DNA from: Thalassovita autumnalis
GTDB taxonomy: Bacteria; Pseudomonadota; Alphaproteobacteria; Rhodobacterales; Rhodobacteraceae
NCBI RefSeq assembly: GCF_001458255.1
Contig: NZ_CYSB01000005.1
Span: 124,001-188,000, forward strand
DNA length: 64,000 nt
Direction: 5' to 3'
A model generated the notes under the pieces. It was not told where the DNA came from. It was given only the letters and a program-made list of their open reading frames with translations, and searched no databases. Each line of letters begins with the position of its first letter. Position 1 is the stretch's first letter. Positions 1 to 64,000 of this stretch are shown piece after piece. The position numbers were made by a program, and so were the translations under genes.

Positions 1-810
1 TAGGGCGCGGCCCTGATCCACGATGGCGACATAACGCGTCATCGTCGGTTCTAGCGCGGGCACCTGCGCGCTGATGCGCGGGGCAAAGCTGTAGGCGGCC
101 CAAAGCAGTGCGGTCAGCAGCAGGGCCAAAGCAAAGCCACGGCGGAAACCGCTTTTGCCGCTGGCGACAGTGGTTTCCGGGCGCTCCATCTCACCGGGCA
201 GTTCGTGATCAGCCGCTTCAGCAGGCCGCCGGTCCGAGGCCGCACGGAGGGAGGAGTTGATTTCGTCAATATCGGGCAGCAGATCACGACGGGAGACCGG
301 CGTGTCATCCTCGGCCACCTCGGGCACGGGGTCTGGTTCGTCCGGCAGGCCCTTCATCCGGGCCATGCGCTCGCGCACCTGACGCGCGCGGCGATCGGCT
401 TCATCCTCTGGCTCACCAAGGCCCAGATCAGGCTGCGTTTCGATGCCGCCTTCTGCGGCGCGGGCGCGGGCCTCACGCTCAGCCTCTTCGCGCAGCACCT
501 CGGCAATCGACGGATCAAGGGACCGGCGTTGCGGCGATTGCGCGGTGGTCTCTGCGGGCGCGGGGTCTGGTTCCGGCGGGGCCTCTGGCTCTGGCGGGGC
601 CTCCACATCGGTCTCTGGCATCTCACCAGCGGTGGTTTCCGGCTCAAGTCCGCTGGCGATCAGCTCTTCGCGCAGCTCCGGATCATTGTCGGGATGGTGC
701 TGATACCAGGTGTTGCCGCAATTTGAGCATTGCACATCGCGCCCGGCGTCCGGGATCACGTCATCCGGCACTTCGTACTGCGCCCCGCAATTCGGGCAGA
801 TCAAACGCAT
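1..810 (-). CDS. MJ0042-type zinc-ribbon membrane protein (3' end beyond window)
   Basis: The frame is open from an ATG at 808-810 leftward through base 1, so at least 270 codons are present and the C-terminus is missing. The N-terminus has a CPNC...CSNC zinc ribbon within the first 35 residues, as in the MJ0042 finger-like family. It is followed by a long acidic Pro/Glu-rich linker and one hydrophobic helix near residues 230-250 (GFALALLLTALLWAAYSF), so it is probably a single-pass inner-membrane protein. Such proteins are commonly found divergent from ftsE in Rhodobacteraceae. The role is unknown; the zinc-ribbon assignment is firm, any function in envelope or division is only contextual. 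Confidence 0.8.
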   Translation of the reverse strand, partial: MRLICPNCGAQYEVPDDVIPDAGRDVQCSNCGNTWYQHHPDNDPELREELIASGLEPETTAGEMPETDVEAPPEPEAPPEPDPAPAETTAQSPQRRSLDPSIAEVLREEAEREARARAAEGGIETQPDLGLGEPEDEADRRARQVRERMARMKGLPDEPDPVPEVAEDDTPVSRRDLLPDIDEINSSLRAASDRRPAEAADHELPGEMERPETTVASGKSGFRRGFALALLLTALLWAAYSFAPRISAQVPALEPTMTRYVAIVDQGRAL

Positions 811-854
811 TGGCTTGCCTCTCACACCTGCTCAGCTGGTCTGTCCCAGCTTTT

Positions 855-870
855 GTTAACCTTCGTTAAC
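855..870. promoter_or_regulatory. tandem GTTAAC boxes between zinc-ribbon gene and ftsE
   Basis: Two self-palindromic GTTAAC hexamers lie at 855-860 and 865-870 in the divergent intergenic region. They read as TTAA-N6-TTAAC, which resembles the alphaproteobacterial CtrA box (TTAA-N7-TTAA) but is one base short in spacing. It could be an operator for either divergent gene. This is a pattern observation, not a demonstrated site. Confidence 0.3.
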
Positions 871-1035
871 ACACACCTGAATGGCGCAACTATATGGCGG
901 AAAAGGCATTTGGAAAAGCGTAAAGCGTTTTGACCCTGTTCTGCGGTCTGGCACACAGCCGCCGTCCCGGTTTTTGGCGCATTGCATCTGTGCCGAGGCT
1001 CGTGCAGAAAAGGCAGGCAAAAATGGGGGCAGCCG

Positions 1036-1713
1036 GTGATTGAGCTAGAAAATGTGGCCTATAGCTATGGGGGTGGTGAGCTTCTCAGTGAGATCTCACT
1101 CAAGCTGTCGCCGGGGTCCTTCCATTTCCTGACTGGACCGTCGGGTGCGGGGAAAACCACCTTCATGAAGCTCTGCTATGGGGCGCTATTGCCGACGGCG
1201 GGTCACGTGCGCCTGTTTGACCGCGATGTACGCCAGATGGACCGCGATGAGGTGGCGCTGAACCGCCGCCGTATCGGGGTGGTGCATCAGGACTGTCAGT
1301 TCCTGGATCACCTGCCGATCGCCGAAAACATTGCGCTGCCGCTTAACGTATCGGGCCGCGACAACATTGATGAACTGGCCAACCTCAAGGAATTGATGGC
1401 CTGGGTCGGTCTGAAATCCCGCGCTGAGGCATTGCCACCGGAACTGTCGGGCGGCGAACGTCAACGCGCCGCGCTGGCCCGTGCGGTGATCATGTCACCG
1501 GATGTGATCCTGGCCGATGAACCTACCGGCAACATCGATTGGGAAATGTCACAGCGCCTGCTGCGGCTGCTGGTTGAGCTGAACCGGATGGGCAAGACCA
1601 TCATGGTCGCGACCCACGATATGAACCTGATCCGCGCTGCCAAAGGGCAGGTGCAGGCCCGGGTGCTGCGGATCGCCAATCGTCGGGTACAACTGGCGGG
1701 GGCGGATCTATGA
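1036..1713 (+). CDS. ftsE: cell division ATP-binding protein FtsE
   Basis: ABC-type ATPase that pairs with FtsX at the inner membrane to control septal peptidoglycan hydrolysis. Walker A (GPSGAGKT) is at about residues 34-41, the LSGGERQR signature near 138 and Walker B with ADEPTGN near 160; the length of 225 aa fits FtsE. The GTG at 1036 is preferred over the upstream in-frame ATG at 982: homology begins with the VIELENV segment, a G-rich ribosome site lies just upstream, and the extra 18 residues look non-conserved. The stop overlaps the ftsX start by ATGA, indicating translational coupling in an ftsE-ftsX-plsC-PPOX operon. Confidence 0.93.
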   Translation: MIELENVAYSYGGGELLSEISLKLSPGSFHFLTGPSGAGKTTFMKLCYGALLPTAGHVRLFDRDVRQMDRDEVALNRRRIGVVHQDCQFLDHLPIAENIALPLNVSGRDNIDELANLKELMAWVGLKSRAEALPPELSGGERQRAALARAVIMSPDVILADEPTGNIDWEMSQRLLRLLVELNRMGKTIMVATHDMNLIRAAKGQVQARVLRIANRRVQLAGADL

Positions 1714-2612
1714 GCGTTTTGAAAGGTTTCACCACCCTCTTTGTGCCCGATGCACAGGCCGACCGTGTGGTGCCCCCCACCGGGTTCACCGCAACGTTGA
1801 CCACCTTCAGCGCCATTGCGATGGGGTTCCTTGCGGTTTTTGCGCTGGCGCTGACACTGGCCTCGGGCCGGTTGGCGGATCGCTGGTCGAACGAGCTGGC
1901 GCGATCCTCCACCTTGCGGATCTCAGCCCCTGAGGAGCAGATGCAGGCCCAGATCACGGCGGCGCTGCGGGTGCTGGAAACCACCCCCGGTGTCGAAAGC
2001 GCCCGCGCGCTCAGCGAAGAGGAACAAAAGGCGCTGCTGGAGCCCTTCTTTGGCCCTGATCTGCCGATCGAAGAGCTGCCAATCCCGCAGCTGATTGAAA
2101 TCAATGAGACCGATCAGGGCTATGACAGCACTGGTTTGCGGCTGCGGCTGGCGGCTGAGGTGCCCGGCGCGGTGCTGGATGACCACACCCGCTGGCGCAA
2201 ACCACTGGTCGAGGCGGCAACGCGGATCCGCATACTGGGCTGGGCGGCCTTTGTGCTGATTGGCGGTGCGATGGCCGCGATGATCACCCTGGCGGCCCAT
2301 GCCGCGCTTTCGGCCAACACCCAGGTGATCACGGTGCTGCGCCTTGTGGGCGCGCGCGACAGTTACATCGCCGGGGCCTTTGTGCGCCGCTTCACCTATC
2401 GCGGCTTTACCGGTGCGGGCATCGGCGCGGGGCTGGGCGCGCTGGCCGTCTGGCTGTTGCCCGAAGCGCAGGCTGCGGGGGGCTTCCTGACCGGGCTTGG
2501 CTTTCAGGGGCTGCATTGGCTCTGGCCGCTGGGCATCCCGCTCCTGGGGGGGCTGGTGGCCTTTGCCGCAACACGCGCGGCTGCAAAACGTAAACTGAAG
2601 GAGTTGCCGTGA
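1710..2612 (+). CDS. ftsX: cell division protein FtsX-like permease
   Basis: Membrane partner of FtsE. The 300 aa protein has an N-terminal hydrophobic segment (about 30-52), an extracytoplasmic region (about 55-170), then three further membrane segments (about 175-200, 225-250, 265-290), the FtsX permease layout. A motif of the VLRLVGA type near residue 210 is characteristic of the family. It overlaps ftsE by 4 bp and plsC by 4 bp, so the three genes are very likely one transcript with coupled translation. Confidence 0.9.
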   Translation: MSVLKGFTTLFVPDAQADRVVPPTGFTATLTTFSAIAMGFLAVFALALTLASGRLADRWSNELARSSTLRISAPEEQMQAQITAALRVLETTPGVESARALSEEEQKALLEPFFGPDLPIEELPIPQLIEINETDQGYDSTGLRLRLAAEVPGAVLDDHTRWRKPLVEAATRIRILGWAAFVLIGGAMAAMITLAAHAALSANTQVITVLRLVGARDSYIAGAFVRRFTYRGFTGAGIGAGLGALAVWLLPEAQAAGGFLTGLGFQGLHWLWPLGIPLLGGLVAFAATRAAAKRKLKELP

Positions 2613-3349
2613 TGGCCTATGCCTGGCGCTGGCTGCGCAGTCTTGTGTTCAATATTCAGATGTATGTGGCCATGGCGGTTCTGGGGGTGGTCTTCTTCCC
2701 CTGGGCGCTGTTCAGCCGCAAAGGCGCCTTTGCTGCCTGCAAATCCTATTGCCGCTGGGTTCTGTGGACCGCCAGCTGGATGCTGGGGCTGAAGACCGAG
2801 GTGCGCGGTGAAGTGCCGACCGATGAGGTGATCGTCGCGGCCAAACACATGTCCTTCCTCGACATTCTGATGATTTTCAACGCGATCCCCGCGGGCAAGT
2901 TCATCATGAAACGCGAAATCCTGTTCATGCCGATCATTGGCCAATACGGCTACCGCATCGGCTGCGTGCCGGTGAACCGGGGCAAACGCGGCAAAGCCAT
3001 CAAGAAGATGGTGGCCGATGTGGCCAGCGGGGCGCAGCATCCCGGCCAGCTGGTGATCTATTCGCAGGGCACCCGCGTCGCGCCCGGGGTCAAGAAGCCC
3101 TATAAGGTCGGCACCCATGTGCTGTCTGAGGAAACCGGACAGGATGTGGTCCCGGTGGCCACCAATGCCGGGGTCCTGTGGCCCAAACGTGGCGTGGTGC
3201 GCAAAGCAGGTGTTGCGGTGGTGGAGTTCCTGCCGCGTATCCCTGCGGGCTTGCCGCGGGATGATTTTATGGCCCGGTTGGAACAGGATGTGGAAAGCCG
3301 GTCCAATGCGTTGATGCGCGACGCTGGGTTTACCTTCGCTGAGGAGTGA
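2609..3349 (+). CDS. plsC: 1-acyl-sn-glycerol-3-phosphate acyltransferase
   Basis: Transfers an acyl chain to lysophosphatidic acid to give phosphatidic acid for membrane lipid synthesis. The catalytic HX4D motif is H80-MSFL-D85, followed by the acceptor-binding region (GCVPVNRG, about 120) and the block III motif near residue 153. Block III reads YSQGTR, with Gln where the family usually has Glu (EGTR). It has an N-terminal membrane anchor at about residues 15-35. The start overlaps the ftsX stop (ATGA); placing lipid synthesis directly after ftsEX is a recurring alphaproteobacterial arrangement. Confidence 0.9.
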   Translation: MMAYAWRWLRSLVFNIQMYVAMAVLGVVFFPWALFSRKGAFAACKSYCRWVLWTASWMLGLKTEVRGEVPTDEVIVAAKHMSFLDILMIFNAIPAGKFIMKREILFMPIIGQYGYRIGCVPVNRGKRGKAIKKMVADVASGAQHPGQLVIYSQGTRVAPGVKKPYKVGTHVLSEETGQDVVPVATNAGVLWPKRGVVRKAGVAVVEFLPRIPAGLPRDDFMARLEQDVESRSNALMRDAGFTFAEE

Positions 3350-3355
3350 GATGCG

Positions 3356-3961
3356 ATGAAATGGGTTGAGGATGTTGCTGAGCTGGAAGCCGTTTATGGT
3401 GAGGCGCGCGGCGCCTCAATCGCGAAAGTCGCGAAACGGCTGACACCGGAATACCGCCGCTGGATCGAAGCCTCACGTTTCTGCGTGGTTTCCACGGTGG
3501 GGCCGGAGGGTGCCGATGGCAGTCCGCGCGGCGATGAGGGGCCGGTGGTCGAAGAATTAGATGAGCGCACGCTGGCGCTGCCCGACTGGCGCGGCAACAA
3601 CCGGATCGACACGCTGCGCAACATCGTGCGCGACTCCCGGATTGCCCTGATGTTCATGGTGCCGGGATCGACCAATGCGGTGCGGGTCAACGGCCAGGCG
3701 CGGGTGACCTTTGACGAAGGGCTGTGCGCCCGGTTTGAAAAACAGGGCAAGCAGCCGCGCAGCGTTACGGTGATCCGTATTGACGAGATCTATGTGCAGT
3801 GCGCCCGCGCGATCATGCGGTCTAAACTGTGGTCGGGTGAGGACGAAAGCGGTGATCTCCCCTCCATCGGTGAGATTCTGAGTGCGATGACCGATGGCGA
3901 CATAGACGGCGACGCCTATGACCGCGAATGGCCCGACCGCGCCGCCCAGTCGATGTGGTAA
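3356..3961 (+). CDS. pyridoxamine 5'-phosphate oxidase family flavoprotein
   Basis: A 201 aa protein of the split-barrel FMN-binding PPOX superfamily, resembling the MSMEG_1061 group. Visible features are the SRFCVVSTVGPEGADGSPRG strand-turn region near residues 40-58, the LPDWRGNNRIDTLRN block near 78-92 where FMN phosphate is usually bound, and a conserved C-terminal Lys-Leu-Trp segment. It begins 6 bp after plsC and probably shares the transcript. The substrate is unknown; true PNP oxidase activity is unlikely because this subgroup is distinct from PdxH. Confidence 0.8.
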   Translation: MKWVEDVAELEAVYGEARGASIAKVAKRLTPEYRRWIEASRFCVVSTVGPEGADGSPRGDEGPVVEELDERTLALPDWRGNNRIDTLRNIVRDSRIALMFMVPGSTNAVRVNGQARVTFDEGLCARFEKQGKQPRSVTVIRIDEIYVQCARAIMRSKLWSGEDESGDLPSIGEILSAMTDGDIDGDAYDREWPDRAAQSMW

Positions 3962-4134
3962 GTGCGCTTTAAGCCGCATGTAAATCTGCGCTCGGGCGTC
4001 CCACCCGGACCCACCCGAGCCCTCGCGCAGATTTGCCCTGCGGGCGGGGCGTCACAGGGAACACATCGGACGCCGTGCCGCAGGTGGTGGAAAGAGGCTT
4101 GCCTTTGACCATCGCCTCATGCTCTTTGCCGGGC

Positions 4135-4497
4135 ATGATCCGGGTGGGATTTCATACGCTTCTGGTGCTGGCCACTGTGGTGGGCCTGCTGCTGCCGAAG
4201 ATGTCGGCGGTGGTCGCCTCGCTGGTGCCGGGCGTTATGGTGGTGACCATCTGTACCGGCAGCGAAATGGTGACGCTGACGCTCAACGCGGATGGCGAAC
4301 CCGTCGAAGAGGTTGAGCCGGCGGTGGATCACTGTGTGCTGGCCGATCTGATCCAGGACCAGCCGCAGCCCGAGGCCCCCTGGGTCGCCCTGGCGCGCAG
4401 CTACCGCTGCCCCTTTGTGGCAACCCCCAATCCCTATCAGACCTGCGATTACCTACGTCAGCAGGACCCGCCCCGCGGGCCGCCTGCGCTGATTTGA
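4135..4497 (+). CDS. small membrane/secreted protein, DUF2946-like
   Basis: From the ATG at 4135 it encodes 120 aa with one N-terminal hydrophobic helix (residues 5-27), a CTGSEMVTLTLNADG segment, a second Cys in DHCVL and a proline-rich tail ending RGPPALI. This layout resembles DUF2946-type proteins that accompany metal-uptake genes. The upstream frame is open and TTG at 4105, 8 bp downstream of AAAGAGG, is an alternative start. It sits 44 bp before a PepSY-TM gene, with which it is probably co-transcribed. The family call is by pattern and moderately uncertain. Confidence 0.55.
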   Translation: MIRVGFHTLLVLATVVGLLLPKMSAVVASLVPGVMVVTICTGSEMVTLTLNADGEPVEEVEPAVDHCVLADLIQDQPQPEAPWVALARSYRCPFVATPNPYQTCDYLRQQDPPRGPPALI

Positions 4498-4541
4498 GTT
4501 CCCCAAAATCCAAATCTAACCAAACGTAGGAAATTATTCTC

Positions 4542-5846
4542 ATGACCGACGCAACCCTGTCGTCGGCGCCCCCCGAGTCTGTCTCGGGCGGTGCGCTTTA
4601 TCGTCTTGTGTGGAAGTGGCACTTCCTCGCTTCTCTTTATGTTCTGCCCTTCATGGCCATGCTGGCCATCACCGGTGGCATTTACCTCTACAAGCCGCAG
4701 ATCGAAGGCTGGCTTTATGCAGATCAGATGTATGTGGATGTGGGCGACGCCCCCCTGCCTATTGAGGATCAGCTGTCCGCATTGCAGGAGGGCCCCGGGG
4801 TGAAACGGCTACGCGGCATCACCCAGTTTGATGATCCCAGCCGCTCCACCTTTGTGGAGTTCAACACCAGCGACAACATCCGCAGCTATGCCTGGATCGA
4901 TCCCTATACCGGGGCGCTCCTGGGGCATGTGGCCCGGGATGAGACCCCGATGCGGATGCTGAAAAAGTTCCACGGTGAGCTGCTATTGGGCAAGTTCGGC
5001 ACCAAGTTTGTCGAACTCTCTGCCCATTGGGCCATCGTGATGTTTGTCACCGGCGCCTATCTGTGGTGGCCACGTGGCAAGCGCTCCCTGGCCAAGGCGG
5101 TTCAGCCCCCGCGTGGCACCCCGAAAACCCGGGGCCGTAGCTGGTGGCGCGAGACCCATTTGTTCACCGGCATGCTGGCCACCGTTCTGGTGGTGCCGAT
5201 CCTGGTGACCGGTCTGCCCTGGACCGATGTCTGGGGCGGTGGCCTCAGCTATGTGCAGAAACAGACCGGACAAAGCAGCGGCAGCTTGCGGTTTTCCCGC
5301 AAAGTGCCCGGTTCCACGACCAGTGAGGGGGAGACCCTGGCCTATGCCGAGGTCTTTGCCATTGCAGAGGCGGAAGGGCTGGTGGCCCCTTACGAGATGC
5401 GGCCGCCGAAAAACGAAAGCGCGGCGTTTTGGCTGCGCTCCGCCAGCCGCGACCGGGCTGAGCAGACGGAGCTAATCATCGATCAATACAGCGGCGCGGT
5501 GCTGAAACGGCATGAGTTCGGTGACAACCCCGTGGTGGCGCGGGCGGTCAGCTGGGGCATCTCCTTCCATCAGGGGCAGATGTATGGCTGGCTGAACCTG
5601 GCACAGAACACGCTGGCGGCAGTGCTGGCCTTTGTGCTGTCGCTCAGTGGTTTTGTGGCGTGGTGGAAACGGCGCCCTGCCGGGCGGCTTGGGGTACCTG
5701 CGGCGCCTGAGGCCTCGCTGGGCTGGGGGATGATTGCGCTTGTTGTGGTGCTGTCAGTGCTGCTGCCACTGATGGGCGCCAGCCTGATCCTGGCCCTGAT
5801 CCTGGACCGGCTGCTGCTGTTGGTTCCAAAACGCCTGATGCGATGA
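4542..5846 (+). CDS. PepSY-associated transmembrane protein
   Basis: A 434 aa inner-membrane protein of the PepSY_TM (iron-regulated membrane protein) family, often linked to siderophore or heme uptake and possibly acting as a membrane reductase. Membrane segments are visible at about 24-47, 165-184, 205-226, 350-372 and 395-428. Between them lie two extracytoplasmic PepSY-like regions, each with a DPYTGALLG- or DQYSGAVLK-type motif. Conserved His residues occur in KFHGELLLG and SFHQGQMYG, candidate heme or metal ligands. The substrate is not determinable from the sequence. Confidence 0.82.
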   Translation: MTDATLSSAPPESVSGGALYRLVWKWHFLASLYVLPFMAMLAITGGIYLYKPQIEGWLYADQMYVDVGDAPLPIEDQLSALQEGPGVKRLRGITQFDDPSRSTFVEFNTSDNIRSYAWIDPYTGALLGHVARDETPMRMLKKFHGELLLGKFGTKFVELSAHWAIVMFVTGAYLWWPRGKRSLAKAVQPPRGTPKTRGRSWWRETHLFTGMLATVLVVPILVTGLPWTDVWGGGLSYVQKQTGQSSGSLRFSRKVPGSTTSEGETLAYAEVFAIAEAEGLVAPYEMRPPKNESAAFWLRSASRDRAEQTELIIDQYSGAVLKRHEFGDNPVVARAVSWGISFHQGQMYGWLNLAQNTLAAVLAFVLSLSGFVAWWKRRPAGRLGVPAAPEASLGWGMIALVVVLSVLLPLMGASLILALILDRLLLLVPKRLMR

Positions 5847-5851
5847 GCAAC

Positions 5852-5881
5852 AAAAAAGCCGGGGGCGGGTTTCGCCCCCGG
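5852..5881 (-). terminator. rho-independent terminator after the epimerase gene
   Basis: Read on the minus strand there is a 9-bp stem CCGGGGGCG/CGCCCCCGG with a short AAACC loop followed by six T residues. It lies about 50 bp beyond the stop of the minus-strand epimerase and overlaps nothing coding. Confidence 0.8.
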
Positions 5882-5930
5882 ACACAGGCAACTGATGGTG
5901 CCCCCATGATACCTTCTGGCAGATCAGGGT

Positions 5931-6905
5931 TTAGACGGACAGCGCCCGTTTCACCCGGTGGTCGTCTTGGAAATAGCGGATCACTTGCTGCAACCCACTG
6001 TCCAGCGGGGTGCTGGGCGACCAGCCCAAACGGTCCCGCGCGCGGGACAAATCAGGGCGGCGCACCTGCGGATCATCCTGTGGCATATCGCAGTCCTGCG
6101 TCTGCAAGGGCACGCCCACCAGCGCGGCCACAGCCTCGGCCAGGCTGTAGACGGTTTGTTCCACATCACTGCCGATATTGACCACAAGCCCCTGCAGCCC
6201 GTCGTTAGCGCCCAGCCGCAGCAACCCATCCACCGTGTCCGCCACATAGCAGAAACAGCGGGTCTGCTGGCCGTGGCCATAGACGGTCAGCGGTTTGCCC
6301 TCCAGTGCCTGACGCACGAAGTTGGGCACCACCCGGCCATCGTTCAGCGCCATGCGCGGCCCATAGGTGTTGAAGATCCGGGCAATGCGGATGTCCATGT
6401 CATAGCTGCGGATCATATCCATCAGCAGCGTTTCAGCGGCGCGCTTGCCCTCATCGTAACAGGCGCGGATGCCATGCATCGAGACATTGCCGGTGTAGCT
6501 TTCACTTTGTGGCGACACCAGCGGGTCCCCATAGACCTCACTGGTGGAGGCCTGCACCATCCGCGCGCCATGGACACGGGCAAATTCAGCCAGATTGTCC
6601 GTGCCATAGACTGAGGTGCGCCAGGTGCGCAGGGGATCGGCCTGATAGTGTTTCGGCGCTGCAGGGCAGGCGAGGTTATAGACCAGATCCACGGGTCCAA
6701 TGCTGGCAGGCAAGGGCCGGGTGATGTCATGTTCGATGATTTCGGGCTGATCCAGATGGCTCAGAAAGGCGGCATCACCCGTGTGGAAATTGTCCAGAAT
6801 GACCGGGGTTGCCCCAAGGGCGATCAGCGCGTCCACCAGATGGGAGCCGACAAACCCGGCGCCCCCGGCGACCAATACGCGTTTGCGTGCGATTTCCGAT
6901 GTCAT
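5931..6905 (-). CDS. NAD-dependent epimerase/dehydratase, UDP-glucuronate decarboxylase-like
   Basis: Extended short-chain dehydrogenase of 324 aa. The dinucleotide motif GGAGFVG is at residues 14-20, the active-site STSEVYG segment at about 120-126 and the catalytic YxxxK pair at Y150/K154. The sequence around NLACPAAPKHYQ and the overall length match UDP-xylose synthase (UDP-glucuronate decarboxylase), which makes UDP-xylose for surface polysaccharide. ATG at 6905 is chosen over an in-frame TTG at 6911, with AAGG about 8 bp upstream. It stands alone between terminators. Other sugar-nucleotide epimerases of the same fold remain possible. Confidence 0.8.
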   Translation of the reverse strand: MTSEIARKRVLVAGGAGFVGSHLVDALIALGATPVILDNFHTGDAAFLSHLDQPEIIEHDITRPLPASIGPVDLVYNLACPAAPKHYQADPLRTWRTSVYGTDNLAEFARVHGARMVQASTSEVYGDPLVSPQSESYTGNVSMHGIRACYDEGKRAAETLLMDMIRSYDMDIRIARIFNTYGPRMALNDGRVVPNFVRQALEGKPLTVYGHGQQTRCFCYVADTVDGLLRLGANDGLQGLVVNIGSDVEQTVYSLAEAVAALVGVPLQTQDCDMPQDDPQVRRPDLSRARDRLGWSPSTPLDSGLQQVIRYFQDDHRVKRALSV

Positions 6906-6980
6906 GACCAATGCCTTTGCTGTCCCAATCGCCAGACGTTAGCACGCGCGGCGCATGAGCGACAAACAGAGTCTGAAGCA

Positions 6981-7008
6981 AAAAGGCCACCCCGAAGGGT
7001 GGCCTTTC
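6981..7008 (-). terminator. terminator after lpd
   Basis: A 10-bp stem AAGGCCACCC/GGGTGGCCTT with a 4-nt loop, followed on the minus strand by a T-rich stretch. It lies about 22 bp beyond the lpd stop and marks the 3' end of the suc cluster transcript. Confidence 0.85.
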
Positions 7009-7030
7009 AAGATTTCTCTGAGCCGTTGAA

Positions 7031-8419
7031 TCAGGCGTGGATGGCGCCGTCGCCGCAGGCGAGGGCGGCTTCGCGCACCGCTTCCGAGAAGGTCGGGTGG
7101 GCGTGGCAGGTCAGGGCGATGTCTTCGGCGGAGGCGCCGAATTCCATGCCGACGCAGATCTCATGGATCAGGTCACCTGCGGCCGGGCCGATGATGTGGC
7201 AGCCGAGGATCCGGTCAGTTTCCGCATCGGCCAGCAGTTTCACAAAGCCTTCGCCCTGATGCACCGCTTTGGCGCGGGCGTTGCCCATGAAGGGGAACTT
7301 GCCAACCTTATAGGCGCGGCCTTCTTCTTTCAGCTGCTCCTCGGTTTTGCCAACGCTGGCAACTTCGGGCGTGGTGTAGATCACACCGGGGATCACGTCG
7401 TAGTTCACGTGACCATGTTTGCCGGCGATGCATTCGGCGGCTGCCATGCCTTCGTCTTCGGCTTTGTGGGCCAGCATCGGGCCATCGATGGCGTCGCCGA
7501 TCGCATAGATGCCTTTGACGTTGGTTTCCCAATGCGCATTGGTCTTGATCTGACCGCGCGGGGACAGTTCCACACCCAGTGCTTCCAGACCCAGACCATC
7601 GGTGAAGGGTTTGCGGCCGGTTGCCACCAGAACCACATCGGCGTCCAGCGTCTCTTCGGTGTCTTTCTTCAGCAGCTTATAGGTGACTTTGGCTTTGGTC
7701 TTGGTGGTTTCCACCTTCTGAACCGCAGCGCTCATCACAAACTTCAGACCCTGCTTTTTCAGCATCCGCTGGAAGTTTTTCTGGATGTCGCCATCCATGC
7801 CGGGGGTGATCTTGTCGAGATACTCAACAACGGTCACCTCTGTGCCCAGACGCTGATAGACCGAGCCCAGTTCCAGACCGATCACACCGGCACCGATGAC
7901 AACCATCTTCTTGGGGATCTTCGGCAGGTCCAGCGCACCGGTCGAGGACACAACCAGGTTCTCATCAATCTCAACACCGGGGATCGAGGAGGGTTCAGAG
8001 CCCGAGGCGACGATGATGTTCTTGGCCTCATGGACCTCATCACCCACCTTGACCTTGCCGGCCTCAGGTATCGATCCCCAGCCTTTCAGCCAGTCGACCT
8101 TGTTCTTCTTGAACAGGAACTCGATGCCCTTGGTGTTGCCTTCGACAACTTCGCCCTTGTAGGCTTTCATCTGGTCCCAATCGACCGACGGAGATTTGCC
8201 CTTCAGGCCCATTTTGGCAAAGTTATGCTCTGCCTCGTGCAGCTGGTGGCTGGCGTGCAGCAGCGCCTTGGAGGGGATGCAGCCCACGTTGAGGCAGGTG
8301 CCGCCAAGCGTCTCGCGGCCTTCTACACAGGCGGTTTTCAGGCCCAGCTGGGCAGCGCGGATCGCTGCGACATAGCCGCCGGGGCCGGCGCCGATTACGA
8401 TGACGTCATATTGTGCCAT
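7031..8419 (-). CDS. lpdA: dihydrolipoyl dehydrogenase (E3)
   Basis: E3 of the 2-oxoglutarate dehydrogenase complex: reoxidises dihydrolipoyl groups and passes electrons to NAD. The 462 aa sequence shows the FAD-binding GAGPGGY motif at residues 11-17, the redox disulfide in [13 protein letters not shown] (about 40-52), the NAD-binding [10 protein letters not shown] motif (about 180) and the C-terminal HAHPTFSEA active-site histidine. It is last in the sucA-sucB direction but separated from sucB by a glycosyltransferase and a membrane-protein gene. A strong terminator follows. Confidence 0.95.
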
Positions 8420-8538
8420 GAGGTGTCTCCGTCAGGTCTCTTTATTGGTGTCACATATGTTTCGGATGGGGTTCAGGCAATGCGCCCTGCGGCCCAAACG
8501 GACCGTTCCCCGGGGAATTATTTTGGCAAACGAAGAAG

Positions 8539-9513
8539 TCATTTTGCATGCTCCGTTGACCATAGTCTGCGCTGGCTTTCGGTGAGGATAGCGTTGCGGC
8601 GGGTTTCGAACCAGTCCCGGCATTTCTGTTCCGCCTCAGCAACGCCGGGCAGGGCGCGCAGACGGGCCAGATTGGCCTCAAGCGCGGGCAGATGGCGCAG
8701 GATGGCGCGGTCTTCGACATCGTTGCGATTGGCTTTGCGATGCCAGGCCGAGCCGAGGTGGTACTTGCGCTCGCCCGTTTTGCCCTGACCATCGCCGCGG
8801 TCGTTTTTCATCAGGAACAGATCCTGCGATTTGACGGCATAGTGATTGATCCGCGCGGTTTTGGCGGCGCAGGCCAGATCATGGGGGCGGAAGCGCGAGG
8901 ATTTGCGTTGGCTCAGCGATGCGTTTGACAGCGGCGTGCCGTCGGCGTTGACCACTTTGGGATCCGCCACGGTGGGCTGGCGCGGGTTGTGATCGGTGGC
9001 GGCCTTGAAACTGGCGACACGGAACAGGCATTTGGATTTGCTCTGCCCTGGCTCCGGCGCAGGTTCCGCGCGGGTGAAGGCCTGCACCACAGTGTCCCCG
9101 GGGGCCCAATGGGCCCGCCCGCTGTCGCCAAAGGTGCGCCAGATGATCGGCACGCAATCGGCATCCTGCACGTTCTGCAGCAGTGCCGGCAGCTTGCCAT
9201 CCCCGGCCTCAATCAACAGGAACTCATCACTGTCGATATGCAGGCACCAGGTGGTGTTGTTCTGACGCAGATGGGCCAGGGCATGATCCATGCCCTTATC
9301 CTGCGGGTTGTCCCCGGCGGTCAGCGTCTGGCGGATATGGCTCACCTCGCCGTGCTGGGCCAGCAGGTCCAGCAACTGGTCGGAGTGATCGGTGCAATCA
9401 TTGGTCACGATCACCACCTCATCAAACCCAAGGGTCTGATGATAGGCGATCCATTCCAGCACAAAGATCCCCTCATTGCGCATGCAGGAGGCGAGGGTCA
9501 ATGTTACAGCCAT
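8539..9513 (-). CDS. family 2-type glycosyltransferase (Glyco_tranf_2_4-like) between sucB and lpd
   Basis: A 324 aa protein starting with TLASCMRNEG and containing HIDSDEF (residues 92-98), a DxD-type metal/sugar-nucleotide site. This matches the GT-A fold glycosyltransferases abundant in Roseobacter genomes (Glyco_tranf_2_4 group). The C-terminal part is rich in Arg, with a basic SQRKSSRFRPHDLA segment. It has no signal peptide. It lies between a small membrane-protein gene and lpd inside the TCA cluster, on the same strand, so it is probably co-transcribed with sucAB-lpd. Acceptor and donor are unknown. Confidence 0.75.
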   Translation of the reverse strand: MAVTLTLASCMRNEGIFVLEWIAYHQTLGFDEVVIVTNDCTDHSDQLLDLLAQHGEVSHIRQTLTAGDNPQDKGMDHALAHLRQNNTTWCLHIDSDEFLLIEAGDGKLPALLQNVQDADCVPIIWRTFGDSGRAHWAPGDTVVQAFTRAEPAPEPGQSKSKCLFRVASFKAATDHNPRQPTVADPKVVNADGTPLSNASLSQRKSSRFRPHDLACAAKTARINHYAVKSQDLFLMKNDRGDGQGKTGERKYHLGSAWHRKANRNDVEDRAILRHLPALEANLARLRALPGVAEAEQKCRDWFETRRNAILTESQRRLWSTEHAK

Positions 9514-9636
9514 TTTCCCGGGCTTTCCCTGAAAAACGGTGGTGAACTACAAGTGCTTGACCAACAAGGCTCGCCGTGCCTGTTGGGCAATGGGCTGTGG
9601 CACGGAAATAGCTGCGAGATAAACATGTGAGGCAGT

Positions 9637-10080
9637 CTATCGGTTACGCTGCTGTTTCAGTAGTTTCACAACCAAAGCTGCCTCTGCGGGTTTCAAAAGG
9701 GCGGTGATGATCCCGACCGCATGAACGCTGAAATACAAACTGGAGGTCAGAAACAAAAAGGGCCGGAGCTTTTCGAAGTTCAGATACTCCCGCCCGGTCA
9801 AGGCATAAAAGATTCCAAAGGCCAAACCAAAGTACTTCATCGCCTGTATCGGCAGTCTTGGCTGGAGGCCCGCCAACAAAGCGAGGGCGCCCTTGTTAAG
9901 GAACATCAATGTCAAGAAACATAAAAGAAAGCTGTAATGTAGAGCAAGACTGGCCCCAAGTGAGTGAGATGTGTTCGGCAGAAACAACTGCGCGGTCAAC
10001 CACAAACCTATGAGTGTGGGGCAGGCACGCCAAATGAAGTAAAAACGCGCGTTTTGGATATCTTGGCGATCAACGTGCAT
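9637..10080 (-). CDS. small multi-pass membrane protein, unknown function
   Basis: The ATG at 10080 (AAGG 8 bp upstream) gives 147 aa; an in-frame TTG at 10101 is also open. Hydrophobic stretches at about 15-33, 42-60, 75-95 and 105-128 suggest three or four membrane helices. No family is recognised. Its base composition is visibly more AT-rich than sucB or lpd on either side, which suggests a later insertion into the operon. It lies between sucB and a glycosyltransferase and could act with the latter, but that is inference from position only. Confidence 0.55.
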   Translation of the reverse strand: MHVDRQDIQNARFYFIWRACPTLIGLWLTAQLFLPNTSHSLGASLALHYSFLLCFLTLMFLNKGALALLAGLQPRLPIQAMKYFGLAFGIFYALTGREYLNFEKLRPFLFLTSSLYFSVHAVGIITALLKPAEAALVVKLLKQQRNR

Positions 10081-10121
10081 TTGGCGTGCCTTAAGTTTCA
10101 ATACTTACGTTGCTTGACCTG

Positions 10122-11636
10122 TTACAGATCCATCAGCAGGCGGCGGGGATCTTCCAGCGCTTCTTTGACGCGCACCAGGAAGGTCACGGCGCCTTTGCCG
10201 TCAACGATACGGTGGTCATAGCTGAGCGCCAGATACATCATCGGACGGATCACAACCTGACCGTTGATCGCCATCGGGCGGTCCTGGATCTTGTGCATGC
10301 CGAGGATACCGGACTGCGGTGGGTTCAGGATCGGCGAGGACATCAGCGAACCATAGACACCACCGTTGGAGATGGTGAAAGTGCCGCCCTGCATTTCCGC
10401 CATCGACAGTTTGCCGTCACGGGCGCGGCGGCCCTTTTCGGCGATGGCTTTCTCGATGTCGGCAAAGGACATGGCATCCGCGTCACGGATCACCGGAACC
10501 ACCAGGCCTTGCGGGGTGCCCGCAGCCACGCCCATGTGGACGTAGTTTTTGTAGACGATGTCGGTGCCGTCGATTTCGGCGTTCACCTCAGGCACTTCTT
10601 TCAGCGCGTGCACACAGGCCTTGGTGAAGAAGGACATGAAGCCCAGACGGACGCCGTGTTTCTTCTCGAACAGGTCTTTATACTCTTTGCGCAGCGCCAT
10701 CACCTCGGTCATGTCGACCTCATTGTAGGTGGTCAGCATCGCGGCGGTGTTCTGGCTGTCCTTCAGACGACGGGCGATGGTCTGACGCATCTTGGTCATC
10801 TTCACACGCTCTTCGCGCGAGGCATCATCGGCGCTGACCGGACCACGCGGAACCGCGGTGGGGGCCGGTGCGGCGGCGGGTGCCGGGGCTGCAGCGGCGG
10901 CGGCAGCGGCGCGGGCCACGTCGGTTTTGGTGGCGCGACCATCGCGGCCGGTGCCGGTCACCGCGTCACGGCTGAGGCCTGCCTCGGCCATGGCTTTTTC
11001 AGCGGCAGGACCATCCTTGATGTCCTTGGCGCCGGTTGCCGGGGCTGCGGCGGGGGCTGCAGCGGCGGCCGGGGCGGCAGAAACAGCTGCGCCTGCACCG
11101 GCAGAGATCACGGCCAGTTTGGCGGTGGCATCCACGGTGGTGCCTTCGGGGGCAACGATTTCGGCCAGAACGCCAGCGGCGGGCGCGGGCACTTCAACCG
11201 ACACTTTGTCCGTTTCCAGCTCACACAGCATTTCGTCCTGTGCAACGCTGTCACCTACCTTTTTGAACCAGGTCGAAACGGTGGCCTCAGACACCGATTC
11301 ACCCAAGGAGGGCACCATGACGTCGATCGCCTGTGCGTCTGCCGCAGGGGCAGCGGCCGGGGCGCTTGCGGCGGCCGGAGCTGGTGCAGCAGCGGCGCCG
11401 CCTTCGGTGATGTTGGCCAGCAGGGCGTCAACACCTACGGTTTCGCCTTCGGCGGCCACAATCTCGGCCAGGACACCCGCGGCGGGGCTGGGCACTTCGA
11501 CGGTGACCTTATCGGTTTCCAGCTCGCAGAGCATTTCGTCAGCAGCCACGGCATCGCCCGGCTTCTTGAACCAGGTGGCGACAGTGGCTTCGGTCACGGA
11601 TTCGCCCAGGGTGGGGACGCGAACTTCAGTCGTCAT
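10122..11636 (-). CDS. sucB: dihydrolipoyllysine succinyltransferase (E2) of 2-oxoglutarate dehydrogenase
   Basis: Transfers the succinyl group from lipoate to CoA. The 504 aa protein has two N-terminal lipoyl domains with lipoylated lysines in ETDKV motifs at K43 and K144. These are joined by Ala/Pro-rich flexible linkers, then comes an E3-binding domain (about 220-250) and a catalytic core ending in SYDHRIVDG with the active-site His and Asp. Enterobacterial SucB has only one lipoyl domain; the second is the reason for the extra length here. It starts 3 bp after sucA and is clearly co-transcribed with it. Confidence 0.95.
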
Positions 11637-11639
11637 GGG

Positions 11640-14603
11640 TTATTTCCCTTCGATGGTCAGCGCTTCGTTCACGAGCGCGGCTTGTTGTGCTTTGTGCTGG
11701 CTGGCCAGACCGGTCGCCGGCGAAGCCGAGGCGGCGCGGCCGGCGTAAACCGGACGGGTGTGTTTGGCTTTGATGCGGCTCAGGCACCATTCGATGTTGG
11801 GTTCGATGAACGACCAGGGGCCCTGGTTCTTCGGCTCTTCCTGACACCAGACCATTTCGGCGTTTTTGAAACGCTCCAGCTCTTTGGTCAGCGACATGGC
11901 CGGGAACGGGTAGAACTGTTCGACACGCAGCAAGTAGATATCATCGATGCCGCGGGCGTCACGTTCCTCCAAGAGGTCGAAGTAGACCTTACCGGAACAC
12001 ATGACCACACGCTTGATCTTGTCATCAGCCGCCAGTTTGGTGTCCGAGTTGCCTTTCTGCGCGTCATCCCACAGCACCCGGTGGAACGAAGAGCCGGTGG
12101 TGAAGTCTTCGGCTTCCGAGATGCAGAGCCTGTGGCGCAGGAGCGACTTCGGCGTCATCAGGATCAGAGGCTTCCGGAAGGTCCGGTGCAGCTGGCGGCG
12201 CAGGATGTGGAAGTAGTTTGCGGGCGTTGTACAGTTGGCCACGATCCAGTTGTCGCCACCGCACATCTGCAGGAACCGCTCCAATCGGGCCGAGGAGTGC
12301 TCAGGACCCTGGCCTTCGAAACCATGCGGCAGCATGCAGACCAGGCCGGACATCCGCAGCCATTTCGATTCACCCGAAGAGATGAACTGATCGAACATGA
12401 TCTGGGCGCCGTTGGCGAAGTCGCCAAACTGGGCTTCCCACATGGTCAGCGCGTTAGGTTCCGCCAGCGAATAGCCGTATTCAAAGCCCAGAACCGCATA
12501 TTCGGACAGGGCGCTGTCGATCACCTCATAGCGCGACTGGCCGTCACGGATGTGGTTCAGCGGGAAGAACCGCTCTTCGGTTTCCTGGTTCACAATGCCC
12601 GAGTGACGCTGCGAGAAGGTGCCACGGGTGGCATCCTGGCCAGACAGGCGCACCGGATAGCCTTCGGTCAGCAGTGAGCCAAAGGCCAGCGCTTCGGCCG
12701 TGGCCCAGTCAAAGCCTTTGCCAGTTTCAAACATCTTGGCCTTGGCATCCAGAATACGGGCCACGGTCTTGTGGGCCGGGAAACCTTCGGGCAAGCGGCT
12801 CAGCGCACCACCAACCTCGGCCAGGGTTTCCGGTTTGATCGAGGTCTGACCACGCTGGTAGTCCTCATCCTGTTTGTCCAGATGCGACCAGCGGCCATCC
12901 AGCCAGTCAGCCTTGTTGGGCTTATACTCTTTGCCGGTCTCGAACTCTTCGTTCAGATGCGCCTGGAACGAGGCCTTCATATCCTCGATCTCACCTTCGG
13001 GGATCAGCCCGTCGGCGACCAGACGGTCAGTGTAAAGCTGCAGCGTGGTCTTATGCTTCTTGATGTTTTTATACATCAGCGGGTTGGTGAACATCGGCTC
13101 ATCGCCTTCGTTGTGACCAAACCGGCGGTAGCAGAAGATATCGATCACCACGTCTTTGCGGAATTTCTGGCGGAACTCAGTTGCGACCTTGGCGGCGTGA
13201 ACCACCGCTTCGGGGTCGTCACCGTTCACGTGGAAGATCGGCGCCTCAACCACCAGCGCGTTGTCGGTGGGGTAGGGCGAGGAGCGCGAGAAATGCGGTG
13301 CGGTGGTGAAACCGATCTGGTTGTTCACCACGATGTGGATGGTGCCGCCGGTCTTGTGACCGCGCAGACCCGACAGGGCGAAACATTCCGCCACAACACC
13401 CTGGCCGGCAAAGGCCGCATCACCGTGCAACAGCACCGGCACAACCGAGGTGCGCTCGTCGTCTTTCAGCTGGTCGGTTTTGGCGCGGGCCTTGCCCAGC
13501 ACAACCGGGTTCACAGCCTCAAGGTGGCTGGGGTTCGCGGTCAGCGACAGGTGCACCGAGTTGCCGTCAAACTCACGGTCGGAGGAAGCCCCGAGGTGGT
13601 ATTTCACATCGCCCGAGCCATCAACATCTTCGGGTTTGAAGCTGCCGCCCTGGAATTCGTTGAAGATGGCACGGTAAGGCTTGCTCATCACGTTGGCCAG
13701 GATGTTCAGACGACCGCGGTGCGGCATGCCGATCACCACTTCTTTGACGCCCAGGCTGCCGCCGCGTTTGATGATCTGTTCCATCGCCGGGATCAGCGCT
13801 TCGCCGCCATCCAGACCAAAGCGTTTGGTGCCCATGTATTTCACATGCAGGAACTTCTCAAAGCCCTCGGCCTCAACCAGCTTGTTCAGGATCGCTTTGC
13901 GGCCCTCACGGGTGAAGGTGATTTCCTTGTTGTAGCCCTCGATCCGCTCTTTCAGCCATGAGGCCTCTTCGGGGTTCGAAATATGCATGTACTGCAGGGC
14001 AAAGGTGCCGCAATAGGTGCGCTTCACGATGTCCATGATCTGACGCAGCGAGGCGATCTGCAGCCCCAGCACGTTGTCGATGAAGATCGGGCGGTCCAGA
14101 TCGGCGTCAGTGAAGCCGTAGGATTTGTAATCCAGTTCAGGATGCGGGGTCTGGTCGCGCATGCCCAGCGGGTCAATATCCGCGATCAGGTGGCCGCGGA
14201 TCCGGTAGGCGCGGATGATCATCAGCGCGCGGATCGAATCCAGCACTGCGCGTTTGATCGCCTCATCCGAGACCTCAACACCCTTTTCGGCGGCTTTTTC
14301 TTTGATCTTTTTGCCAGCGCCTTTTGCCTCGGCCGCCGGAGCGGGCCACTGGCCGTCCAGCGCGGCGGTCAGGTCATCATTGGGCATCGGCGGCCAGTCA
14401 GAGCGCGCCCAGGAGGGGCCAGCGGCCTCGGCCTTCACGTCCAGCTCAGCATCACCCAGCTGGCGGAAGAACTCCTGCCACACCTCATCGACCGCATTCG
14501 GGTCGGCAGCGTAGCGGGCGTACATCTGTTCCAGATATTCCGCGTTATGCCCCTGCATGAAAGAGGAGGCATGGAAGAGGTCGTTGGGGCTTTGATCGTT
14601 CAT
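11640..14603 (-). CDS. sucA: 2-oxoglutarate dehydrogenase E1
   Basis: Thiamine-diphosphate enzyme that decarboxylates 2-oxoglutarate and succinylates lipoate on SucB. The ATG at 14603 gives 987 aa, the family length, with the conserved N-terminus FMQGHNAEYLEQMY. Other visible blocks are GMPHRGRLN (about 260), HGDAAFAGQGVV with the TPP-site region (about 350-365), the NNQIGFTT segment and a C-terminal EEPKNQGPW motif. The frame stays open about 190 bp upstream but that stretch overlaps the intergenic hairpin and lacks homology. It lies downstream of sucD and 3 bp upstream of sucB. Confidence 0.95.
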   Translation of the reverse strand: MNDQSPNDLFHASSFMQGHNAEYLEQMYARYAADPNAVDEVWQEFFRQLGDAELDVKAEAAGPSWARSDWPPMPNDDLTAALDGQWPAPAAEAKGAGKKIKEKAAEKGVEVSDEAIKRAVLDSIRALMIIRAYRIRGHLIADIDPLGMRDQTPHPELDYKSYGFTDADLDRPIFIDNVLGLQIASLRQIMDIVKRTYCGTFALQYMHISNPEEASWLKERIEGYNKEITFTREGRKAILNKLVEAEGFEKFLHVKYMGTKRFGLDGGEALIPAMEQIIKRGGSLGVKEVVIGMPHRGRLNILANVMSKPYRAIFNEFQGGSFKPEDVDGSGDVKYHLGASSDREFDGNSVHLSLTANPSHLEAVNPVVLGKARAKTDQLKDDERTSVVPVLLHGDAAFAGQGVVAECFALSGLRGHKTGGTIHIVVNNQIGFTTAPHFSRSSPYPTDNALVVEAPIFHVNGDDPEAVVHAAKVATEFRQKFRKDVVIDIFCYRRFGHNEGDEPMFTNPLMYKNIKKHKTTLQLYTDRLVADGLIPEGEIEDMKASFQAHLNEEFETGKEYKPNKADWLDGRWSHLDKQDEDYQRGQTSIKPETLAEVGGALSRLPEGFPAHKTVARILDAKAKMFETGKGFDWATAEALAFGSLLTEGYPVRLSGQDATRGTFSQRHSGIVNQETEERFFPLNHIRDGQSRYEVIDSALSEYAVLGFEYGYSLAEPNALTMWEAQFGDFANGAQIMFDQFISSGESKWLRMSGLVCMLPHGFEGQGPEHSSARLERFLQMCGGDNWIVANCTTPANYFHILRRQLHRTFRKPLILMTPKSLLRHRLCISEAEDFTTGSSFHRVLWDDAQKGNSDTKLAADDKIKRVVMCSGKVYFDLLEERDARGIDDIYLLRVEQFYPFPAMSLTKELERFKNAEMVWCQEEPKNQGPWSFIEPNIEWCLSRIKAKHTRPVYAGRAASASPATGLASQHKAQQAALVNEALTIEGK

Positions 14604-14699
14604 TTTTGCGTTCCTTGTGTCCGACCTGAAGCAACAGGAGAGAGACCCGAGTGATCTTGGTTCCGGTCCCTGCCGCGATGCTTCGGCAAATGAGAATGC

Positions 14700-14724
14700 G
14701 GGCGGGGTGTTAAAAACCCCGCCC
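14700..14724 (-). other. intercistronic hairpin between sucD and sucA
   Basis: A perfect 9-bp inverted repeat GGGCGGGGT/ACCCCGCCC with a 7-nt loop lies in the 130-bp gap between the sucD stop and the sucA start. No T-tract follows on the minus strand, so it is more likely an mRNA-stability or partial-attenuation element than a full terminator. Confidence 0.6.
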
Positions 14725-14733
14725 ACGAATGGC

Positions 14734-15621
14734 TTAGCCCAGTTCGATGGCTTTCTGCACAGCCTCACCCAGGGTTGCGGGGCTGTCTGCAACAACGATG
14801 CCAGCCGATTTCATGGCTTCGATCTTGTCCTCAGCCCCACCTTTGCCGCCGGCGACGATTGCGCCTGCGTGGCCCATGCGGCGGCCGGGAGGCGCCGTGC
14901 GGCCAGCGATGAAGCCAGCAGTTGGTTTCCAACGGCCTTTTTTCTTCTGTTCCGCCAGGAACTCAGCCGCTTCTTCTTCTGCCGAACCACCGATTTCACC
15001 GATCATGATGATCGAGGTGGTTTCATCATCGTCCAGGAACATGTCCAAGACGTCGATGTGCTCGGTGCCTTTGATCGGGTCGCCGCCGATACCAACGGCG
15101 GTCGACTGGCCCAGACCGATGTCCGAAGTCTGTTTCACAGCTTCATAGGTCAGGGTGCCTGAACGCGACACAACGCCAACCGAACCACGGTTGTGGATGT
15201 GGCCGGGCATAATGCCGATCTTACAGGCGCCGGGGGTGATCAGGCCGGGGCAGTTCGGGCCGATCAGACGGCTGGAGCTGTCTTCAAGCGCGCGCTTCAC
15301 GCGCATCATGTCCAGCACCGGAATGCCTTCGGTGATGCAGACGATCAGTTCCATTTCCGCGTCAATCGCTTCCAGGATCGAGTCGGCCGCGAAGGGCGGC
15401 GGAACATAGATCACCGAGGCGTTGGCTTCGGTTTTTGCCTTGGCTTCATGCACCGAGTTGAACACGGGCAGGCCCAGGTGATCCTGACCACCCTTGCCGG
15501 GGGTCACACCGCCAACCATTTTGGTGCCGTATGCGATCGCCTGTTCCGAGTGGAAGGTCCCCTGCGAGCCGGTGAAGCCCTGACAGATCACTTTGGTATT
15601 TTCATCTACGAGGATTGCCAT
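14734..15621 (-). CDS. sucD: succinyl-CoA synthetase alpha subunit
   Basis: Forms succinate and nucleoside triphosphate from succinyl-CoA together with SucC. The 295 aa sequence has the CoA-binding [11 protein letters not shown] segment near residues 18-29 and the phospho-histidine site in [10 protein letters not shown] near 250, and the length is typical. AGGAGAAC lies at ideal distance before the ATG. Unusually, it is separated from sucC by a complete glycosyltransferase gene, with 24 bp between the two. Confidence 0.95.
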
Positions 15622-15645
15622 TTGGCGTTCTCCTGTTTTCTGAAT

Positions 15646-16554
15646 TCAGTTTGAAGGACCAGCGGCGCCAATCGGCCCCGCCGTTCCTTGCGTTGTGTTT
15701 TGAGATGAGATGGAGGCCTTGTCTTGCCACGCGATCTTGCTTGGTTGCACCCGCCCAAGTGCCCACAGAAGAAGGTACTTAGGAAGCACCTTTGCTTCGT
15801 GCCAGCCGTGCAGCAGCGCTTTGCGTTGCTTGCCCATCCAAGGGGACGGTTTCGGCGCGTGCATTGGTGCAGCTGCGCCGCCATCGCCTTTGGTCTGAGG
15901 GGGCAGGTTACCTTGCACTGAAAGTGCAGGGGACACTTGATAGGTCACCAGTTTCCGCGCCAGTGGAGAGACCGCACCGTTGAAAAGGTTGTGGTCGATC
16001 GGGACGTTGCGATTGTCATGTGCGACAATTTTCTGCGCCCCAGTCCGTGACACCAGATAGCCTGCGGTGCCTGAGTGGCGTGAGCGAAGCCGACTGATGC
16101 AACGCCCCAAGTGCGTTGCACCGTTGGGCGCCAACAGGACGATCAAGCGATCATCAAGCCAGCGCTCAATTTTGACAACGTCGGCATCATTTGGCCACCA
16201 AGACATGTCAGCCAACCATGCGCCCAGATCTTCAGACAGGAAGACGTCGTCTTCCAGCATCAGACAGTAGCTCTCGTCGGTGCTCAGGAATGCACGCAGC
16301 GCCTGGATGTGGCTATGCGTGCAGGCCTTTGCGTGCATTTCCATCGGCCCCCAAGGGCCGAAATCGTCAAATGCAGACAGAGCTTCGGGCGTGACGACGC
16401 CATCGGTTGCATCAAAAAACTGCGCGTCGACATTGGCGTGAGCGAACTGCTCCGCGACCAATGCCCGACGATCGGTTGCCCGCGTCAAGCTGACAACCGA
16501 CACCATAACACCGGGGTGTTTGGTTACAGTTTTGGGATCAACGCTGGCGTCCAT
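15646..16554 (-). CDS. glycosyltransferase family 25 protein inserted between sucC and sucD
   Basis: A 302 aa protein with GT25/LPS-glycosyltransferase features: an N-terminal VSVVSLTRATDRR segment (about 18-30), a KACTHSHIQALRAF block (about 76-90) and MLEDDVF at about 99-105, the usual metal/nucleotide-sugar acidic motif. A further conserved block, GTAGYLVSRTGAQK, lies near residue 167. Its ATG is only 8 bp beyond the sucC stop and its stop 24 bp before sucD, so it must be translated from the suc mRNA. It likely decorates a surface glycan; the acceptor is unknown. A direct metabolic link to succinyl-CoA synthetase is not implied. Confidence 0.82.
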   Translation of the reverse strand: MDASVDPKTVTKHPGVMVSVVSLTRATDRRALVAEQFAHANVDAQFFDATDGVVTPEALSAFDDFGPWGPMEMHAKACTHSHIQALRAFLSTDESYCLMLEDDVFLSEDLGAWLADMSWWPNDADVVKIERWLDDRLIVLLAPNGATHLGRCISRLRSRHSGTAGYLVSRTGAQKIVAHDNRNVPIDHNLFNGAVSPLARKLVTYQVSPALSVQGNLPPQTKGDGGAAAPMHAPKPSPWMGKQRKALLHGWHEAKVLPKYLLLWALGRVQPSKIAWQDKASISSQNTTQGTAGPIGAAGPSN

Positions 16555-16562
16555 CTCGAGGC

Positions 16563-17756
16563 TTAACCCTTAACCGCTTTAACGATCTTCTCAGCGCCGT
16601 CCGACAGGTTGTCAGCTGCGATGACGTTCAGGCCGGAGGTGTTGATGATCTCTTTGCCTTTTTCGACGTTGGTGCCTTCGAGGCGCACAACCAGCGGCAC
16701 TTCCAGACCAACTTCTTTCACCGCGGCAACAACGCCTTCTGCGATCACGTCACAGCGCATGATGCCACCGAAGATGTTCACCAGGATGCCTTTGACGTTT
16801 TTGTCAGAGGTGATGATCTTGAAGGCTTCGGTCACTTTCTCTTTGGTGGCGCCGCCGCCAACGTCGAGGAAGTTTGCAGGCTCCGCACCGTAGAGCTTGA
16901 TGATGTCCATGGTGGCCATCGCCAGACCAGCGCCGTTCACCATGCAGCCGATTTCACCGTCCAGAGCGATGTAGTTCAGGTCGTATTTCGACGCTTCCAG
17001 CTCTTTGGGGTCTTCTTCGGTCTCATCGCGCAGGGCCGCAACATCGGCATGGCGGTAAACCGCGTTGCCGTCAAAGCCCAGTTTTGCGTCCAGAACCTTC
17101 AGCTCGTTGCCGGGCATGACGATCAGCGGGTTAATCTCCAGCATCTCCATGTCCTTCTCGGTGAAGGCTTGGTACAGCTGGCTCATCAGTTTAACGCACT
17201 GCTTTACCGCGGCGCCTTCCAGGCCCAGAGCAAAGGCGATGCGGCGGCCGTGGTAGGGCTGGTAGCCGGTGGCCGGATCAACCGAGAAGCTCAGGATCTT
17301 CTCAGGGGTTGCTTCGGCGACCTCTTCGATGTCCATGCCGCCTTCGGTCGAGCATACAAACGAAATGCGCGAGGTCTGACGATCAACCAGCAGAGCCAGA
17401 TACAGCTCACGCTCAATGTCCGAACCATCTTCGATGTAGATGCGGTTGACCTGTTTGCCCGCTTCGCCGGTCTGGTGTGTCACCAGCGTGCGGCCCAGCA
17501 TTTTCTTGGCTTCTTCAGCAGCTTCTTCTACCGACTTGGCAAGACGGACACCGCCTTTTTCACCAGCGTCAGCCTCTTTGAAGGTGCCTTTGCCGCGCCC
17601 ACCTGCGTGGATCTGGGCCTTAACCACCCACAGCGGGCCGTCAAGTTCACCAGCTGCGGTTTTTGCATCCTCGGCCTTCAGGACAACACGTCCATCAGAA
17701 ACCGGGGCGCCGTATTCGCGAAGCAGTGCTTTCGCCTGATACTCATGAATGTTCAT
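16563..17756 (-). CDS. sucC: succinyl-CoA synthetase beta subunit (ADP-forming type)
   Basis: ATP-grasp subunit that binds nucleotide and pairs with SucD. The ATG at 17756 (MNIHEYQAK) gives 397 aa, the standard length; an upstream extension in frame is not conserved. Visible motifs are the [15 protein letters not shown] nucleotide-binding loop (about 46-60) and the C-terminal [16 protein letters not shown] phosphohistidine-contact region (about 318-333). It is the first gene of the minus-strand cluster, about 104 bp downstream of the paired GTGATCAC operator. Confidence 0.95.
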
Positions 17757-17859
17757 GAACCTATCCCGTCTTGCTACGATTAGACTCCCTATACGCACAG
17801 GGTGACCAATTATTTAAGCTGTTTTTGAAGCGAGGGGGGGATTGTGGCCGATTTTCTAC

Positions 17860-17898
17860 GATTTGTGATCACACGTGGAAAAGGCGTGATCACAAATC
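17860..17898. promoter_or_regulatory. paired GTGATCAC palindrome upstream of sucC
   Basis: GATTTGTGATCAC (17860-17872) and its exact reverse complement GTGATCACAAATC (17886-17898) flank a 13-nt spacer. Each arm contains the 8-bp palindrome GTGATCAC and the two octamers are 21 bp apart, i.e. two helical turns on one DNA face. The same architecture occurs before sdhC at 26538-26574. It is placed about 104 bp from sucC and 145 bp from the divergent glycosyltransferase. A dimer-of-dimers transcription factor site is the simplest reading. Confidence 0.7.
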
Positions 17899-17922
17899 AC
17901 ATGCCGCCTGCTGGATGGAAAG

Positions 17923-17931
17923 TTATCCACA
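17923..17931 (+). promoter_or_regulatory. single consensus DnaA box
   Basis: TTATCCACA, a perfect match to the DnaA box consensus, lies in the sucC-glycosyltransferase intergenic region about 25 bp from the paired operator. Only one copy is seen here, so it is not an origin; it may be chance or a DnaA-titration or regulatory site. Confidence 0.25.
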
Positions 17932-18042
17932 GGCTCGAATCGTGTGATTATGCTCCATAACGGCAGATCTGCCGTGACGGTTGAGCCGTTTGGCGGAATA
18001 TTCTAGAAAAGTTGCGTTTTTACGGGGAACTGGGGATTGCAG

Positions 18043-19089
18043 ATGAAATGGGATTTGTTTTGTACGGCGTCTGAGCCGACGCCGACCCTTTTGGCCTATA
18101 TCGCGCACCACTTGCAGCAGGGGGCCAACCATATCTGGATGTTTATGGAGACCCCAGATCCTGACCTTGCAGAGATCGTTGCAGATCTGGACCGCGTGAC
18201 ATTGATTCCTGCGGGTCGTGCCGATTGGCCAGAACTGCACGGGCGTGAATTTGGTGGGCCACTGACGTCAAGGCAGATCGCCAACGGGCGTATCGTGAAA
18301 CACCTGTCACAAGCGGATTGGATTGGCCACCTCGATGTTGACGAATTTGCGGTTCACATCCCCAGCGTTATGGCCTTTGTAGCAAAGCAACCGGATCACA
18401 TCTATTGCGTTCATATGCACAACGCCGAACGGGTTGAGCTGCGCGGTTCCCGCCCCAAGCACATCTATTCCGGCTGGCTGCGCACGCCGTTCATCAATGT
18501 GGAACACCCTGCCGTTCAGGCGATCCATGGTGAGTGGAGCGGGTTTCTCAGACGCGGTGTAGCGGGATACGCGATTGGGAAGTGTTTCTTCCGGGTCAAA
18601 AGCGATTTTGACTACGGTATTCATTCCCTCCAGAACAAAGAACCAGGATCGGCAAAGCCCCATATCGCCAATTATCAAGCGGTGGGCGTGGTGCATTTTG
18701 ACGGGTTCACCGCCAAACATTGGCTCGACAAGATGACCCGCAAATCTGACAAGGGCCGGACCAACCACCCGGCCGTGCGGGAGCGGCAGAACCAGGTGCG
18801 CCAACTGTGGGAAATCGGGGATGACCAGAAAAAGCGGAGCGAGCTGTTTCGCAGGGTCAAAACGCTAAGTCTCTGGCAAATGCTGCGCTTGCGGCGCTGG
18901 CGGCGGGTGCACCGTATGGTCTGCGACGTTCCGGCCGCGCTGAAGGCGCAATTCCCGGATCTGACGGTCGATCTGTCACCGGCAGCAATTGATAAAGCGC
19001 TTGCCGATCATATCCAAATGCGTGCCAAAACTGAGGCCGAGTTCGAGGAAAGAAAACGGCAAAAAGGCAGAACCGAGGCTGCTGAGTAG
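18043..19089 (+). CDS. family 2-type glycosyltransferase (Glyco_tranf_2_4-like)
   Basis: The ATG at 18043 has TGGGGA 6 bp upstream and gives 348 aa. The N-terminal FCTASEPTPTLLAYIAHHLQQGA segment and LDVDEF at 97-102 (DxD motif) match the Roseobacter group of Glyco_tranf_2_4 glycosyltransferases. The C-terminus is strongly charged (many Lys, Arg and Glu) and may form a coiled coil. It is transcribed divergently from sucC, sharing the intergenic region that holds the paired operator and the DnaA box. Substrate unknown. Confidence 0.72.
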   Translation: MKWDLFCTASEPTPTLLAYIAHHLQQGANHIWMFMETPDPDLAEIVADLDRVTLIPAGRADWPELHGREFGGPLTSRQIANGRIVKHLSQADWIGHLDVDEFAVHIPSVMAFVAKQPDHIYCVHMHNAERVELRGSRPKHIYSGWLRTPFINVEHPAVQAIHGEWSGFLRRGVAGYAIGKCFFRVKSDFDYGIHSLQNKEPGSAKPHIANYQAVGVVHFDGFTAKHWLDKMTRKSDKGRTNHPAVRERQNQVRQLWEIGDDQKKRSELFRRVKTLSLWQMLRLRRWRRVHRMVCDVPAALKAQFPDLTVDLSPAAIDKALADHIQMRAKTEAEFEERKRQKGRTEAAE

Positions 19090-19126
19090 GTTCTTTTAGG
19101 GATGGTTGCTAAGGAGTGTTCGCAAG

Positions 19127-20008
19127 CTAACTCTTTCGACGCTTTGCATGGTTAACCACCTTATCGAGTAGTCGCAGCGGTGAATAGCTACGCCGCATAT
19201 GTGCGAAAACGGGTACATGAGATCCGCGGTTGCCGTGAATCGATCGATCTGCAGCTTGCAAAGCGCGAACGTGCTTACACAACTCTTTTGTCAGCACGTC
19301 CTCAAGGGTCAGTGGATTGTCAGGATTACCCTGATAGCTGCGGCGATGAAGTTGCGGTGCATGTAAAACCCTGGGTGCGCGGCTATGGCTGCTCCAGGCA
19401 TGAAGCCGTCTTAGCATCATCATGTTGTATTCATGAGGTAATATCCCCAAAAGAACGGGGCTTTTGAACAGCAGTTGCCGCAGATGCGGCTGATCTGGGC
19501 CCGCTTCGCGCCCATGCCAGCTCTCGGCCCAGTCGGCCAGAAGAGCTTCGTTGTTTTTGCATTTCTTCAGCGCCACCACACCCGAATTCACCATCGGAAA
19601 ACTATGCGGTACCTGACGTGAGACTGGTGCGTAGGCCAGCGACATATTGCTGCCGCGCCCCTGCGCGGCGAGGAACTCATATTTGCCGAGCAATTCAAAG
19701 ACATCATCGATTGGCGCAATTACCAAAGTGTCCGCATCCAGATAGAGCGTCTGATCGAACCGGCTGCGAGCCAAAGCTTCGATTTTTGGCCGGGTGGTCG
19801 CCCGATCAAGGATGTGAATTTGATCGAACACGGAATCCGTCAGCGGTTCGTCGGTGAACAGGTCAATTTGAGCATCGGGATGAACTTGGCGCAGGGCACG
19901 GGCGGCGCGGCGTGCCAGCGTGACGTACTTTTTACCTGTAGCGGCGTAGATATAGCCCCGTGATGGCTGCGCCAGATTGCTTTGTTTCAATGTCACTTCC
20001 TTCGGCAC
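19127..20008 (-). CDS. GT-A fold glycosyltransferase (GT8-like) between sucC region and mdh
   Basis: A 293 aa protein with YIYAATGKKYVTLARRAARAL at about 19-39, a DLFTDEPL strand and YLDADTLV at 89-96, the donor-binding DxD motif of GT-A transferases such as GT8. The C-terminal half is rich in His and Arg. The frame starts with GTG at 20008; TTG at 19993 has a better ribosome site (AAGGA, 7-bp spacing) and may be the real start. It is convergent with the preceding plus-strand glycosyltransferase and follows mdh on the same strand beyond a terminator. Family assignment is approximate. Confidence 0.65.
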   Translation of the reverse strand: MPKEVTLKQSNLAQPSRGYIYAATGKKYVTLARRAARALRQVHPDAQIDLFTDEPLTDSVFDQIHILDRATTRPKIEALARSRFDQTLYLDADTLVIAPIDDVFELLGKYEFLAAQGRGSNMSLAYAPVSRQVPHSFPMVNSGVVALKKCKNNEALLADWAESWHGREAGPDQPHLRQLLFKSPVLLGILPHEYNMMMLRRLHAWSSHSRAPRVLHAPQLHRRSYQGNPDNPLTLEDVLTKELCKHVRALQAADRSIHGNRGSHVPVFAHMRRSYSPLRLLDKVVNHAKRRKS

Positions 20009-20055
20009 AAAAATAACGGCCTACGTTCGACCTAAGCTTTACAATTTGAAATGGC

Positions 20056-20094
20056 AAAAAGAAACAGGGCCCGGCGTGGTGGCCGGGCCCTGTT
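20056..20094 (-). terminator. terminator after mdh
   Basis: A perfect 13-bp stem AACAGGGCCCGGC/GCCGGGCCCTGTT with a short loop, followed on the minus strand by TTTCTTTTT. It lies just after the mdh stop, so mdh is probably transcribed largely independently of the genes beyond it. Confidence 0.88.
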
Positions 20095-20116
20095 GCACTT
20101 GGTTCTGAAACTGGAC

Positions 20117-21199
<1,083 letters not shown>

Positions 21200-21238
21200 C
21201 TAAATCAGTGCAGATAGCGCTAACACCAGAGGGGAGAG

Positions 21239-21994
21239 ATGGTGCAGCTGGATTTGACGACTTTGGCGATTGCCGCCCCCGCAGTGCTGTTTGCCGGGAT
21301 CTCAAAGGGGGGCTTTGGCTCTGGCGCGGCCTTTGCTTCGGCAGCGATTCTTGCGCTGGTTCTGGAGCCGGGACAGGCGCTTGGGATCATGTTGCCGCTG
21401 TTGATGCTGGTCGATGTGGCCGCGCTGAAACCCTATTGGAAACGCTGGTCCTGGCCCGATGCCCGCGTGTTGATCCTGGGCTCGTTGCCGGGGGTCGCTT
21501 TGGGCGCCTGGCTCTATCAGGTGGCGGATGCGGATGTGTTCCGGGTGCTGATCGGTGCCATCTCCCTCGGGTTTGTGATGTGGCAAATCTCCCTCAAGGC
21601 GGGGATGATACCGGCGGCACGGCGGGCCATGCCACCCTGGGGTGGGGCGCTTGCGGGCTGTGTTGCGGGCTTCACCAGCTTTGTCAGCCATGCAGGTGGT
21701 CCCCCAGCGGCGGTCTACCTGCTGTCACGCGGATTGGGCAAAACCCCGTTTCAGGCGACCACAGTGATCGTGTTCTGGGTGATCAATATCGCCAAGTTCG
21801 TGCCCTATGCTTTCTTGGGGATCTTTACCATTGAGACCTTCACCATCGACCTGATCCTCGCGCCGGTGGCGCTGATCGGGGCGTGGATTGGCGTCAAATT
21901 GCATTTCAAGATCCCTGAAACGGCCTTCTTTGCCCTGACCTATGTGATGCTGACGGTAACCGGTGCCAAGCTGATCTGGGACGGGCTGAGCTGA
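21239..21994 (+). CDS. TauE/SafE family sulfite/sulfonate exporter
   Basis: A 251 aa polytopic membrane protein with about eight helices and the two family repeats: FAGISKGGFGSG (about 17-28) and the second-half segment VAGFTSFVSHAGGPP (about 140-155). Members export anions such as sulfite or sulfoacetate across the inner membrane, but the substrate here is unknown. It diverges from mdh and is convergent with a small secreted-protein gene. Confidence 0.85.
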   Translation: MVQLDLTTLAIAAPAVLFAGISKGGFGSGAAFASAAILALVLEPGQALGIMLPLLMLVDVAALKPYWKRWSWPDARVLILGSLPGVALGAWLYQVADADVFRVLIGAISLGFVMWQISLKAGMIPAARRAMPPWGGALAGCVAGFTSFVSHAGGPPAAVYLLSRGLGKTPFQATTVIVFWVINIAKFVPYAFLGIFTIETFTIDLILAPVALIGAWIGVKLHFKIPETAFFALTYVMLTVTGAKLIWDGLS

Positions 21995-21996
21995 GG

Positions 21997-22299
21997 CTAA
22001 AGCTCCGCGCCCTGTGCCGCGACCTGTTCCTGTAGTGTTTCAAAGCCCTGACCGCTGGCCACCAGACAGGTCAGTCCGCTGGCACGGGTGACGGTGATGG
22101 TCCAGCTGCCGGAGGCCAGTGAGGCAAAGACCTCAACCACGGAATTGTCGTGACCAAGTCCAATCGACTGGCGGCTTTCGCCATAATCCTCAGCCAGTTT
22201 CTGCACCACGGCATCACGCGGCGCGCAGGTCCGTTGTGCGTTGGCACTGTGAGGCAGGATCAGCGCAAGCAGTATGGCGGTGGTAAACATCGGTTTCAT
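21997..22299 (-). CDS. small secreted protein of unknown function
   Basis: 100 aa with a clear signal peptide (Met-Lys start, hydrophobic core at about 5-15, cleavage after SANA at about 21). The mature part has two cysteines (about residues 25 and 78) that could form a disulfide, and no recognisable domain. It is tail-to-tail with the TauE gene. Confidence 0.7.
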   Translation of the reverse strand: MKPMFTTAILLALILPHSANAQRTCAPRDAVVQKLAEDYGESRQSIGLGHDNSVVEVFASLASGSWTITVTRASGLTCLVASGQGFETLQEQVAAQGAEL

Positions 22300-22620
22300 G
22301 GTCTCATCCTTTCGAATCTGGGGCTGTGTCCCCGCTGCGCGGTTGCGATGGCGGGTTATTTCACACCCCTGTCAGGTCGGACTTTGTGTCACCGGGTTGC
22401 GGGCCTCCCATTGGTCCGTTGCGAAACAGGTTGCGCCTGAGGCCTGAAAATTTGGTTAATTTGCAGCACGTTTCCCTTGCGTTCCTGCCGCCAGACCGCT
22501 GATCCAGTGCCAAGACGCTGCGGCAGATCTGGCGTTTTTCTGCGATGCGGCGAAATTTGGCTTGAAGTTTTGCAACGTTTTTGATCTTTGTGGCGCAACA
22601 ATATTGCGAGGAGACGAAAG
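22300..22620. other. 321-bp intergenic region before the malyl-CoA lyase/thioesterase gene
   Basis: No supported gene. It must hold divergent promoters for the secreted-protein gene and the lyase gene. A GTTTTGCAACG stretch at 22567-22577, close to the lyase start, resembles motifs seen upstream of ecm and ccr in this window. A GAGGAG ribosome site precedes 22621. Confidence 0.5.
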
Positions 22621-23478
22621 ATGGACATGGCCGCCCGCCCTTACCGATCGGTTCTTTATATTCCCGGATCCAAGGATCGCGCACTGGACAAGGCCCGCGG
22701 CTTGGCGGTGGATGCCATCATCTTTGACCTTGAAGATGCGGTGGCGCCAGATGCCAAAGAAGGCGCACGTGACACCCTGAAGGCTGCACTGGCCGAGGGC
22801 GGCTATGGCAACCGTGCCAAGATCGTGCGGATCAACGGGCTGGACACGCAATGGGGCGAAGGGGACGTAGCTGCGCTGCGCGACGCAGATGCAGATGCGT
22901 TCCTGCTGCCCAAGGTGAACTCGGCCGCGGATGTGCAGGCGCTGGCGGATCTTCTGGGCAATGACACCCCGATTTGGGCGATGATCGAAACCCCGCTGGG
23001 GGTGCTGAACGCGCTGGAAATTGCCGCCCACCCGCAGCTGCAGGGGTTTGTTGCAGGCACCAATGATCTGGCCAAGGAACTGAACTGCCGCTACCGGGCC
23101 GACCGCCTGCCGATGCAGATGGCGCTGCAGACCATGCTGCTGGCCGCCCGCGCGCATGGTGTTGTGGCGGTTGATGGCGTCTATAACCGGTTCAAAGATG
23201 ATGAGGGGCTGAAAGCTGAATGTGATCAGGGTCGCGATCTGGGCTTTGACGGCAAAACCCTGATCCACCCGGCGCAGGTTGCCCTCACGAATGAGGCCTT
23301 CGCCCCGTCGGAGGCCGAGATTGACCTGGCCAAGCGCCAGATCGCCGCCTTTGAGGAAAGCGAGGCGGCGGGGCAGGGCGTGGCCGTCGTGGACGGGAAA
23401 ATCGTGGAAAACCTGCATGTTGAAACCGCGACAAAACTGCTGGCGAAAGCCGCAGCTATTGCGGAGCGTGCCGAATAA
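22621..23478 (+). CDS. mcl2: CitE-like CoA ester lyase, probable (3S)-malyl-CoA thioesterase
   Basis: 285 aa of the HpcH/HpaI-CitE fold, with IFDLEDAVAPDAK (about 34-46) carrying metal/CoA-site acidic residues, KIVRINGLDT (about 74-83), an AMIETPLG strand and GFVAGTNDLAKEL. By length and sequence it resembles Rhodobacter Mcl2, which hydrolyses malyl-CoA to malate in the ethylmalonyl-CoA pathway. Lyase activity (Mcl1-type) cannot be excluded. ATG at 22621 follows GAGGAG; an earlier in-frame ATG at 22588 lacks support. It heads a cluster with nnrU, DUF1737 and mch. Confidence 0.8.
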   Translation: MDMAARPYRSVLYIPGSKDRALDKARGLAVDAIIFDLEDAVAPDAKEGARDTLKAALAEGGYGNRAKIVRINGLDTQWGEGDVAALRDADADAFLLPKVNSAADVQALADLLGNDTPIWAMIETPLGVLNALEIAAHPQLQGFVAGTNDLAKELNCRYRADRLPMQMALQTMLLAARAHGVVAVDGVYNRFKDDEGLKAECDQGRDLGFDGKTLIHPAQVALTNEAFAPSEAEIDLAKRQIAAFEESEAAGQGVAVVDGKIVENLHVETATKLLAKAAAIAERAE

Positions 23479-23532
23479 GACTTAGCTCAGCCCAGACGAA
23501 ACCTGACACCCACGTATCATACGGAGGCATCT

Positions 23533-24081
23533 ATGATCTGGCTTATTCTGGGCGTGCTGCTGTGGAGCGGCGCACATCTGTTCAAACGGTTCGCGCCCGA
23601 TGCGCGCGCCAAACTGGGGGAGAAGGGCAAAGGGCTGATCGCACTGATCTTGGTGGGCTCCATCGTTTTGATGGTGATCGGCTACCGGGCGATGGACTTT
23701 ATCCCGGTCTACAACCCGCCCTACTTCCTTTTGCACCTGAACAACCTCTTGATGCTGTTTGCGCTCTATTTCACCAGCCCCGGCCCCAGCAAAGGCGCGC
23801 TGTTTTACAAGATGCGTCACCCGATGCTGACCGGGTTCAAAATCTGGGCGGCGGCGCACCTGCTGGTCAATGGCGATCTGGCCTCTCTGATCCTGTTTGG
23901 CGGGCTGCTGGCCTGGGCGGTGATTGAGGTCATTACCATCAACAAGTCCGAACCGGACTGGCAACCGAACGAAAAGGGCAGCATCGCCAAAGACGCTATG
24001 TTCTTTGTCGCCTCAATCGTTCTATTGGGTGTGATCGGCTATATCCACGGCCTGATCGGACCATCACCATTTCCGGGGTAA
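23533..24081 (+). CDS. NnrU family membrane protein
   Basis: 182 aa with about five membrane helices and the N-terminal GVLLWSGAHLFKR motif typical of NnrU. Other members are found with denitrification genes or near carotenoid and heme genes; the biochemical role is unsettled. RBS ACGGAGG precedes the ATG. It lies between the malyl-CoA gene and DUF1737/mch, 55 bp after the former, and is probably co-transcribed. No nitrate or nitrite genes are in the window. Confidence 0.85.
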   Translation: MIWLILGVLLWSGAHLFKRFAPDARAKLGEKGKGLIALILVGSIVLMVIGYRAMDFIPVYNPPYFLLHLNNLLMLFALYFTSPGPSKGALFYKMRHPMLTGFKIWAAAHLLVNGDLASLILFGGLLAWAVIEVITINKSEPDWQPNEKGSIAKDAMFFVASIVLLGVIGYIHGLIGPSPFPG

Positions 24082-24084
24082 AAC

Positions 24085-24288
24085 ATGAAACTTTATCGAC
24101 TGCTGACCGAAGACGACACTTCGGCCTTCTGCCACAAAGTCACCGACGCGCTGAACAAAGGCTGGGAGCTGCACGGCTCCCCCACTTATGCCTTTGATGC
24201 GGCAAATGGGGTGATGCGCTGTGGTCAGGCCGTGGTGAAAGAGGTCGAAGGCACCTACACACCTGACATCAAGCTGGGAGCTCAGTAA
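24085..24288 (+). CDS. DUF1737 domain small protein
   Basis: 67 aa: the N-terminal YRLLTEDDTSAFCHKVTDAL and central GWELHGSPTYAFD patterns match DUF1737, short proteins of unknown function. It begins 3 bp after nnrU and ends 4 bp before mch, so it is certainly part of the same transcript. Confidence 0.82.
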   Translation: MKLYRLLTEDDTSAFCHKVTDALNKGWELHGSPTYAFDAANGVMRCGQAVVKEVEGTYTPDIKLGAQ

Positions 24289-24292
24289 GCAC

Positions 24293-25324
24293 ATGGCAAA
24301 GACCAATGCAGGCCGCTTTTTTGAGGATTACAAACTGGGCGATGTGATCGTCCATGCCGTGCCACGCACCGTGGCAGAGGGCGAAAGGGCGCTGTATCAT
24401 GCGCTCTATCCGGCGCGTCATGCGCTTTATTCCTCGGATGAATTTGCGCGGGACTGCGGTCTTGAAGGCAGCCCGATCGATGATCTGGCAGCGTTCCATG
24501 TGGTGTTTGGCAAAACCGTGCCGGATGTGTCGTTGAACGCCGTCGCCAACCTTGGCTATGCCGAAGGGCGTTGGGTAAAACCGGTGTTTCCCGGCGATAC
24601 CCTGCGGTCGGTTTCTGAGGTGATCGGGCTGAAGCAGAACTCCAACGGCAAATCCGGTGTGGTCTGGGTCTATACCCGTGGCTTCAACCAGATGGGTGAG
24701 GTGGTTCTGGAATATGTCCGCTGGGTGATGGTGCGCAAAAAGGATCTGGACGCCCCGGCGCCCGATACGGTGATCCCTGAACTGCGCGCCGCCATTCCGG
24801 CCGAGGATCTGCTGATCCCTGAGGGGCTTGATTTCACCCAGTATGACTTTGAGCAATCCGGTGAGCCGCATCGCTGGGGTGACTATGAGGTGGGTGAGAA
24901 GATCGATCACGTCGATGGCGTCACCATCGAAGAAGCCGAACATATGATGGCGACCCGCCTGTGGCAGAACACCGCCAAGGTGCATTTCGATGCCACCTTC
25001 CGGCCCGACGGGCAGCGGCTGATCTATGGCGGGCATGTCATCTCAATGGCGAGGGCGCTGTCGTTCAACGGGCTGGCCAATGCCCAGATGATCGTGGGGC
25101 TGAATGGTGGGGCGCATGCAAACCCCTGTTTCGCCGGCGACACCATCAAAGCCTGGACCGAGGTGCTGGACAAAGCGGAGACCCCGGCGCCCGGCGTTGG
25201 CGCGATCCGTCTGCGTCTGGTGGCCACCAAAGGCGGGGAGCCCTTCGCGCTGAAAGGCGAAGACGGGAAATATGCGCCTGAGGTCTTGCTGGATATCGAT
25301 TATTGGGCCTTGATGCCCATGTAA
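24293..25324 (+). CDS. mch: mesaconyl-CoA hydratase (MaoC family)
   Basis: Hydrates mesaconyl-C1-CoA to beta-methylmalyl-CoA in the ethylmalonyl-CoA pathway. The 343 aa protein is a tandem double hot-dog: the N-terminal half begins GRFFEDYKLGD (about 5-15), the second half contains the DYEVGEKIDH start (about 194) and a HFDATFRPDGQRLIYGGHVIS block (about 228-248) with the hydratase residues. Length and halves match characterised Rhodobacter Mch rather than single-domain MaoC enoyl hydratases. Position downstream of the malyl-CoA gene supports this. Confidence 0.85.
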   Translation: MAKTNAGRFFEDYKLGDVIVHAVPRTVAEGERALYHALYPARHALYSSDEFARDCGLEGSPIDDLAAFHVVFGKTVPDVSLNAVANLGYAEGRWVKPVFPGDTLRSVSEVIGLKQNSNGKSGVVWVYTRGFNQMGEVVLEYVRWVMVRKKDLDAPAPDTVIPELRAAIPAEDLLIPEGLDFTQYDFEQSGEPHRWGDYEVGEKIDHVDGVTIEEAEHMMATRLWQNTAKVHFDATFRPDGQRLIYGGHVISMARALSFNGLANAQMIVGLNGGAHANPCFAGDTIKAWTEVLDKAETPAPGVGAIRLRLVATKGGEPFALKGEDGKYAPEVLLDIDYWALMPM

Positions 25325-26460
25325 TGATTGAAAAGAGAATCCAGAAACTCAACCAAAAGATCGGCGAGGGCATCTACCTCTCCGCGCTACAAGACTTTGC
25401 CTCAGGCCGAACGTCACGCGAACGGCCCGGGGCGCTGCTGTGGGGGCTAAGTGCCCTTGTTGTGGCCTGCCCCTATGTGTTTGCCGCGCTGGGCGCGGGG
25501 CTGCTGTTCGTGGATTTCCCCAACCTGCTGACGCTGGTCTTTGGCGGGGCCTTTCTTGGGCTGGGTTGGATGCTCAGACCGCGAAAACCGCAACTGCCTG
25601 TAGGGGCGGTGGGGCGGGACAGCTTGCCGGAAACCTTTGCCTTGCTGGACGCGATTTCAGCGCAGCTTGATGCCCCGAAGGTTTCCAAAGTGGTGCTTGA
25701 TAACCAGTTCAACGCCTATGCGGCTGAGGCCCGCAACACCCCCATTGTCGGGATCGGCGCCCTGTTGTGGCTGGCCTCGGATCGGCCGCAGCGCCTGGCA
25801 GTTCTGGGCCATGAGCTGGGGCACTTGGCCCATCGTGACACACGCCGGATCGCGCTGCCTGACAGGGCCCTTATGGTGCTGAATGCATGGCAGAAATTTC
25901 TGGATATGGATCACTACGTTGATGCGCATACCGGCGTTTTGGAGCGTGAAAGCAATGGCATTTTTGCCGATCTCTTTTCTGCGGCCCTGCGCGGTATCGT
26001 CGATACGCTGACCTGGGCCATTTTGAAGCTTAGCTTCGCCGAGTCGCAAAAGGCAGAATACCTTGCTGATGCCAGCGGCCTACGCGTCGCGGGACGGCAG
26101 GCTTCGCTTGCGGCATTGGATCTACTGGTGCGGATCGATGCCAGCGGCGCGTTGCGTTCCGGCATCCTGCCACGCCAAGGCGAGGCGGGCTTTGACTTTC
26201 TCAGCCGTCTGGCCGCCACCGTGGATCAGCTGCCCCCCGATCAGGCCGCGCGTGCACTGGCCGCACATTCCGCCGAAAAGCTGAGCCTCGACACCACCCA
26301 TCCGCCGACAGCCTATCGTCAAGCTTTCATAAACGGCTTGCCCGAGGCCTTGCTGGAATCGCCGCTTGAAATCGCCAATTGGACTGCCATCGAGGTTGAG
26401 TTGAAAGCGCATTTTGAGAAAATCGGCAGGCGCGAAATCGCGGCCTTCGAAGTGCAATAG
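25324..26460 (+). CDS. M48 family membrane zinc metalloprotease
   Basis: 378 aa from the ATG at 25324, which overlaps the mch stop by one base (TAATG). Two membrane helices (about 38-62 and 66-84) precede a protease domain with HELGH at 163-167 and a downstream SQKAEYLADASG segment supplying the third zinc ligand (Glu). This resembles HtpX/Ste24-type membrane proteases of quality control. It may be coupled to mch by stop-start overlap; a functional link to the CoA pathway is not evident. Confidence 0.85.
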   Translation: MIEKRIQKLNQKIGEGIYLSALQDFASGRTSRERPGALLWGLSALVVACPYVFAALGAGLLFVDFPNLLTLVFGGAFLGLGWMLRPRKPQLPVGAVGRDSLPETFALLDAISAQLDAPKVSKVVLDNQFNAYAAEARNTPIVGIGALLWLASDRPQRLAVLGHELGHLAHRDTRRIALPDRALMVLNAWQKFLDMDHYVDAHTGVLERESNGIFADLFSAALRGIVDTLTWAILKLSFAESQKAEYLADASGLRVAGRQASLAALDLLVRIDASGALRSGILPRQGEAGFDFLSRLAATVDQLPPDQAARALAAHSAEKLSLDTTHPPTAYRQAFINGLPEALLESPLEIANWTAIEVELKAHFEKIGRREIAAFEVQ

Positions 26461-26537
26461 GTCGCGCTAAACCTGTCCGAGCAGAATGCTGCATGGCAGA
26501 ATCACGGTGCTTTTCTGACTAAAAAACTTGGAAATCC

Positions 26538-26574
26538 TTTTGTGATCACGCGATATATCCGTGTGATCACAAAA
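26538..26574. promoter_or_regulatory. paired GTGATCAC palindrome upstream of sdhC
   Basis: TTTTGTGATCAC (26538-26549) and its exact reverse complement GTGATCACAAAA (26563-26574) flank a 13-nt spacer, the same spacer length and the same 21-bp octamer spacing as in the sucC operator. It ends 117 bp before the sdhC start. Placement and form suggest one regulator shared between the sdh and suc operons. Confidence 0.7.
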
Positions 26575-26691
26575 TGCATTATTTCTGTAATTTGTTAAAA
26601 GATTAGCCGCGTCACGTCGTCCCTACGTCGTGACATATATGTAAAACTCGCTATGAAAGAGCCAAGCAAAGGAACCTAGAAAGGAACTGGT

Positions 26692-27081
26692 ATGGCTGAT
26701 GTGAACCGCGGCAAACGTCCGCTCTCCCCGTTTATGATCGGACCATATTACCGACCTCAAATCACCTCGATCTCCTCGATCCTGGTGCGCATCACCGCTT
26801 TGGCTTCGCTGGGCACTGTGACGCTGTTGGTCTGGTGGCTGCTGGCGGCGGCAACTTCGGATGCGGCGTTTGCCTTCATTGACGGTCTGCTGACCAGCCT
26901 GATCGGTGATCTGATCCTGTTCCTGGCAAGCTGGGCGATTTTCTACCACATGCTGGGGCGTCTGCGTCACGTGGTCTGGGACTTCGGATATTGCCTGGAC
27001 ATCAAGATCTCCGAGAAACTGGGCTATGGCATGTTTGCCGGGGCCACGGTTTTGGCGCTGATCGCAGCCATCGTACTGTAA
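26692..27081 (+). CDS. sdhC: succinate dehydrogenase cytochrome b556 subunit
   Basis: 129 aa membrane anchor of complex II with three helices (about 30-52, 62-85, 105-127). The segment HMLGRLRHVVWDFG (about 87-100) holds the family's heme-ligand histidine region. The N-terminus NRGKRPLSP...YYRPQITSISSI is typical. First gene of sdhCDAB. Confidence 0.92.
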   Translation: MADVNRGKRPLSPFMIGPYYRPQITSISSILVRITALASLGTVTLLVWWLLAAATSDAAFAFIDGLLTSLIGDLILFLASWAIFYHMLGRLRHVVWDFGYCLDIKISEKLGYGMFAGATVLALIAAIVL

Positions 27082-27092
27082 GGAGAGAGGCG

Positions 27093-27464
27093 ATGAAGTA
27101 TCTTACCGATCGTAAACGCGCCGAAGGTCTGGGCGCTGGCGGTGCCGGCAGCCATCACCACTGGAAAATGCTGGTTTCCTCGATCCTGATCGTGGTTCTG
27201 GTGCCACTGTTCATCGTGGTCTTCGGCTCTGCCCTTGGCGGCAGCCGCGAAGAGGTTCTGGCCTTCTTTGCCCGTCCCGTCCCGGCGCTGATCGCCGCGC
27301 TGGGTCTGGTTGTTGGCATTCGCCACCTGATGATGGAAGCCCACGAAGCCGTTGAAGACTACGTTGGCGGTATCAACCGCAAGCTGACTCTCGTTGCGGT
27401 CACGGCCTTTTGCTACACGCTGATGGCTGCCGGTCTTTTCGCTCTGCTGAAAATCGCCCTCTAA
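27093..27464 (+). CDS. sdhD: succinate dehydrogenase membrane anchor subunit
   Basis: 123 aa from the ATG at 27093, preceded by GGAGAGAGG. Three membrane segments (about 22-44, 62-82, 95-120) and the GIRHLMMEAHEAVEDYV motif with the second heme-region histidines match SdhD. It lies 11 bp after sdhC. Confidence 0.92.
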   Translation: MKYLTDRKRAEGLGAGGAGSHHHWKMLVSSILIVVLVPLFIVVFGSALGGSREEVLAFFARPVPALIAALGLVVGIRHLMMEAHEAVEDYVGGINRKLTLVAVTAFCYTLMAAGLFALLKIAL

Positions 27465-27485
27465 GCGTAGGGAAGGAATAAGAAC

Positions 27486-29294
27486 ATGACAGCATCCTAC
27501 GAATATGAAACCCACGACTATGATGTTGTGGTTGTTGGCGCCGGTGGCGCCGGTCTGCGCGCGACACTGGGCATGGCCGAACAGGGCCTGCGCACCGCCT
27601 GTGTGACCAAAGTGTTCCCGACCCGCTCGCACACGGTTGCGGCACAGGGCGGCATCGCAGCGTCCCTGGGCAACATGGGCCCGGACAGCTGGCAGTGGCA
27701 CATGTATGACACCGTCAAAGGCTCGGACTGGTTGGGTGACACGGACGCGATGGAATACCTCGCCCGTGAGGCCCCCAAAGCGGTTTATGAGCTGGAGCAC
27801 TACGGCGTGCCCTTCTCGCGTACCGAAGAGGGCAAGATCTACCAGCGTCCTTTCGGTGGTCACACCACCGAATTTGGCGAAGGCCCGCCCGTACAGCGGA
27901 CCTGTGCGGCAGCGGACCGGACCGGTCACGCGATCCTGCACACGCTCTACGGTCAGTCGCTGAAGAACAACGCGGAATTCTACATCGAATACTTCGCCAT
28001 CGACCTGATCATGTCCGAAGACGGTCAGTGTCAGGGCGTTGTCTGCTGGAAGCTGGATGACGGCACCATGCATGTCTTCAACGCCAAAATGGTGGTTCTG
28101 GCGACAGGCGGTTACGGCCGTGCCTATTTCTCGGCGACTTCTGCACATACCTGCACCGGTGACGGTGGCGGCATGGTGGCCCGCGCGGGTCTGGCGCTGC
28201 AGGATATGGAATTTGTTCAGTTCCACCCAACCGGCATCTACGGTTCGGGCTGTCTGATCACCGAAGGCGCACGGGGGGAAGGTGGCTATCTGACCAACTC
28301 CGAAGGTGAACGCTTCATGGAGCGTTATGCGCCGAACTACAAAGACCTGGCACCGCGGGATTATGTTTCGCGTTCGATGACCATGGAGATCCGTGAAGGC
28401 CGTGGTGTTGGTGAACATGGCGACCACATTCACCTGAACCTCAGCCACTTGCCGCCTGAGGCGCTGGCAGAGCGTCTGCCGGGGATTTCGGAATCGGCCA
28501 AGATCTTTGCTGGTGTGGATGTGACCAAGGAACCGATCCCGGTTCTGCCGACCGTTCACTACAACATGGGTGGCATTCCGACCAACTACTGGGGTGAGGT
28601 GCTGAACCCGACCAAAGACGATCCGACCGCGATTGTTCCTGGCCTGATGGCTGCGGGCGAAGCGGGCTGTGCCTCGGTGCATGGTGCGAACCGTCTGGGC
28701 TCGAACTCGCTGATCGACCTCGTGGTCTTTGGCCGCGCGGCTTCGATCCGTGCCGGTCAGGTTGTGGACAAGGACGCGCCGAACCCGACGCTGAACCAGG
28801 CCTCGGTCGATAAGGCGTTTGAACGTTTCGACAGCCTGCGTCACGCCAAAGGTGGCATTCCCACCGCAGACCTGCGTCTGGAAATGCAGCGCACCATGCA
28901 GGCTGACGCTGCTGTGTTCCGCACCGACAAGACCCTGAAAGAGGGTGTTGAGAAGATGACCGCCATTGCCGGCAAGATGGGTGATCTGAAAGTCACCGAT
29001 CGGTCGCTGGTTTGGAACTCGGATCTGATGGAAACGCTGGAGCTGGACAACCTGATGCCCAACGCGCTGGCGACCATCGTAGGTGCGGAAGCCCGTAAAG
29101 AAAGCCGCGGCGCCCACGCGCATGAGGATTACGCTGAGCGGGACGATGAAAACTGGCGGGTCCACACTGTGGCTCATGTTGAGGGTTCCAAAGTGGACCT
29201 AAGCTTCCGTCCGGTGATCACCGATCCGCTGACCACCGAAGCAGAAGGCGGTATCAGCTTGAAGACCATCGCGCCGAAAGCGCGGACCTTCTGA
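27486..29294 (+). CDS. sdhA: succinate dehydrogenase flavoprotein subunit
   Basis: Catalytic subunit oxidising succinate to fumarate. 602 aa: FAD motif GAGGAGLRA (about 18-26), covalent FAD histidine in [11 protein letters not shown] (about 45-55), HPTGIYGSG substrate region (about 248) and [15 protein letters not shown], with the C-terminal histidine-rich active-site block. Length is standard. RBS AAGGAAT lies before the ATG. Confidence 0.96.
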
Positions 29295-29316
29295 GCCAAG
29301 CAAGAGATATGCAAAT

Positions 29317-29337
29317 GCGGGCGCAGCGCGCGCCCGC
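29317..29337 (+). other. intercistronic hairpin between sdhA and sdhB
   Basis: GCGGGCGC/GCGCCCGC 8-bp inverted repeat with a 5-nt loop in the 71-bp sdhA-sdhB gap, without a T-tract. Probably a transcript-stability element that lets sdhA and sdhB levels differ. Confidence 0.55.
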
Positions 29338-29365
29338 TTCACGCTGAATATTAGGAGAAGCGAAT

Positions 29366-30148
29366 ATGGTCCAGCTGACGCTCCCCAAGAATTCCAAGGT
29401 TAAGGTTGGTAAAACCTGGCCGAAGCCGACCGGTGCGAACAACATCCGTAAGTTCCAGATCTATCGCTGGAACCCCGATGATGGCGAAAATCCTCGGGTG
29501 GATACCTATTTTGTCGATATGGACAAATGTGGTCCGATGATTTTGGACGCGCTGATCAAGATCAAGAATGAGATTGATCCGACCCTGACCTTCCGCCGGT
29601 CCTGCCGCGAAGGCATCTGTGGCTCCTGTGCGATGAACATCGACGGGATCAACACGCTGGCCTGTATCTACGGCATGGATGAGATCAAGTCGGACGTGGT
29701 CAAAATCTATCCGTTGCCGCATATGCCGGTGGTGAAGGATCTGATCCCGGATCTGACCCATTTCTACGCCCAGCATGCCTCGATCATGCCTTGGTTGGAA
29801 ACCAAGACCAACCGTCCGGCGAAAGAGTGGAAGCAGTCGATCGAAGACCGCAAGAAACTTGATGGCCTTTATGAGTGCGTCATGTGCGCCAGCTGCTCGA
29901 CCTCTTGCCCCAGCTACTGGTGGAACGGCGACAAATACCTCGGCCCGGCAGCGCTGTTGCACGCCTACCGCTGGATCATCGACAGCCGTGACGAGGCCAC
30001 CGGTGAGCGTCTGGATCAGCTGGAAGATCCGTTCAAGCTCTACCGCTGCCACACCATCATGAACTGCGCCAAGACCTGCCCGAAGGGTCTGAACCCGGCA
30101 AAAGCCATCGCAGAGATCAAGAAGATGCAGCTGAGCCGCGCTGTGTGA
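29366..30148 (+). CDS. sdhB: succinate dehydrogenase iron-sulfur subunit
   Basis: 260 aa electron-transfer subunit. The [2Fe-2S] ligands are in [17 protein letters not shown] (about 74-90) plus a later Cys; the [4Fe-4S] and [3Fe-4S] ligands are in [16 protein letters not shown] (about 172-187) and [14 protein letters not shown] (about 226-239). RBS AGGAGAAG precedes the ATG. Last gene of the operon, followed by a clear terminator. Confidence 0.96.
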
Positions 30149-30181
30149 TCACAGCCTCCAGGCACAGACAGTTATCAGAAG

Positions 30182-30209
30182 GGCCCGCCGGTTTGGTGGG
30201 CCTTTTTGT
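30182..30209 (+). terminator. terminator after sdhB
   Basis: Eight-bp stem GGCCCGCC/GGTGGGCC (one G-U pair) followed by TTTTTGTTT, about 35 bp after the sdhB stop. Confidence 0.88.
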
Positions 30210-30349
30210 TTGGGGTAACTCGTTCCGCCCCTTTCCCCATGGTCAATCATGCGCCTGCTGCATAGCAGCATGACCGGATTGGTGGGTGCAGAAAATCGCG
30301 CCAACCCTGTATGCTGCATTGCAGAAAGATACTCCCTCCACCCCATATA

Positions 30350-30508
30350 ATGAGTGCAGACATGACCGACGCACAGATCCAGAAAACCGACGCAGAGCTG
30401 GCCCTTGAGGCGCTGAACCAGGCATATGAGTATTACACTCCGACCCCCGTTCTGGTGGCTGAGGTGGAAGAACCCGTCGAATATTACGAATACGCTGCGG
30501 CCGCCTGA
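30350..30508 (+). CDS. small acidic Tyr-rich protein, unknown
   Basis: 52 aa from ATG at 30350 (alternative ATG at 30362). The C-terminal half is unusual: EYYTPTP followed by alternating Val/Glu and EYYEYAAAA, giving a short acidic tyrosine-rich tail. It lies alone between the sdhB terminator and a second terminator-like hairpin, so it is its own transcription unit. No family recognised; the coding call rests on the isolated unit and regular composition. Confidence 0.6.
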   Translation: MSADMTDAQIQKTDAELALEALNQAYEYYTPTPVLVAEVEEPVEYYEYAAAA

Positions 30509-30538
30509 CCCCCCTCGGATCCGGCAGGACCAGCGTGG

Positions 30539-30568
30539 AGCGCTCCCGTATCGGGGGCGCTTTGCTGT
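30539..30568 (+). terminator. terminator after the small Tyr-rich gene
   Basis: AGCGCTCCCG/CGGGGGCGCT 10-bp stem (one U-G pair) with a 3-nt loop followed by TTGCTGTTT, about 30 bp after the small gene stop. Confidence 0.7.
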
Positions 30569-30620
30569 TTCTGGGTGACGCGAGGTTTGCCTTGGGTGCA
30601 GCGGGGGCTGGCCTTACCTT

Positions 30621-30638
30621 TCCTCCCGAAAGGGAGGA
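30621..30638 (+). promoter_or_regulatory. hairpin sequestering the Shine-Dalgarno of the FAD dehydrogenase
   Basis: TCCTCCC (30621-30627), GAAA tetraloop, GGGAGGA (30632-30638) forms a perfect 7-bp stem, extendable by a U-G and a U-A pair. The 3' arm is the ribosome-binding site of the ATG at 30645, spacing 6. The upstream arm is an anti-Shine-Dalgarno, so translation may be gated by temperature, a helicase or a protein. Confidence 0.6.
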
Positions 30639-30644
30639 GAACCT

Positions 30645-32285
30645 ATGGTCGATGTCATCGTTGTTGGGGCCGGTCTGGCTGGATTGGTGGCCGCACATGA
30701 GGCTGCATCGCGGGGCCGTCAGGTTCTGCTTCTGGATCAGGAGGGTGAACAGAGCCTTGGCGGACAGGCCTTCTGGTCACTCGGTGGCCTCTTCATGGTC
30801 GACACGCCGGAACAGCGGCGCATGGGGATCAAGGACAGCGCGGATCTGGCGCTGAACGATTGGATGGGCAGCGCTGGTTTTGACCGGCCGGAGGATGCCA
30901 ATCCCCGCAAGGTGGCTGAGGCCTATCTGGAGTTTGCTGCTGGTGAGATGCGGCCCTGGCTGGCCTCACTTGGGATGCGCTGGTTTCCGGTGGTGGGCTG
31001 GGCCGAACGGGGTGGTGCGCTGGCGGATGGTCACGGCAATTCGGTCCCGCGGTTTCACTTGACCTGGGGCACTGGCCCCGGTGTTGTGGCGCCTTTCGAA
31101 CGGCTGGTGCGCCAGCATGTGGCAGAGGGCAAAATCACCTTCGGCTTCCGTCATCGTGTCAGCGGCTTGATCGTCGAAAACGGCACGTGTGTTGGGGTGC
31201 AGGGCGATGTGCTGTCGGATGACAGCGCCGCGCGTGGCCGCTCCACCAATCGTGAGGTTGTCGGCAGTTTTGAACATCGCGCTTCCGCTGTGGTGATCAC
31301 CTCGGGTGGGATTGGCGGCAACCACGATCAGGTGCGCCAGAACTGGCCGGTGGACCGGCTGGGCCAACCACCGCAGCGGATGGTCGCGGGCGTGCCGGAT
31401 TACGTGGACGGCAAGATGCAGCAGATCGCCAAATCCGCCGGTGCCAGCGCCATCAACGAAGACCGGATGTGGCACTACACCGAAGGGCTGGCGAACTGGG
31501 ATCCGATCTGGCCCAACCATGGTATTCGCATCCTGCCCGGCCCGTCCTCCCTGTGGTTTGACGCTCTGGGCCAACGGATGGAGGCGCCCTGCCTGCCGGG
31601 CTTTGACACGCTGGCAACGTTGAAGCGGATCCTGTCGACGGGGCATGAACACAGCTGGTTCATCCTGACCCAGAAGATCATCAAAAAGGAATTCGCGCTT
31701 TCGGGCAGCGAACAGAACCCCGATTTCACCTCAGGCAAATGGTTGGAGGTGATCAAGTCCCGCATCCTCAACAAACAAGCTACCGGCCCGGTGGAGGCCT
31801 TCAAGGAACATGGTGAGGACTTTGTGGTGGCTGACACCCTGGAAGGTCTCGTTGCGGGCATGAACCGGATCACCCCGGATGCGCCGCTGGACCTGGCGAC
31901 GATCAAAGCGCAGGTTGAGGCGCGCGATGCCCAGATGGACAACCCCTTTGCCAAGGATGCACAGGTCACCGCCATCCGGCAGGCGCGGCAGTATCGCGGC
32001 GACAAATTGGTGCGCACCGCCAAACCGCATCGCATTCTGGATCCGGAGGCCGGGCCGTTGATTGCGGTGCGTTTGAACATCCTGACCCGCAAGTCGCTGG
32101 GTGGTCTGCACACGGATGAACAGGCACGGGTTCTGCGGCCGGATGGATCGGTCTTTGACGGGCTCTTTGCAGCGGGGGAGGTCGCGGGCTTCGGCGGCGG
32201 CGGCTACCACGGCTATAACGCGCTGGAGGGCACCTTCCTTGGTGGCTGTATCTTCTCAGGCCGGGCGGCGGGCCGGGCGGTCTAA
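30645..32285 (+). CDS. FAD-binding dehydrogenase, fumarate reductase/KsdD-like flavoprotein
   Basis: 546 aa flavoprotein with the dinucleotide motif VGAGLAGLVAAHEA near residues 5-18 and a C-terminal FAD-closing segment AAGEVAGFGGGGYHGYNALEGT (about 512-533). It resembles the fumarate reductase/3-ketosteroid dehydrogenase group, in which members reduce or dehydrogenate diverse substrates; the substrate here is unknown. It has no signal peptide. Its ribosome site is buried in a GAAA hairpin (30621-30638), so expression may be controlled at translation. Confidence 0.82.
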   Translation: MVDVIVVGAGLAGLVAAHEAASRGRQVLLLDQEGEQSLGGQAFWSLGGLFMVDTPEQRRMGIKDSADLALNDWMGSAGFDRPEDANPRKVAEAYLEFAAGEMRPWLASLGMRWFPVVGWAERGGALADGHGNSVPRFHLTWGTGPGVVAPFERLVRQHVAEGKITFGFRHRVSGLIVENGTCVGVQGDVLSDDSAARGRSTNREVVGSFEHRASAVVITSGGIGGNHDQVRQNWPVDRLGQPPQRMVAGVPDYVDGKMQQIAKSAGASAINEDRMWHYTEGLANWDPIWPNHGIRILPGPSSLWFDALGQRMEAPCLPGFDTLATLKRILSTGHEHSWFILTQKIIKKEFALSGSEQNPDFTSGKWLEVIKSRILNKQATGPVEAFKEHGEDFVVADTLEGLVAGMNRITPDAPLDLATIKAQVEARDAQMDNPFAKDAQVTAIRQARQYRGDKLVRTAKPHRILDPEAGPLIAVRLNILTRKSLGGLHTDEQARVLRPDGSVFDGLFAAGEVAGFGGGGYHGYNALEGTFLGGCIFSGRAAGRAV

Positions 32286-32344
32286 GCGGGGCCTAGCGCC
32301 GATTTGGGCTTTCGCCGCGCGCGCCGCTCTGTCACATCACGGGC

Positions 32345-32557
32345 ATGGTTATCGTCGTCGGGCTGATCATCGCCTTTGTTCTTATGCTGCTGTTGAGCAA
32401 CCGCAAAACCCGTCAGTGCAAATGGCGGGCGGACCGGTCGCGTGACCGCGATGGGCAAAGCTATCACCGTTGCGTGGTCTGTGGTGAGATCTGCTTTACA
32501 AACGATGGCAAGCCGCCAAAGATCTGCCGGACCGAGGTGCCGCCGCCGTCGCTCTAG
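32345..32557 (+). CDS. small membrane-anchored Cys-rich protein
   Basis: 70 aa with one N-terminal helix (about 2-18, VIVVGLIIAFVLMLLLS) and a short cytoplasmic tail holding CVVCGEICF and a later ICRTE, four cysteines that could bind a metal. No family recognised. It lies between the FAD dehydrogenase and the DUF1989 gene on the same strand; its ribosome site is weak. Confidence 0.6.
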   Translation: MVIVVGLIIAFVLMLLLSNRKTRQCKWRADRSRDRDGQSYHRCVVCGEICFTNDGKPPKICRTEVPPPSL

Positions 32558-32595
32558 ATGCGCTGCCAGCGGCCCCGTTTGCAAGGAGTTCACAG

Positions 32596-33486
32596 ATGAC
32601 CAAAACCCCCGCTGACACGGCTGGCGCTGCTACCACTGCCCCGAAAATGACCCCGGAAGACGCAGAGGCCCGCCGCGCCGTCAAACCGGTGATTTGCTAC
32701 CCGAATGACACTTTGGCGCCGCCTGATCTGGCGCTCTATCACGCGGCGCGGCAGACGGCGGTTAAGGTAGGTGAGGTCACGGTGCCCCCGCGTGACGGCG
32801 CCAGTTTCACCGTCAAAGCCGGGCAGTTTTTCCGCATCACCTCAATCGAGGGGCCGCAGGTGGGCGATCTGAACCTGTTCAACGCCAATGACCTGAGTGA
32901 GAAGTTCTACTCCGGCAAGACCCGCGCGCTGCATGGCACCCACATCACCACCGGCGAACGCATGTGGTCCAGCCACCCCTATCTGCGCCCGATGGCGACG
33001 ATCACCGCGGATACGCTGGGCTGGTATGGGATCGATGAATTTGGCGGCTCGGTGCATGATGTGATCGGCACCCGCTGTGATCCCTACACCAACAACCTGC
33101 TGAGCGGGGGGCAGTATCATCATTGCTGCCACTCCAACCTGACCCGCGCCCTTGCCGATCACGAAGGCATCGCGCTGGCCGAGGCGGAACCGCAGGTGCA
33201 TGATGTGCTGAACGTCTTCATGTGCACCGGCTTCACCCGCGACACGGGTCAGTATTTCATGAAAGCCAGCCCGGTGCGCCCCGGCGATTATCTGGAGATG
33301 TTTGCCGAGATTGACCTCCTGGGGGTGCTGTCTGCCTGTCCCGGCGGCGATTGCTCGTCTGAGCATTCCTCGGATGAGGCGGCCTGCCACCCGATGCTGG
33401 TGGAGGTCTTTGCCCCGGCCGAGGGTGCATTGGGCGAGTGGGTCAGCCCGCCGGTCAACGGCTACGATCGCAGCCACGGGCGGTGA
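32596..33486 (+). CDS. DUF1989 / urea carboxylase-associated family protein
   Basis: 296 aa with the family signatures: DGASFTVKAGQFFRI (about 74-88), GPQVGDLNLFNA (about 91-102), a THITTGERMWSS block, and CHSNLTRAL plus a C-terminal SACPGGDCSSEH cysteine segment (about 246-257). Some members act as carboxyguanidine deiminase subunits, but this single-gene form beside an SHMT-like gene may have another substrate. RBS AAGGAG precedes the ATG. Confidence 0.8.
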   Translation: MTKTPADTAGAATTAPKMTPEDAEARRAVKPVICYPNDTLAPPDLALYHAARQTAVKVGEVTVPPRDGASFTVKAGQFFRITSIEGPQVGDLNLFNANDLSEKFYSGKTRALHGTHITTGERMWSSHPYLRPMATITADTLGWYGIDEFGGSVHDVIGTRCDPYTNNLLSGGQYHHCCHSNLTRALADHEGIALAEAEPQVHDVLNVFMCTGFTRDTGQYFMKASPVRPGDYLEMFAEIDLLGVLSACPGGDCSSEHSSDEAACHPMLVEVFAPAEGALGEWVSPPVNGYDRSHGR

Positions 33487-33502
33487 TGAATTTGGGGAGT
33501 GT

Positions 33503-33535
33503 GCGGGGCGCTGCCCCGCGCCCCGGAGTATTTTT
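33503..33535 (+). terminator. terminator-like hairpin after the DUF1989 gene
   Basis: GCGGGGC/GCCCCGC 7-bp stem with a 3-nt loop, followed after a short GC-rich stretch by ATTTTT. It also lies at the 3' end of the converging SHMT-like pseudogene. It resembles a GC-rich 3'-end element that I recall being frequent in Roseobacter genomes. Confidence 0.6.
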
Positions 33536-33552
33536 GAAACGTTGAAAGCGAT

Positions 33553-34757
33553 TCAGCTTTCGTGGATGAACTGCAGCTGGTCAAAGCTGGCCCGCCACTC
33601 TGCCACTTCGGCAGCTTGGCCAGATGCGGCATATCCGCAACCGTCATGCCAAAGCGCACCAGTTCCGGCGTACCGATCCGCAACCCGTTCATATCCCCCG
33701 CCACCTCAGCGATGGGCAGGCCGATCCCACAGGCCAGGAACCCCGCCTTGCGCAGATGCTTTGAGGCCGCTTGGCCACCGCCAAACTCTGCCGCCTCTAG
33801 TGCAAATTGATGGGACAGTGTGGCGCCTGCGTGGGTTTTAAACGGGGTGAGGCCTTCAGCCTCCAATCCCGCGGCCAGCGCCTGCGCCGTGTCGATCATC
33901 GCCTGGGCGTAAGCCCCGGCCATGGTCGCGCCAATCCAGCATCGAGACTGCAAGTGCTGCGGATTTGGCGGCATCGAAATTGGCGGTCATGCCGGGAAAG
34001 GCAATGGCGTCCAGCCGCTCGGCAATCGCGGCCTCATTGGTTACAATCAACCCTGATGGCGGGCCGCCCAGCGATTTATAGGTTCTCATCGTCATCAGAT
34101 GCGCGCCCTCGGCCAGCGGGTTTGGCCAGGCTTTGCCGGTGATCATGCCGCATTGGTGGGCGGCATCAAACAGCACCTTGGCGCCGACCTGATCAGCGAT
34201 GGCGCGGATTTCGGCCACCGGATGTGGGGTCAGGTTCAGGCTGCCGCCGATGGTGATCAGCTTGGGCTTTACCTTTTGCACCAGTGCCTCCAGCGCGGGC
34301 AGATCGACGGTGTAGCCATCTGCGGTGACCGGGGCCATATGGCTCTGCAGCCCGTAAAGTCCGGCACAACCTGCGCTGTGGTGAGTGACATGGCCACCAA
34401 TGGCGCGCGAATCTCGGCAAACTGTGCTTCAAACACCTCCGCGGCAAGGGCGGCGGCGATCACCTCAATCTCTTCGATGGCTTCCAGCCCCATCTCATAT
34501 TTGTCACCGGGATAGCCCAGAGATGGCCTTGTGCCGAGGCCCGAGGCCAGCAGCGCCTCGGCGCGCGGGTTCATCACATGGGTGTCGGGGTTGAGGTTGA
34601 AGCAATCGCGTTCGTGGATCTCTTTGTTCTGGCTTGCCAGCGCTTCCACCCGGGCGGCCAGTGCGGCGCTGCCGGTGCCGCGGACCGCGGTGCTGATCTC
34701 TTGCACCCGGGTCTCACAAGGGGCGGGCACCCAGTCCCGTTTGGCGAGTGTGGTCAT
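33553..34757 (-). pseudogene. serine hydroxymethyltransferase-like PLP enzyme, three lesions
   Basis: Homology runs from MTTLAKRDWVPAPCE at 34757 to a canonical end EWRASFDQLQFIHES with stop at 33553, but in three frames. Lesion 1 (about 34418): AEIR is followed out of frame by IGGHVTHH, with roughly 27 family residues missing. Lesion 2 (about 33920): the frame shifts within DHG/AYAQAM by a single-base-type indel. Lesion 3 (about 33610): after DMPHLA a short deletion and frameshift precede EVAEW. The PLP lysine region TYKSLGGPPSG remains. Ancestral role: SHMT-like aldol cleavage of beta-hydroxy amino acids; now surely inactive unless these are sequencing errors. Confidence 0.85.
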
Positions 34758-34858
34758 GGTGGCATCCTTTCCTGAGGCCTTGGATCTTGTGTTTAAGGAT
34801 TGGCGCAATAAGGGCTGGGCGCAAATCAGATTTCCTGTAGGGTAGGCGTAGAAAAACT

Positions 34859-35758
34859 ATGGGTGTCATGCCCGCCAGACCGGAGGTCGCCATGTCCGTC
34901 AAACCACCCCGCCCGATGGGGCCGCCGTTAAACGCGCTGCGGGCTTTTGAAGCTGCGGCGCGGCTGGGCGGATTTTCCCGCGCTGCGGAGGAGCTCTGCG
35001 TGACGCCGGGCGCAGTGGCGCAGCAGATCAAACAGCTGGAGGATTGGGCCGGCGCACCGTTTTTTGACCGTCAGGCGCAGGGCGTGCAGTTGAACGCATT
35101 GGGGCGGCAGTTGCTGCCGATGGCGGAGAGGGCCTTTGACCAAATCGCCGATCTGGCGCAGGGCATCCGGGTGGCGGCCAGCCCGAACCGGATCCACATC
35201 GCAGCCCTGCCGGCCGTGGCGCAGCTGTGGCTGTCGCCGCGTTTGCCGGCCCTGCGGCAGAAAATGCCAGAGTTGGAAATCTCAGTAACCGCATTGGAAG
35301 AGCCGCCCAATCTGGAGCGGGAACCTTATGATTTATCGGTGTTCTATATGCCGGCAGATAAGGGGCAGGCACTGGTTGCGGATCAGATCCAGCCGGTCTG
35401 CGCCCCTAGCCTGGCAGCCCAGTTGCAACGGCCTGAGGATCTGAGCAATTGCCTGTGTCTGGTGGGCAGTGTGTGGGCCAATGACTGGTCGCATTGGCTG
35501 AAAGACGGCGCGGGCCTGCCGGAGTTGAGCCTGCGCGGGCCGACCTATTCGCTTTATTCACTGGCGGTGCAGGAGGCGGTCAATGGGGCGGGTGTGTTGA
35601 TGGGCCACGAAAGCCTGATTGCGCCTTTGTTGAAGGCCGGTCGGTTGGTAGCGCCCTTCAAACGGCCGGTAGCTACGGGATTGGCCCTGTCGCTTGAGAT
35701 GCGCCAGCCGGTGCGGGACCCGCTGGCGCGATTTGTGGCAGCCTTGAAAGGCGCTTAG
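34859..35758 (+). CDS. LysR family regulator, GcvA-like
   Basis: 299 aa from ATG at 34859 (ATG at 34892 also possible). Winged helix-turn-helix at about 24-80 with [20 protein letters not shown], typical of the GcvA branch, and a C-terminal ligand-binding domain. LysR genes are usually divergent from their targets, and here it is divergent from the SHMT-like pseudogene 100 bp away, so it probably lost its main target. Its stop overlaps the deoD stop by 3 bp on the opposite strand. Confidence 0.85.
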
Positions 35759-36459
35759 GCGAAGGCCGCGTCCAGCGCGATCTCAACCATGTCGCCGAAG
35801 GTCTTTTCGCGGTCTTCCGAAGGCAGTGCCTCACCGGTCAGCAGGTGATCCGAAACGGTCAGCACGGCCAGACCACGCACGCCATGACGGGCGGCAAGGT
35901 TATAAAGTTCGGCCGCTTCCATCTCCACGCCCAGAATGCCGTGACGGGTCATCTGTTCGTTCAGGTCCGGGCGTTCGTCATAGAAAACATCGGAGGAATA
36001 GATGCCACCCACATGGGGCGGCACATTCTTGGCCTCAGCGGCGGCAACGGCGGCTTTCAGCAGCGACCAGTCGGCGCAGGGGGCAAAGTTCAGCTCTTTG
36101 AAGATGCCGCTGGACGGGCTGTTGAGTGTGGTGGCGGTCATCGCCACGATCACGTCGCGGATTTTGACCTTATCCTGCATGCCGCCGCAGGAACCGATGC
36201 GGATCAGGGTTTTGGCGCCATAATCGCGGATCAGCTCATTGGCGTAGATCGAAAAGGACGGCATGCCCATGCCGGAGCCTTGGATCGAGACGCGGTTGCC
36301 TTTGTAGGTCCCGGTGAAGCCCAGCATGCCGCGCACTTCGTTCACCAGAACGGCATCCTCAAGGAAGTTTTCCGCGGCCCATTTGGCGCGGTACGGGTCG
36401 CCCGGCATCAGGACGGTTTCGGCGATCTCGCCGGGTTTTGCTCCGATATGTACGGTCAT
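35755..36459 (-). CDS. deoD: purine-nucleoside phosphorylase, DeoD type
   Basis: 234 aa hexameric-type PNP that phosphorolyses purine nucleosides to base and ribose-1-phosphate. Motifs are [12 protein letters not shown] (about 17-28), GSGMGMPS (about 62), RIGSCGG (about 86) and the C-terminal VSDHLLTGE active-site Asp. An ideal TAGGAG site precedes the ATG. It overlaps the LysR stop tail-to-tail. Together with the BMP nucleoside importer at 49-54 kb it supports nucleoside salvage. Confidence 0.92.
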
Positions 36460-36467
36460 GTCAGCTC

Positions 36468-36908
36468 CTATCGGCTGTATTTGATAAAGGGCGTCAGCCG
36501 CGCCACACGGTCATAAAGCTGGCGCGCTGTTGCGTTGAATTCCTGTGTCATCCAGTAGACATTCGGTGTGCCGTTTTCATCCGCGGCTTTGTAGACCGCT
36601 TCGATCAGGGCGCGCCCGATGCCTTTGCCGCGCACACCCGGGTCGGCGTAGAGATCCTGCAGGTAACAGGTGTCTTCCAGCTGCCAGTTGTGCGCGTGGT
36701 AGATATAATGAACCAATCCGACGGGCACACCATCCAAAGTGGCGATCAGGCCATTTTGTTGTGGACGGTTTTCATCGATCAGGCGTTTGAAGGTGGTGGC
36801 ATAGACCTCCTCCGGGACCGAGCTTTCGTAAAACTCAATGTAAGAAGCCCAGAGGCGGCGCCAGTCGGCTTCGTCGTCGGCGCGAAGGGGGCGAATGTCC
36901 AATCCCAT
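36468..36908 (-). CDS. GNAT family N-acetyltransferase
   Basis: 146 aa GNAT fold with the acetyl-CoA pyrophosphate-binding motif [12 protein letters not shown] at about 92-103 and a preceding LQDLYADPG strand. Substrate unknown. It lies just upstream of deoD on the same strand, 8 bp apart, so the two are probably co-transcribed. Confidence 0.82.
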
Positions 36909-37077
36909 GTGATGACCTGTTCGTTTGCTGGTTCTGGCCGCGATGGCCCGGGTAAGAGGCGCTAGGTTGACGGGATTTCCCGCCGAGGGTCAAGGGGAGC
37001 GGGGGCAGAGAAAAAAGATGTGCAAATTCACTTTTGTGGCGTAATCTGGCGGCATTTCCACCTTATGGGAGAGTAAG

Positions 37078-37287
37078 GTGACACAAAAAGATACTGCAGA
37101 AGATATTCAGACCCCCGAAGACTTGGCCCAGTCGTACCTTACCTTTGCGACAGATATTTCACGCCAATTGCTTGCCGCGACCGAACGGCAGAACGCAGCA
37201 CAGCACGCCCAAATGCAGGACGTTGCAAAGTGGTGTCAGGCGATTTTGTCTGGCCAGTCAATCGGGGGCGCTGATGACGCAGACTGA
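37078..37287 (+). CDS. small R-body operon leader protein
   Basis: 69 aa from a GTG at 37078 with GGGAG 5 bp upstream. It is mostly helical and Gln/Ala-rich (QLLAATERQNAAQHAQMQ, about 35-52). It does not show the RebB core ITDAVTQ...ENAVA, but its size, helical content and position 36 bp before the first clear RebB gene suggest it is a member of the R-body locus. It may be an assembly or nucleation factor; no function is known. Confidence 0.65.
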   Translation: MTQKDTAEDIQTPEDLAQSYLTFATDISRQLLAATERQNAAQHAQMQDVAKWCQAILSGQSIGGADDAD

Positions 37288-37323
37288 CTTAAGACCCAAC
37301 AGATATTTAGGTGGAGGGTATTT

Positions 37324-37638
37324 ATGGCGAAAAAAGACACTGCAACCGAAACCCCCGGCGTGAATGAGCAGGTTACCGATGCGGTGACGCAGGCCAACGT
37401 CAAGGTCCTGTCAGAAGGTCCGGCCATGGCGATGGGCAACCTCTATCAGAGCATGGCGCATTCCACCGGGATCATGATGGAAAACGCCGTTGCCTCGCAG
37501 CACCAGGCCAATAGCGCGACCCAGGCGGCCACCACCCAAGGCGTGATGATGCTTTATTCCATCGATGATGCCTCAACCGGGGCAAGCGCCGAGCGGCTTG
37601 CCGGATTTGATGACGTGAAAAATAAGAAGAAGGGTTAA
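37324..37638 (+). CDS. RebB family R-body protein (1)
   Basis: 104 aa. Contains the killing-trait/RebB core: VNEQVTDAVTQANVKVL (about 13-29), LYQSMAHSTGIMMENAVASQ (about 43-62). R bodies are ribbons of small Reb proteins rolled into a cytoplasmic cylinder that can unroll explosively, for example on acidification in Caedibacter. A lysine-rich C-terminal tail (KNKKKG) is extra compared with the next paralog. RBS GGAGGG precedes the ATG. Next gene starts 3 bp after the stop. Confidence 0.88.
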   Translation: MAKKDTATETPGVNEQVTDAVTQANVKVLSEGPAMAMGNLYQSMAHSTGIMMENAVASQHQANSATQAATTQGVMMLYSIDDASTGASAERLAGFDDVKNKKKG

Positions 37639-37641
37639 GAC

Positions 37642-37872
37642 ATGGCATTTCCAACCAGTGTTAATGATCAGATCACCGATGCGGTGACACAAGCGAATGT
37701 CAAAGTTGTGGCCGAAGCGCCCGCAATGGCGGCGGCGGGGCTCTATCAGACCTCGGCGCATTCGTCCGGCATCCTGATGGAAAACGCCGTGGCGGCGCAG
37801 CAGGCGGGCAGCACTTTGATGCAGGCGGTGATGACGGCGGCGGTGAAACAGCTGCTGAAGGCAGGGGGCTGA
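37642..37872 (+). CDS. RebB family R-body protein (2)
   Basis: 76 aa, close paralog of the preceding gene: VNDQITDAVTQANVKVVAEAPAMA (about 7-30) and LYQTSAHSSGILMENAVAAQQ (about 34-54). Compact form with only a short C-terminal amphipathic extension, close to the classical RebB size. It sits 3 bp from both neighbours and is probably a main ribbon subunit. Confidence 0.9.
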   Translation: MAFPTSVNDQITDAVTQANVKVVAEAPAMAAAGLYQTSAHSSGILMENAVAAQQAGSTLMQAVMTAAVKQLLKAGG

Positions 37873-37874
37873 GC

Positions 37875-38105
37875 ATGGCGGAACCAACAGAAGTCAACGG
37901 GCAGATCACCGACGCGGTGACACAAACCGTCGTTTTGTCACTAGGGTCTGCGCCTGCGTCGGCATTGATGACCCAGCAGCAGGTCTGGTCCCACGCGATG
38001 GGCCTGGGGTTTGAAAACGCCGTGTCCCGGCAGCAGGCAGGTCAAACCCTGGCCGAGGCGCTGCTGGCCGCTGCGATGCAGCCCAAGGCAGGAGGCACGT
38101 CATGA
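37875..38105 (+). CDS. RebB family R-body protein (3), divergent
   Basis: 76 aa. The N-terminal VNGQITDAVTQ and the ENAVSRQQAGQTLAEALL helix are conserved with the two upstream paralogs, but the middle region (VVLSLGSAPASALMTQQQVW) has diverged and lacks the LYQ/AHS motif. This suggests a specialised subunit rather than a duplicate. The stop overlaps the next start (ATGA). Confidence 0.85.
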   Translation: MAEPTEVNGQITDAVTQTVVLSLGSAPASALMTQQQVWSHAMGLGFENAVSRQQAGQTLAEALLAAAMQPKAGGTS

Positions 38106-38446
38106 GCGAAGCAAAAGCAACAGCCGCGCCAGAGAAAACGGCGCTGAATTCGCAAGCGTTGGAGGCGGCCAAAACCCTGCGCGAACTGGTGGCCAAGAAC
38201 CCCAACGAGCTGGCCAAGGCCGGTCTCAGCCTGGCGCTGTCACAATCGGCTGCGATTGCCTTGCAGGATGCCACCGATCACATGCGCCGGATGCAGATCC
38301 TGTCTGAGGCAGGTGTGGCGCGGGCAATGGCGCAGCAAGATCCGGCGAAAGCGCAGGCGCTGGTGGAGGCCGCGACCCAAGCGGCGGCATCAGCCGGTGA
38401 GGTGCTGGCGAAAACCGGTGAAGTGGCCCGGTCCTTGCTGGATTGA
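38102..38446 (+). CDS. R-body operon protein, distant RebB-like
   Basis: 114 aa, Ala/Gln/Glu-rich and helical. The central SLALSQSAAIALQDATDHMRR...GVARAMAQQ region (about 42-80) has the same rhythm as the RebB core but little identity, preceded by a basic-acidic N-terminal helix. It overlaps the divergent RebB gene by 4 bp, so it is translationally coupled and a likely structural or assembly component. Function unknown. Confidence 0.7.
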   Translation: MSEAKATAAPEKTALNSQALEAAKTLRELVAKNPNELAKAGLSLALSQSAAIALQDATDHMRRMQILSEAGVARAMAQQDPAKAQALVEAATQAAASAGEVLAKTGEVARSLLD

Positions 38447-38869
38447 TCTGCCCGTTGCTGACTGAGCCTAGCCCAAAAACACCGGCCTGGAAGTCGCTAT
38501 TTTCTGGCATTCAGGTCCGTGGTTTCGCCCGCAGATACCTCGCCATGCCCGACAATGGCTGCTTCCAGCAGGACAGCGCTGCCGTTTCAACTCCCGCCCC
38601 TCCGCTCTGGGGCTGAAAACGCGCGGCGCGTGGAAGGGTGCAGCCGTTCCCCCGCTTTGGGGAGTTCGACGCAATTGACGCGCCGCAGAAACAGCGACAC
38701 CCAAGATGCAGATCTAACTGCTTGATCGCCATATCGTGCGCGCCACCAGCGCCGACCTGCGGCTTGTGTGCGTCTTTAATCTGCCGCTCAGTGGGCGTGA
38801 GGTGCACCGGGCAGATGGCAGCTACGCGGTGAGTGAAGGCTGATATCTAGTGGTCAATTCGGCTTGGGA
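38447..38869. other. 423-bp gap after the R-body operon, with a possible gene remnant
   Basis: No supported gene. A short open tail on the plus strand ending at 38843 reads [25 protein letters not shown], the style of a glycoside hydrolase family 13 C-terminus (hydrophobic strand then VCVFNL). It is too short and is closed by a stop 40 codons upstream. It may be the remnant of a deleted gene. The rest shows no feature. Confidence 0.3.
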
Positions 38870-39184
38870 TCAGTCAGCGCCGTAGCGGATGGAAAACCCG
38901 TCCGCCGCTGGGCTGGGCGCCGCCTCCGCCGTGGTTTTGCTGGCCTCTACCGGGGCGGATTGCACATCCGTCACCGAGGCCGCGCCGGGGCCTTCCCACA
39001 GTTCATCCAGCATCTGATTGACCGCATTGCGTTCGCCGGCAAAGACCGCGCGGACAGATCCGAAAGGTTCGTTCTGCACGTAGCCGTTCAGCGCCAGACG
39101 GCGGGCACGAGATTGGGTCCAGGCGCGATAGGCGACGCCTTGAACCTTGCCGGTGATGCGGGCTTCGACGGTGATATGGGGCAT
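38870..39184 (-). CDS. acyP: acylphosphatase with C-terminal extension
   Basis: 104 aa. Hydrolyses acyl phosphates. The active-site Arg20 lies in GKVQGVAYR (residues 12-20) and the catalytic Asn38 in GYVQNEPFGSV. The usual acylphosphatase is about 90 aa; here the region after about 80 holds an Ala/Glu/Pro-rich insert before the final SIRYGAD strand. Stand-alone gene. Confidence 0.85.
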   Translation of the reverse strand: MPHITVEARITGKVQGVAYRAWTQSRARRLALNGYVQNEPFGSVRAVFAGERNAVNQMLDELWEGPGAASVTDVQSAPVEASKTTAEAAPSPAADGFSIRYGAD

Positions 39185-39274
39185 GGCGAGATCCGAGGTT
39201 TTGGGCTGAGCAGGGCTTCAGCCTAACACATCCGCCTGAGTCGCCCCAAAACTTCGCCGCGCAGACCGGGCGCG

Positions 39275-41254
39275 CTATTCAGCCGCCACGGCCTTTGGGT
39301 CCACCAGCGCAACAACGTCCCGCATGATGGCGTTCAGCTCAAAATCCTTGGGCGTATAGACCTTGGCCACCCCCATTTCCAGCAGGCGCTGGGCGTCGGC
39401 GTCCGGGATAATGCCGCCAACGATCACCGGGATATGGCTGAGGCCCGCCGTCCGCATCCGCGCCAGAAGATCTTCCACCAATGGCATGTGCGAACCGGAG
39501 AGGATCGACAGCCCCACCACATGCGCCTGTTTTTCCTGAGCCGCCGCAACCAGTTCCTCTGGCGTCAGGCGGATGCCTTCGTAGTCGATATCCATACCGC
39601 AGTCGCGGGCGCGGAAAGCGATCTGTTCAGCCCCGTTGGAATGCCCGTCGAGACCCGGTTTGCCGACAAGGAACTTCAACCGGCGGCCCAGACGGTCGCT
39701 GACCATGTCCACGGCTTCGCGGATGTCTTCCAGACCTTCGGTTTTATTGCTGACGGATTTCGACACGCCAGTGGGGCCACGGTATTCGCCATGCACCTTG
39801 CGCATCTGGGCGGCCCATTCGCCGGTGGTCACCCCAGCCTTGGCCGCGGCTATGGAGGCGGGCATGATATTTTCCCCGGCTTCCGCAGCGGCGCGCAGGG
39901 CGGCCAGTGCTTTGGCCACCGCATCCTGATCGCGGTCCGCTTTCCATTCCGTCAGACGGGTGACCTGTTCGGCCTCCACCGCCGGATCCACCACCATGAT
40001 GCCGCCATCGCCGGTCATCAGCGGGCTGTCTTCGCCTTGCGTCCATTTGTTGACGCCAACCACAACGGTTTCATTGCGCTCAATCCGGTTCAGACGCTCG
40101 GCGTTGCTGTCGACCAGACGCGATTTCATATAATCGATGGAGGCAACGGCACCACCCATGCTGTCGAGGTTTGACAGTTCCGCCCGCGCGCCGTCCTTCA
40201 ACGCTTCGACCTTGCGGTCCACGGCGGGGTTGCCGTCAAACAGATCCTCATATTCCAACAGGTCGGTTTCATAGGCCATGATCTGCTGCATCCGCAGCGA
40301 CCACTGCTGATCCCAGGGGCGCGGCAGGCCAAGGGCCTCATTCCAAGCGGGCAGCTGCACGGCGCGGGCGCGGGCCTTTTTCGACAGGGTCACCGCCAGC
40401 ATTTCAATCAGGATCCGGTAGACGTTGTTTTCCGGCTGCTGTTCCGTCAGGCCAAGCGAGTTCACCTGAACCCCGTAGCGGAAGCGGCGGAATTTCGGGT
40501 TTTCAACGCCATAGCGCTGCTGACAGATCTCATCCCAGAGGTCGACGAAAGCGCGCATTTTGCACATCTCGGTCACAAACCGGATGCCCGCGTTCACAAA
40601 GAAGCTGATGCGCCCAACCATTGCAGGGAAATCTTCGGCCGGGACGCGCGGGCGCAATTCGTCCAGCACCGCCTGTGCGGTGGCAAGGGCGAAGGCCAGT
40701 TCCTGTTCAGGTGTCGCGCCGGCCTCTTGCAGGTGGTAGGAACAGACGTTCATCGGGTTCCACTTGGGCACGTTGGAATAGCAGTATTCTGCCACATCCG
40801 CGATCATCTTCAGGCTGGGTTTGGGCGGGCAGATATAGGTGCCTCGGCTGAGGTATTCCTTGATAAGATCGTTTTGCACCGTGCCCTGCAGCTTGCTGGT
40901 GTCGGCGCCCTGTTCCTCGGCCACCGCGATGTAAAGCGACAAGAGCCACGGCGCGGTGGCGTTGATCGTCATCGAGGTGTTCATCTGTTCCAGCGGGATT
41001 TCGTCAAACAGGGTCCGCATGTCACCCAGATGGCAGACCGGCACACCCACCTTGCCAACCTCACCGCGGGCCAGAATGTGATCGCTGTCATAGCCCGTCT
41101 GGGTTGGCAGGTCGAACGCCACCGAAAGGCCAGTTTGGCCCTTGGACAGGTTGGAGCGATAAAGCGCGTTGGACGCTTTGGCAGTGGAATGGCCTGCATA
41201 GGTTCGGAACAGCCAGGGGCGGTCTCTTTGGCGCTCTGGGGCGGTCTCGGTCAT
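39275..41254 (-). CDS. ecm: ethylmalonyl-CoA mutase, B12-dependent
   Basis: Converts (2R)-ethylmalonyl-CoA to methylsuccinyl-CoA, the second committed step of the ethylmalonyl-CoA pathway. 659 aa with the N-terminal (beta/alpha)8 barrel starting RTYAGHSTAKASNALYR and a C-terminal cobalamin-binding domain with the DxHxxG histidine in GLDGHSNGAEQIA. It is shorter than methylmalonyl-CoA mutase (about 710-750 aa). It diverges from the PlsB-like gene and ccr lies just beyond. A TTGCAAAAT motif lies in the intergenic region. Confidence 0.9.
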   Translation of the reverse strand: MTETAPERQRDRPWLFRTYAGHSTAKASNALYRSNLSKGQTGLSVAFDLPTQTGYDSDHILARGEVGKVGVPVCHLGDMRTLFDEIPLEQMNTSMTINATAPWLLSLYIAVAEEQGADTSKLQGTVQNDLIKEYLSRGTYICPPKPSLKMIADVAEYCYSNVPKWNPMNVCSYHLQEAGATPEQELAFALATAQAVLDELRPRVPAEDFPAMVGRISFFVNAGIRFVTEMCKMRAFVDLWDEICQQRYGVENPKFRRFRYGVQVNSLGLTEQQPENNVYRILIEMLAVTLSKKARARAVQLPAWNEALGLPRPWDQQWSLRMQQIMAYETDLLEYEDLFDGNPAVDRKVEALKDGARAELSNLDSMGGAVASIDYMKSRLVDSNAERLNRIERNETVVVGVNKWTQGEDSPLMTGDGGIMVVDPAVEAEQVTRLTEWKADRDQDAVAKALAALRAAAEAGENIMPASIAAAKAGVTTGEWAAQMRKVHGEYRGPTGVSKSVSNKTEGLEDIREAVDMVSDRLGRRLKFLVGKPGLDGHSNGAEQIAFRARDCGMDIDYEGIRLTPEELVAAAQEKQAHVVGLSILSGSHMPLVEDLLARMRTAGLSHIPVIVGGIIPDADAQRLLEMGVAKVYTPKDFELNAIMRDVVALVDPKAVAAE

Positions 41255-41420
41255 GGCGGCCTCTCCTCTTACCGGGAACTGTGAATCGGGTCGGTAACTT
41301 TATTTCGCTGTGATAGTGATACGTGGAATTTTGCAACCTTGTCAATTCGCCGCGTCGCAGCGTCAGAAAATGCTGCAGTGCGAGATTTACCCCCATCGCG
41401 TTTCACGGCATGGTGCCCGC

Positions 41421-42809
41421 ATGACAAGAAGCGTTGAAATGCCGCTGTGGGCGCTGGTTCTGCTGGTGGGGTTTGCCGCCGTCACCTTTGCCTCACACTT
41501 CCTATTCCCCTCGGTCCGTTGGTTTTTCCGCAAACGGATGGAGCGTCTGGTGGCGCAGTTGAACACCCGGTTGAGTCGGCCAATTGAGCCGTTCAAACTG
41601 GCCCGGCGCTACGACATGATCGAGAGGCTGATCTATGATCCCGAGGTCAGTCAGGCGGTGTCTGATTACGCAAAGGAGCAGAAAATTCCTGAGGCCGTGG
41701 CGTTTGAAAAGGCACGCGGCTACGCGCGTGAAATCGTGCCGGCCTTCAGTGCCTGGACCTATTTCCGCTTTGGCTCGCGCATTGCTGAACTGCTGGGGCG
41801 CAGTTTTTACCGGGTGCGGGTGCTGAACAAGGATCTGCAGAAGATCGAAGAGATCGACAAAGACGCCACCGTGGTGCTGGTGTCTAACCACCGCTCCAAC
41901 ATGGATTACGTGCTGCTGACCTTCCTGGCGTCCCGCAATGGTGCGCTGTCCTATGCGGTGGGGGAATGGGCGCGGGGCTGGCCGTTGGGGCCTTTGGTGC
42001 GCGCGATGGGGGCCTATTTTATCAGGCGCCGCGATGGCAATGACCTATACCGCGTGGTGCTGGCGACTTTTGTGCGGCAGGCAACTCAGGCCGGCGTCAG
42101 CCAGGCAGTGTTCCCCGAAGGACGGTTGAGCCTGGATGCAAAACTGGCGCCGCCAAAACTGGGTATTTTGAAATATATCTTTGATGCTCATCAGGAGGGC
42201 GGGCGCGAAGTGGTCTTTGTGCCGGTCGCGATGAATTACGACCGTTTGTTGGAAGATCAGGTGCTGATTGCAGCGCAGACCAAGGGCAAGGGCAAGTTCC
42301 GCGTCAAGCTGCGCCGCGCCCTGTGGGGCACGCTGAAGATCTGGTGGCTGGGCCGTCAGGAACGCCGCCGCCGCTATGGGTCGGCCGCAGTGCGCTTTGG
42401 TCAGCCGGTGGCGCTCAGCCAGTTCACCGGTGAGGTTGAGGATCTGGCCGAGGGCCTGATGGCGCAGATTTCGCGCGACATGCCGGTGCTGCCCGTGCCA
42501 CTGATTGCGCATCTGCTGTTGGAGGATGGCGGACCGGTCGAGATGACTGCGCTGGAGATCCGTCTGGAGAAAGCGATGAAGCGTTTGCCCGAAGGCAACA
42601 TCTACCTGCCGCGACGTCGCACAAGCCTGGCCGTGCAACAATCTATCGCCCTGCTGGAGGGGCGGGGAGTGGTGACCGTCGAGGTCGATAAGGTCACAAT
42701 TGTTGAGGAAAAGCACGACATTCTGGTGTTTTACGCGGCCTCCATTGGGCATCTGTTTCGCGATCGCAGCGAAGATCCGCCGGATAATGCTGCGACTGCT
42801 GGGTCATAA
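41421..42809 (+). CDS. glycerol-3-phosphate acyltransferase-like (PlsB/LPLAT)
   Basis: 462 aa from ATG at 41421; the open frame extends 111 bp further upstream without conservation. N-terminal membrane anchor (about 10-30) and an acyltransferase domain with HX4D in NHRSNMDY (about 157-164), YFIRRRDG and FPEGRLS (about 234) blocks. Acylates glycerol 3-phosphate at sn-1 in phospholipid synthesis. It stands between ecm and ccr on the ccr strand. Confidence 0.85.
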   Translation: MTRSVEMPLWALVLLVGFAAVTFASHFLFPSVRWFFRKRMERLVAQLNTRLSRPIEPFKLARRYDMIERLIYDPEVSQAVSDYAKEQKIPEAVAFEKARGYAREIVPAFSAWTYFRFGSRIAELLGRSFYRVRVLNKDLQKIEEIDKDATVVLVSNHRSNMDYVLLTFLASRNGALSYAVGEWARGWPLGPLVRAMGAYFIRRRDGNDLYRVVLATFVRQATQAGVSQAVFPEGRLSLDAKLAPPKLGILKYIFDAHQEGGREVVFVPVAMNYDRLLEDQVLIAAQTKGKGKFRVKLRRALWGTLKIWWLGRQERRRRYGSAAVRFGQPVALSQFTGEVEDLAEGLMAQISRDMPVLPVPLIAHLLLEDGGPVEMTALEIRLEKAMKRLPEGNIYLPRRRTSLAVQQSIALLEGRGVVTVEVDKVTIVEEKHDILVFYAASIGHLFRDRSEDPPDNAATAGS

Positions 42810-42817
42810 AATTACAA

Positions 42818-42830
42818 AAATTGCGCAAAC
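42818..42830. promoter_or_regulatory. TTGCGCAA-type motif upstream of ccr
   Basis: AAATTGCGCAAAC is a near palindrome about 87 bp before the ccr start. GTTTTGCAACG before the malyl-CoA gene (22567) and ATTTTGCAACC between ecm and plsB (41328-41338) are similar. ScfR-type regulators of propionyl- and acetyl-CoA assimilation are known to bind TTTGCAA-like sites, so a shared regulator is possible; unproven. Confidence 0.3.
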
Positions 42831-42916
42831 AGGATTGCTTTGTTTCGCGCCCATCTTTATCTCTCGGATCAGACCCGCGATTCTGCGTCGCGGCATGATC
42901 ACTTATGGAGGCTCAG

Positions 42917-44206
42917 ATGGCTCTGGATACCAACACCGGCATTGCGCCCTATGACGCGCCTGAAAAGGAACTCTACGAAGTCGGCGAAATGCCCCCCTTG
43001 GGCTATGTCCCGGCAAAGATGTACGCCTGGGCGATCCGTCGCGATCGTCAGGGTGAACCTAACAAGGCCATGCAGGTCGAAGTCGTAGACACCCCCAAAT
43101 TGGACAGCCACGAAGTGCTGGTTCTGGTGATGGCGGCAGGTGTGAACTACAACGGCATCTGGGCCGGTCTGGGCGTGCCGATCAGCATGTTCGACGTGCA
43201 CAAGCAGCCCTACCATATCGCCGGTTCCGATGCCTCGGGCATCGTTTGGGCCGTGGGTGATAAGGTTAAGAACTGGAAAGTGGGCGACGAGGTTGTGATC
43301 CACTGTAACCAGGATGATGGCGATGATGAGGAATGCAACGGCGGCGACCCGATGTATTCGCCCAGCCAGCGGATCTGGGGCTATGAGACGCCTGATGGCT
43401 CCTTCGCTCAGTTCACCCGGGTGCAGGCACAGCAGTTGCTGCCGCGTCCCAAGCATCTGACCTGGGAAGAAAGCGCCTGCTACACACTGACGCTGGCCAC
43501 CGCCTATCGGATGCTGTTCGGTCACCATCCGCATGAGCTGAAGCCGGGCCAGAACGTTCTGGTATGGGGTGCCTCGGGTGGCCTAGGGTCCTATGCGATC
43601 CAGCTGGCAAATGCTGCGGGTGCAAACGCGATTGGCGTGATCTCGGGCGAGGACAAGCGGGACTTTGTCATGGGGCTGGGCGCCAAAGGCGTGATCAACC
43701 GTAAGGACTTTGATTGCTGGGGCCAGCTGCCCACGGTGAACACGCCGGAATATGAGGCCTGGTTCAAAGAGGCGCGCCGCTTTGGCAAGGCGATCTGGGA
43801 CATCACCGGCAAAGGCAACAACGTCGACATCGTGTTCGAACACCCCGGCGAAGCCACCTTCCCGGTGTCGAACCTGGTCTGTAAAAAGGGCGGCATGGTT
43901 GTAATCTGCGCCGGCACCACCGGGTTCAACTGTACCTTTGACGTGCGCTACACTTGGATGCACCAGAAGCGTTTGCAGGGCTCACACTTTGCTCATCTGA
44001 AGCAGGCTGCTGCCGCCAACAAGCTGATGATTGAGCGCCGCATTGACCCCTATATGTCTGAGGTCTTCCCCTGGGCGGAAATCCCTGAGGCACATATGAA
44101 AATGTACCGCAACGAACATAAGCCCGGCAACATGTCGGTGCTGGTTCAGGCCCCCAAGACCGGGCTGCGCACACTTGAGGATGTGCTGGACGCGGGGAAA
44201 TCCTGA
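42917..44206 (+). CDS. ccr: crotonyl-CoA carboxylase/reductase
   Basis: NADPH-dependent reductive carboxylation of crotonyl-CoA to (2S)-ethylmalonyl-CoA, the signature reaction of the ethylmalonyl-CoA pathway. 429 aa from ATG at 42917, with GGAGG 5 bp upstream (an ATG at 42905 is also in frame). MDR fold with VNYNGIWAGLG (about 79-89) and a NADPH-binding VWGASGGLGSYA motif (about 217-228). The sequence is highly characteristic. A terminator follows. Confidence 0.95.
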   Translation: MALDTNTGIAPYDAPEKELYEVGEMPPLGYVPAKMYAWAIRRDRQGEPNKAMQVEVVDTPKLDSHEVLVLVMAAGVNYNGIWAGLGVPISMFDVHKQPYHIAGSDASGIVWAVGDKVKNWKVGDEVVIHCNQDDGDDEECNGGDPMYSPSQRIWGYETPDGSFAQFTRVQAQQLLPRPKHLTWEESACYTLTLATAYRMLFGHHPHELKPGQNVLVWGASGGLGSYAIQLANAAGANAIGVISGEDKRDFVMGLGAKGVINRKDFDCWGQLPTVNTPEYEAWFKEARRFGKAIWDITGKGNNVDIVFEHPGEATFPVSNLVCKKGGMVVICAGTTGFNCTFDVRYTWMHQKRLQGSHFAHLKQAAAANKLMIERRIDPYMSEVFPWAEIPEAHMKMYRNEHKPGNMSVLVQAPKTGLRTLEDVLDAGKS

Positions 44207-44234
44207 TCCACGGATCGCTTCTTGCGAAAGTTTG

Positions 44235-44270
44235 ATGCCGTGCCCCTGACCTGGGGCGCGGCATTTCTAA
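44235..44270 (+). terminator. terminator after ccr
   Basis: ATGCCGTGCCCC/GGGGCGCGGCAT 12-bp stem (one U-G pair) with a 6-nt loop, followed by TTCTAATTT. Confidence 0.75.
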
Positions 44271-44349
44271 TTTGAGGTATTTCGCCATTCTCCTTTGGCG
44301 CGAAAATGTGCTAGCGTGCGCCCGGGCGTAGGGACCGACAAAAGGGTCC

Positions 44350-44529
44350 ATGATGAAAAACGACTGGATATTGGAGGTTCTGCGCGACCTTAAGGCTTAC
44401 GCAGATCTCAACGGTTTGGATGTGCTGGCGCATCAGCTTGAAGCTACGGAACGGGTGGCACTGGCTGAGATCCTGTTGGAGGCAGGTCGCGGCATGGAAG
44501 CGGGCAGGGCGCAGGCAAGCGGCAGATAG
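44350..44529 (+). CDS. 59-aa protein downstream of ccr
   Basis: ATG at 44350 (a second ATG at 44353). MMKNDWILEVLRDLKAYAD... is a short, mostly helical acidic protein ending in an Ala/Gly/Arg-rich tail; the WILEVLRDL and LNGLDVLAHQL blocks look conserved in Rhodobacteraceae. It lies beyond the ccr terminator, so it likely has its own promoter in the 80-bp gap. Function unknown. Confidence 0.7.
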   Translation: MMKNDWILEVLRDLKAYADLNGLDVLAHQLEATERVALAEILLEAGRGMEAGRAQASGR

Positions 44530-44590
44530 GTCGCTGGTCACCGTTCGGTAGACTCAGGTTTTGGCAAGGTGAGCTGCCTATCCTTCGCTT

Positions 44591-45031
44591 ATGTTGCGTC
44601 TTGCCCTCGTGAAGCCCTGCGCCAATACCGCTGGCACCCAAACAGGCAGGTGTTTTCGTCTTTGGTGGGAGGATCGGGCGATGGTCTCACAGGCGGCAAT
44701 TTCCCTGCACCTTAGACAGGCGCTATGGCGTAACCTTGGGGATCTGCAGCAAACCGACCTGTGTGATCCTGAGGCTGCGGCGGGGCTGGCCCTAGTGTTG
44801 GACCAATTGCATGTAGATCTGCAAAATGCGCCGAAAATGCAGGGGCTTGCCGCCATGGGATCGCCCGCATTGTGCCGGGTGGCGCGCTGTTCACCAGCGC
44901 AGATCCGGCGGTGGTGGAACAGGGCCTATGCGCCGTTTGAAACCGGGCTGCAGCCGATGGCCTCTGGCCCTTCGTCACGCCCCGCTATAGGGTCGCGCCA
45001 TGACTGTTCCCGCGCTGCAATTCTCCGATGA
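44591..45031 (+). CDS. doubtful hypothetical ORF before the helicase
   Basis: 146 codons, open from ATG at 44591 to 45031; overlaps the start of the helicase by 32 bp. No family recognised, composition Arg/Ala/Leu-rich. The 3' half also reads plausibly in another frame (FTSADPAVVEQGLCAV then stop), so this may be a decayed or spurious frame. It fills the 470-bp space between 44530 and 45000, which otherwise contains nothing I can identify. Confidence 0.25.
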   Translation: MLRLALVKPCANTAGTQTGRCFRLWWEDRAMVSQAAISLHLRQALWRNLGDLQQTDLCDPEAAAGLALVLDQLHVDLQNAPKMQGLAAMGSPALCRVARCSPAQIRRWWNRAYAPFETGLQPMASGPSSRPAIGSRHDCSRAAILR

Positions 45032-46538
45032 TCAGGCCGTTGCCTATGACCGTATTTCCGACATCCTGCGCGCTGCGGGGGTTGATCTGGATGAGGATCT
45101 GCTGACCCCGCCCCATGATGGGCGCAACCGTGTGGTGGCGGTGACCGGTAAAGCGGGATCGGGCAAAACGCTGCTGCTGGCGCAGCTCTACAAAGCCTTG
45201 GAAGCGGCGGGCGTCAGCGTTGTGTCTGGCGACTATGAGGGCAAGAAATCCAAAGACCGCCGGACGCTGGCCATTCTTGCCCCAACCAACAAGGCGGCAA
45301 GCGTTTTGCGCATGCGCGGCGTGCCGGCGACCACGATCCACCGTATCCTTTACACACCGGTTTATGATCCGGAGTATGAAAAGATTGCCGAATGGCTGTC
45401 GGGCAGCGGTGACAAGCCCGAGATTGAAGAGCTGACCGAAGAAGCGCTGGAGCGCGCCAAAGCCTTCTATGAGTTGCATAAATCCATCCCCGGTGCGCTG
45501 GCAGCGGCAGGTCTGCGCGGATCGGATTTCATCACCGGCTGGAAACGCCGGGATGAGCCGTTGGACATCGGCTTTATCGATGAAAGCTCGATGCTGGATG
45601 ACAAGCAGGTCACCGATTTGAAAGAGATCTTCCCGACGCTGGTGCTGTTTGGCGATCCGGCTCAGCTGGCACCGGTGGGGCAATCGGGTCAGATGGTTTT
45701 TGACACGCTACCGAAAGAGGCGGTGATGAACCTCAGCCGGATCCACCGGCAGGAGGCGGACAACCCCATCTTGGATCTGGCTCATGCGCTGGCCGATCCG
45801 CAGGTGGGCTTCGAGGATTTCGAACGGCTGGTCGAAGACACGGCGCGGCGGGATGATCGGGTGGTCTGGGGCCAGCGGGTGGAGGTGGATCTGATGGCGC
45901 GCTCGCCAGTTCTGGTCTGGCGCAATGCGACACGGATCCGGCTGATCAACGCCTTCCGCTCGGTCTATGGCGCACCGGAGGATGAGCTGCTGTCAGGTGA
46001 GCCGCTGATCTGTGACGGGATTGAACTGCCGTTGAAACACCGCAAGAAACGCCTTGATCTGGAGGCGCGCGGCCTCATCAAAGGGGCGCAGGTGGTGTTT
46101 CTGGGCAAGGGGCGCAAGCCGGGGTTTTCCCGTCTGCATGTGATGGGGGCTGAGGACCCGCAGGTGTCTGCGGCCTCAATCGTGAAGATCGAAAAACCCG
46201 ATGAGGAAGAGCCGTTTATCCCTTTCGCGGCCCGTATGGGGGCGGTGTTCCTGCATGGGGCTGCGGTGACTATTCACAAGGCGCAGGGGTCTCAATGGAA
46301 AGACGTGCAGGTCTTTGCACCGGACCTTTATGCGGCGGCGCGTATGGGGCGCGTTGAGGCGGGGCAACCCCTGTGGAAACGACTGGCCTACGTCGCGATC
46401 ACCCGGGCGGAGGAACGGCTGCACTGGGTTGTGCGCCCACGGCTGTCAAAACCCAGCGAGCCTTTGCGGATTGACGATCTGAAAGCCAAAGCCGCGCCCA
46501 CCCTGACCTTGACCACGCAAGAGGAGAGCGAGGCATGA
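45000..46538 (+). CDS. RecD-like ATP-dependent helicase (AAA)
   Basis: 512 aa superfamily 1 helicase. Walker A GKAGSGKT at 50-57, DE box in GFIDESSML, GDPAQLAPVG motif III, TIHKAQGSQW (motif V region) and YVAITRAEERL (motif VI). Resembles the RecD2/TrwC-like short helicases of Alphaproteobacteria rather than RecD of RecBCD; no recB or recC nearby. The stop overlaps the next start (ATGA). Confidence 0.85.
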   Translation: MTVPALQFSDDQAVAYDRISDILRAAGVDLDEDLLTPPHDGRNRVVAVTGKAGSGKTLLLAQLYKALEAAGVSVVSGDYEGKKSKDRRTLAILAPTNKAASVLRMRGVPATTIHRILYTPVYDPEYEKIAEWLSGSGDKPEIEELTEEALERAKAFYELHKSIPGALAAAGLRGSDFITGWKRRDEPLDIGFIDESSMLDDKQVTDLKEIFPTLVLFGDPAQLAPVGQSGQMVFDTLPKEAVMNLSRIHRQEADNPILDLAHALADPQVGFEDFERLVEDTARRDDRVVWGQRVEVDLMARSPVLVWRNATRIRLINAFRSVYGAPEDELLSGEPLICDGIELPLKHRKKRLDLEARGLIKGAQVVFLGKGRKPGFSRLHVMGAEDPQVSAASIVKIEKPDEEEPFIPFAARMGAVFLHGAAVTIHKAQGSQWKDVQVFAPDLYAAARMGRVEAGQPLWKRLAYVAITRAEERLHWVVRPRLSKPSEPLRIDDLKAKAAPTLTLTTQEESEA

Positions 46539-47254
46539 AATCGATCATTATCACCGGGGCCAGCGCCGGTATCGGCGCCGCCTGTGCCAGCCGGTTTTTG
46601 CAGGCGGGTTGGCAGGTTGGCCTGTTGGCGCGTCGTGCTGAGGCATTGGCTGAGGTGGCCAAGGGCTATGACAACGCGGTGGTTCTGCCCTGCGATGTGA
46701 CCGATGCCGCAGCGGTGAAGGACGCCTTCGAAGGTTTCGTGGCGCAGGCCGGTCGGCTGGATGTGCTGTTCAACAACGCAGGCATGTTCGGCACCGCAGC
46801 CCCAATCGATGAGATCGCGACCGAGGAATGGGACCGCGTGCGGGCGGTCAATCTGGATGGGATGATCTATTGCGCCCATGCTGCCTTTGGTCTGATGCGC
46901 CGACAGGACCCGCAGGGCGGGCGGATCATCAACAACGGCTCAATCTCAGCCCATGCGCCACGCGAAGGCTCAGTCACCTATACCACCACGAAACATGCCA
47001 TCACCGGCATGACCAAGTCCCTGTCGCTGGATGGTCGCGCCTTTGGCATTGCGTGTAGCCAGATCGATATTGGCAACGCAAGAACTGAGCTGTTGCAGGG
47101 CATTATCGACCGGGATCCTGAGAATGCGCCGCCCACGATGGATGTGTCGCACGTGGCGGATGCGGTGATGAACATGGCGGTGCTGCCGCCGGAGGCCAAT
47201 GTGCAGTTCATGACGCTGATGGCGACCAACATGCCCTATATCGGGCGCGGTTGA
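46535..47254 (+). CDS. short-chain dehydrogenase/reductase
   Basis: 239 aa classical SDR: TGASAGIG at 7-14, NNAG at about 80-83, catalytic Ser (136-138) and Tyr149/Lys153 (YTTTK). Substrate unknown. Overlaps the helicase by 4 bp, so probably the same transcript, though function linkage is unclear. Confidence 0.85.
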   Translation: MKSIIITGASAGIGAACASRFLQAGWQVGLLARRAEALAEVAKGYDNAVVLPCDVTDAAAVKDAFEGFVAQAGRLDVLFNNAGMFGTAAPIDEIATEEWDRVRAVNLDGMIYCAHAAFGLMRRQDPQGGRIINNGSISAHAPREGSVTYTTTKHAITGMTKSLSLDGRAFGIACSQIDIGNARTELLQGIIDRDPENAPPTMDVSHVADAVMNMAVLPPEANVQFMTLMATNMPYIGRG

Positions 47255-47276
47255 CTGGGGGCTCAGCCGGGGCGGC

Positions 47277-48041
47277 TTAGCCGTCCCGGATCAGGCGGAA
47301 CAGGGCCGAGGCGCCCCAGCCCGCGGCAATGGCCATCAGGATCGACAGCAGGCCATATATAGGCGCCTGTTCCTGCGCGAGGTTATAGAGGAACCGTTCC
47401 AGCCCCACCTTGCGCACATCGATAACGGTTTCCAGATCCGCCACCACATGGCCGTTGCGCACCAGAAAGATCCGGGCGTTGTAATCGCCTTCGGTCAGGT
47501 TGGACGGCAGCGAAATTGAGGAGCGGAACAGGGTCTGTTGATCGACCTCGACCGCCTCTTCCAGCAATTGGTAGGACCCGTTGTTGGCCTGAATGCGCAT
47601 CAGGGCTTCGGTGAAGGCCTGGGTGTTGCCGAACTGGACCGTGGCGCTGACCGATTGGATCGCTTTGTCGACGGTGATCTGATACCGCTCATTTTCGATG
47701 CGGCGCAGGATATCGGCCAGCGGGGCCGAAGAGGCCACGGCGTAAAACGCGGGGGCTTTGTCGACCTCTAGCGCGGCGCCGTTGATCCAAATGCCGAACT
47801 TCTTTTCCTTGCGGCGCACCACCATTGGGCCGGTGGGGCCTTCGATGGCGATGATGACATCCAGCTCGTTTTCGGGGATCGCCACCTCACGTTTGACGGC
47901 GCCGAAGATCAGGATGTCAGAGCCATCAAACTGCGCGGTGATGGCAACCTTATCCTGGCTGAGGCCCAGCACGATTTCCTCTTCCGCCGCTGCAAAGAAC
48001 GGGGTCAGCAGAAGGGTAAAGATCAGCAACAGGCGTGTCAT
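47277..48041 (-). CDS. TIGR02186 family membrane-anchored protein
   Basis: 254 aa with a signal peptide (about 1-19), a beta-rich periplasmic domain (ITAQFDGSDILIFGAVKRE at about 34-52) and a C-terminal helix (about 228-248). These features match TIGR02186 proteins, which in Rhodobacteraceae accompany a TauE/SafE exporter. Overlaps that exporter gene by 4 bp (ATGA). Confidence 0.8.
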   Translation of the reverse strand: MTRLLLIFTLLLTPFFAAAEEEIVLGLSQDKVAITAQFDGSDILIFGAVKREVAIPENELDVIIAIEGPTGPMVVRRKEKKFGIWINGAALEVDKAPAFYAVASSAPLADILRRIENERYQITVDKAIQSVSATVQFGNTQAFTEALMRIQANNGSYQLLEEAVEVDQQTLFRSSISLPSNLTEGDYNARIFLVRNGHVVADLETVIDVRKVGLERFLYNLAQEQAPIYGLLSILMAIAAGWGASALFRLIRDG

Positions 48042-48970
48042 TGGCTGCCCCCCGCTGCATTGGGACGGCTGATCGTGTAAAGCTCACTTGGTTCCAGCAG
48101 CAGATCCAGCGCGATTTTGCCACAGACCGACAGCACCAGAAGCGCCAGCAGGATGCGCAGGGTTTCGGCCTTAAGCTTCACCCCGATGGAGCTGCCAAAC
48201 TGGGCGCCGACCACGCCGCCGATCAAGAGGAACAGCGCCAGCGGCAGATCGACCGTTTTATTGGTGATCGCATGCAGCAGCGTGTTGAACCCGGCGACAA
48301 AGATGATCTGAAACAGCGAGGTGCCCACCACAACCTTGGTCGGCATACCGAGGATATAGATCATCGCTGGCACCATGATGAAGCCGCCGCCAACCCCCAT
48401 CACCGCCGACAGCACACCAACGCAGGCGCCGACCAGCAGCACGGGGATCACCGAGATATAGAGCCCGGAGGCGCGAAATCGCACTTTGAATGGTAGGCCG
48501 TGCACCCAATTGTGCTGACTGCGTTTGCGCAGAACGCCACCGGCTTTGCGGGCCCGGCGGATGGCGCGCAGGCTTTCGATGAACATCAGGCCACCGATCA
48601 CCCCGAGGAAGATGACGTAGCAGAGCTGAACCAGCAGATCGACCTGCCCCAAAGCCTTGAGGTAGTTGAACAGCATGATCCCAAAGGCCGAGCCGACAAG
48701 CCCGCCGGCTAGCAACACACTGCCCATGCGCAGATCCACGGTTTTGCGCTTCAGATGCGCAAAGAGGCCAGAGACCGAAGAGGCGACGATCTGGTTGGCT
48801 GAGGTGGCCACCGCAACGGCAGGCGGGATGCCAACAAAGAACAATAGCGGTGTGATCAGGAAGCCGCCGCCGACGCCAAAAATGCCTGACAGCACCCCCA
48901 CAATCCCCCCAAGCCCGAAGAGCAGGAAAATATTGACCGAAACTTCGGCGATAGGGAGGTAGATATACAT
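48038..48970 (-). CDS. TauE/SafE family sulfite exporter
   Basis: 310 aa from ATG at 48970, with AGGA about 7 bp upstream; the frame extends further without support. About eight helices with the family repeats GVLSGIFGVGGGFLITPLL (about 22-40) and GVLSAVMGVGGGFIMVPAMI. Exports sulfite or related anions. Operonic with TIGR02186. A second TauE gene lies at 21 kb. Confidence 0.88.
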   Translation of the reverse strand: MYIYLPIAEVSVNIFLLFGLGGIVGVLSGIFGVGGGFLITPLLFFVGIPPAVAVATSANQIVASSVSGLFAHLKRKTVDLRMGSVLLAGGLVGSAFGIMLFNYLKALGQVDLLVQLCYVIFLGVIGGLMFIESLRAIRRARKAGGVLRKRSQHNWVHGLPFKVRFRASGLYISVIPVLLVGACVGVLSAVMGVGGGFIMVPAMIYILGMPTKVVVGTSLFQIIFVAGFNTLLHAITNKTVDLPLALFLLIGGVVGAQFGSSIGVKLKAETLRILLALLVLSVCGKIALDLLLEPSELYTISRPNAAGGSQ

Positions 48971-49050
48971 ATGTTTTCCTAGCCCGCCCGTCGCGTATAT
49001 CGCAAGGGGAAGCTGTGGAAATCTGACGCAGAACGCTTGATGCCGCAAAG

Positions 49051-49083
49051 AAAAAGCCCGGGCGGTGCGGAACCGTCCGGGCT
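49051..49083 (-). terminator. terminator at the end of the nucleoside ABC operon
   Basis: AGCCCGGGCGGT/ACCGTCCGGGCT 12-bp stem with a 5-nt loop; the minus-strand continuation is TTTTTCTTTG. Lies about 25 bp beyond the last permease stop. Confidence 0.85.
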
Positions 49084-49108
49084 GAATGTTGAGGGGGTGA
49101 AAGGTGGC

Positions 49109-50119
49109 TTAGCGCTCTTTCACGTAGGGCTGGCCACCGGCGCGCGGCGGGATCGCCTTGCCGACGAAACCGGCCAGGATCACCACGGTCAGGATATAGG
49201 GCAGGGCGCCCAACAGCTGGCTTTGAACGGCCATGCCAATCACGTTTTCGATCACATCAGTGCGCAGTTCCAGCGCCTGGAACAGACCAAAGAGCAGCGT
49301 CGTCCAGAGTGCGTACCACGGCCGCCACTTGGCAAAGATCAGCGCTGCCAGGGCGATATAGCCCCGACCTGTGGTCATGTCTTTGACAAAACCGGCCTGC
49401 ATCGCGGTGGCCAGATAGGCCCCGGCCAAACCGCAGAGCACGCCACAGATCAGCACCGCCGAATAGCGCAGCGACACAACCGAGACACCGGCCGTATCAA
49501 CCGAGGCAGGGTTTTCCCCCACCGCACGCAGACGCAGGCCAAAGCGGGTGCGGAACAGCACCCACCAGGTCAGCGGCACAAGCGCGAGTGCAAGGTAGAC
49601 CAGGATCGGGTGGCCCGAGATCAGCTCGGAATAGATCTGTTGCAGCGGTGAAGCCTCGGCGATCAGTTTGGACAGCTGCTCTCCTTTGGCTTCGGCGTCT
49701 GCTGGCCCAATAGCGAAGGGCAGGGTGATCGGCTCAAACCGCGCTGCACCTTCCAGCTGCGGGGTGCGCCCCCCCTGTTTGAACCAATCCTGTGCAACAA
49801 GGACGGTCATGCCGCCGACCAGCATGGTGATGGCTAGGCCTGAGATCAGCTGATTGCCCCGGAAGGTGATGGAGGCCAGACCGTGCAGGATCGACAGCAG
49901 CACCGAGACCGCTACACCGGCCAAAAGGCCGATCCAGACGTTGCCTGAGGTATAGGCCACCGCCGCCGAGAAGAAGGCCGCGGCCAGCATCTTGCCTTCG
50001 AGGCCGATGTCAAAGATCCCGGCACGTTCGGAATAAAGGCCCGCCAGACAGGCCAACAGCAGAGGCGTGGCGAAGCGGATGGTGGTGTCGAGAACCTGTA
50101 GGAGTGTGAGGAAATCCAT
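49109..50119 (-). CDS. BMP-type nucleoside ABC transporter permease (2)
   Basis: 336 aa, about nine membrane helices, of the branched-chain/ribose-type permease family; LRAVGENPASVDTAGVSV (about 216-233) is the conserved coupling loop that contacts the ATPase. It would pair with the second permease in a heterodimer to import nucleosides. It starts 3 bp after the first permease gene. Confidence 0.88.
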   Translation of the reverse strand: MDFLTLLQVLDTTIRFATPLLLACLAGLYSERAGIFDIGLEGKMLAAAFFSAAVAYTSGNVWIGLLAGVAVSVLLSILHGLASITFRGNQLISGLAITMLVGGMTVLVAQDWFKQGGRTPQLEGAARFEPITLPFAIGPADAEAKGEQLSKLIAEASPLQQIYSELISGHPILVYLALALVPLTWWVLFRTRFGLRLRAVGENPASVDTAGVSVVSLRYSAVLICGVLCGLAGAYLATAMQAGFVKDMTTGRGYIALAALIFAKWRPWYALWTTLLFGLFQALELRTDVIENVIGMAVQSQLLGALPYILTVVILAGFVGKAIPPRAGGQPYVKER

Positions 50120-50122
50120 CGC

Positions 50123-51220
50123 TTAACCCTCCTTCTTGGTGTTGAGGGCCAGGAAGATCCGCTCCAGCGGCATCCGCACCATATTGTCGAGGGCACCTGT
50201 GAACATGATGACCAGCGCCTGAATGACGATGATCAGCTCGCGCGGGATGTCAGTCCAGAGCGCCAGTTCCGCGCCGCCCTGATAGAGGAAGCCGAAGAGG
50301 ATAGCGGCCAGGAAGACCCCAAACGGGTGGTTGCGGCCCATCAGCGAAACGGCGATGCCGATGAAGCCAGCGCCTTCGACCGCGTTCAGAACCAGTCGTT
50401 CGCTTTCACCCATGACGTTGTTGATGGCCATCATGCCGGCCAGACCGCCGGAAATCAGCATGGCAACCATGGTGATTTTGAACGGTGAGATGCCGGCGTA
50501 GCGTGCGGCGCTTTCGGATTTACCAAAGGCCCGCAGCTCAAAGCCGAAACGGGTGCGCCAGATCAGCGCCCAAACCGCAAAACAGGCGGCGACAGCGATC
50601 AGCAGGCTGACGTTGGCCGGGGCGTGTTTGGAAAACTCGATCCCAACGGTGCCCAGAATGTCATGCAGGCTGGGCAGGTGGGTGGCTTCGGGGAATTTCG
50701 CCGAGGCCGGATCCATCGCCCGTGGCGGGCGCAGCTGGTTTACCAGCAGGTAGTTCAGCAGCGAAAAGGCGATGAAGTTGAACATGATGGTGGTGATCAC
50801 CACGTGGCTGCCGCGACGCACCTGCAGATAGGCCGGGATCATTGCCCAGGCCGCCCCAAACAGTGCCGCAGCACCCGCAGCACCCACGATGGCAAGGCTC
50901 CAATGGGGCCATGGAATGAACAGGCAGACCAGGGCCACGCCCAGGCCGCCCAGCATCGCCTGGCCTTCGCCGCCGATGTTGAACAGGCTGGCGTGGAAGG
51001 CCACGGCCACGGCAAGGCCGGTGAACATGAAGTTGGTGGCGTAATAGAGCGTGTAGCCCCAGCCGTTGGAGGATCCCAACGCGCCGGAAACCATCAGTTT
51101 CACGGCAGCTATCGGGTCTTCACCGATCGCCAGGATCACCAGAGAGGAGATCACAGCAGCGAGGATCAATGAGATCAGCGGGATCAGGACCACATCGGCC
51201 CATTTAGGCATCTTGTCCAT
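50123..51220 (-). CDS. BMP-type nucleoside ABC transporter permease (1)
   Basis: 365 aa with about nine helices and the coupling loop LRAFGKSESAARYAGISPF (about 234-252). Overlaps the ATPase stop (TGATG), so the two are translationally coupled. Confidence 0.88.
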   Translation of the reverse strand: MDKMPKWADVVLIPLISLILAAVISSLVILAIGEDPIAAVKLMVSGALGSSNGWGYTLYYATNFMFTGLAVAVAFHASLFNIGGEGQAMLGGLGVALVCLFIPWPHWSLAIVGAAGAAALFGAAWAMIPAYLQVRRGSHVVITTIMFNFIAFSLLNYLLVNQLRPPRAMDPASAKFPEATHLPSLHDILGTVGIEFSKHAPANVSLLIAVAACFAVWALIWRTRFGFELRAFGKSESAARYAGISPFKITMVAMLISGGLAGMMAINNVMGESERLVLNAVEGAGFIGIAVSLMGRNHPFGVFLAAILFGFLYQGGAELALWTDIPRELIIVIQALVIMFTGALDNMVRMPLERIFLALNTKKEG

Positions 51221-52761
51221 CAGGCGGCTCCTCCGTTTCCGGCAACACCGGCCATCAGCAGGCCAAGTTCTTGTGCGTTAGTGTCTTCGGGCATGCGTTC
51301 GCCCATGATTTTCCCGTCAAACATGACCGCGATGCGATCCGACAGGGACATGATTTCATCCAGTTCCACCGAAACCAGCAGGATGGCTTTGCCCTGATCG
51401 CGCAGTTCGATGATCTGTTTGTGGATGAATTCAATCGCGCCGATGTCGACGCCACGGGTGGGCTGGCCCACCAACAGCAGGTCGGGGTTGCGCTCAATCT
51501 CACGGGCAACAACGATTTTCTGCTGGTTGCCGCCGGAGAAGTTCTTGGCCGCCAGCCAAGGCAGGGGCGGGCGCACGTCGAACTTGTCCATCTTGCGCTG
51601 GGTGTCTTCGCGCAACGCGTTGTTGTCCATGAACAGCGCGTTTTTCTGGTACTTCTCGTCGTGGTGATAGCCGAAGGCGACGTTTTCCCAGGCGTGGAAG
51701 TCCATGATCAGGCCTTCGCTCTGACGGTCTTCTGGCACGTGGGCCACGCCGCGCGCCCGGCGTGAGCGCCCATCGGAGAATCTGCCGGTCAGATCCAGCG
51801 GCTCGCCGTTGAGCGTGACAGCGCCGGTGCCCGAGATCATGCCGCCCAGAATTTCCATCAGTTCGGACTGGCCATTGCCCGCCACACCGGCGATGCCCAG
51901 AATTTCACCGGCACGGATGTTCAATGAAACGTCCTTCAGACGCTGCACACCTTTGTCATCGGTGACCGAGAGGTTCTTGACCTCAAGGATGGTTGCACCG
52001 GGTTGCGCTGGGGCTTTTTCCACCTGCAGCAACACCTTACGGCCAACCATCAGCTCTGCCAGCTGTTCTGGGCTGGTTTCTGCGGTCTTGACCGTTGCGG
52101 TCATTTCGCCGCGGCGCATCACGCTCACCGTGTCGGTGGTGTCCATGATTTCACGCAGCTTGTGGGTGATCAGGATGATCGTTTTGCCCTCTTCGCGCAG
52201 GCGATCCAGGATCCGGAACAGCTGATCGGCCTCGGCCGGGGTCAGCACGCCGGTCGGCTCATCAAGGATCAGGATTTCGGCCTGACGATAGAGCGCTTTG
52301 AGGATCTCAACCCGCTGCTGGTGGCCCACGCTGAGGTTTTCGATCAGCGCGTCGGGGTCGACGTTCAGTTCATATTCTTCGGCGAGGTGCTTCAGTTCCT
52401 TGCGGGCCTTGGCCAGCGAGGGGCGCAGCAGGCCGCCGTCTTCGGCGCCCAGGATGATGTTTTCCAGAACGGTGAAGTTTTCCACCAGTTTGAAGTGCTG
52501 AAACACCATGCCAATGCCAGCCGAGATCGCCGCCTGGCTGTCCGGGATGGCGGTCTTTTGACCTTTGATAAAGATCTCACCAGCGTCTGCCTTGTAGAAA
52601 CCATAGAGGATCGACATCAGGGTGGATTTCCCTGCGCCGTTTTCCCCGATGATCCCGTGGATCGTTCCCGGCTGCACCGAGATCGAAATGTCCTTGTTAG
52701 CCTGGACCGGGCCAAAGGCTTTGGAGATGCCTTTGAGTTCTAGTGCCGGTGTTGACGTCAC
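51220..52761 (-). CDS. BMP-type nucleoside ABC transporter ATP-binding protein
   Basis: 513 aa duplicated ABC ATPase. First domain: Walker A GENGAGKST (about 39-47), LSVGHQQRVEI signature, ILDEPTGVLT. Second domain: degenerate Walker A GVAGNGQS, FSGGNQQK signature, VGQPTRGVD, the usual arrangement in ribose/nucleoside importers. GTG start at 52761 overlaps the upstream gene by 4 bp (GTGA). Confidence 0.92.
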   Translation of the reverse strand: MTSTPALELKGISKAFGPVQANKDISISVQPGTIHGIIGENGAGKSTLMSILYGFYKADAGEIFIKGQKTAIPDSQAAISAGIGMVFQHFKLVENFTVLENIILGAEDGGLLRPSLAKARKELKHLAEEYELNVDPDALIENLSVGHQQRVEILKALYRQAEILILDEPTGVLTPAEADQLFRILDRLREEGKTIILITHKLREIMDTTDTVSVMRRGEMTATVKTAETSPEQLAELMVGRKVLLQVEKAPAQPGATILEVKNLSVTDDKGVQRLKDVSLNIRAGEILGIAGVAGNGQSELMEILGGMISGTGAVTLNGEPLDLTGRFSDGRSRRARGVAHVPEDRQSEGLIMDFHAWENVAFGYHHDEKYQKNALFMDNNALREDTQRKMDKFDVRPPLPWLAAKNFSGGNQQKIVVAREIERNPDLLLVGQPTRGVDIGAIEFIHKQIIELRDQGKAILLVSVELDEIMSLSDRIAVMFDGKIMGERMPEDTNAQELGLLMAGVAGNGGAA

Positions 52762-53111
52762 GTGTTGTCCCCCATTCCGGTAAAGCCAACCAGACGCGTG
52801 ATTTTCCCCGCCTCCAGATCAGCAAAATACTGGCCGCGCATCATCGCGGTTCCGTCTTTCAAGAAATCCACCGTGGCCCGAACGTGGTCGTTGTGCTCAT
52901 CCAAAGCGGCAACAGCGGCGCCAGCGCCGGGCATGTTGGCGGAAAACATAGCGATATAGCCGATCACCGCATCTGCCCCGTGTAATGGTTCGGGCGTGTT
53001 GGGGTCAGCGTAGTAAACATCCTGGGCCAGAACGGCGGACAGGGCAGTGCCCCGCGCATCGGCATCGCTCTCGCCCCAGGCAGAAAAAAAGAGATTAACG
53101 GGATGTGTCAT
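52758..53111 (-). CDS. SnoaL/NTF2-like protein inside the nucleoside transporter operon
   Basis: 117 aa with an NTF2-like pattern: FFSAWGESDADARGTALSAVL (about 8-28), DVYYADPNTPEPLHG (about 31-45) and a C-terminal strand set. Such folds are small ligand-binding or isomerase-type domains. It sits between the substrate-binding protein and ATPase genes, overlapping the latter by 4 bp, so it is co-expressed with the importer. Function unknown. Confidence 0.75.
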   Translation of the reverse strand: MTHPVNLFFSAWGESDADARGTALSAVLAQDVYYADPNTPEPLHGADAVIGYIAMFSANMPGAGAAVAALDEHNDHVRATVDFLKDGTAMMRGQYFADLEAGKITRLVGFTGMGDNT

Positions 53112-53132
53112 TTGATTTTCCCTATAGGAGAA

Positions 53133-53157
53133 GGCCGCGCCGTTTATTGGCGCGGCC
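53133..53157 (-). other. hairpin between the BMP gene and SnoaL-like gene
   Basis: GGCCGCGCC/GGCGCGGCC 9-bp stem with a 7-nt loop and no T-tract. Probably attenuates or stabilises so the substrate-binding protein is made in excess over the membrane components. Confidence 0.6.
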
Positions 53158-53183
53158 CCCGATGACTGTGCGACAGGCGCCGA

Positions 53184-54188
53184 TTAGAACTGGTGTACGG
53201 GGCAGCTGTCGTTGGTGTAGTAGGCTTCAACCTTCAGGTCGCCCGAGATGATTTTGGCGCGGGCTTCTTCCACGGCAGCTTTCATGTCTTCGGTGACCAG
53301 GGCGGCGTTATGCTCGTCCATTGCAACGCCAACACCTTCTTCGGCCAGACCCAGGATGGTGAAACCACCGGTTTCCAGATCGGCGCCAGCTTTCATCGAG
53401 TTGTAAACGGCAACGTCAACGCGCTTCAGCATCGAGGTCAGAACTTTGCCCGAGTGCAGGTGGTTCTGGTTGCTGTCCACGCCGATCGACAGGATGCCTT
53501 CGTCAGCTGCGGTCTGCAGAACACCAACACCGGTGCCGCCTGCTGCTGCGTAAACAACATCCGCGCCCTGACCGATCTGTGCTTTGGTCAGCTCGGAGCC
53601 TTTTACCGGGTCGTTCCAAGCCGCCGGGGTGGTGCCGGTCATGTTGGTGACAACTTTGATGTCGGGGTTCACCGCTTTGGCGCCCTGGGCGTAGCCGCAG
53701 CCGAAGTGACGGATCAGCGGGATGTCCATGCCGCCGATGAAGCCAACGGTGCCGGACTTCGACGCCATGGCAGCCATCATTCCAACCAGATAAGAACCTT
53801 CGTGCTCCTGGAAGCCGATCAGCTGAACGTTGGAGGGCACTTCGGGCATCCAGCCGTCGATGTTGACGAATTTGGTGTCGGGGTAGTCGCCGGCAACAGC
53901 TTCAACCGGGGTTGCGAAGGCGAAACCGGTGGTGATCACCGGGTTTGCGCCCGCTTCGGCGAAACGACGCAGCGCCTGCTCACGCTGTGCTTCGGACTGC
54001 AGTTCGATTTCCAGGAACTTGCCGCCGGTCTCTTCGGCCCAGCGGGATGCGCCGTTGAACGCTGCTTCGTTGAAGGATTTGTCGAATTTGCCACCCAGGT
54101 CGAAAATCAGGGCGGGCTCAGCGGCCACGGCGCCCGCGCTCAGGGCAACGGCGGCGGCAGCGCCAAGGAACTTCTGCATCAGAGTCAT
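53184..54188 (-). CDS. BMP family nucleoside-binding protein
   Basis: 334 aa with a cleavable signal peptide (about 1-22, cleavage after AVA or AAE). Periplasmic binding protein of the BMP/Med family that binds purine nucleosides in characterised members; FDLGGKFDKSFNEAAFNG (about 29-46) is the family N-terminal motif. Uses the downstream permeases and ATPase. First gene of the operon. Confidence 0.9.
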   Translation of the reverse strand: MTLMQKFLGAAAAVALSAGAVAAEPALIFDLGGKFDKSFNEAAFNGASRWAEETGGKFLEIELQSEAQREQALRRFAEAGANPVITTGFAFATPVEAVAGDYPDTKFVNIDGWMPEVPSNVQLIGFQEHEGSYLVGMMAAMASKSGTVGFIGGMDIPLIRHFGCGYAQGAKAVNPDIKVVTNMTGTTPAAWNDPVKGSELTKAQIGQGADVVYAAAGGTGVGVLQTAADEGILSIGVDSNQNHLHSGKVLTSMLKRVDVAVYNSMKAGADLETGGFTILGLAEEGVGVAMDEHNAALVTEDMKAAVEEARAKIISGDLKVEAYYTNDSCPVHQF

Positions 54189-54362
54189 AATACTCTCCCA
54201 TATTGTTAAACTCGGGGCTGCTTTCTACAACCTCCGGCAAGTGAGCAGATCAGGTCTGTCCAACCCAGATTTAGGCCGCAGCCACGGCCTAGGGTCAACA
54301 GGAAACTGAATGATCTGCTTTGACTATCCGGTCAAAAACGCTCTGTCCAATAGGAAATGACC

Positions 54363-54773
54363 TCAGAACGGACGGTTCAGGATCAGGGCGGCTACACGTT
54401 GACCATTGGTCAGGCGGTAGTAATTCGTGCGTTTCGCTGTCTGGCTGTAGCCTTCGCTCTGATACAGTCGAATCGCCACCCGGTTGGTTTCGGCCACTTC
54501 CAGAAACCCATCCTGTGCGCCGCGGGTGCTGGCCGCCTGATGGTAGGCGCGCAGGGTGTCGCGGCCTTTTCCTTGCCCCTGTGCGGCAGGGGCAGTGGCC
54601 AATGTCAGCAGTTCCGCTTCACCGGCGATGACCCGGCCCAGTGCAAAGCTATCCGCGTCCCCAACCACAAAGACATGTGGCGAGCTGAGCAGATTTGCAA
54701 ACTCCGCCGCGGTCCAAGGACGTTGGTCGGTGAAAGCCTCGGCATGGGTCCGGGCAAGGGCATCAGGTGTCAT
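54363..54773 (-). CDS. rimI: GNAT acetyltransferase, RimI-like
   Basis: 136 aa with GNAT motif A AAQGQGKGRDTLRAYH (about 80-95) and a C-terminal YQSEGYSQTAKRTNYY. Its position directly after tsaB fits RimI (ribosomal protein S18-alanine N-acetyltransferase), which is commonly paired with TsaB. Separated by 20 bp from tsaB. Confidence 0.75.
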   Translation of the reverse strand: MTPDALARTHAEAFTDQRPWTAAEFANLLSSPHVFVVGDADSFALGRVIAGEAELLTLATAPAAQGQGKGRDTLRAYHQAASTRGAQDGFLEVAETNRVAIRLYQSEGYSQTAKRTNYYRLTNGQRVAALILNRPF

Positions 54774-54793
54774 GTTGTGGCGCTTGGGTAAGA

Positions 54794-55402
54794 TTATGGG
54801 GCGGGATCATTCTGCAAGATGACCGGCGCCGGATCACGTGGTGGCGCAGCATCCGCGGCCTTGATATAGAGAGGCGCAGGCGCGGCGTGGGATCCGTTGG
54901 GCAATTTTTGGGCTGCGACCTGTGCGATTTGAACCGCGATCTGATCCGCCTGAGGCGTTTTGAGCGGCCCATCCTGCAGAATATCGCTGATCTCATCAGC
55001 GGAGGCAAGGTAGGGCGCCCGGTCCGCAGGCGCCAGGTAGGCCTGACCGCGCGGGCCCGGCACCGCTGCCACGCCCAAACCTTCGGACATGTCGACGGCC
55101 TCAAAGCTGTTCACCCCGATCGCCGGAATGCCCAGACCCAAGGCCAGACCACGCGCCGCCGAGACGGAGATGCGAATGCCGGTGAAGTTGCCGGGGCCGA
55201 TGCCCACAGCAATGGCGTCCAGATCCGCCCAGGTCTTGCCCGCGCTGGCCAGAACCTCCTCCAGCAGGGGCATCAGCCGTTCTGCCTGACCCCGGCCCAT
55301 CTCATCGTGATGTTGGGCCAGAACCTGATCACCCAACAACAAAGCGGCCGCGCAATGCGCGGCCGATGTGTCAAATCCCAGGATCAGTGCGTCAGACGGC
55401 AA
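54794..55402 (-). CDS. tsaB: tRNA t6A biosynthesis protein TsaB
   Basis: 202 aa. With TsaC/D/E makes threonylcarbamoyl-adenosine at position 37 of tRNAs. Starts GFDTSAAHCAAAL (about 9-21), the ASKHA fold phosphate-1-like segment, and has the family SAARGLALGLGIP region (about 82-94). The frame begins with TTG at 55402, overlapping the NifU-like stop by 11 bp; no ATG lies near, so TTG is the inferred start. Confidence 0.85.
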   Translation of the reverse strand: MPSDALILGFDTSAAHCAAALLLGDQVLAQHHDEMGRGQAERLMPLLEEVLASAGKTWADLDAIAVGIGPGNFTGIRISVSAARGLALGLGIPAIGVNSFEAVDMSEGLGVAAVPGPRGQAYLAPADRAPYLASADEISDILQDGPLKTPQADQIAVQIAQVAAQKLPNGSHAAPAPLYIKAADAAPPRDPAPVILQNDPAP

Positions 55403-55955
55403 CGGGGCGTACCTCGGTCACTTCGGGGATGTAGTGGCGCAGCAGGTTCTCGATTCCCATTTTCAACGTCAGGGTCGAGGAGGGGCAGCCAGCGCAAGCG
55501 CCCTGCATGTGCAGATAGACAACGCCGCGATCAAAACCGTGGAAGGTGATGTCACCGCCATCCTGAGCCACAGCGGGGCGCACGCGGGTGTCCAGCAGCT
55601 CTTTGATCTGGCCAACGATCTCACCATCTTCGCCGGTGTGTTCTGCGTGACCTGAGGCGGCGGTGGCGTCGCCTGCCATGACCGGGTCGCCAGACTGGAA
55701 GTGTTCCATGATCGCGCCGAGGATGCCCGGTTTGATATGATCCCACTCGACATCATCGCCTTTGGTGACGGTGATGAAGTCGCCGCCAAAGAACACGCCG
55801 GTGACGCCGGCGACGGCAAACACACGTTTGGCCAGCGGCGAAGCATCCGAGCTATCGGCGCTGGGGAAGTCGGCGGTGCCGGTGCCCAAAACGGCCTGAC
55901 CCGGCAGGAACTTCAGGGTGGCGGGGTTCGGGGTGGATTCAGTCTGAATAAACAT
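55392..55955 (-). CDS. NifU-family iron-sulfur scaffold (NFU1 type)
   Basis: 187 aa from ATG at 55955 (AAGGA upstream). N-terminal Nfu_N domain (MFIQTESTPNPATLKFLPGQ) and C-terminal NifU domain with CAGCPSS (CxxC, about 153) that holds a transient [4Fe-4S] cluster for transfer to apo-enzymes. Typical alphaproteobacterial NFU1 form. Confidence 0.9.
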   Translation of the reverse strand: MFIQTESTPNPATLKFLPGQAVLGTGTADFPSADSSDASPLAKRVFAVAGVTGVFFGGDFITVTKGDDVEWDHIKPGILGAIMEHFQSGDPVMAGDATAASGHAEHTGEDGEIVGQIKELLDTRVRPAVAQDGGDITFHGFDRGVVYLHMQGACAGCPSSTLTLKMGIENLLRHYIPEVTEVRPVAV

Positions 55956-56031
55956 ATCGTGCAATCCTTATCGCTTGACCTTGATATGCGCTTCGTCAGG
56001 GTCAGAGTCAAGGATTAGAATGGTTCTAAAA

Positions 56032-56550
56032 CTAGTCGCAATGCGTGGCCTCAAACGCCCGCAACCGCGCCCGGATGTATTTCGCTGCCGACCGATAATG
56101 GGCCGCCCCGGCAGCTTCGGCCCATCGCCCGGTGGTCCACTTGCTGTTCCCCCCTTTCATCGGCGCGCCGTAGAGGTCGGTTTCGGATAGCGCGTTCAGG
56201 AAGGTGAGCAGCCTTTTGTGGTTGGCCTCTAGCAGATCCCGGGCGTCATCCCACGTCATGTCTTGTTGCGCGATGCGTAGATCTGCGTTGTAGCGTTTCA
56301 GGTCATTCCACTTGTAGCCCGGGGCGGGGATGGCGACCTGCGCGCCGGTTGGACCGGCCTTGTACCAGCCCAGGAACAGATCAATCCAATGGGCCCGGTG
56401 ACCGACGGTGTCTTTCAGCGTTGTGCCCTCCGCCCCGGCATCCGGCAGTGTCTGCGCGGCCACGGGAACCCTATCCAGCAGGCGGGTCAGCTTGCTGAAT
56501 TCTGCTTCGGTGGTCGCCAAAAGATCGGTTTTGGTGGTGGCGGCGGGCAT
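56032..56550 (-). CDS. ClbS/DfsB family four-helix bundle protein
   Basis: 172 aa from ATG at 56550; the frame is open upstream without conservation and overlaps the stress gene. HRAHWIDLFLGWYKAG (about 56-71) and GYKWNDLKRYN (about 83-93) match the DfsB/ClbS group of DinB-like bundles. Proposed roles include hydrolysis or binding of reactive metabolites; unknown here. Confidence 0.8.
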   Translation of the reverse strand: MPAATTKTDLLATTEAEFSKLTRLLDRVPVAAQTLPDAGAEGTTLKDTVGHRAHWIDLFLGWYKAGPTGAQVAIPAPGYKWNDLKRYNADLRIAQQDMTWDDARDLLEANHKRLLTFLNALSETDLYGAPMKGGNSKWTTGRWAEAAGAAHYRSAAKYIRARLRAFEATHCD

Positions 56551-56614
56551 GGCAGCTCCTGCGGTGGGGCCGACATAGCGTAGGGGCGGGCTGGCCGCGG
56601 GTCTTTGCGCCAGA

Positions 56615-57070
56615 TCAGGTGATCGCTTCCAGCCGGTCCTTGGACAGATCACCGGGGACGATGGTGATCGGAATAGGCAGCGTGCCGGCCGAACGGCTCA
56701 GCTGGGTGACCAGCGGGCCGGGGCCCTTTTTATCGGTGCCCGCGCCCAGCACCAGAACGCCAATGTCCGGGTCATCTTGGATCTGCGCCAAGATCTGCGC
56801 CACAGGTTCACCTTCGCGGATCACCAATTCGGGGTCGATGCCCTGACGGTCGCGCATCCATTTGGCAAAAACCTCATAATGCACTTCGATCCGTTCCCGG
56901 GCCTCTTCGCGCATGATGTCACCGACACCAATCCAATGGTTGAACTCTTCAGGCTCAATCACCGAGAGGATTTCCACCCCTCCGCCGGTTTTGGCTGCGC
57001 GCATGGCGGCAAAGCGCATGGCATTCAGGCATTCGCGGCTGTCATCCAGAATGACCAGAAATTTACGCAT
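56615..57070 (-). CDS. universal stress protein family
   Basis: 151 aa with the UspA fold: N-terminal LVILDDSRECLNAMRFA (about 5-21) and a C-terminal LGAGTDKKGPGPLVTQLSRSAGTLP, the G-rich ATP-binding loop (about 110-134). Stand-alone gene. Confidence 0.85.
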   Translation of the reverse strand: MRKFLVILDDSRECLNAMRFAAMRAAKTGGGVEILSVIEPEEFNHWIGVGDIMREEARERIEVHYEVFAKWMRDRQGIDPELVIREGEPVAQILAQIQDDPDIGVLVLGAGTDKKGPGPLVTQLSRSAGTLPIPITIVPGDLSKDRLEAIT

Positions 57071-57187
57071 CGCTCCCTCCCACAGAACGCTCGCCCACAG
57101 AACGGTTGCTCACTGGCAGACCCTCTGCGACCGGATCATGACGCAAGCATAGGATGCTGGCAAGTTTCGCATATCGCCGCTGGATTA

Positions 57188-57496
57188 TCAGCCGCAGACC
57201 GCCGCCGCGGTGGAGCCGAAATCGACATAGCGTTCCCAGAACCGTTCATCTGCGCGGCGGTCGGATTGCCGGACCTCTTGTGCGCTGTGCGGGTCTTTGA
57301 AGAACTTGGCGGCTTTGCGCTGATCAGCAGAGCTGAGCATCTGGTTGGCCACCTGTCCGATGCAGCTGCACAGTGGGCGGCTGGATTCCTTGCGCGGGGA
57401 CGCCAGGCAGGCGCGCTCAATCGGCCCGGCAAAAGCGGGCGCTGCAACAGGGGCGACAAAGGCCGCAAGCATGGCGGCGCTGAGAATGCGTTTCAT
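57188..57496 (-). CDS. small secreted protein, unknown
   Basis: 102 aa with a signal peptide (cleavage after AFA at about 23). The mature part has Cys at about 30, 43, 45 and 101, with a CSC motif that could form disulfides. No family recognised. Confidence 0.7.
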   Translation of the reverse strand: MKRILSAAMLAAFVAPVAAPAFAGPIERACLASPRKESSRPLCSCIGQVANQMLSSADQRKAAKFFKDPHSAQEVRQSDRRADERFWERYVDFGSTAAAVCG

Positions 57497-57676
57497 GGTC
57501 GTGCCTCAGGGTTCGGCCGTTGGGGATTGATCCCCGAATTTGTTGGCCTTGTTGTTGCGGCGAGTATGACGCAAGCGGCGAAGGAGGGGAAGAGGCGGCT
57601 GGACAAACAATCTGTGAGGCGCAAACCTGCTGCTATTTGCAAAACTCACTTTTACTTCTGTATTTCGGAGAATCTG

Positions 57677-58534
57677 ATGACTCTGACCAAAGATGATTTG
57701 AATGCTGCGATTGAGCGGATCTCGGACCGGTCTGACGCTGCCGCAACCAGTAAGAGCAGGCTTGCCTGGGCGTCGCTTGTGTTCTCGATTTTTGCGACTG
57801 TTGCTGGCGGGATATCAGCTGGTATCGCTAATGGAAACAAAGCAAAGCTTGAAAAGGCCTCGCAAGACTTGCTGGCAGGTCAAGCGCGCCTTCAACTGAT
57901 CGAGGCGAGTTTTAAACACTTGGAACGCATGGTTGATGGCACAACCTCAGAAGCCAGACATCGGGCTTGCAATGTTGCGCTGGAACTGGGTCTTGTTGAG
58001 CTGGAATCTGGGAAATCCAGCCACATTATAACGCTTCACCAGAAATACTTGGATATGCGTCCGTCTGTAGATGTGACCGCTTCGGATCTTTGCCGGGCGC
58101 GTAGCGATGACGCAGCGGCCAACGCAAAAGCACGGGGCATTCTCAGCGAAACAGTTGTGCCAGCGGGGGAGGGGCAGTTGGCGCCCCAGGTGGTTGTGAT
58201 GGCATCATATCGTTTGGGAAAATGTAAAACCGCCGGTGAGGCGCGGGGGGTGCTGGCCGATTATTTTGCAAGGGATTTGAAGGGCGGTGTTGTGCAGGTC
58301 GCCTTGTCGCCCAGCCAGCATTATGGCGTCGTTTACAATCCCACAACAGCCTCGTTACCTTTGCAGGACTTTCTGGCCACCGCCAGAGCAAAGGGGCGCG
58401 CAGTACATGCAGCTGTTGAAGCTAGAGAGGATACAACGACTGTCGAAAAGCAAAACATTCAATATGTCCGTGATGCCTATGTCGCAAATACCGAAGGGTG
58501 GGAGCTGATCTCAACCTGTCCGAAGGACGGTTGA
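57677..58534 (+). CDS. membrane-anchored protein of unknown function
   Basis: 285 aa from ATG at 57677 with GGAG upstream; the open frame continues far upstream over the opposite-strand genes and is not coding there. One membrane helix (about 30-52) follows a short N-terminus, then a coiled-coil-like stretch (about 55-90) and a C-terminal periplasmic domain. Codon use and base composition look more AT-rich than neighbours, suggesting acquisition. No family recognised. Confidence 0.65.
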   Translation: MTLTKDDLNAAIERISDRSDAAATSKSRLAWASLVFSIFATVAGGISAGIANGNKAKLEKASQDLLAGQARLQLIEASFKHLERMVDGTTSEARHRACNVALELGLVELESGKSSHIITLHQKYLDMRPSVDVTASDLCRARSDDAAANAKARGILSETVVPAGEGQLAPQVVVMASYRLGKCKTAGEARGVLADYFARDLKGGVVQVALSPSQHYGVVYNPTTASLPLQDFLATARAKGRAVHAAVEAREDTTTVEKQNIQYVRDAYVANTEGWELISTCPKDG

Positions 58535-58546
58535 CAGGGCGCGCGT

Positions 58547-60745
<2,199 letters not shown>

Positions 60746-61154
60746 GTGCGGCTCTCATGTCTGAGTCTCGGGCTGAGTCCCGGGCGGGTACCCCAGATTT
60801 GATCTCTTTTTGTTCCGGTTCAAGGGCAATCGCAATGGGGAAAACGCTGAAAGCCATCGCGCGCTTCGGCTTTGGCGGGCATCTGGTGGCAGAGGGTGCT
60901 ACTGTTGGTTTATAAATATTTCAAATTACCGGGCGTCATTTGAAATAAAGTTGCCAATTTAAGGCTGTCGGACTAAGGTGACCGGGCAAGTGGCAGGCTT
61001 GGCTGCCGGGTGGACCGCACTTCACCCACCCCTCGCTCCCTGCGGTTTGGCTGGCAGCCAATGTCCTGTTAGGGTTCTTGGTTAAAGTGTTTTGAACATT
61101 TCAATAAAACGTGGCCCAAACCCATTTCGGGTGAGGGCCTTTGTTTTATGTGGC
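60746..61154. ncRNA. 409-bp intergenic region with a structured candidate RNA
   Basis: No supported coding region. AT-rich flanks surround a GC-rich core (about 60960-61080) with nested inverted repeats: GGCAG/CTGCC, CCGCA/TGCGG and GGCT/AGCC stems. It ends in a bidirectional terminator at 61113-61141. This is the shape of an independently transcribed small RNA on the plus strand, but I cannot match it to 6S, SRP or another named family. Confidence 0.3.
61113..61141. terminator. bidirectional terminator
   Basis: GGCCC/GGGCC and ACCC/GGGT stems around ATTTC, with TTTGTTTT to the right and, on the minus strand, ACGTTTTATT. It serves the minus-strand ABM-like gene and any plus-strand RNA from the gap. 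Confidence 0.7.
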
Positions 61155-61472
61155 TCAGCGCAGGCTCAGCTGCACCTGGGTGTGATGCATTGCGACGCTG
61201 GTCTCATCCACCGCTGCCAGAAAATCGCCAATCCCCTCGGCTGCGGCCAACCCTGCAGATGCTGCCTCGGCATCTGCCAGTGAAGCCCATTCGATGGTTT
61301 CAACCCATTGGGTGCCCGCTGCGCCGGACAGGCGCCGGGAGATGAAACCGCTGCAGTTTTCCACATAGGTAACGGAGGCTTCGGCGGCTTTGAGGAAGGC
61401 ATCGGTGGTCACGCCGTCTTTGAGTTTGAACAGAACGGTTTCCATCACGTGGTTCTGTGTGGTGTCTTGCAT
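61155..61472 (-). CDS. antibiotic biosynthesis monooxygenase-like dimeric barrel protein
   Basis: 105 aa with the ferredoxin-like ABM/Dabb pattern: ETVLFKLKDGVTTDAFLKAAE (about 11-31) and QWVETIEWASLADAEAA (about 55-71). Small cofactor-independent enzymes or sensors; function unknown. Confidence 0.65.
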   Translation of the reverse strand: MQDTTQNHVMETVLFKLKDGVTTDAFLKAAEASVTYVENCSGFISRRLSGAAGTQWVETIEWASLADAEAASAGLAAAEGIGDFLAAVDETSVAMHHTQVQLSLR

Positions 61473-61626
61473 CGGTTTGTCTCCTTTTGGGATGCTGATT
61501 TGATTGACTGGCCCGTCCTAACAGGGGGCTGCTGACAGCCTTCTGTCAGTAGGGTGGCGGTCGTCAGGAGATGCTTGCAAAATGGGGTAAGTTTCCCGAT
61601 AACAGCCCAAACAAGAGGAGATGCCG

Positions 61627-61938
61627 ATGCGCGCACGAATCTATCAGCCCGCCCGTAACGCGATGCAGTCCGGCATGGCCAAAACCCGTCAGTGGGTATT
61701 GGACTACGAACCGGCTGAGGCCCGCGATATCGATCCGCTGATGGGCTGGACCTCAAGCGGGGACACCCAGACGCAGGTGCGCCTGAAGTTCGACAGCAAA
61801 GAAGCCGCATTGGAATACGCTGAGGAAAAAGGGCTGGAGGCCGTTGTGCTGACGCCGCAGACCCGCAAGCCCAACCTGCGCGCTGGCGGCTACGGTGAGA
61901 ACTTTGCCACCAACCGCCGCGGTCCCTGGACACACTGA
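61627..61938 (+). CDS. NDUFS4-like complex I accessory subunit
   Basis: 103 aa; ATG at 61627 lies 6 bp after GAGGAG and is preferred to ATG at 61621. [15 protein letters not shown] (about 2-16), WVLDYEP and a C-terminal [12 protein letters not shown] match the ETC complex I conserved region family, related to mitochondrial NDUFS4. Alphaproteobacteria carry it separately from the nuo operon. Confidence 0.9.
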
Positions 61939-62025
61939 GCGCAGAGATATGGCCCATTTTAGGGTCTCGCAGACAGAAGGGCGGCCAGCGGGCCGCCTGT
62001 TTTACTTCTGAGCAGGGGAAGCCCG

Positions 62026-62946
62026 ATGACCATCACCCATCTGATCACCCATTCTGGCGGCTTTCACGCGGATGAGCTGCTGTCCTCGGTGGTGCTGACC
62101 CGCCTGTTTCCTGACGCCCAGCTGATCCGCACCCGCGATGCGGCGATGACGACACCGGGCGCAGGCAAGCTGATCTATGATGTGGGCCGGGCCTATGACG
62201 CCGAGGCGGGGATTTTTGACCACCACCAGCGCCCCAATCCGCTGCGCCCCAGCGGTGATCCCTACAGTTCCTTTGGTCTGATCTGGCACCACTATGGCCG
62301 TGATTATCTGCGGGCGCTTGACGTGCCCGAGGCGGATCTGGAGGAGGTGCATGGCGCCATCGATCAAAACTTTGTCCTGCCGGTGGACCTCTTGGACAAT
62401 GGCGCGGTGAATCCGTCTGTTGCCGGGCCTTTGGCGGATATCACTCTGCCGCAACTGCTGGAAACGCTGAAACCCGCCTTTGATGATCGCAGCCCCGAGG
62501 CGGACACAAGTGCCTTTATGGCGGCGCTGCCCATTGCCGGTGCCTTTGTTGAGGCTGCGGTGCGGGCAAAAGCGGGCAAATGCCGCGCAGAGGCCATGGT
62601 GTTGGAGGCCATTGCCGCCGCGGGCCCGTCACAGGTGCTGGAGCTTTCGATGGGCATGCCGTTCCGCTCTGCGGTTGAGAAAGCCGGCGCCGATCATCTG
62701 CTTTTTGTCATCCATCCCCGCGACGGCGGCGATTGGGCGCTGACCACCATCCGCAAAGGCGGTGGCACGTTCGAAGCTCGCGCCGACCTGCCTGCCGCCT
62801 GGGCCGGCCTGACCGGCGCCGCGCTGGAAGAGGCCTCGGGCGTGGTTGGGGCGCAGTTCTGCCACAACGGCCTGTTTATCGCGGTGGCAAACAGCCGGGC
62901 GGCGATCCTCGCCATGGCCGATCTGGCTGTGGCGGCGGCTGGGTGA
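62026..62946 (+). CDS. MYG1 family (UPF0160) metal-dependent protein
   Basis: 306 aa, THSGGFHADELLSSVVL (about 7-23) and a FDHHQRPN (DHH-type metal site, about 66-73). MYG1 proteins are DHH-related nucleases in eukaryotes; bacterial function is not established. RBS AGGGGAAG before the ATG. Confidence 0.85.
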   Translation: MTITHLITHSGGFHADELLSSVVLTRLFPDAQLIRTRDAAMTTPGAGKLIYDVGRAYDAEAGIFDHHQRPNPLRPSGDPYSSFGLIWHHYGRDYLRALDVPEADLEEVHGAIDQNFVLPVDLLDNGAVNPSVAGPLADITLPQLLETLKPAFDDRSPEADTSAFMAALPIAGAFVEAAVRAKAGKCRAEAMVLEAIAAAGPSQVLELSMGMPFRSAVEKAGADHLLFVIHPRDGGDWALTTIRKGGGTFEARADLPAAWAGLTGAALEEASGVVGAQFCHNGLFIAVANSRAAILAMADLAVAAAG

Positions 62947-62952
62947 TCTGCC

Positions 62953-63597
62953 GTGGCGGTCGAGTTCCTGTTTGACGGGTCAATCGAGGCCCCTGCCACC
63001 GTGCTACTGGCGCATGGGGCCGGGGCGGCGATGGACAACCCGGTGATGAACATGCTGGCCGAACGGCTGGCGGCATCCGGGCTGCGCGTGGCACGGTTTG
63101 AGTTTGCCTATATGGCGGCACGGCGCAGTGGCGGGCCAAAACGCCCGCCGCCCAAGGTGGAGCTGCTATGCGAAGAATATCGTCAGGCCGTCACAGACCT
63201 GCGGGGCCAAATTGGCGGCGGTCCCTTGATCATCGGTGGCAAATCCATGGGCGGCCGGGTGGCCAGCCTGATCGCGGATGATCTGGGTGACGGGGGGCAG
63301 GTTCAGGGCTTGTTGTGTTTCGGCTACCCATTTCACCCGCAGGGCAAACCGGAAAACCTGCGCACCACCCATCTGGCCAACCTGCGTCTGCCAACGCTGA
63401 TCTGCCATGGCACCCGCGATCCTTTTGGCACCCGCGAAGAGGTCGCGCATTATGCGCTGTCGCCCATGATTTCCATATGTTGGGCCGAAGACGGCGATCA
63501 TGATCTGAAACCCCGCAAACGTGTCACCGGCCGTGATCACGCCAGCCAGCTGGACCAGATCTGCCAAAGCGCCGCGGCCTGGATTCCCACCCTCTGA
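62953..63597 (+). CDS. alpha/beta hydrolase (KANL3/Tex30-like)
   Basis: 214 aa from GTG at 62953, 6 bp after the MYG1 gene. LAHGAGAAMDNPVM (about 19-32) and the nucleophile elbow GKSMGGR with Ser98; the C-terminal EDGDHDLKPRK supplies the likely catalytic His. Substrate unknown. Confidence 0.82.
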   Translation: MAVEFLFDGSIEAPATVLLAHGAGAAMDNPVMNMLAERLAASGLRVARFEFAYMAARRSGGPKRPPPKVELLCEEYRQAVTDLRGQIGGGPLIIGGKSMGGRVASLIADDLGDGGQVQGLLCFGYPFHPQGKPENLRTTHLANLRLPTLICHGTRDPFGTREEVAHYALSPMISICWAEDGDHDLKPRKRVTGRDHASQLDQICQSAAAWIPTL

Positions 63598-63739
63598 TCA
63601 CCGGTTCCCGGCAGGTTAGATTTTGTGCCACAACCGGCGCCGCTGGCCTTTTTCTTTCAAATCCGATCCGCTATACGGATCCGAGTGCCACAGGGGCCCG
63701 AGAGGGCGAGATACCCCGCCAGCCCCCGGCCCAAAGAGC

Positions 63740-63816
63740 GGTCCCTTAGCTCAACTGGATAGAGCAGCTGACTTCTAATCAGCAGGTTGAGGGTTCGAGT
63801 CCTTCAGGGATCGCCA
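63740..63816 (+). tRNA. tRNA-Arg (anticodon UCU)
   Basis: Full cloverleaf: acceptor stem GGTCCCT/AGGGATC with discriminator G and encoded CCA, D-arm GCTC/GAGC, anticodon stem GCTGA/TCAGC with loop CTTCTAA giving anticodon TCT, and T-stem GAGGG/CCTTC with TTCGAGT loop. Confidence 0.96.
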
Positions 63817-64000
63817 TATTTCAGAATAATATCAATACTTGTAAATTATTCCGTGTGCGGAATGTGAAGTCCTCTTGCTGCTGGAGGCAATACGGAAGCA
63901 AGCGGGAGGCAAAACTCAGGTGTTGTTGAGGCGCATCAGAGTGAAAGAGGAGCCACAACTGGCTTGCCTATTTTGGCGTGTCTATTTTCAAACGCTACAG
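63817..64000. other. AT-rich sequence after tRNA-Arg to window edge
   Basis: No recognisable gene. Base composition drops sharply to AT-rich just after the CCA end, and an unstarted frame from about 63855 runs to the edge on the plus strand. This could be the left end of an element integrated at the tRNA, but no integrase is visible here. Confidence 0.35.

What the first reader, a model, noticed from the sequence alone, without database searches (positions are those of the whole stretch)
37078..38446. Compact five-gene R-body (Reb) operon
Three RebB/killing-trait paralogs with the ITDAVTQ...ENAVA core lie tandemly, 2-3 bp apart or overlapping, flanked by a 69-aa gene and a coupled 114-aa gene. 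R bodies are rolled protein ribbons that extend on a trigger. In Caedibacter they deliver toxicity to paramecia; in free-living marine bacteria their role is unsettled. No known regulator, sigma factor or toxin gene is adjacent, so control and cargo are open.
Basis: partly seen in the sequence, partly recalled or inferred. Interest (0 to 1): 0.78.

Follow-up and report, generated by a model that had tools for sequence, protein, structure and literature searches.

The report
Compact all-Reb R-body operon
A marine bacterium carries a small five-gene set that probably makes an R-body, a coiled protein ribbon that can spring open; three genes are clear ribbon proteins, the two flanking genes look like distant relatives of them, and the same set recurs in other bacteria without the usual control genes inside it.

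Summary
The operon is real at the stated coordinates. The three central genes match RebB (PF11747) at 100, 84.4 and 59.1 bits (cut-off 24) and are the genome's only matches. The flanking genes belong to the module. The 114-aa protein is a full-length homologue of what by size and order is HP1.2, an accessory of published Group 1 reb clusters, and distantly Reb-like. The 69-aa protein has no Pfam match over threshold; its family aligns weakly to the C-terminal part of Reb-like proteins. The order [69-like]-[3 or 4 reb]-[114-like] recurs in 10 loci (Thalassovita, Mameliella, Pelagimonas, two others) at three chromosomal sites. Three of 9 Thalassovita genomes have it; the same site is empty in the other 6. 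dN/dS against G007 is about 0.10. No regulator, sigma factor or toxin gene lies inside the module, but G007 has a LysR-like gene next downstream. Best reading: a reduced R-body operon made of Reb-superfamily genes, a new variant of a known kind. Ribbon formation, trigger, target and payload are untested; no structure prediction was obtained.

The parts
37078..37287 (+). 69-aa first gene (GTG start), with a relative in the same first place in all 10 compact loci; weak similarity to the C-terminal part of HP1.4 and Reb
   Evidence: no Pfam, NCBIfam, PHROG or PADLOC family over threshold
37324..37638 (+). reb gene 1 (104 aa), PF11747; in a set of 36 proteins nearest to a Reb of the Ruegeria pomeroyi cluster
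   Evidence: 100 bits; L049_6375, 100 bits; its place in the tree is unresolved
37642..37872 (+). reb gene 2 (76 aa), PF11747
   Evidence: 84.4 bits
37875..38105 (+). reb gene 3 (76 aa), PF11747; groups with the last reb gene of the other compact loci
   Evidence: 59.1 bits; 13-row clade, 99/95: 10 last-reb rows plus the 3 Mameliella 114-like proteins, which may be there by long branches
38102..38446 (+). 114-aa last gene, start overlaps reb gene 3 by 4 bp; HP1.2-like, distant Reb relative
36909..37077 (+). upstream gap to the divergent GNAT gene, presumed to hold the promoter; no sigma-70-like site and no RebR- or PraR-type site (up to 1 mismatch) found in it
38447..38869 (.). downstream gap; 38535-38727 matches the LysR-like gene region of G007 and the sequence from 38723 on matches G007 from within its cupin-like gene; reads as a deletion scar, not as part of the module

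Best explanation
This is a reduced R-body operon. Shown here: three Reb proteins, followed by an HP1.2-like protein whose start overlaps the last reb stop, preceded by a 69-aa protein with weak Reb-like sequence; a fixed order in 10 loci; purifying selection; presence or absence as one unit at a fixed site in Thalassovita. Inferred: reb 1 and reb 2 are the ribbon subunits; reb 3 and the 114-aa protein are made in a set ratio by translational coupling and act in nucleation, edge or assembly control; the 69-aa protein is a half-Reb that caps or chaperones. The ribbon would sit coiled in a fraction of cells and extend on a trigger such as acidification inside a grazing protist, breaching its membrane. 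With no regulator in the unit, the host's own circuits must control it. No dedicated payload is encoded in the unit.
For: PF11747 matches. Same order in 10 loci at three chromosomal sites. 114-aa family to HP1.2-like proteins: profile probability 96.9, E 1.6e-10, 113 columns; to Reb: probability 80.4, E 1.3e-5, 75 columns; each 0 of 60 column shuffles and 0 of 80 block shuffles as high. The 114-aa model finds 9 of 385 class genomes, all 9 among the 15 with PF11747; 6 score 39.9 bits or more, the other 3 (25 bits or less) lie on reb frames. 69-aa family to HP1.4-like proteins: probability 73.9, E 2.8e-5, 0 of 60 and 0 of 80; the Mameliella alba member's best Pfam match is RebB, E 0.021, below cut-off. 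dN/dS about 0.10. From papers: A. caulinodans needs a non-Reb gene of its operon, AZC_3784, for R-bodies (PMC5527310); RapA co-localises with RebP1 in P. aeruginosa (PMC8322103).
Against: The 69-aa link to plain Reb is weak (probability 6.2, E 0.006); the window's own member and that of L101 have no RebB match; the two flanking families show no link to each other (13 of 60 shuffles as high). In Thalassovita aquimarina the first reb gene of the same locus has an in-frame stop and lacks the ITDAVTQ signature. Six of 9 Thalassovita genomes do without the unit.
Confidence: 0.72

Rival explanations
1. A degenerating remnant of a larger reb cluster that has lost regulators and partners and no longer makes ribbons.
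For: HP1.1 and one large Group 2 partner are absent from the genome; the sister locus in T. aquimarina has a broken first reb gene; deletion scar just downstream.
Against: All five frames are open and under purifying selection between the window and G007; the same five-part set, not random losses, recurs in 10 loci of at least three named genera.
Confidence: 0.15
2. Reb-family proteins here form a different assembly (filament, scaffold or dormancy-linked body) rather than a ribbon that breaches membranes.
For: No toxin or regulator inside the module in any of the 10 loci; the accessory set differs from that of clusters with proven R-bodies.
Against: Reb 1 and reb 2 keep the Q(I/V)TDAVTQ, PAMA and ENAVA stretches shared with Reb proteins of other clusters.
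Confidence: 0.1
3. The 69-aa or 114-aa protein is a payload carried by the ribbon.
For: At strong scores both are found only with reb genes in the genomes searched, and no function is known.
Against: The 114-aa one and perhaps the 69-aa one look Reb-derived; no enzyme or pore domain in Pfam; shared ancestry with the ribbon protein suits an assembly role better.
Confidence: 0.05

Closest known systems
Group 1 reb clusters (Raymann 2013, PMC3583457); here Azospirillum brasilense plasmid L050 and Eleftheria terrae L052
   Same: Tandem reb genes plus an HP1.2-like protein of about 115 aa; in Azospirillum the last short reb-like gene overlaps the next gene by 4 bp
   Different: The window genome lacks HP1.1 and has no fourth PF11747 match that could be HP1.3; the 69-like gene comes first; reb 1 is nearer to a Ruegeria Reb
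Group 2 reb clusters (Ruegeria pomeroyi DSS-3 megaplasmid L049; L. alexandrii and P. aeruginosa PA14 as described in PMC3764935 and PMC8322103)
   Same: Main Reb protein (reb 1 to SPO_RS21855, 100 bits)
   Different: No Crp/Fnr regulator, sigma factor or large hypothetical partner beside the window operon; one large partner absent from the genome
Caedibacter taeniospiralis rebABCD (as described in PMC3583457)
   Same: Small operon of Reb paralogues plus one very small protein
   Different: Plasmid of an obligate endosymbiont; RebC could not be compared, no sequence on hand

Membership tests
RebB family (PF11747) | Match over Pfam gathering score | tested here: met
   Reb 1-3: 100, 84.4, 59.1 bits against 24. 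The 69- and 114-aa proteins do not meet it
Group 1 synteny (Raymann 2013) | HP1.2 protein beside reb genes | tested here: met
   Probability 96.9, E 1.6e-10, 113 columns, 0 of 60 shuffles; the comparison proteins were taken as HP1.2 by size and gene order, not by accession
Group 1 synteny (Raymann 2013) | HP1.1 protein of about 360 aa | tested here: not met
   No match in G000, G001, G007, G225, G775; found in both positive controls G434 and G562
Group 1 synteny (Raymann 2013) | HP1.3 protein | tested here: not met
   Only 3 PF11747 matches in the genome and no gene of that size in the operon; the HP1.3-like protein of G562 does match PF11747. No HP1.3 profile was run over the genome
Group 1 synteny (Raymann 2013) | HP1.4 protein | tested here: inconclusive
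   69-aa family to HP1.4-like proteins: probability 73.9, E 2.8e-5, 0 of 60 shuffles; but first instead of last in the operon, and no single-sequence match over cut-off
Group 2 synteny (Raymann 2013) | HP2.1/HP2.2, sigma factor and Crp-type regulator near reb | tested here: not met
   None beside the operon. Genome-wide only one protein of the R. pomeroyi cluster (463 aa) was searched: absent from G000, present in 4 of 4 Group 2 relatives given; HP2.1, HP2.2, sigma factor and Crp were not searched genome-wide
R-body producer | Coiled insoluble ribbon that extends on a trigger | not testable with these tools
   Needs electron microscopy

The most novel reading that the evidence does not exclude
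The five genes form a self-contained R-body type of their own, a cassette built from Reb-superfamily parts only, including a half-length Reb (69 aa) and an HP1.2-type Reb with an added C-terminal stretch. It passes between genomes as a unit, carries no regulator and no payload, and would show that ribbon assembly needs nothing outside the Reb superfamily.
Probability: 0.35. Interest if true: 0.62.

Novelty: new variant of a known kind. Interest (0 to 1): 0.4.

Why it matters
Raymann 2013 described reb loci by regulators and large unknown partners and found no conserved domain in HP1.2. A 1.4-kb unit that lacks those partners, yet keeps two accessory families in 10 loci, points to a minimal part list for a ribbon. 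The Reb kinship of HP1.2 may already be implied in Dorr 2026, which leaves HP1.2 out of its list of proteins without Reb homology; the 69-aa family and the fixed five-part module are what I could not find in print. Intact, broken and empty states of one site within Thalassovita give a natural test of what the operon does in marine bacteria.

Tried and rejected
Cargo nearby: in the window I see no further gene of the module between the operon and the acylphosphatase. G007 has LysR-, SDR- and cupin-like genes there (names recalled from sequence), fragments of which remain in the window. They look catabolic and I did not see them beside the operon in the flanks read for Mameliella, Pelagimonas, G775 and ih5, so I rejected them as cargo.

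Regulator sites: RebR-type (18 in the window, shuffles mean 18.7) and PraR-type (38, shuffles mean 29.3, 6 of 100 shuffles as high) patterns with up to one mismatch; none lies in 36909-37077. This is weak as an exclusion, since PMC5527310 reports that the true PraR sites match the consensus only with two or three substitutions. The one sigma-70-like site found lies inside the first gene (37078-37107). Comparing 230 bases upstream in 10 loci by eye gave no shared motif.

Phage origin: reb 1 has no match in 50,697 phage records and none in the IMG/VR scan (354 pattern matches, none confirmed). PHROG family 32040 does match the three Reb proteins. Not followed further.

The first genome-contig scan with the single 114-aa protein found nothing; the alignment-based one found 8 loci. 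The 114-aa protein has no match in plasmids. Solved structures: none for reb 1; prohibitin-2 at E 0.48 for the 114-aa protein, taken as chance. RebC of Caedibacter and AZC_3784 of Azorhizobium could not be compared, no sequence on hand.

Tree: 128 short rows, many forks unresolved, bootstrap not settled; rows under 25 bits or 50 aligned residues were dropped beforehand; the Mameliella 114-like proteins and one Group 1 HP1.2-like protein came in as Reb rows. Compact-locus rows do not form one clade (4 changes). Used only for the reb 3 grouping. Rows labelled Group 2 there include T. aquimarina's second cluster, for which one search found no Group 2 partner, so that label is unsure.

Full report
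OBSERVATION. They are the only PF11747 matches in the 4.36-Mb genome. Junctions are 36, 3 and 2 bp and a 4-bp overlap. Operon G+C is 59.7% against 60.1% for the window; third-position G+C is 70-71% in four genes and 54% in the 69-aa gene.

HOST. The window's genus-mate G001 is taken to be Thalassovita aquimarina KMM 8518, because its contig has the same length (283,673) as the named record; G225 likewise as an uncultured Pelagimonas (668,925). So the window is most likely a Thalassovita species, a marine genus of Rhodobacterales (placement recalled).

DISTRIBUTION. PF11747 occurs in 3 of 9 genomes of the genus, 10 of 394 sampled from the family, 9 of them over cut-off, and 15 of 385 sampled from the class, one of them (G573) a marginal 16-position match. 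Each count includes the window genome.

A RECURRENT FIVE-PART MODULE. I read 31 stretches, a 10-kb piece of the window and 30 loci, then 8 named loci found with the 114-aa alignment. The 69-aa model matched 5 of the 31. The order [69-like]-[3 or 4 reb]-[114-like] is found in 10 distinct loci: window, G007, T. aquimarina (its first reb broken), Mameliella alba, Mameliella MMSF_3455, Mameliella CS4, Pelagimonas phthalicica, uncultured Pelagimonas (4 reb), G775, and a MAG titled Mesoflavibacter ih5, whose 62.7% G+C makes that title doubtful and which resembles G775 closely. The 69-like gene was found in 7 of the 8 named loci; two (L095, L101) were already in the model, so 5 of 6 are new finds, ih5 being near kin of a model member. 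The eighth, MAG OFTM58 (L102), has a 114-like gene after one reb, a second reb on the other strand and no 69-like match. The last reb and the 114-like gene overlap by 4-11 bp in 8 of the 10 loci and are 1 bp apart in 2, with starts chosen by hand.

LINKAGE. The 69-aa model over 385 class genomes gives two strong matches, the window and G775 (110.8 and 108.3 bits, both in the model); the other 29 genomes with a match at E 0.1 or better score 20.1 bits or less. Over 394 family genomes it gives the window (110.8), G225 (93.1) and one 23.2-bit match in a genome without PF11747, taken as chance. The 114-aa model gives 9 of 385 class genomes, all 9 with PF11747.

SITES. The module sits in three neighbourhoods: between a GNAT gene and an acylphosphatase gene (Thalassovita), after a dihydrolipoamide-dehydrogenase-like gene (Mameliella, Pelagimonas), and between thiolase-like and histidase-like genes (G775, ih5) (names outside recalled from sequence). 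In 6 of 6 Thalassovita genomes without PF11747 the GNAT gene lies within about 300 bp of the mutase gene (5) or the acylphosphatase gene (1), and none of the five module proteins matches there. So the unit comes or goes whole; which, is not shown. No regulator lies inside the module in any locus. Beside it, G007 has a LysR-like gene next downstream; the window has one three genes to the left and L093 an AraC-like gene a few genes off.

WHAT THE FLANKING GENES ARE. Against 36 proteins of four reb plasmid records, the 114-aa protein's best matches are the 116- and 115-aa genes that follow the HP1.3-like gene in Azospirillum and Eleftheria (E 7.4e-8 and 5.4e-7); by size and order these are HP1.2 of Raymann 2013. 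Profile comparison confirms it over the full length (probability 96.9) and also links the family to Reb (80.4). The 69-aa family aligns to HP1.4-like (73.9) and HP1.3-like (45.9) proteins better than to plain Reb (6.2), and not to HP1.2 or the 114-aa family (10 and 13 of 60 shuffles as high). Block shuffles that keep local pattern did not reach the observed score (0 of 40 at each of two block sizes for each of four comparisons). I read all five genes as Reb superfamily: certain for three, good for the 114-aa one, tentative for the 69-aa one.

SELECTION. Window against G007: dN 0.0204 and dS 0.2062 over five genes; reb 2 and reb 3 have no amino-acid change; the 69-aa gene alone rests on 9 changes (5 silent, 4 not). 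Against T. aquimarina dN/dS is 0.13 for reb 2 and 0.27 for the 114-aa gene, with dS near saturation; the 69-aa value could not be computed.

MECHANISM. Ribbon making is inferred from family membership. R-bodies have been tied to reb genes in C. taeniospiralis (as told in PMC3583457; parts 1-4 of 6 and passages read), A. caulinodans (PMC5527310; passages and sections 6 and 10) and P. aeruginosa PA14 (PMC8322103; abstract and sections 6 and 9); in L. alexandrii they were seen in cells that carry reb genes (PMC3764935; passages). Control there involves a Crp/Fnr-type activator and PraR (A. caulinodans), a sigma factor and a transcription factor (PA14), or a nearby sigma factor (L. alexandrii); none of these was seen in this unit.

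NOVELTY. Dorr 2026 (PMC13430693; abstract, results, first of two parts of the discussion) reports groups 2 and 3 as favoured in Rhodobacterales, and its main text names neither Thalassovita nor Mameliella. It lists HP1.1, HP2.2, HP2.3 and HP2.4, not HP1.2, as lacking Reb homology, so HP1.2's kinship may be known. A search for the genus names with R-body terms listed 16 papers, none of which by its title concerns this type; R-bodies with Rhodobacterales and with Roseobacter listed 3 and 2 papers, of which I opened only L. alexandrii and Dorr 2026. Supplementary tables could not be read, so such loci may be listed there. Verdict: new variant of a known kind, interest moderate.

Noticed in passing
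window 33462-34808, - strand: A PLP-enzyme gene (SHMT-like, named from its sequence only) appears split over three frames (33462-33974, 33856-34338, 34269-34808), either a pseudogene or assembly errors.
   Followed up: no
window 38535-38869 and L037:10661-12812: G007 carries LysR-, SDR- and cupin-like genes between the operon and the acylphosphatase; the window keeps only fragments, a likely deletion scar.
   Followed up: partly
G001:C23 (L039): T. aquimarina has a second set of reb genes near a contig end, with one divergent reb frame that holds an in-frame stop.
   Followed up: partly
L102 (MAG OFTM58): Two reb genes on opposite strands lie around a 161-aa frame on the - strand, with a 114-like gene overlapping the + strand reb: another arrangement of HP1.2-like and reb genes.
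   Followed up: no
PHROG family 32040: The three Reb proteins match a viral protein family of unknown function, although no phage record matched reb 1.
   Followed up: partly
L098 (CP051228.1): The record titled Mesoflavibacter has 62.7% G+C and its module resembles that of an alphaproteobacterial genome (G775); the title is doubtful.
   Followed up: no
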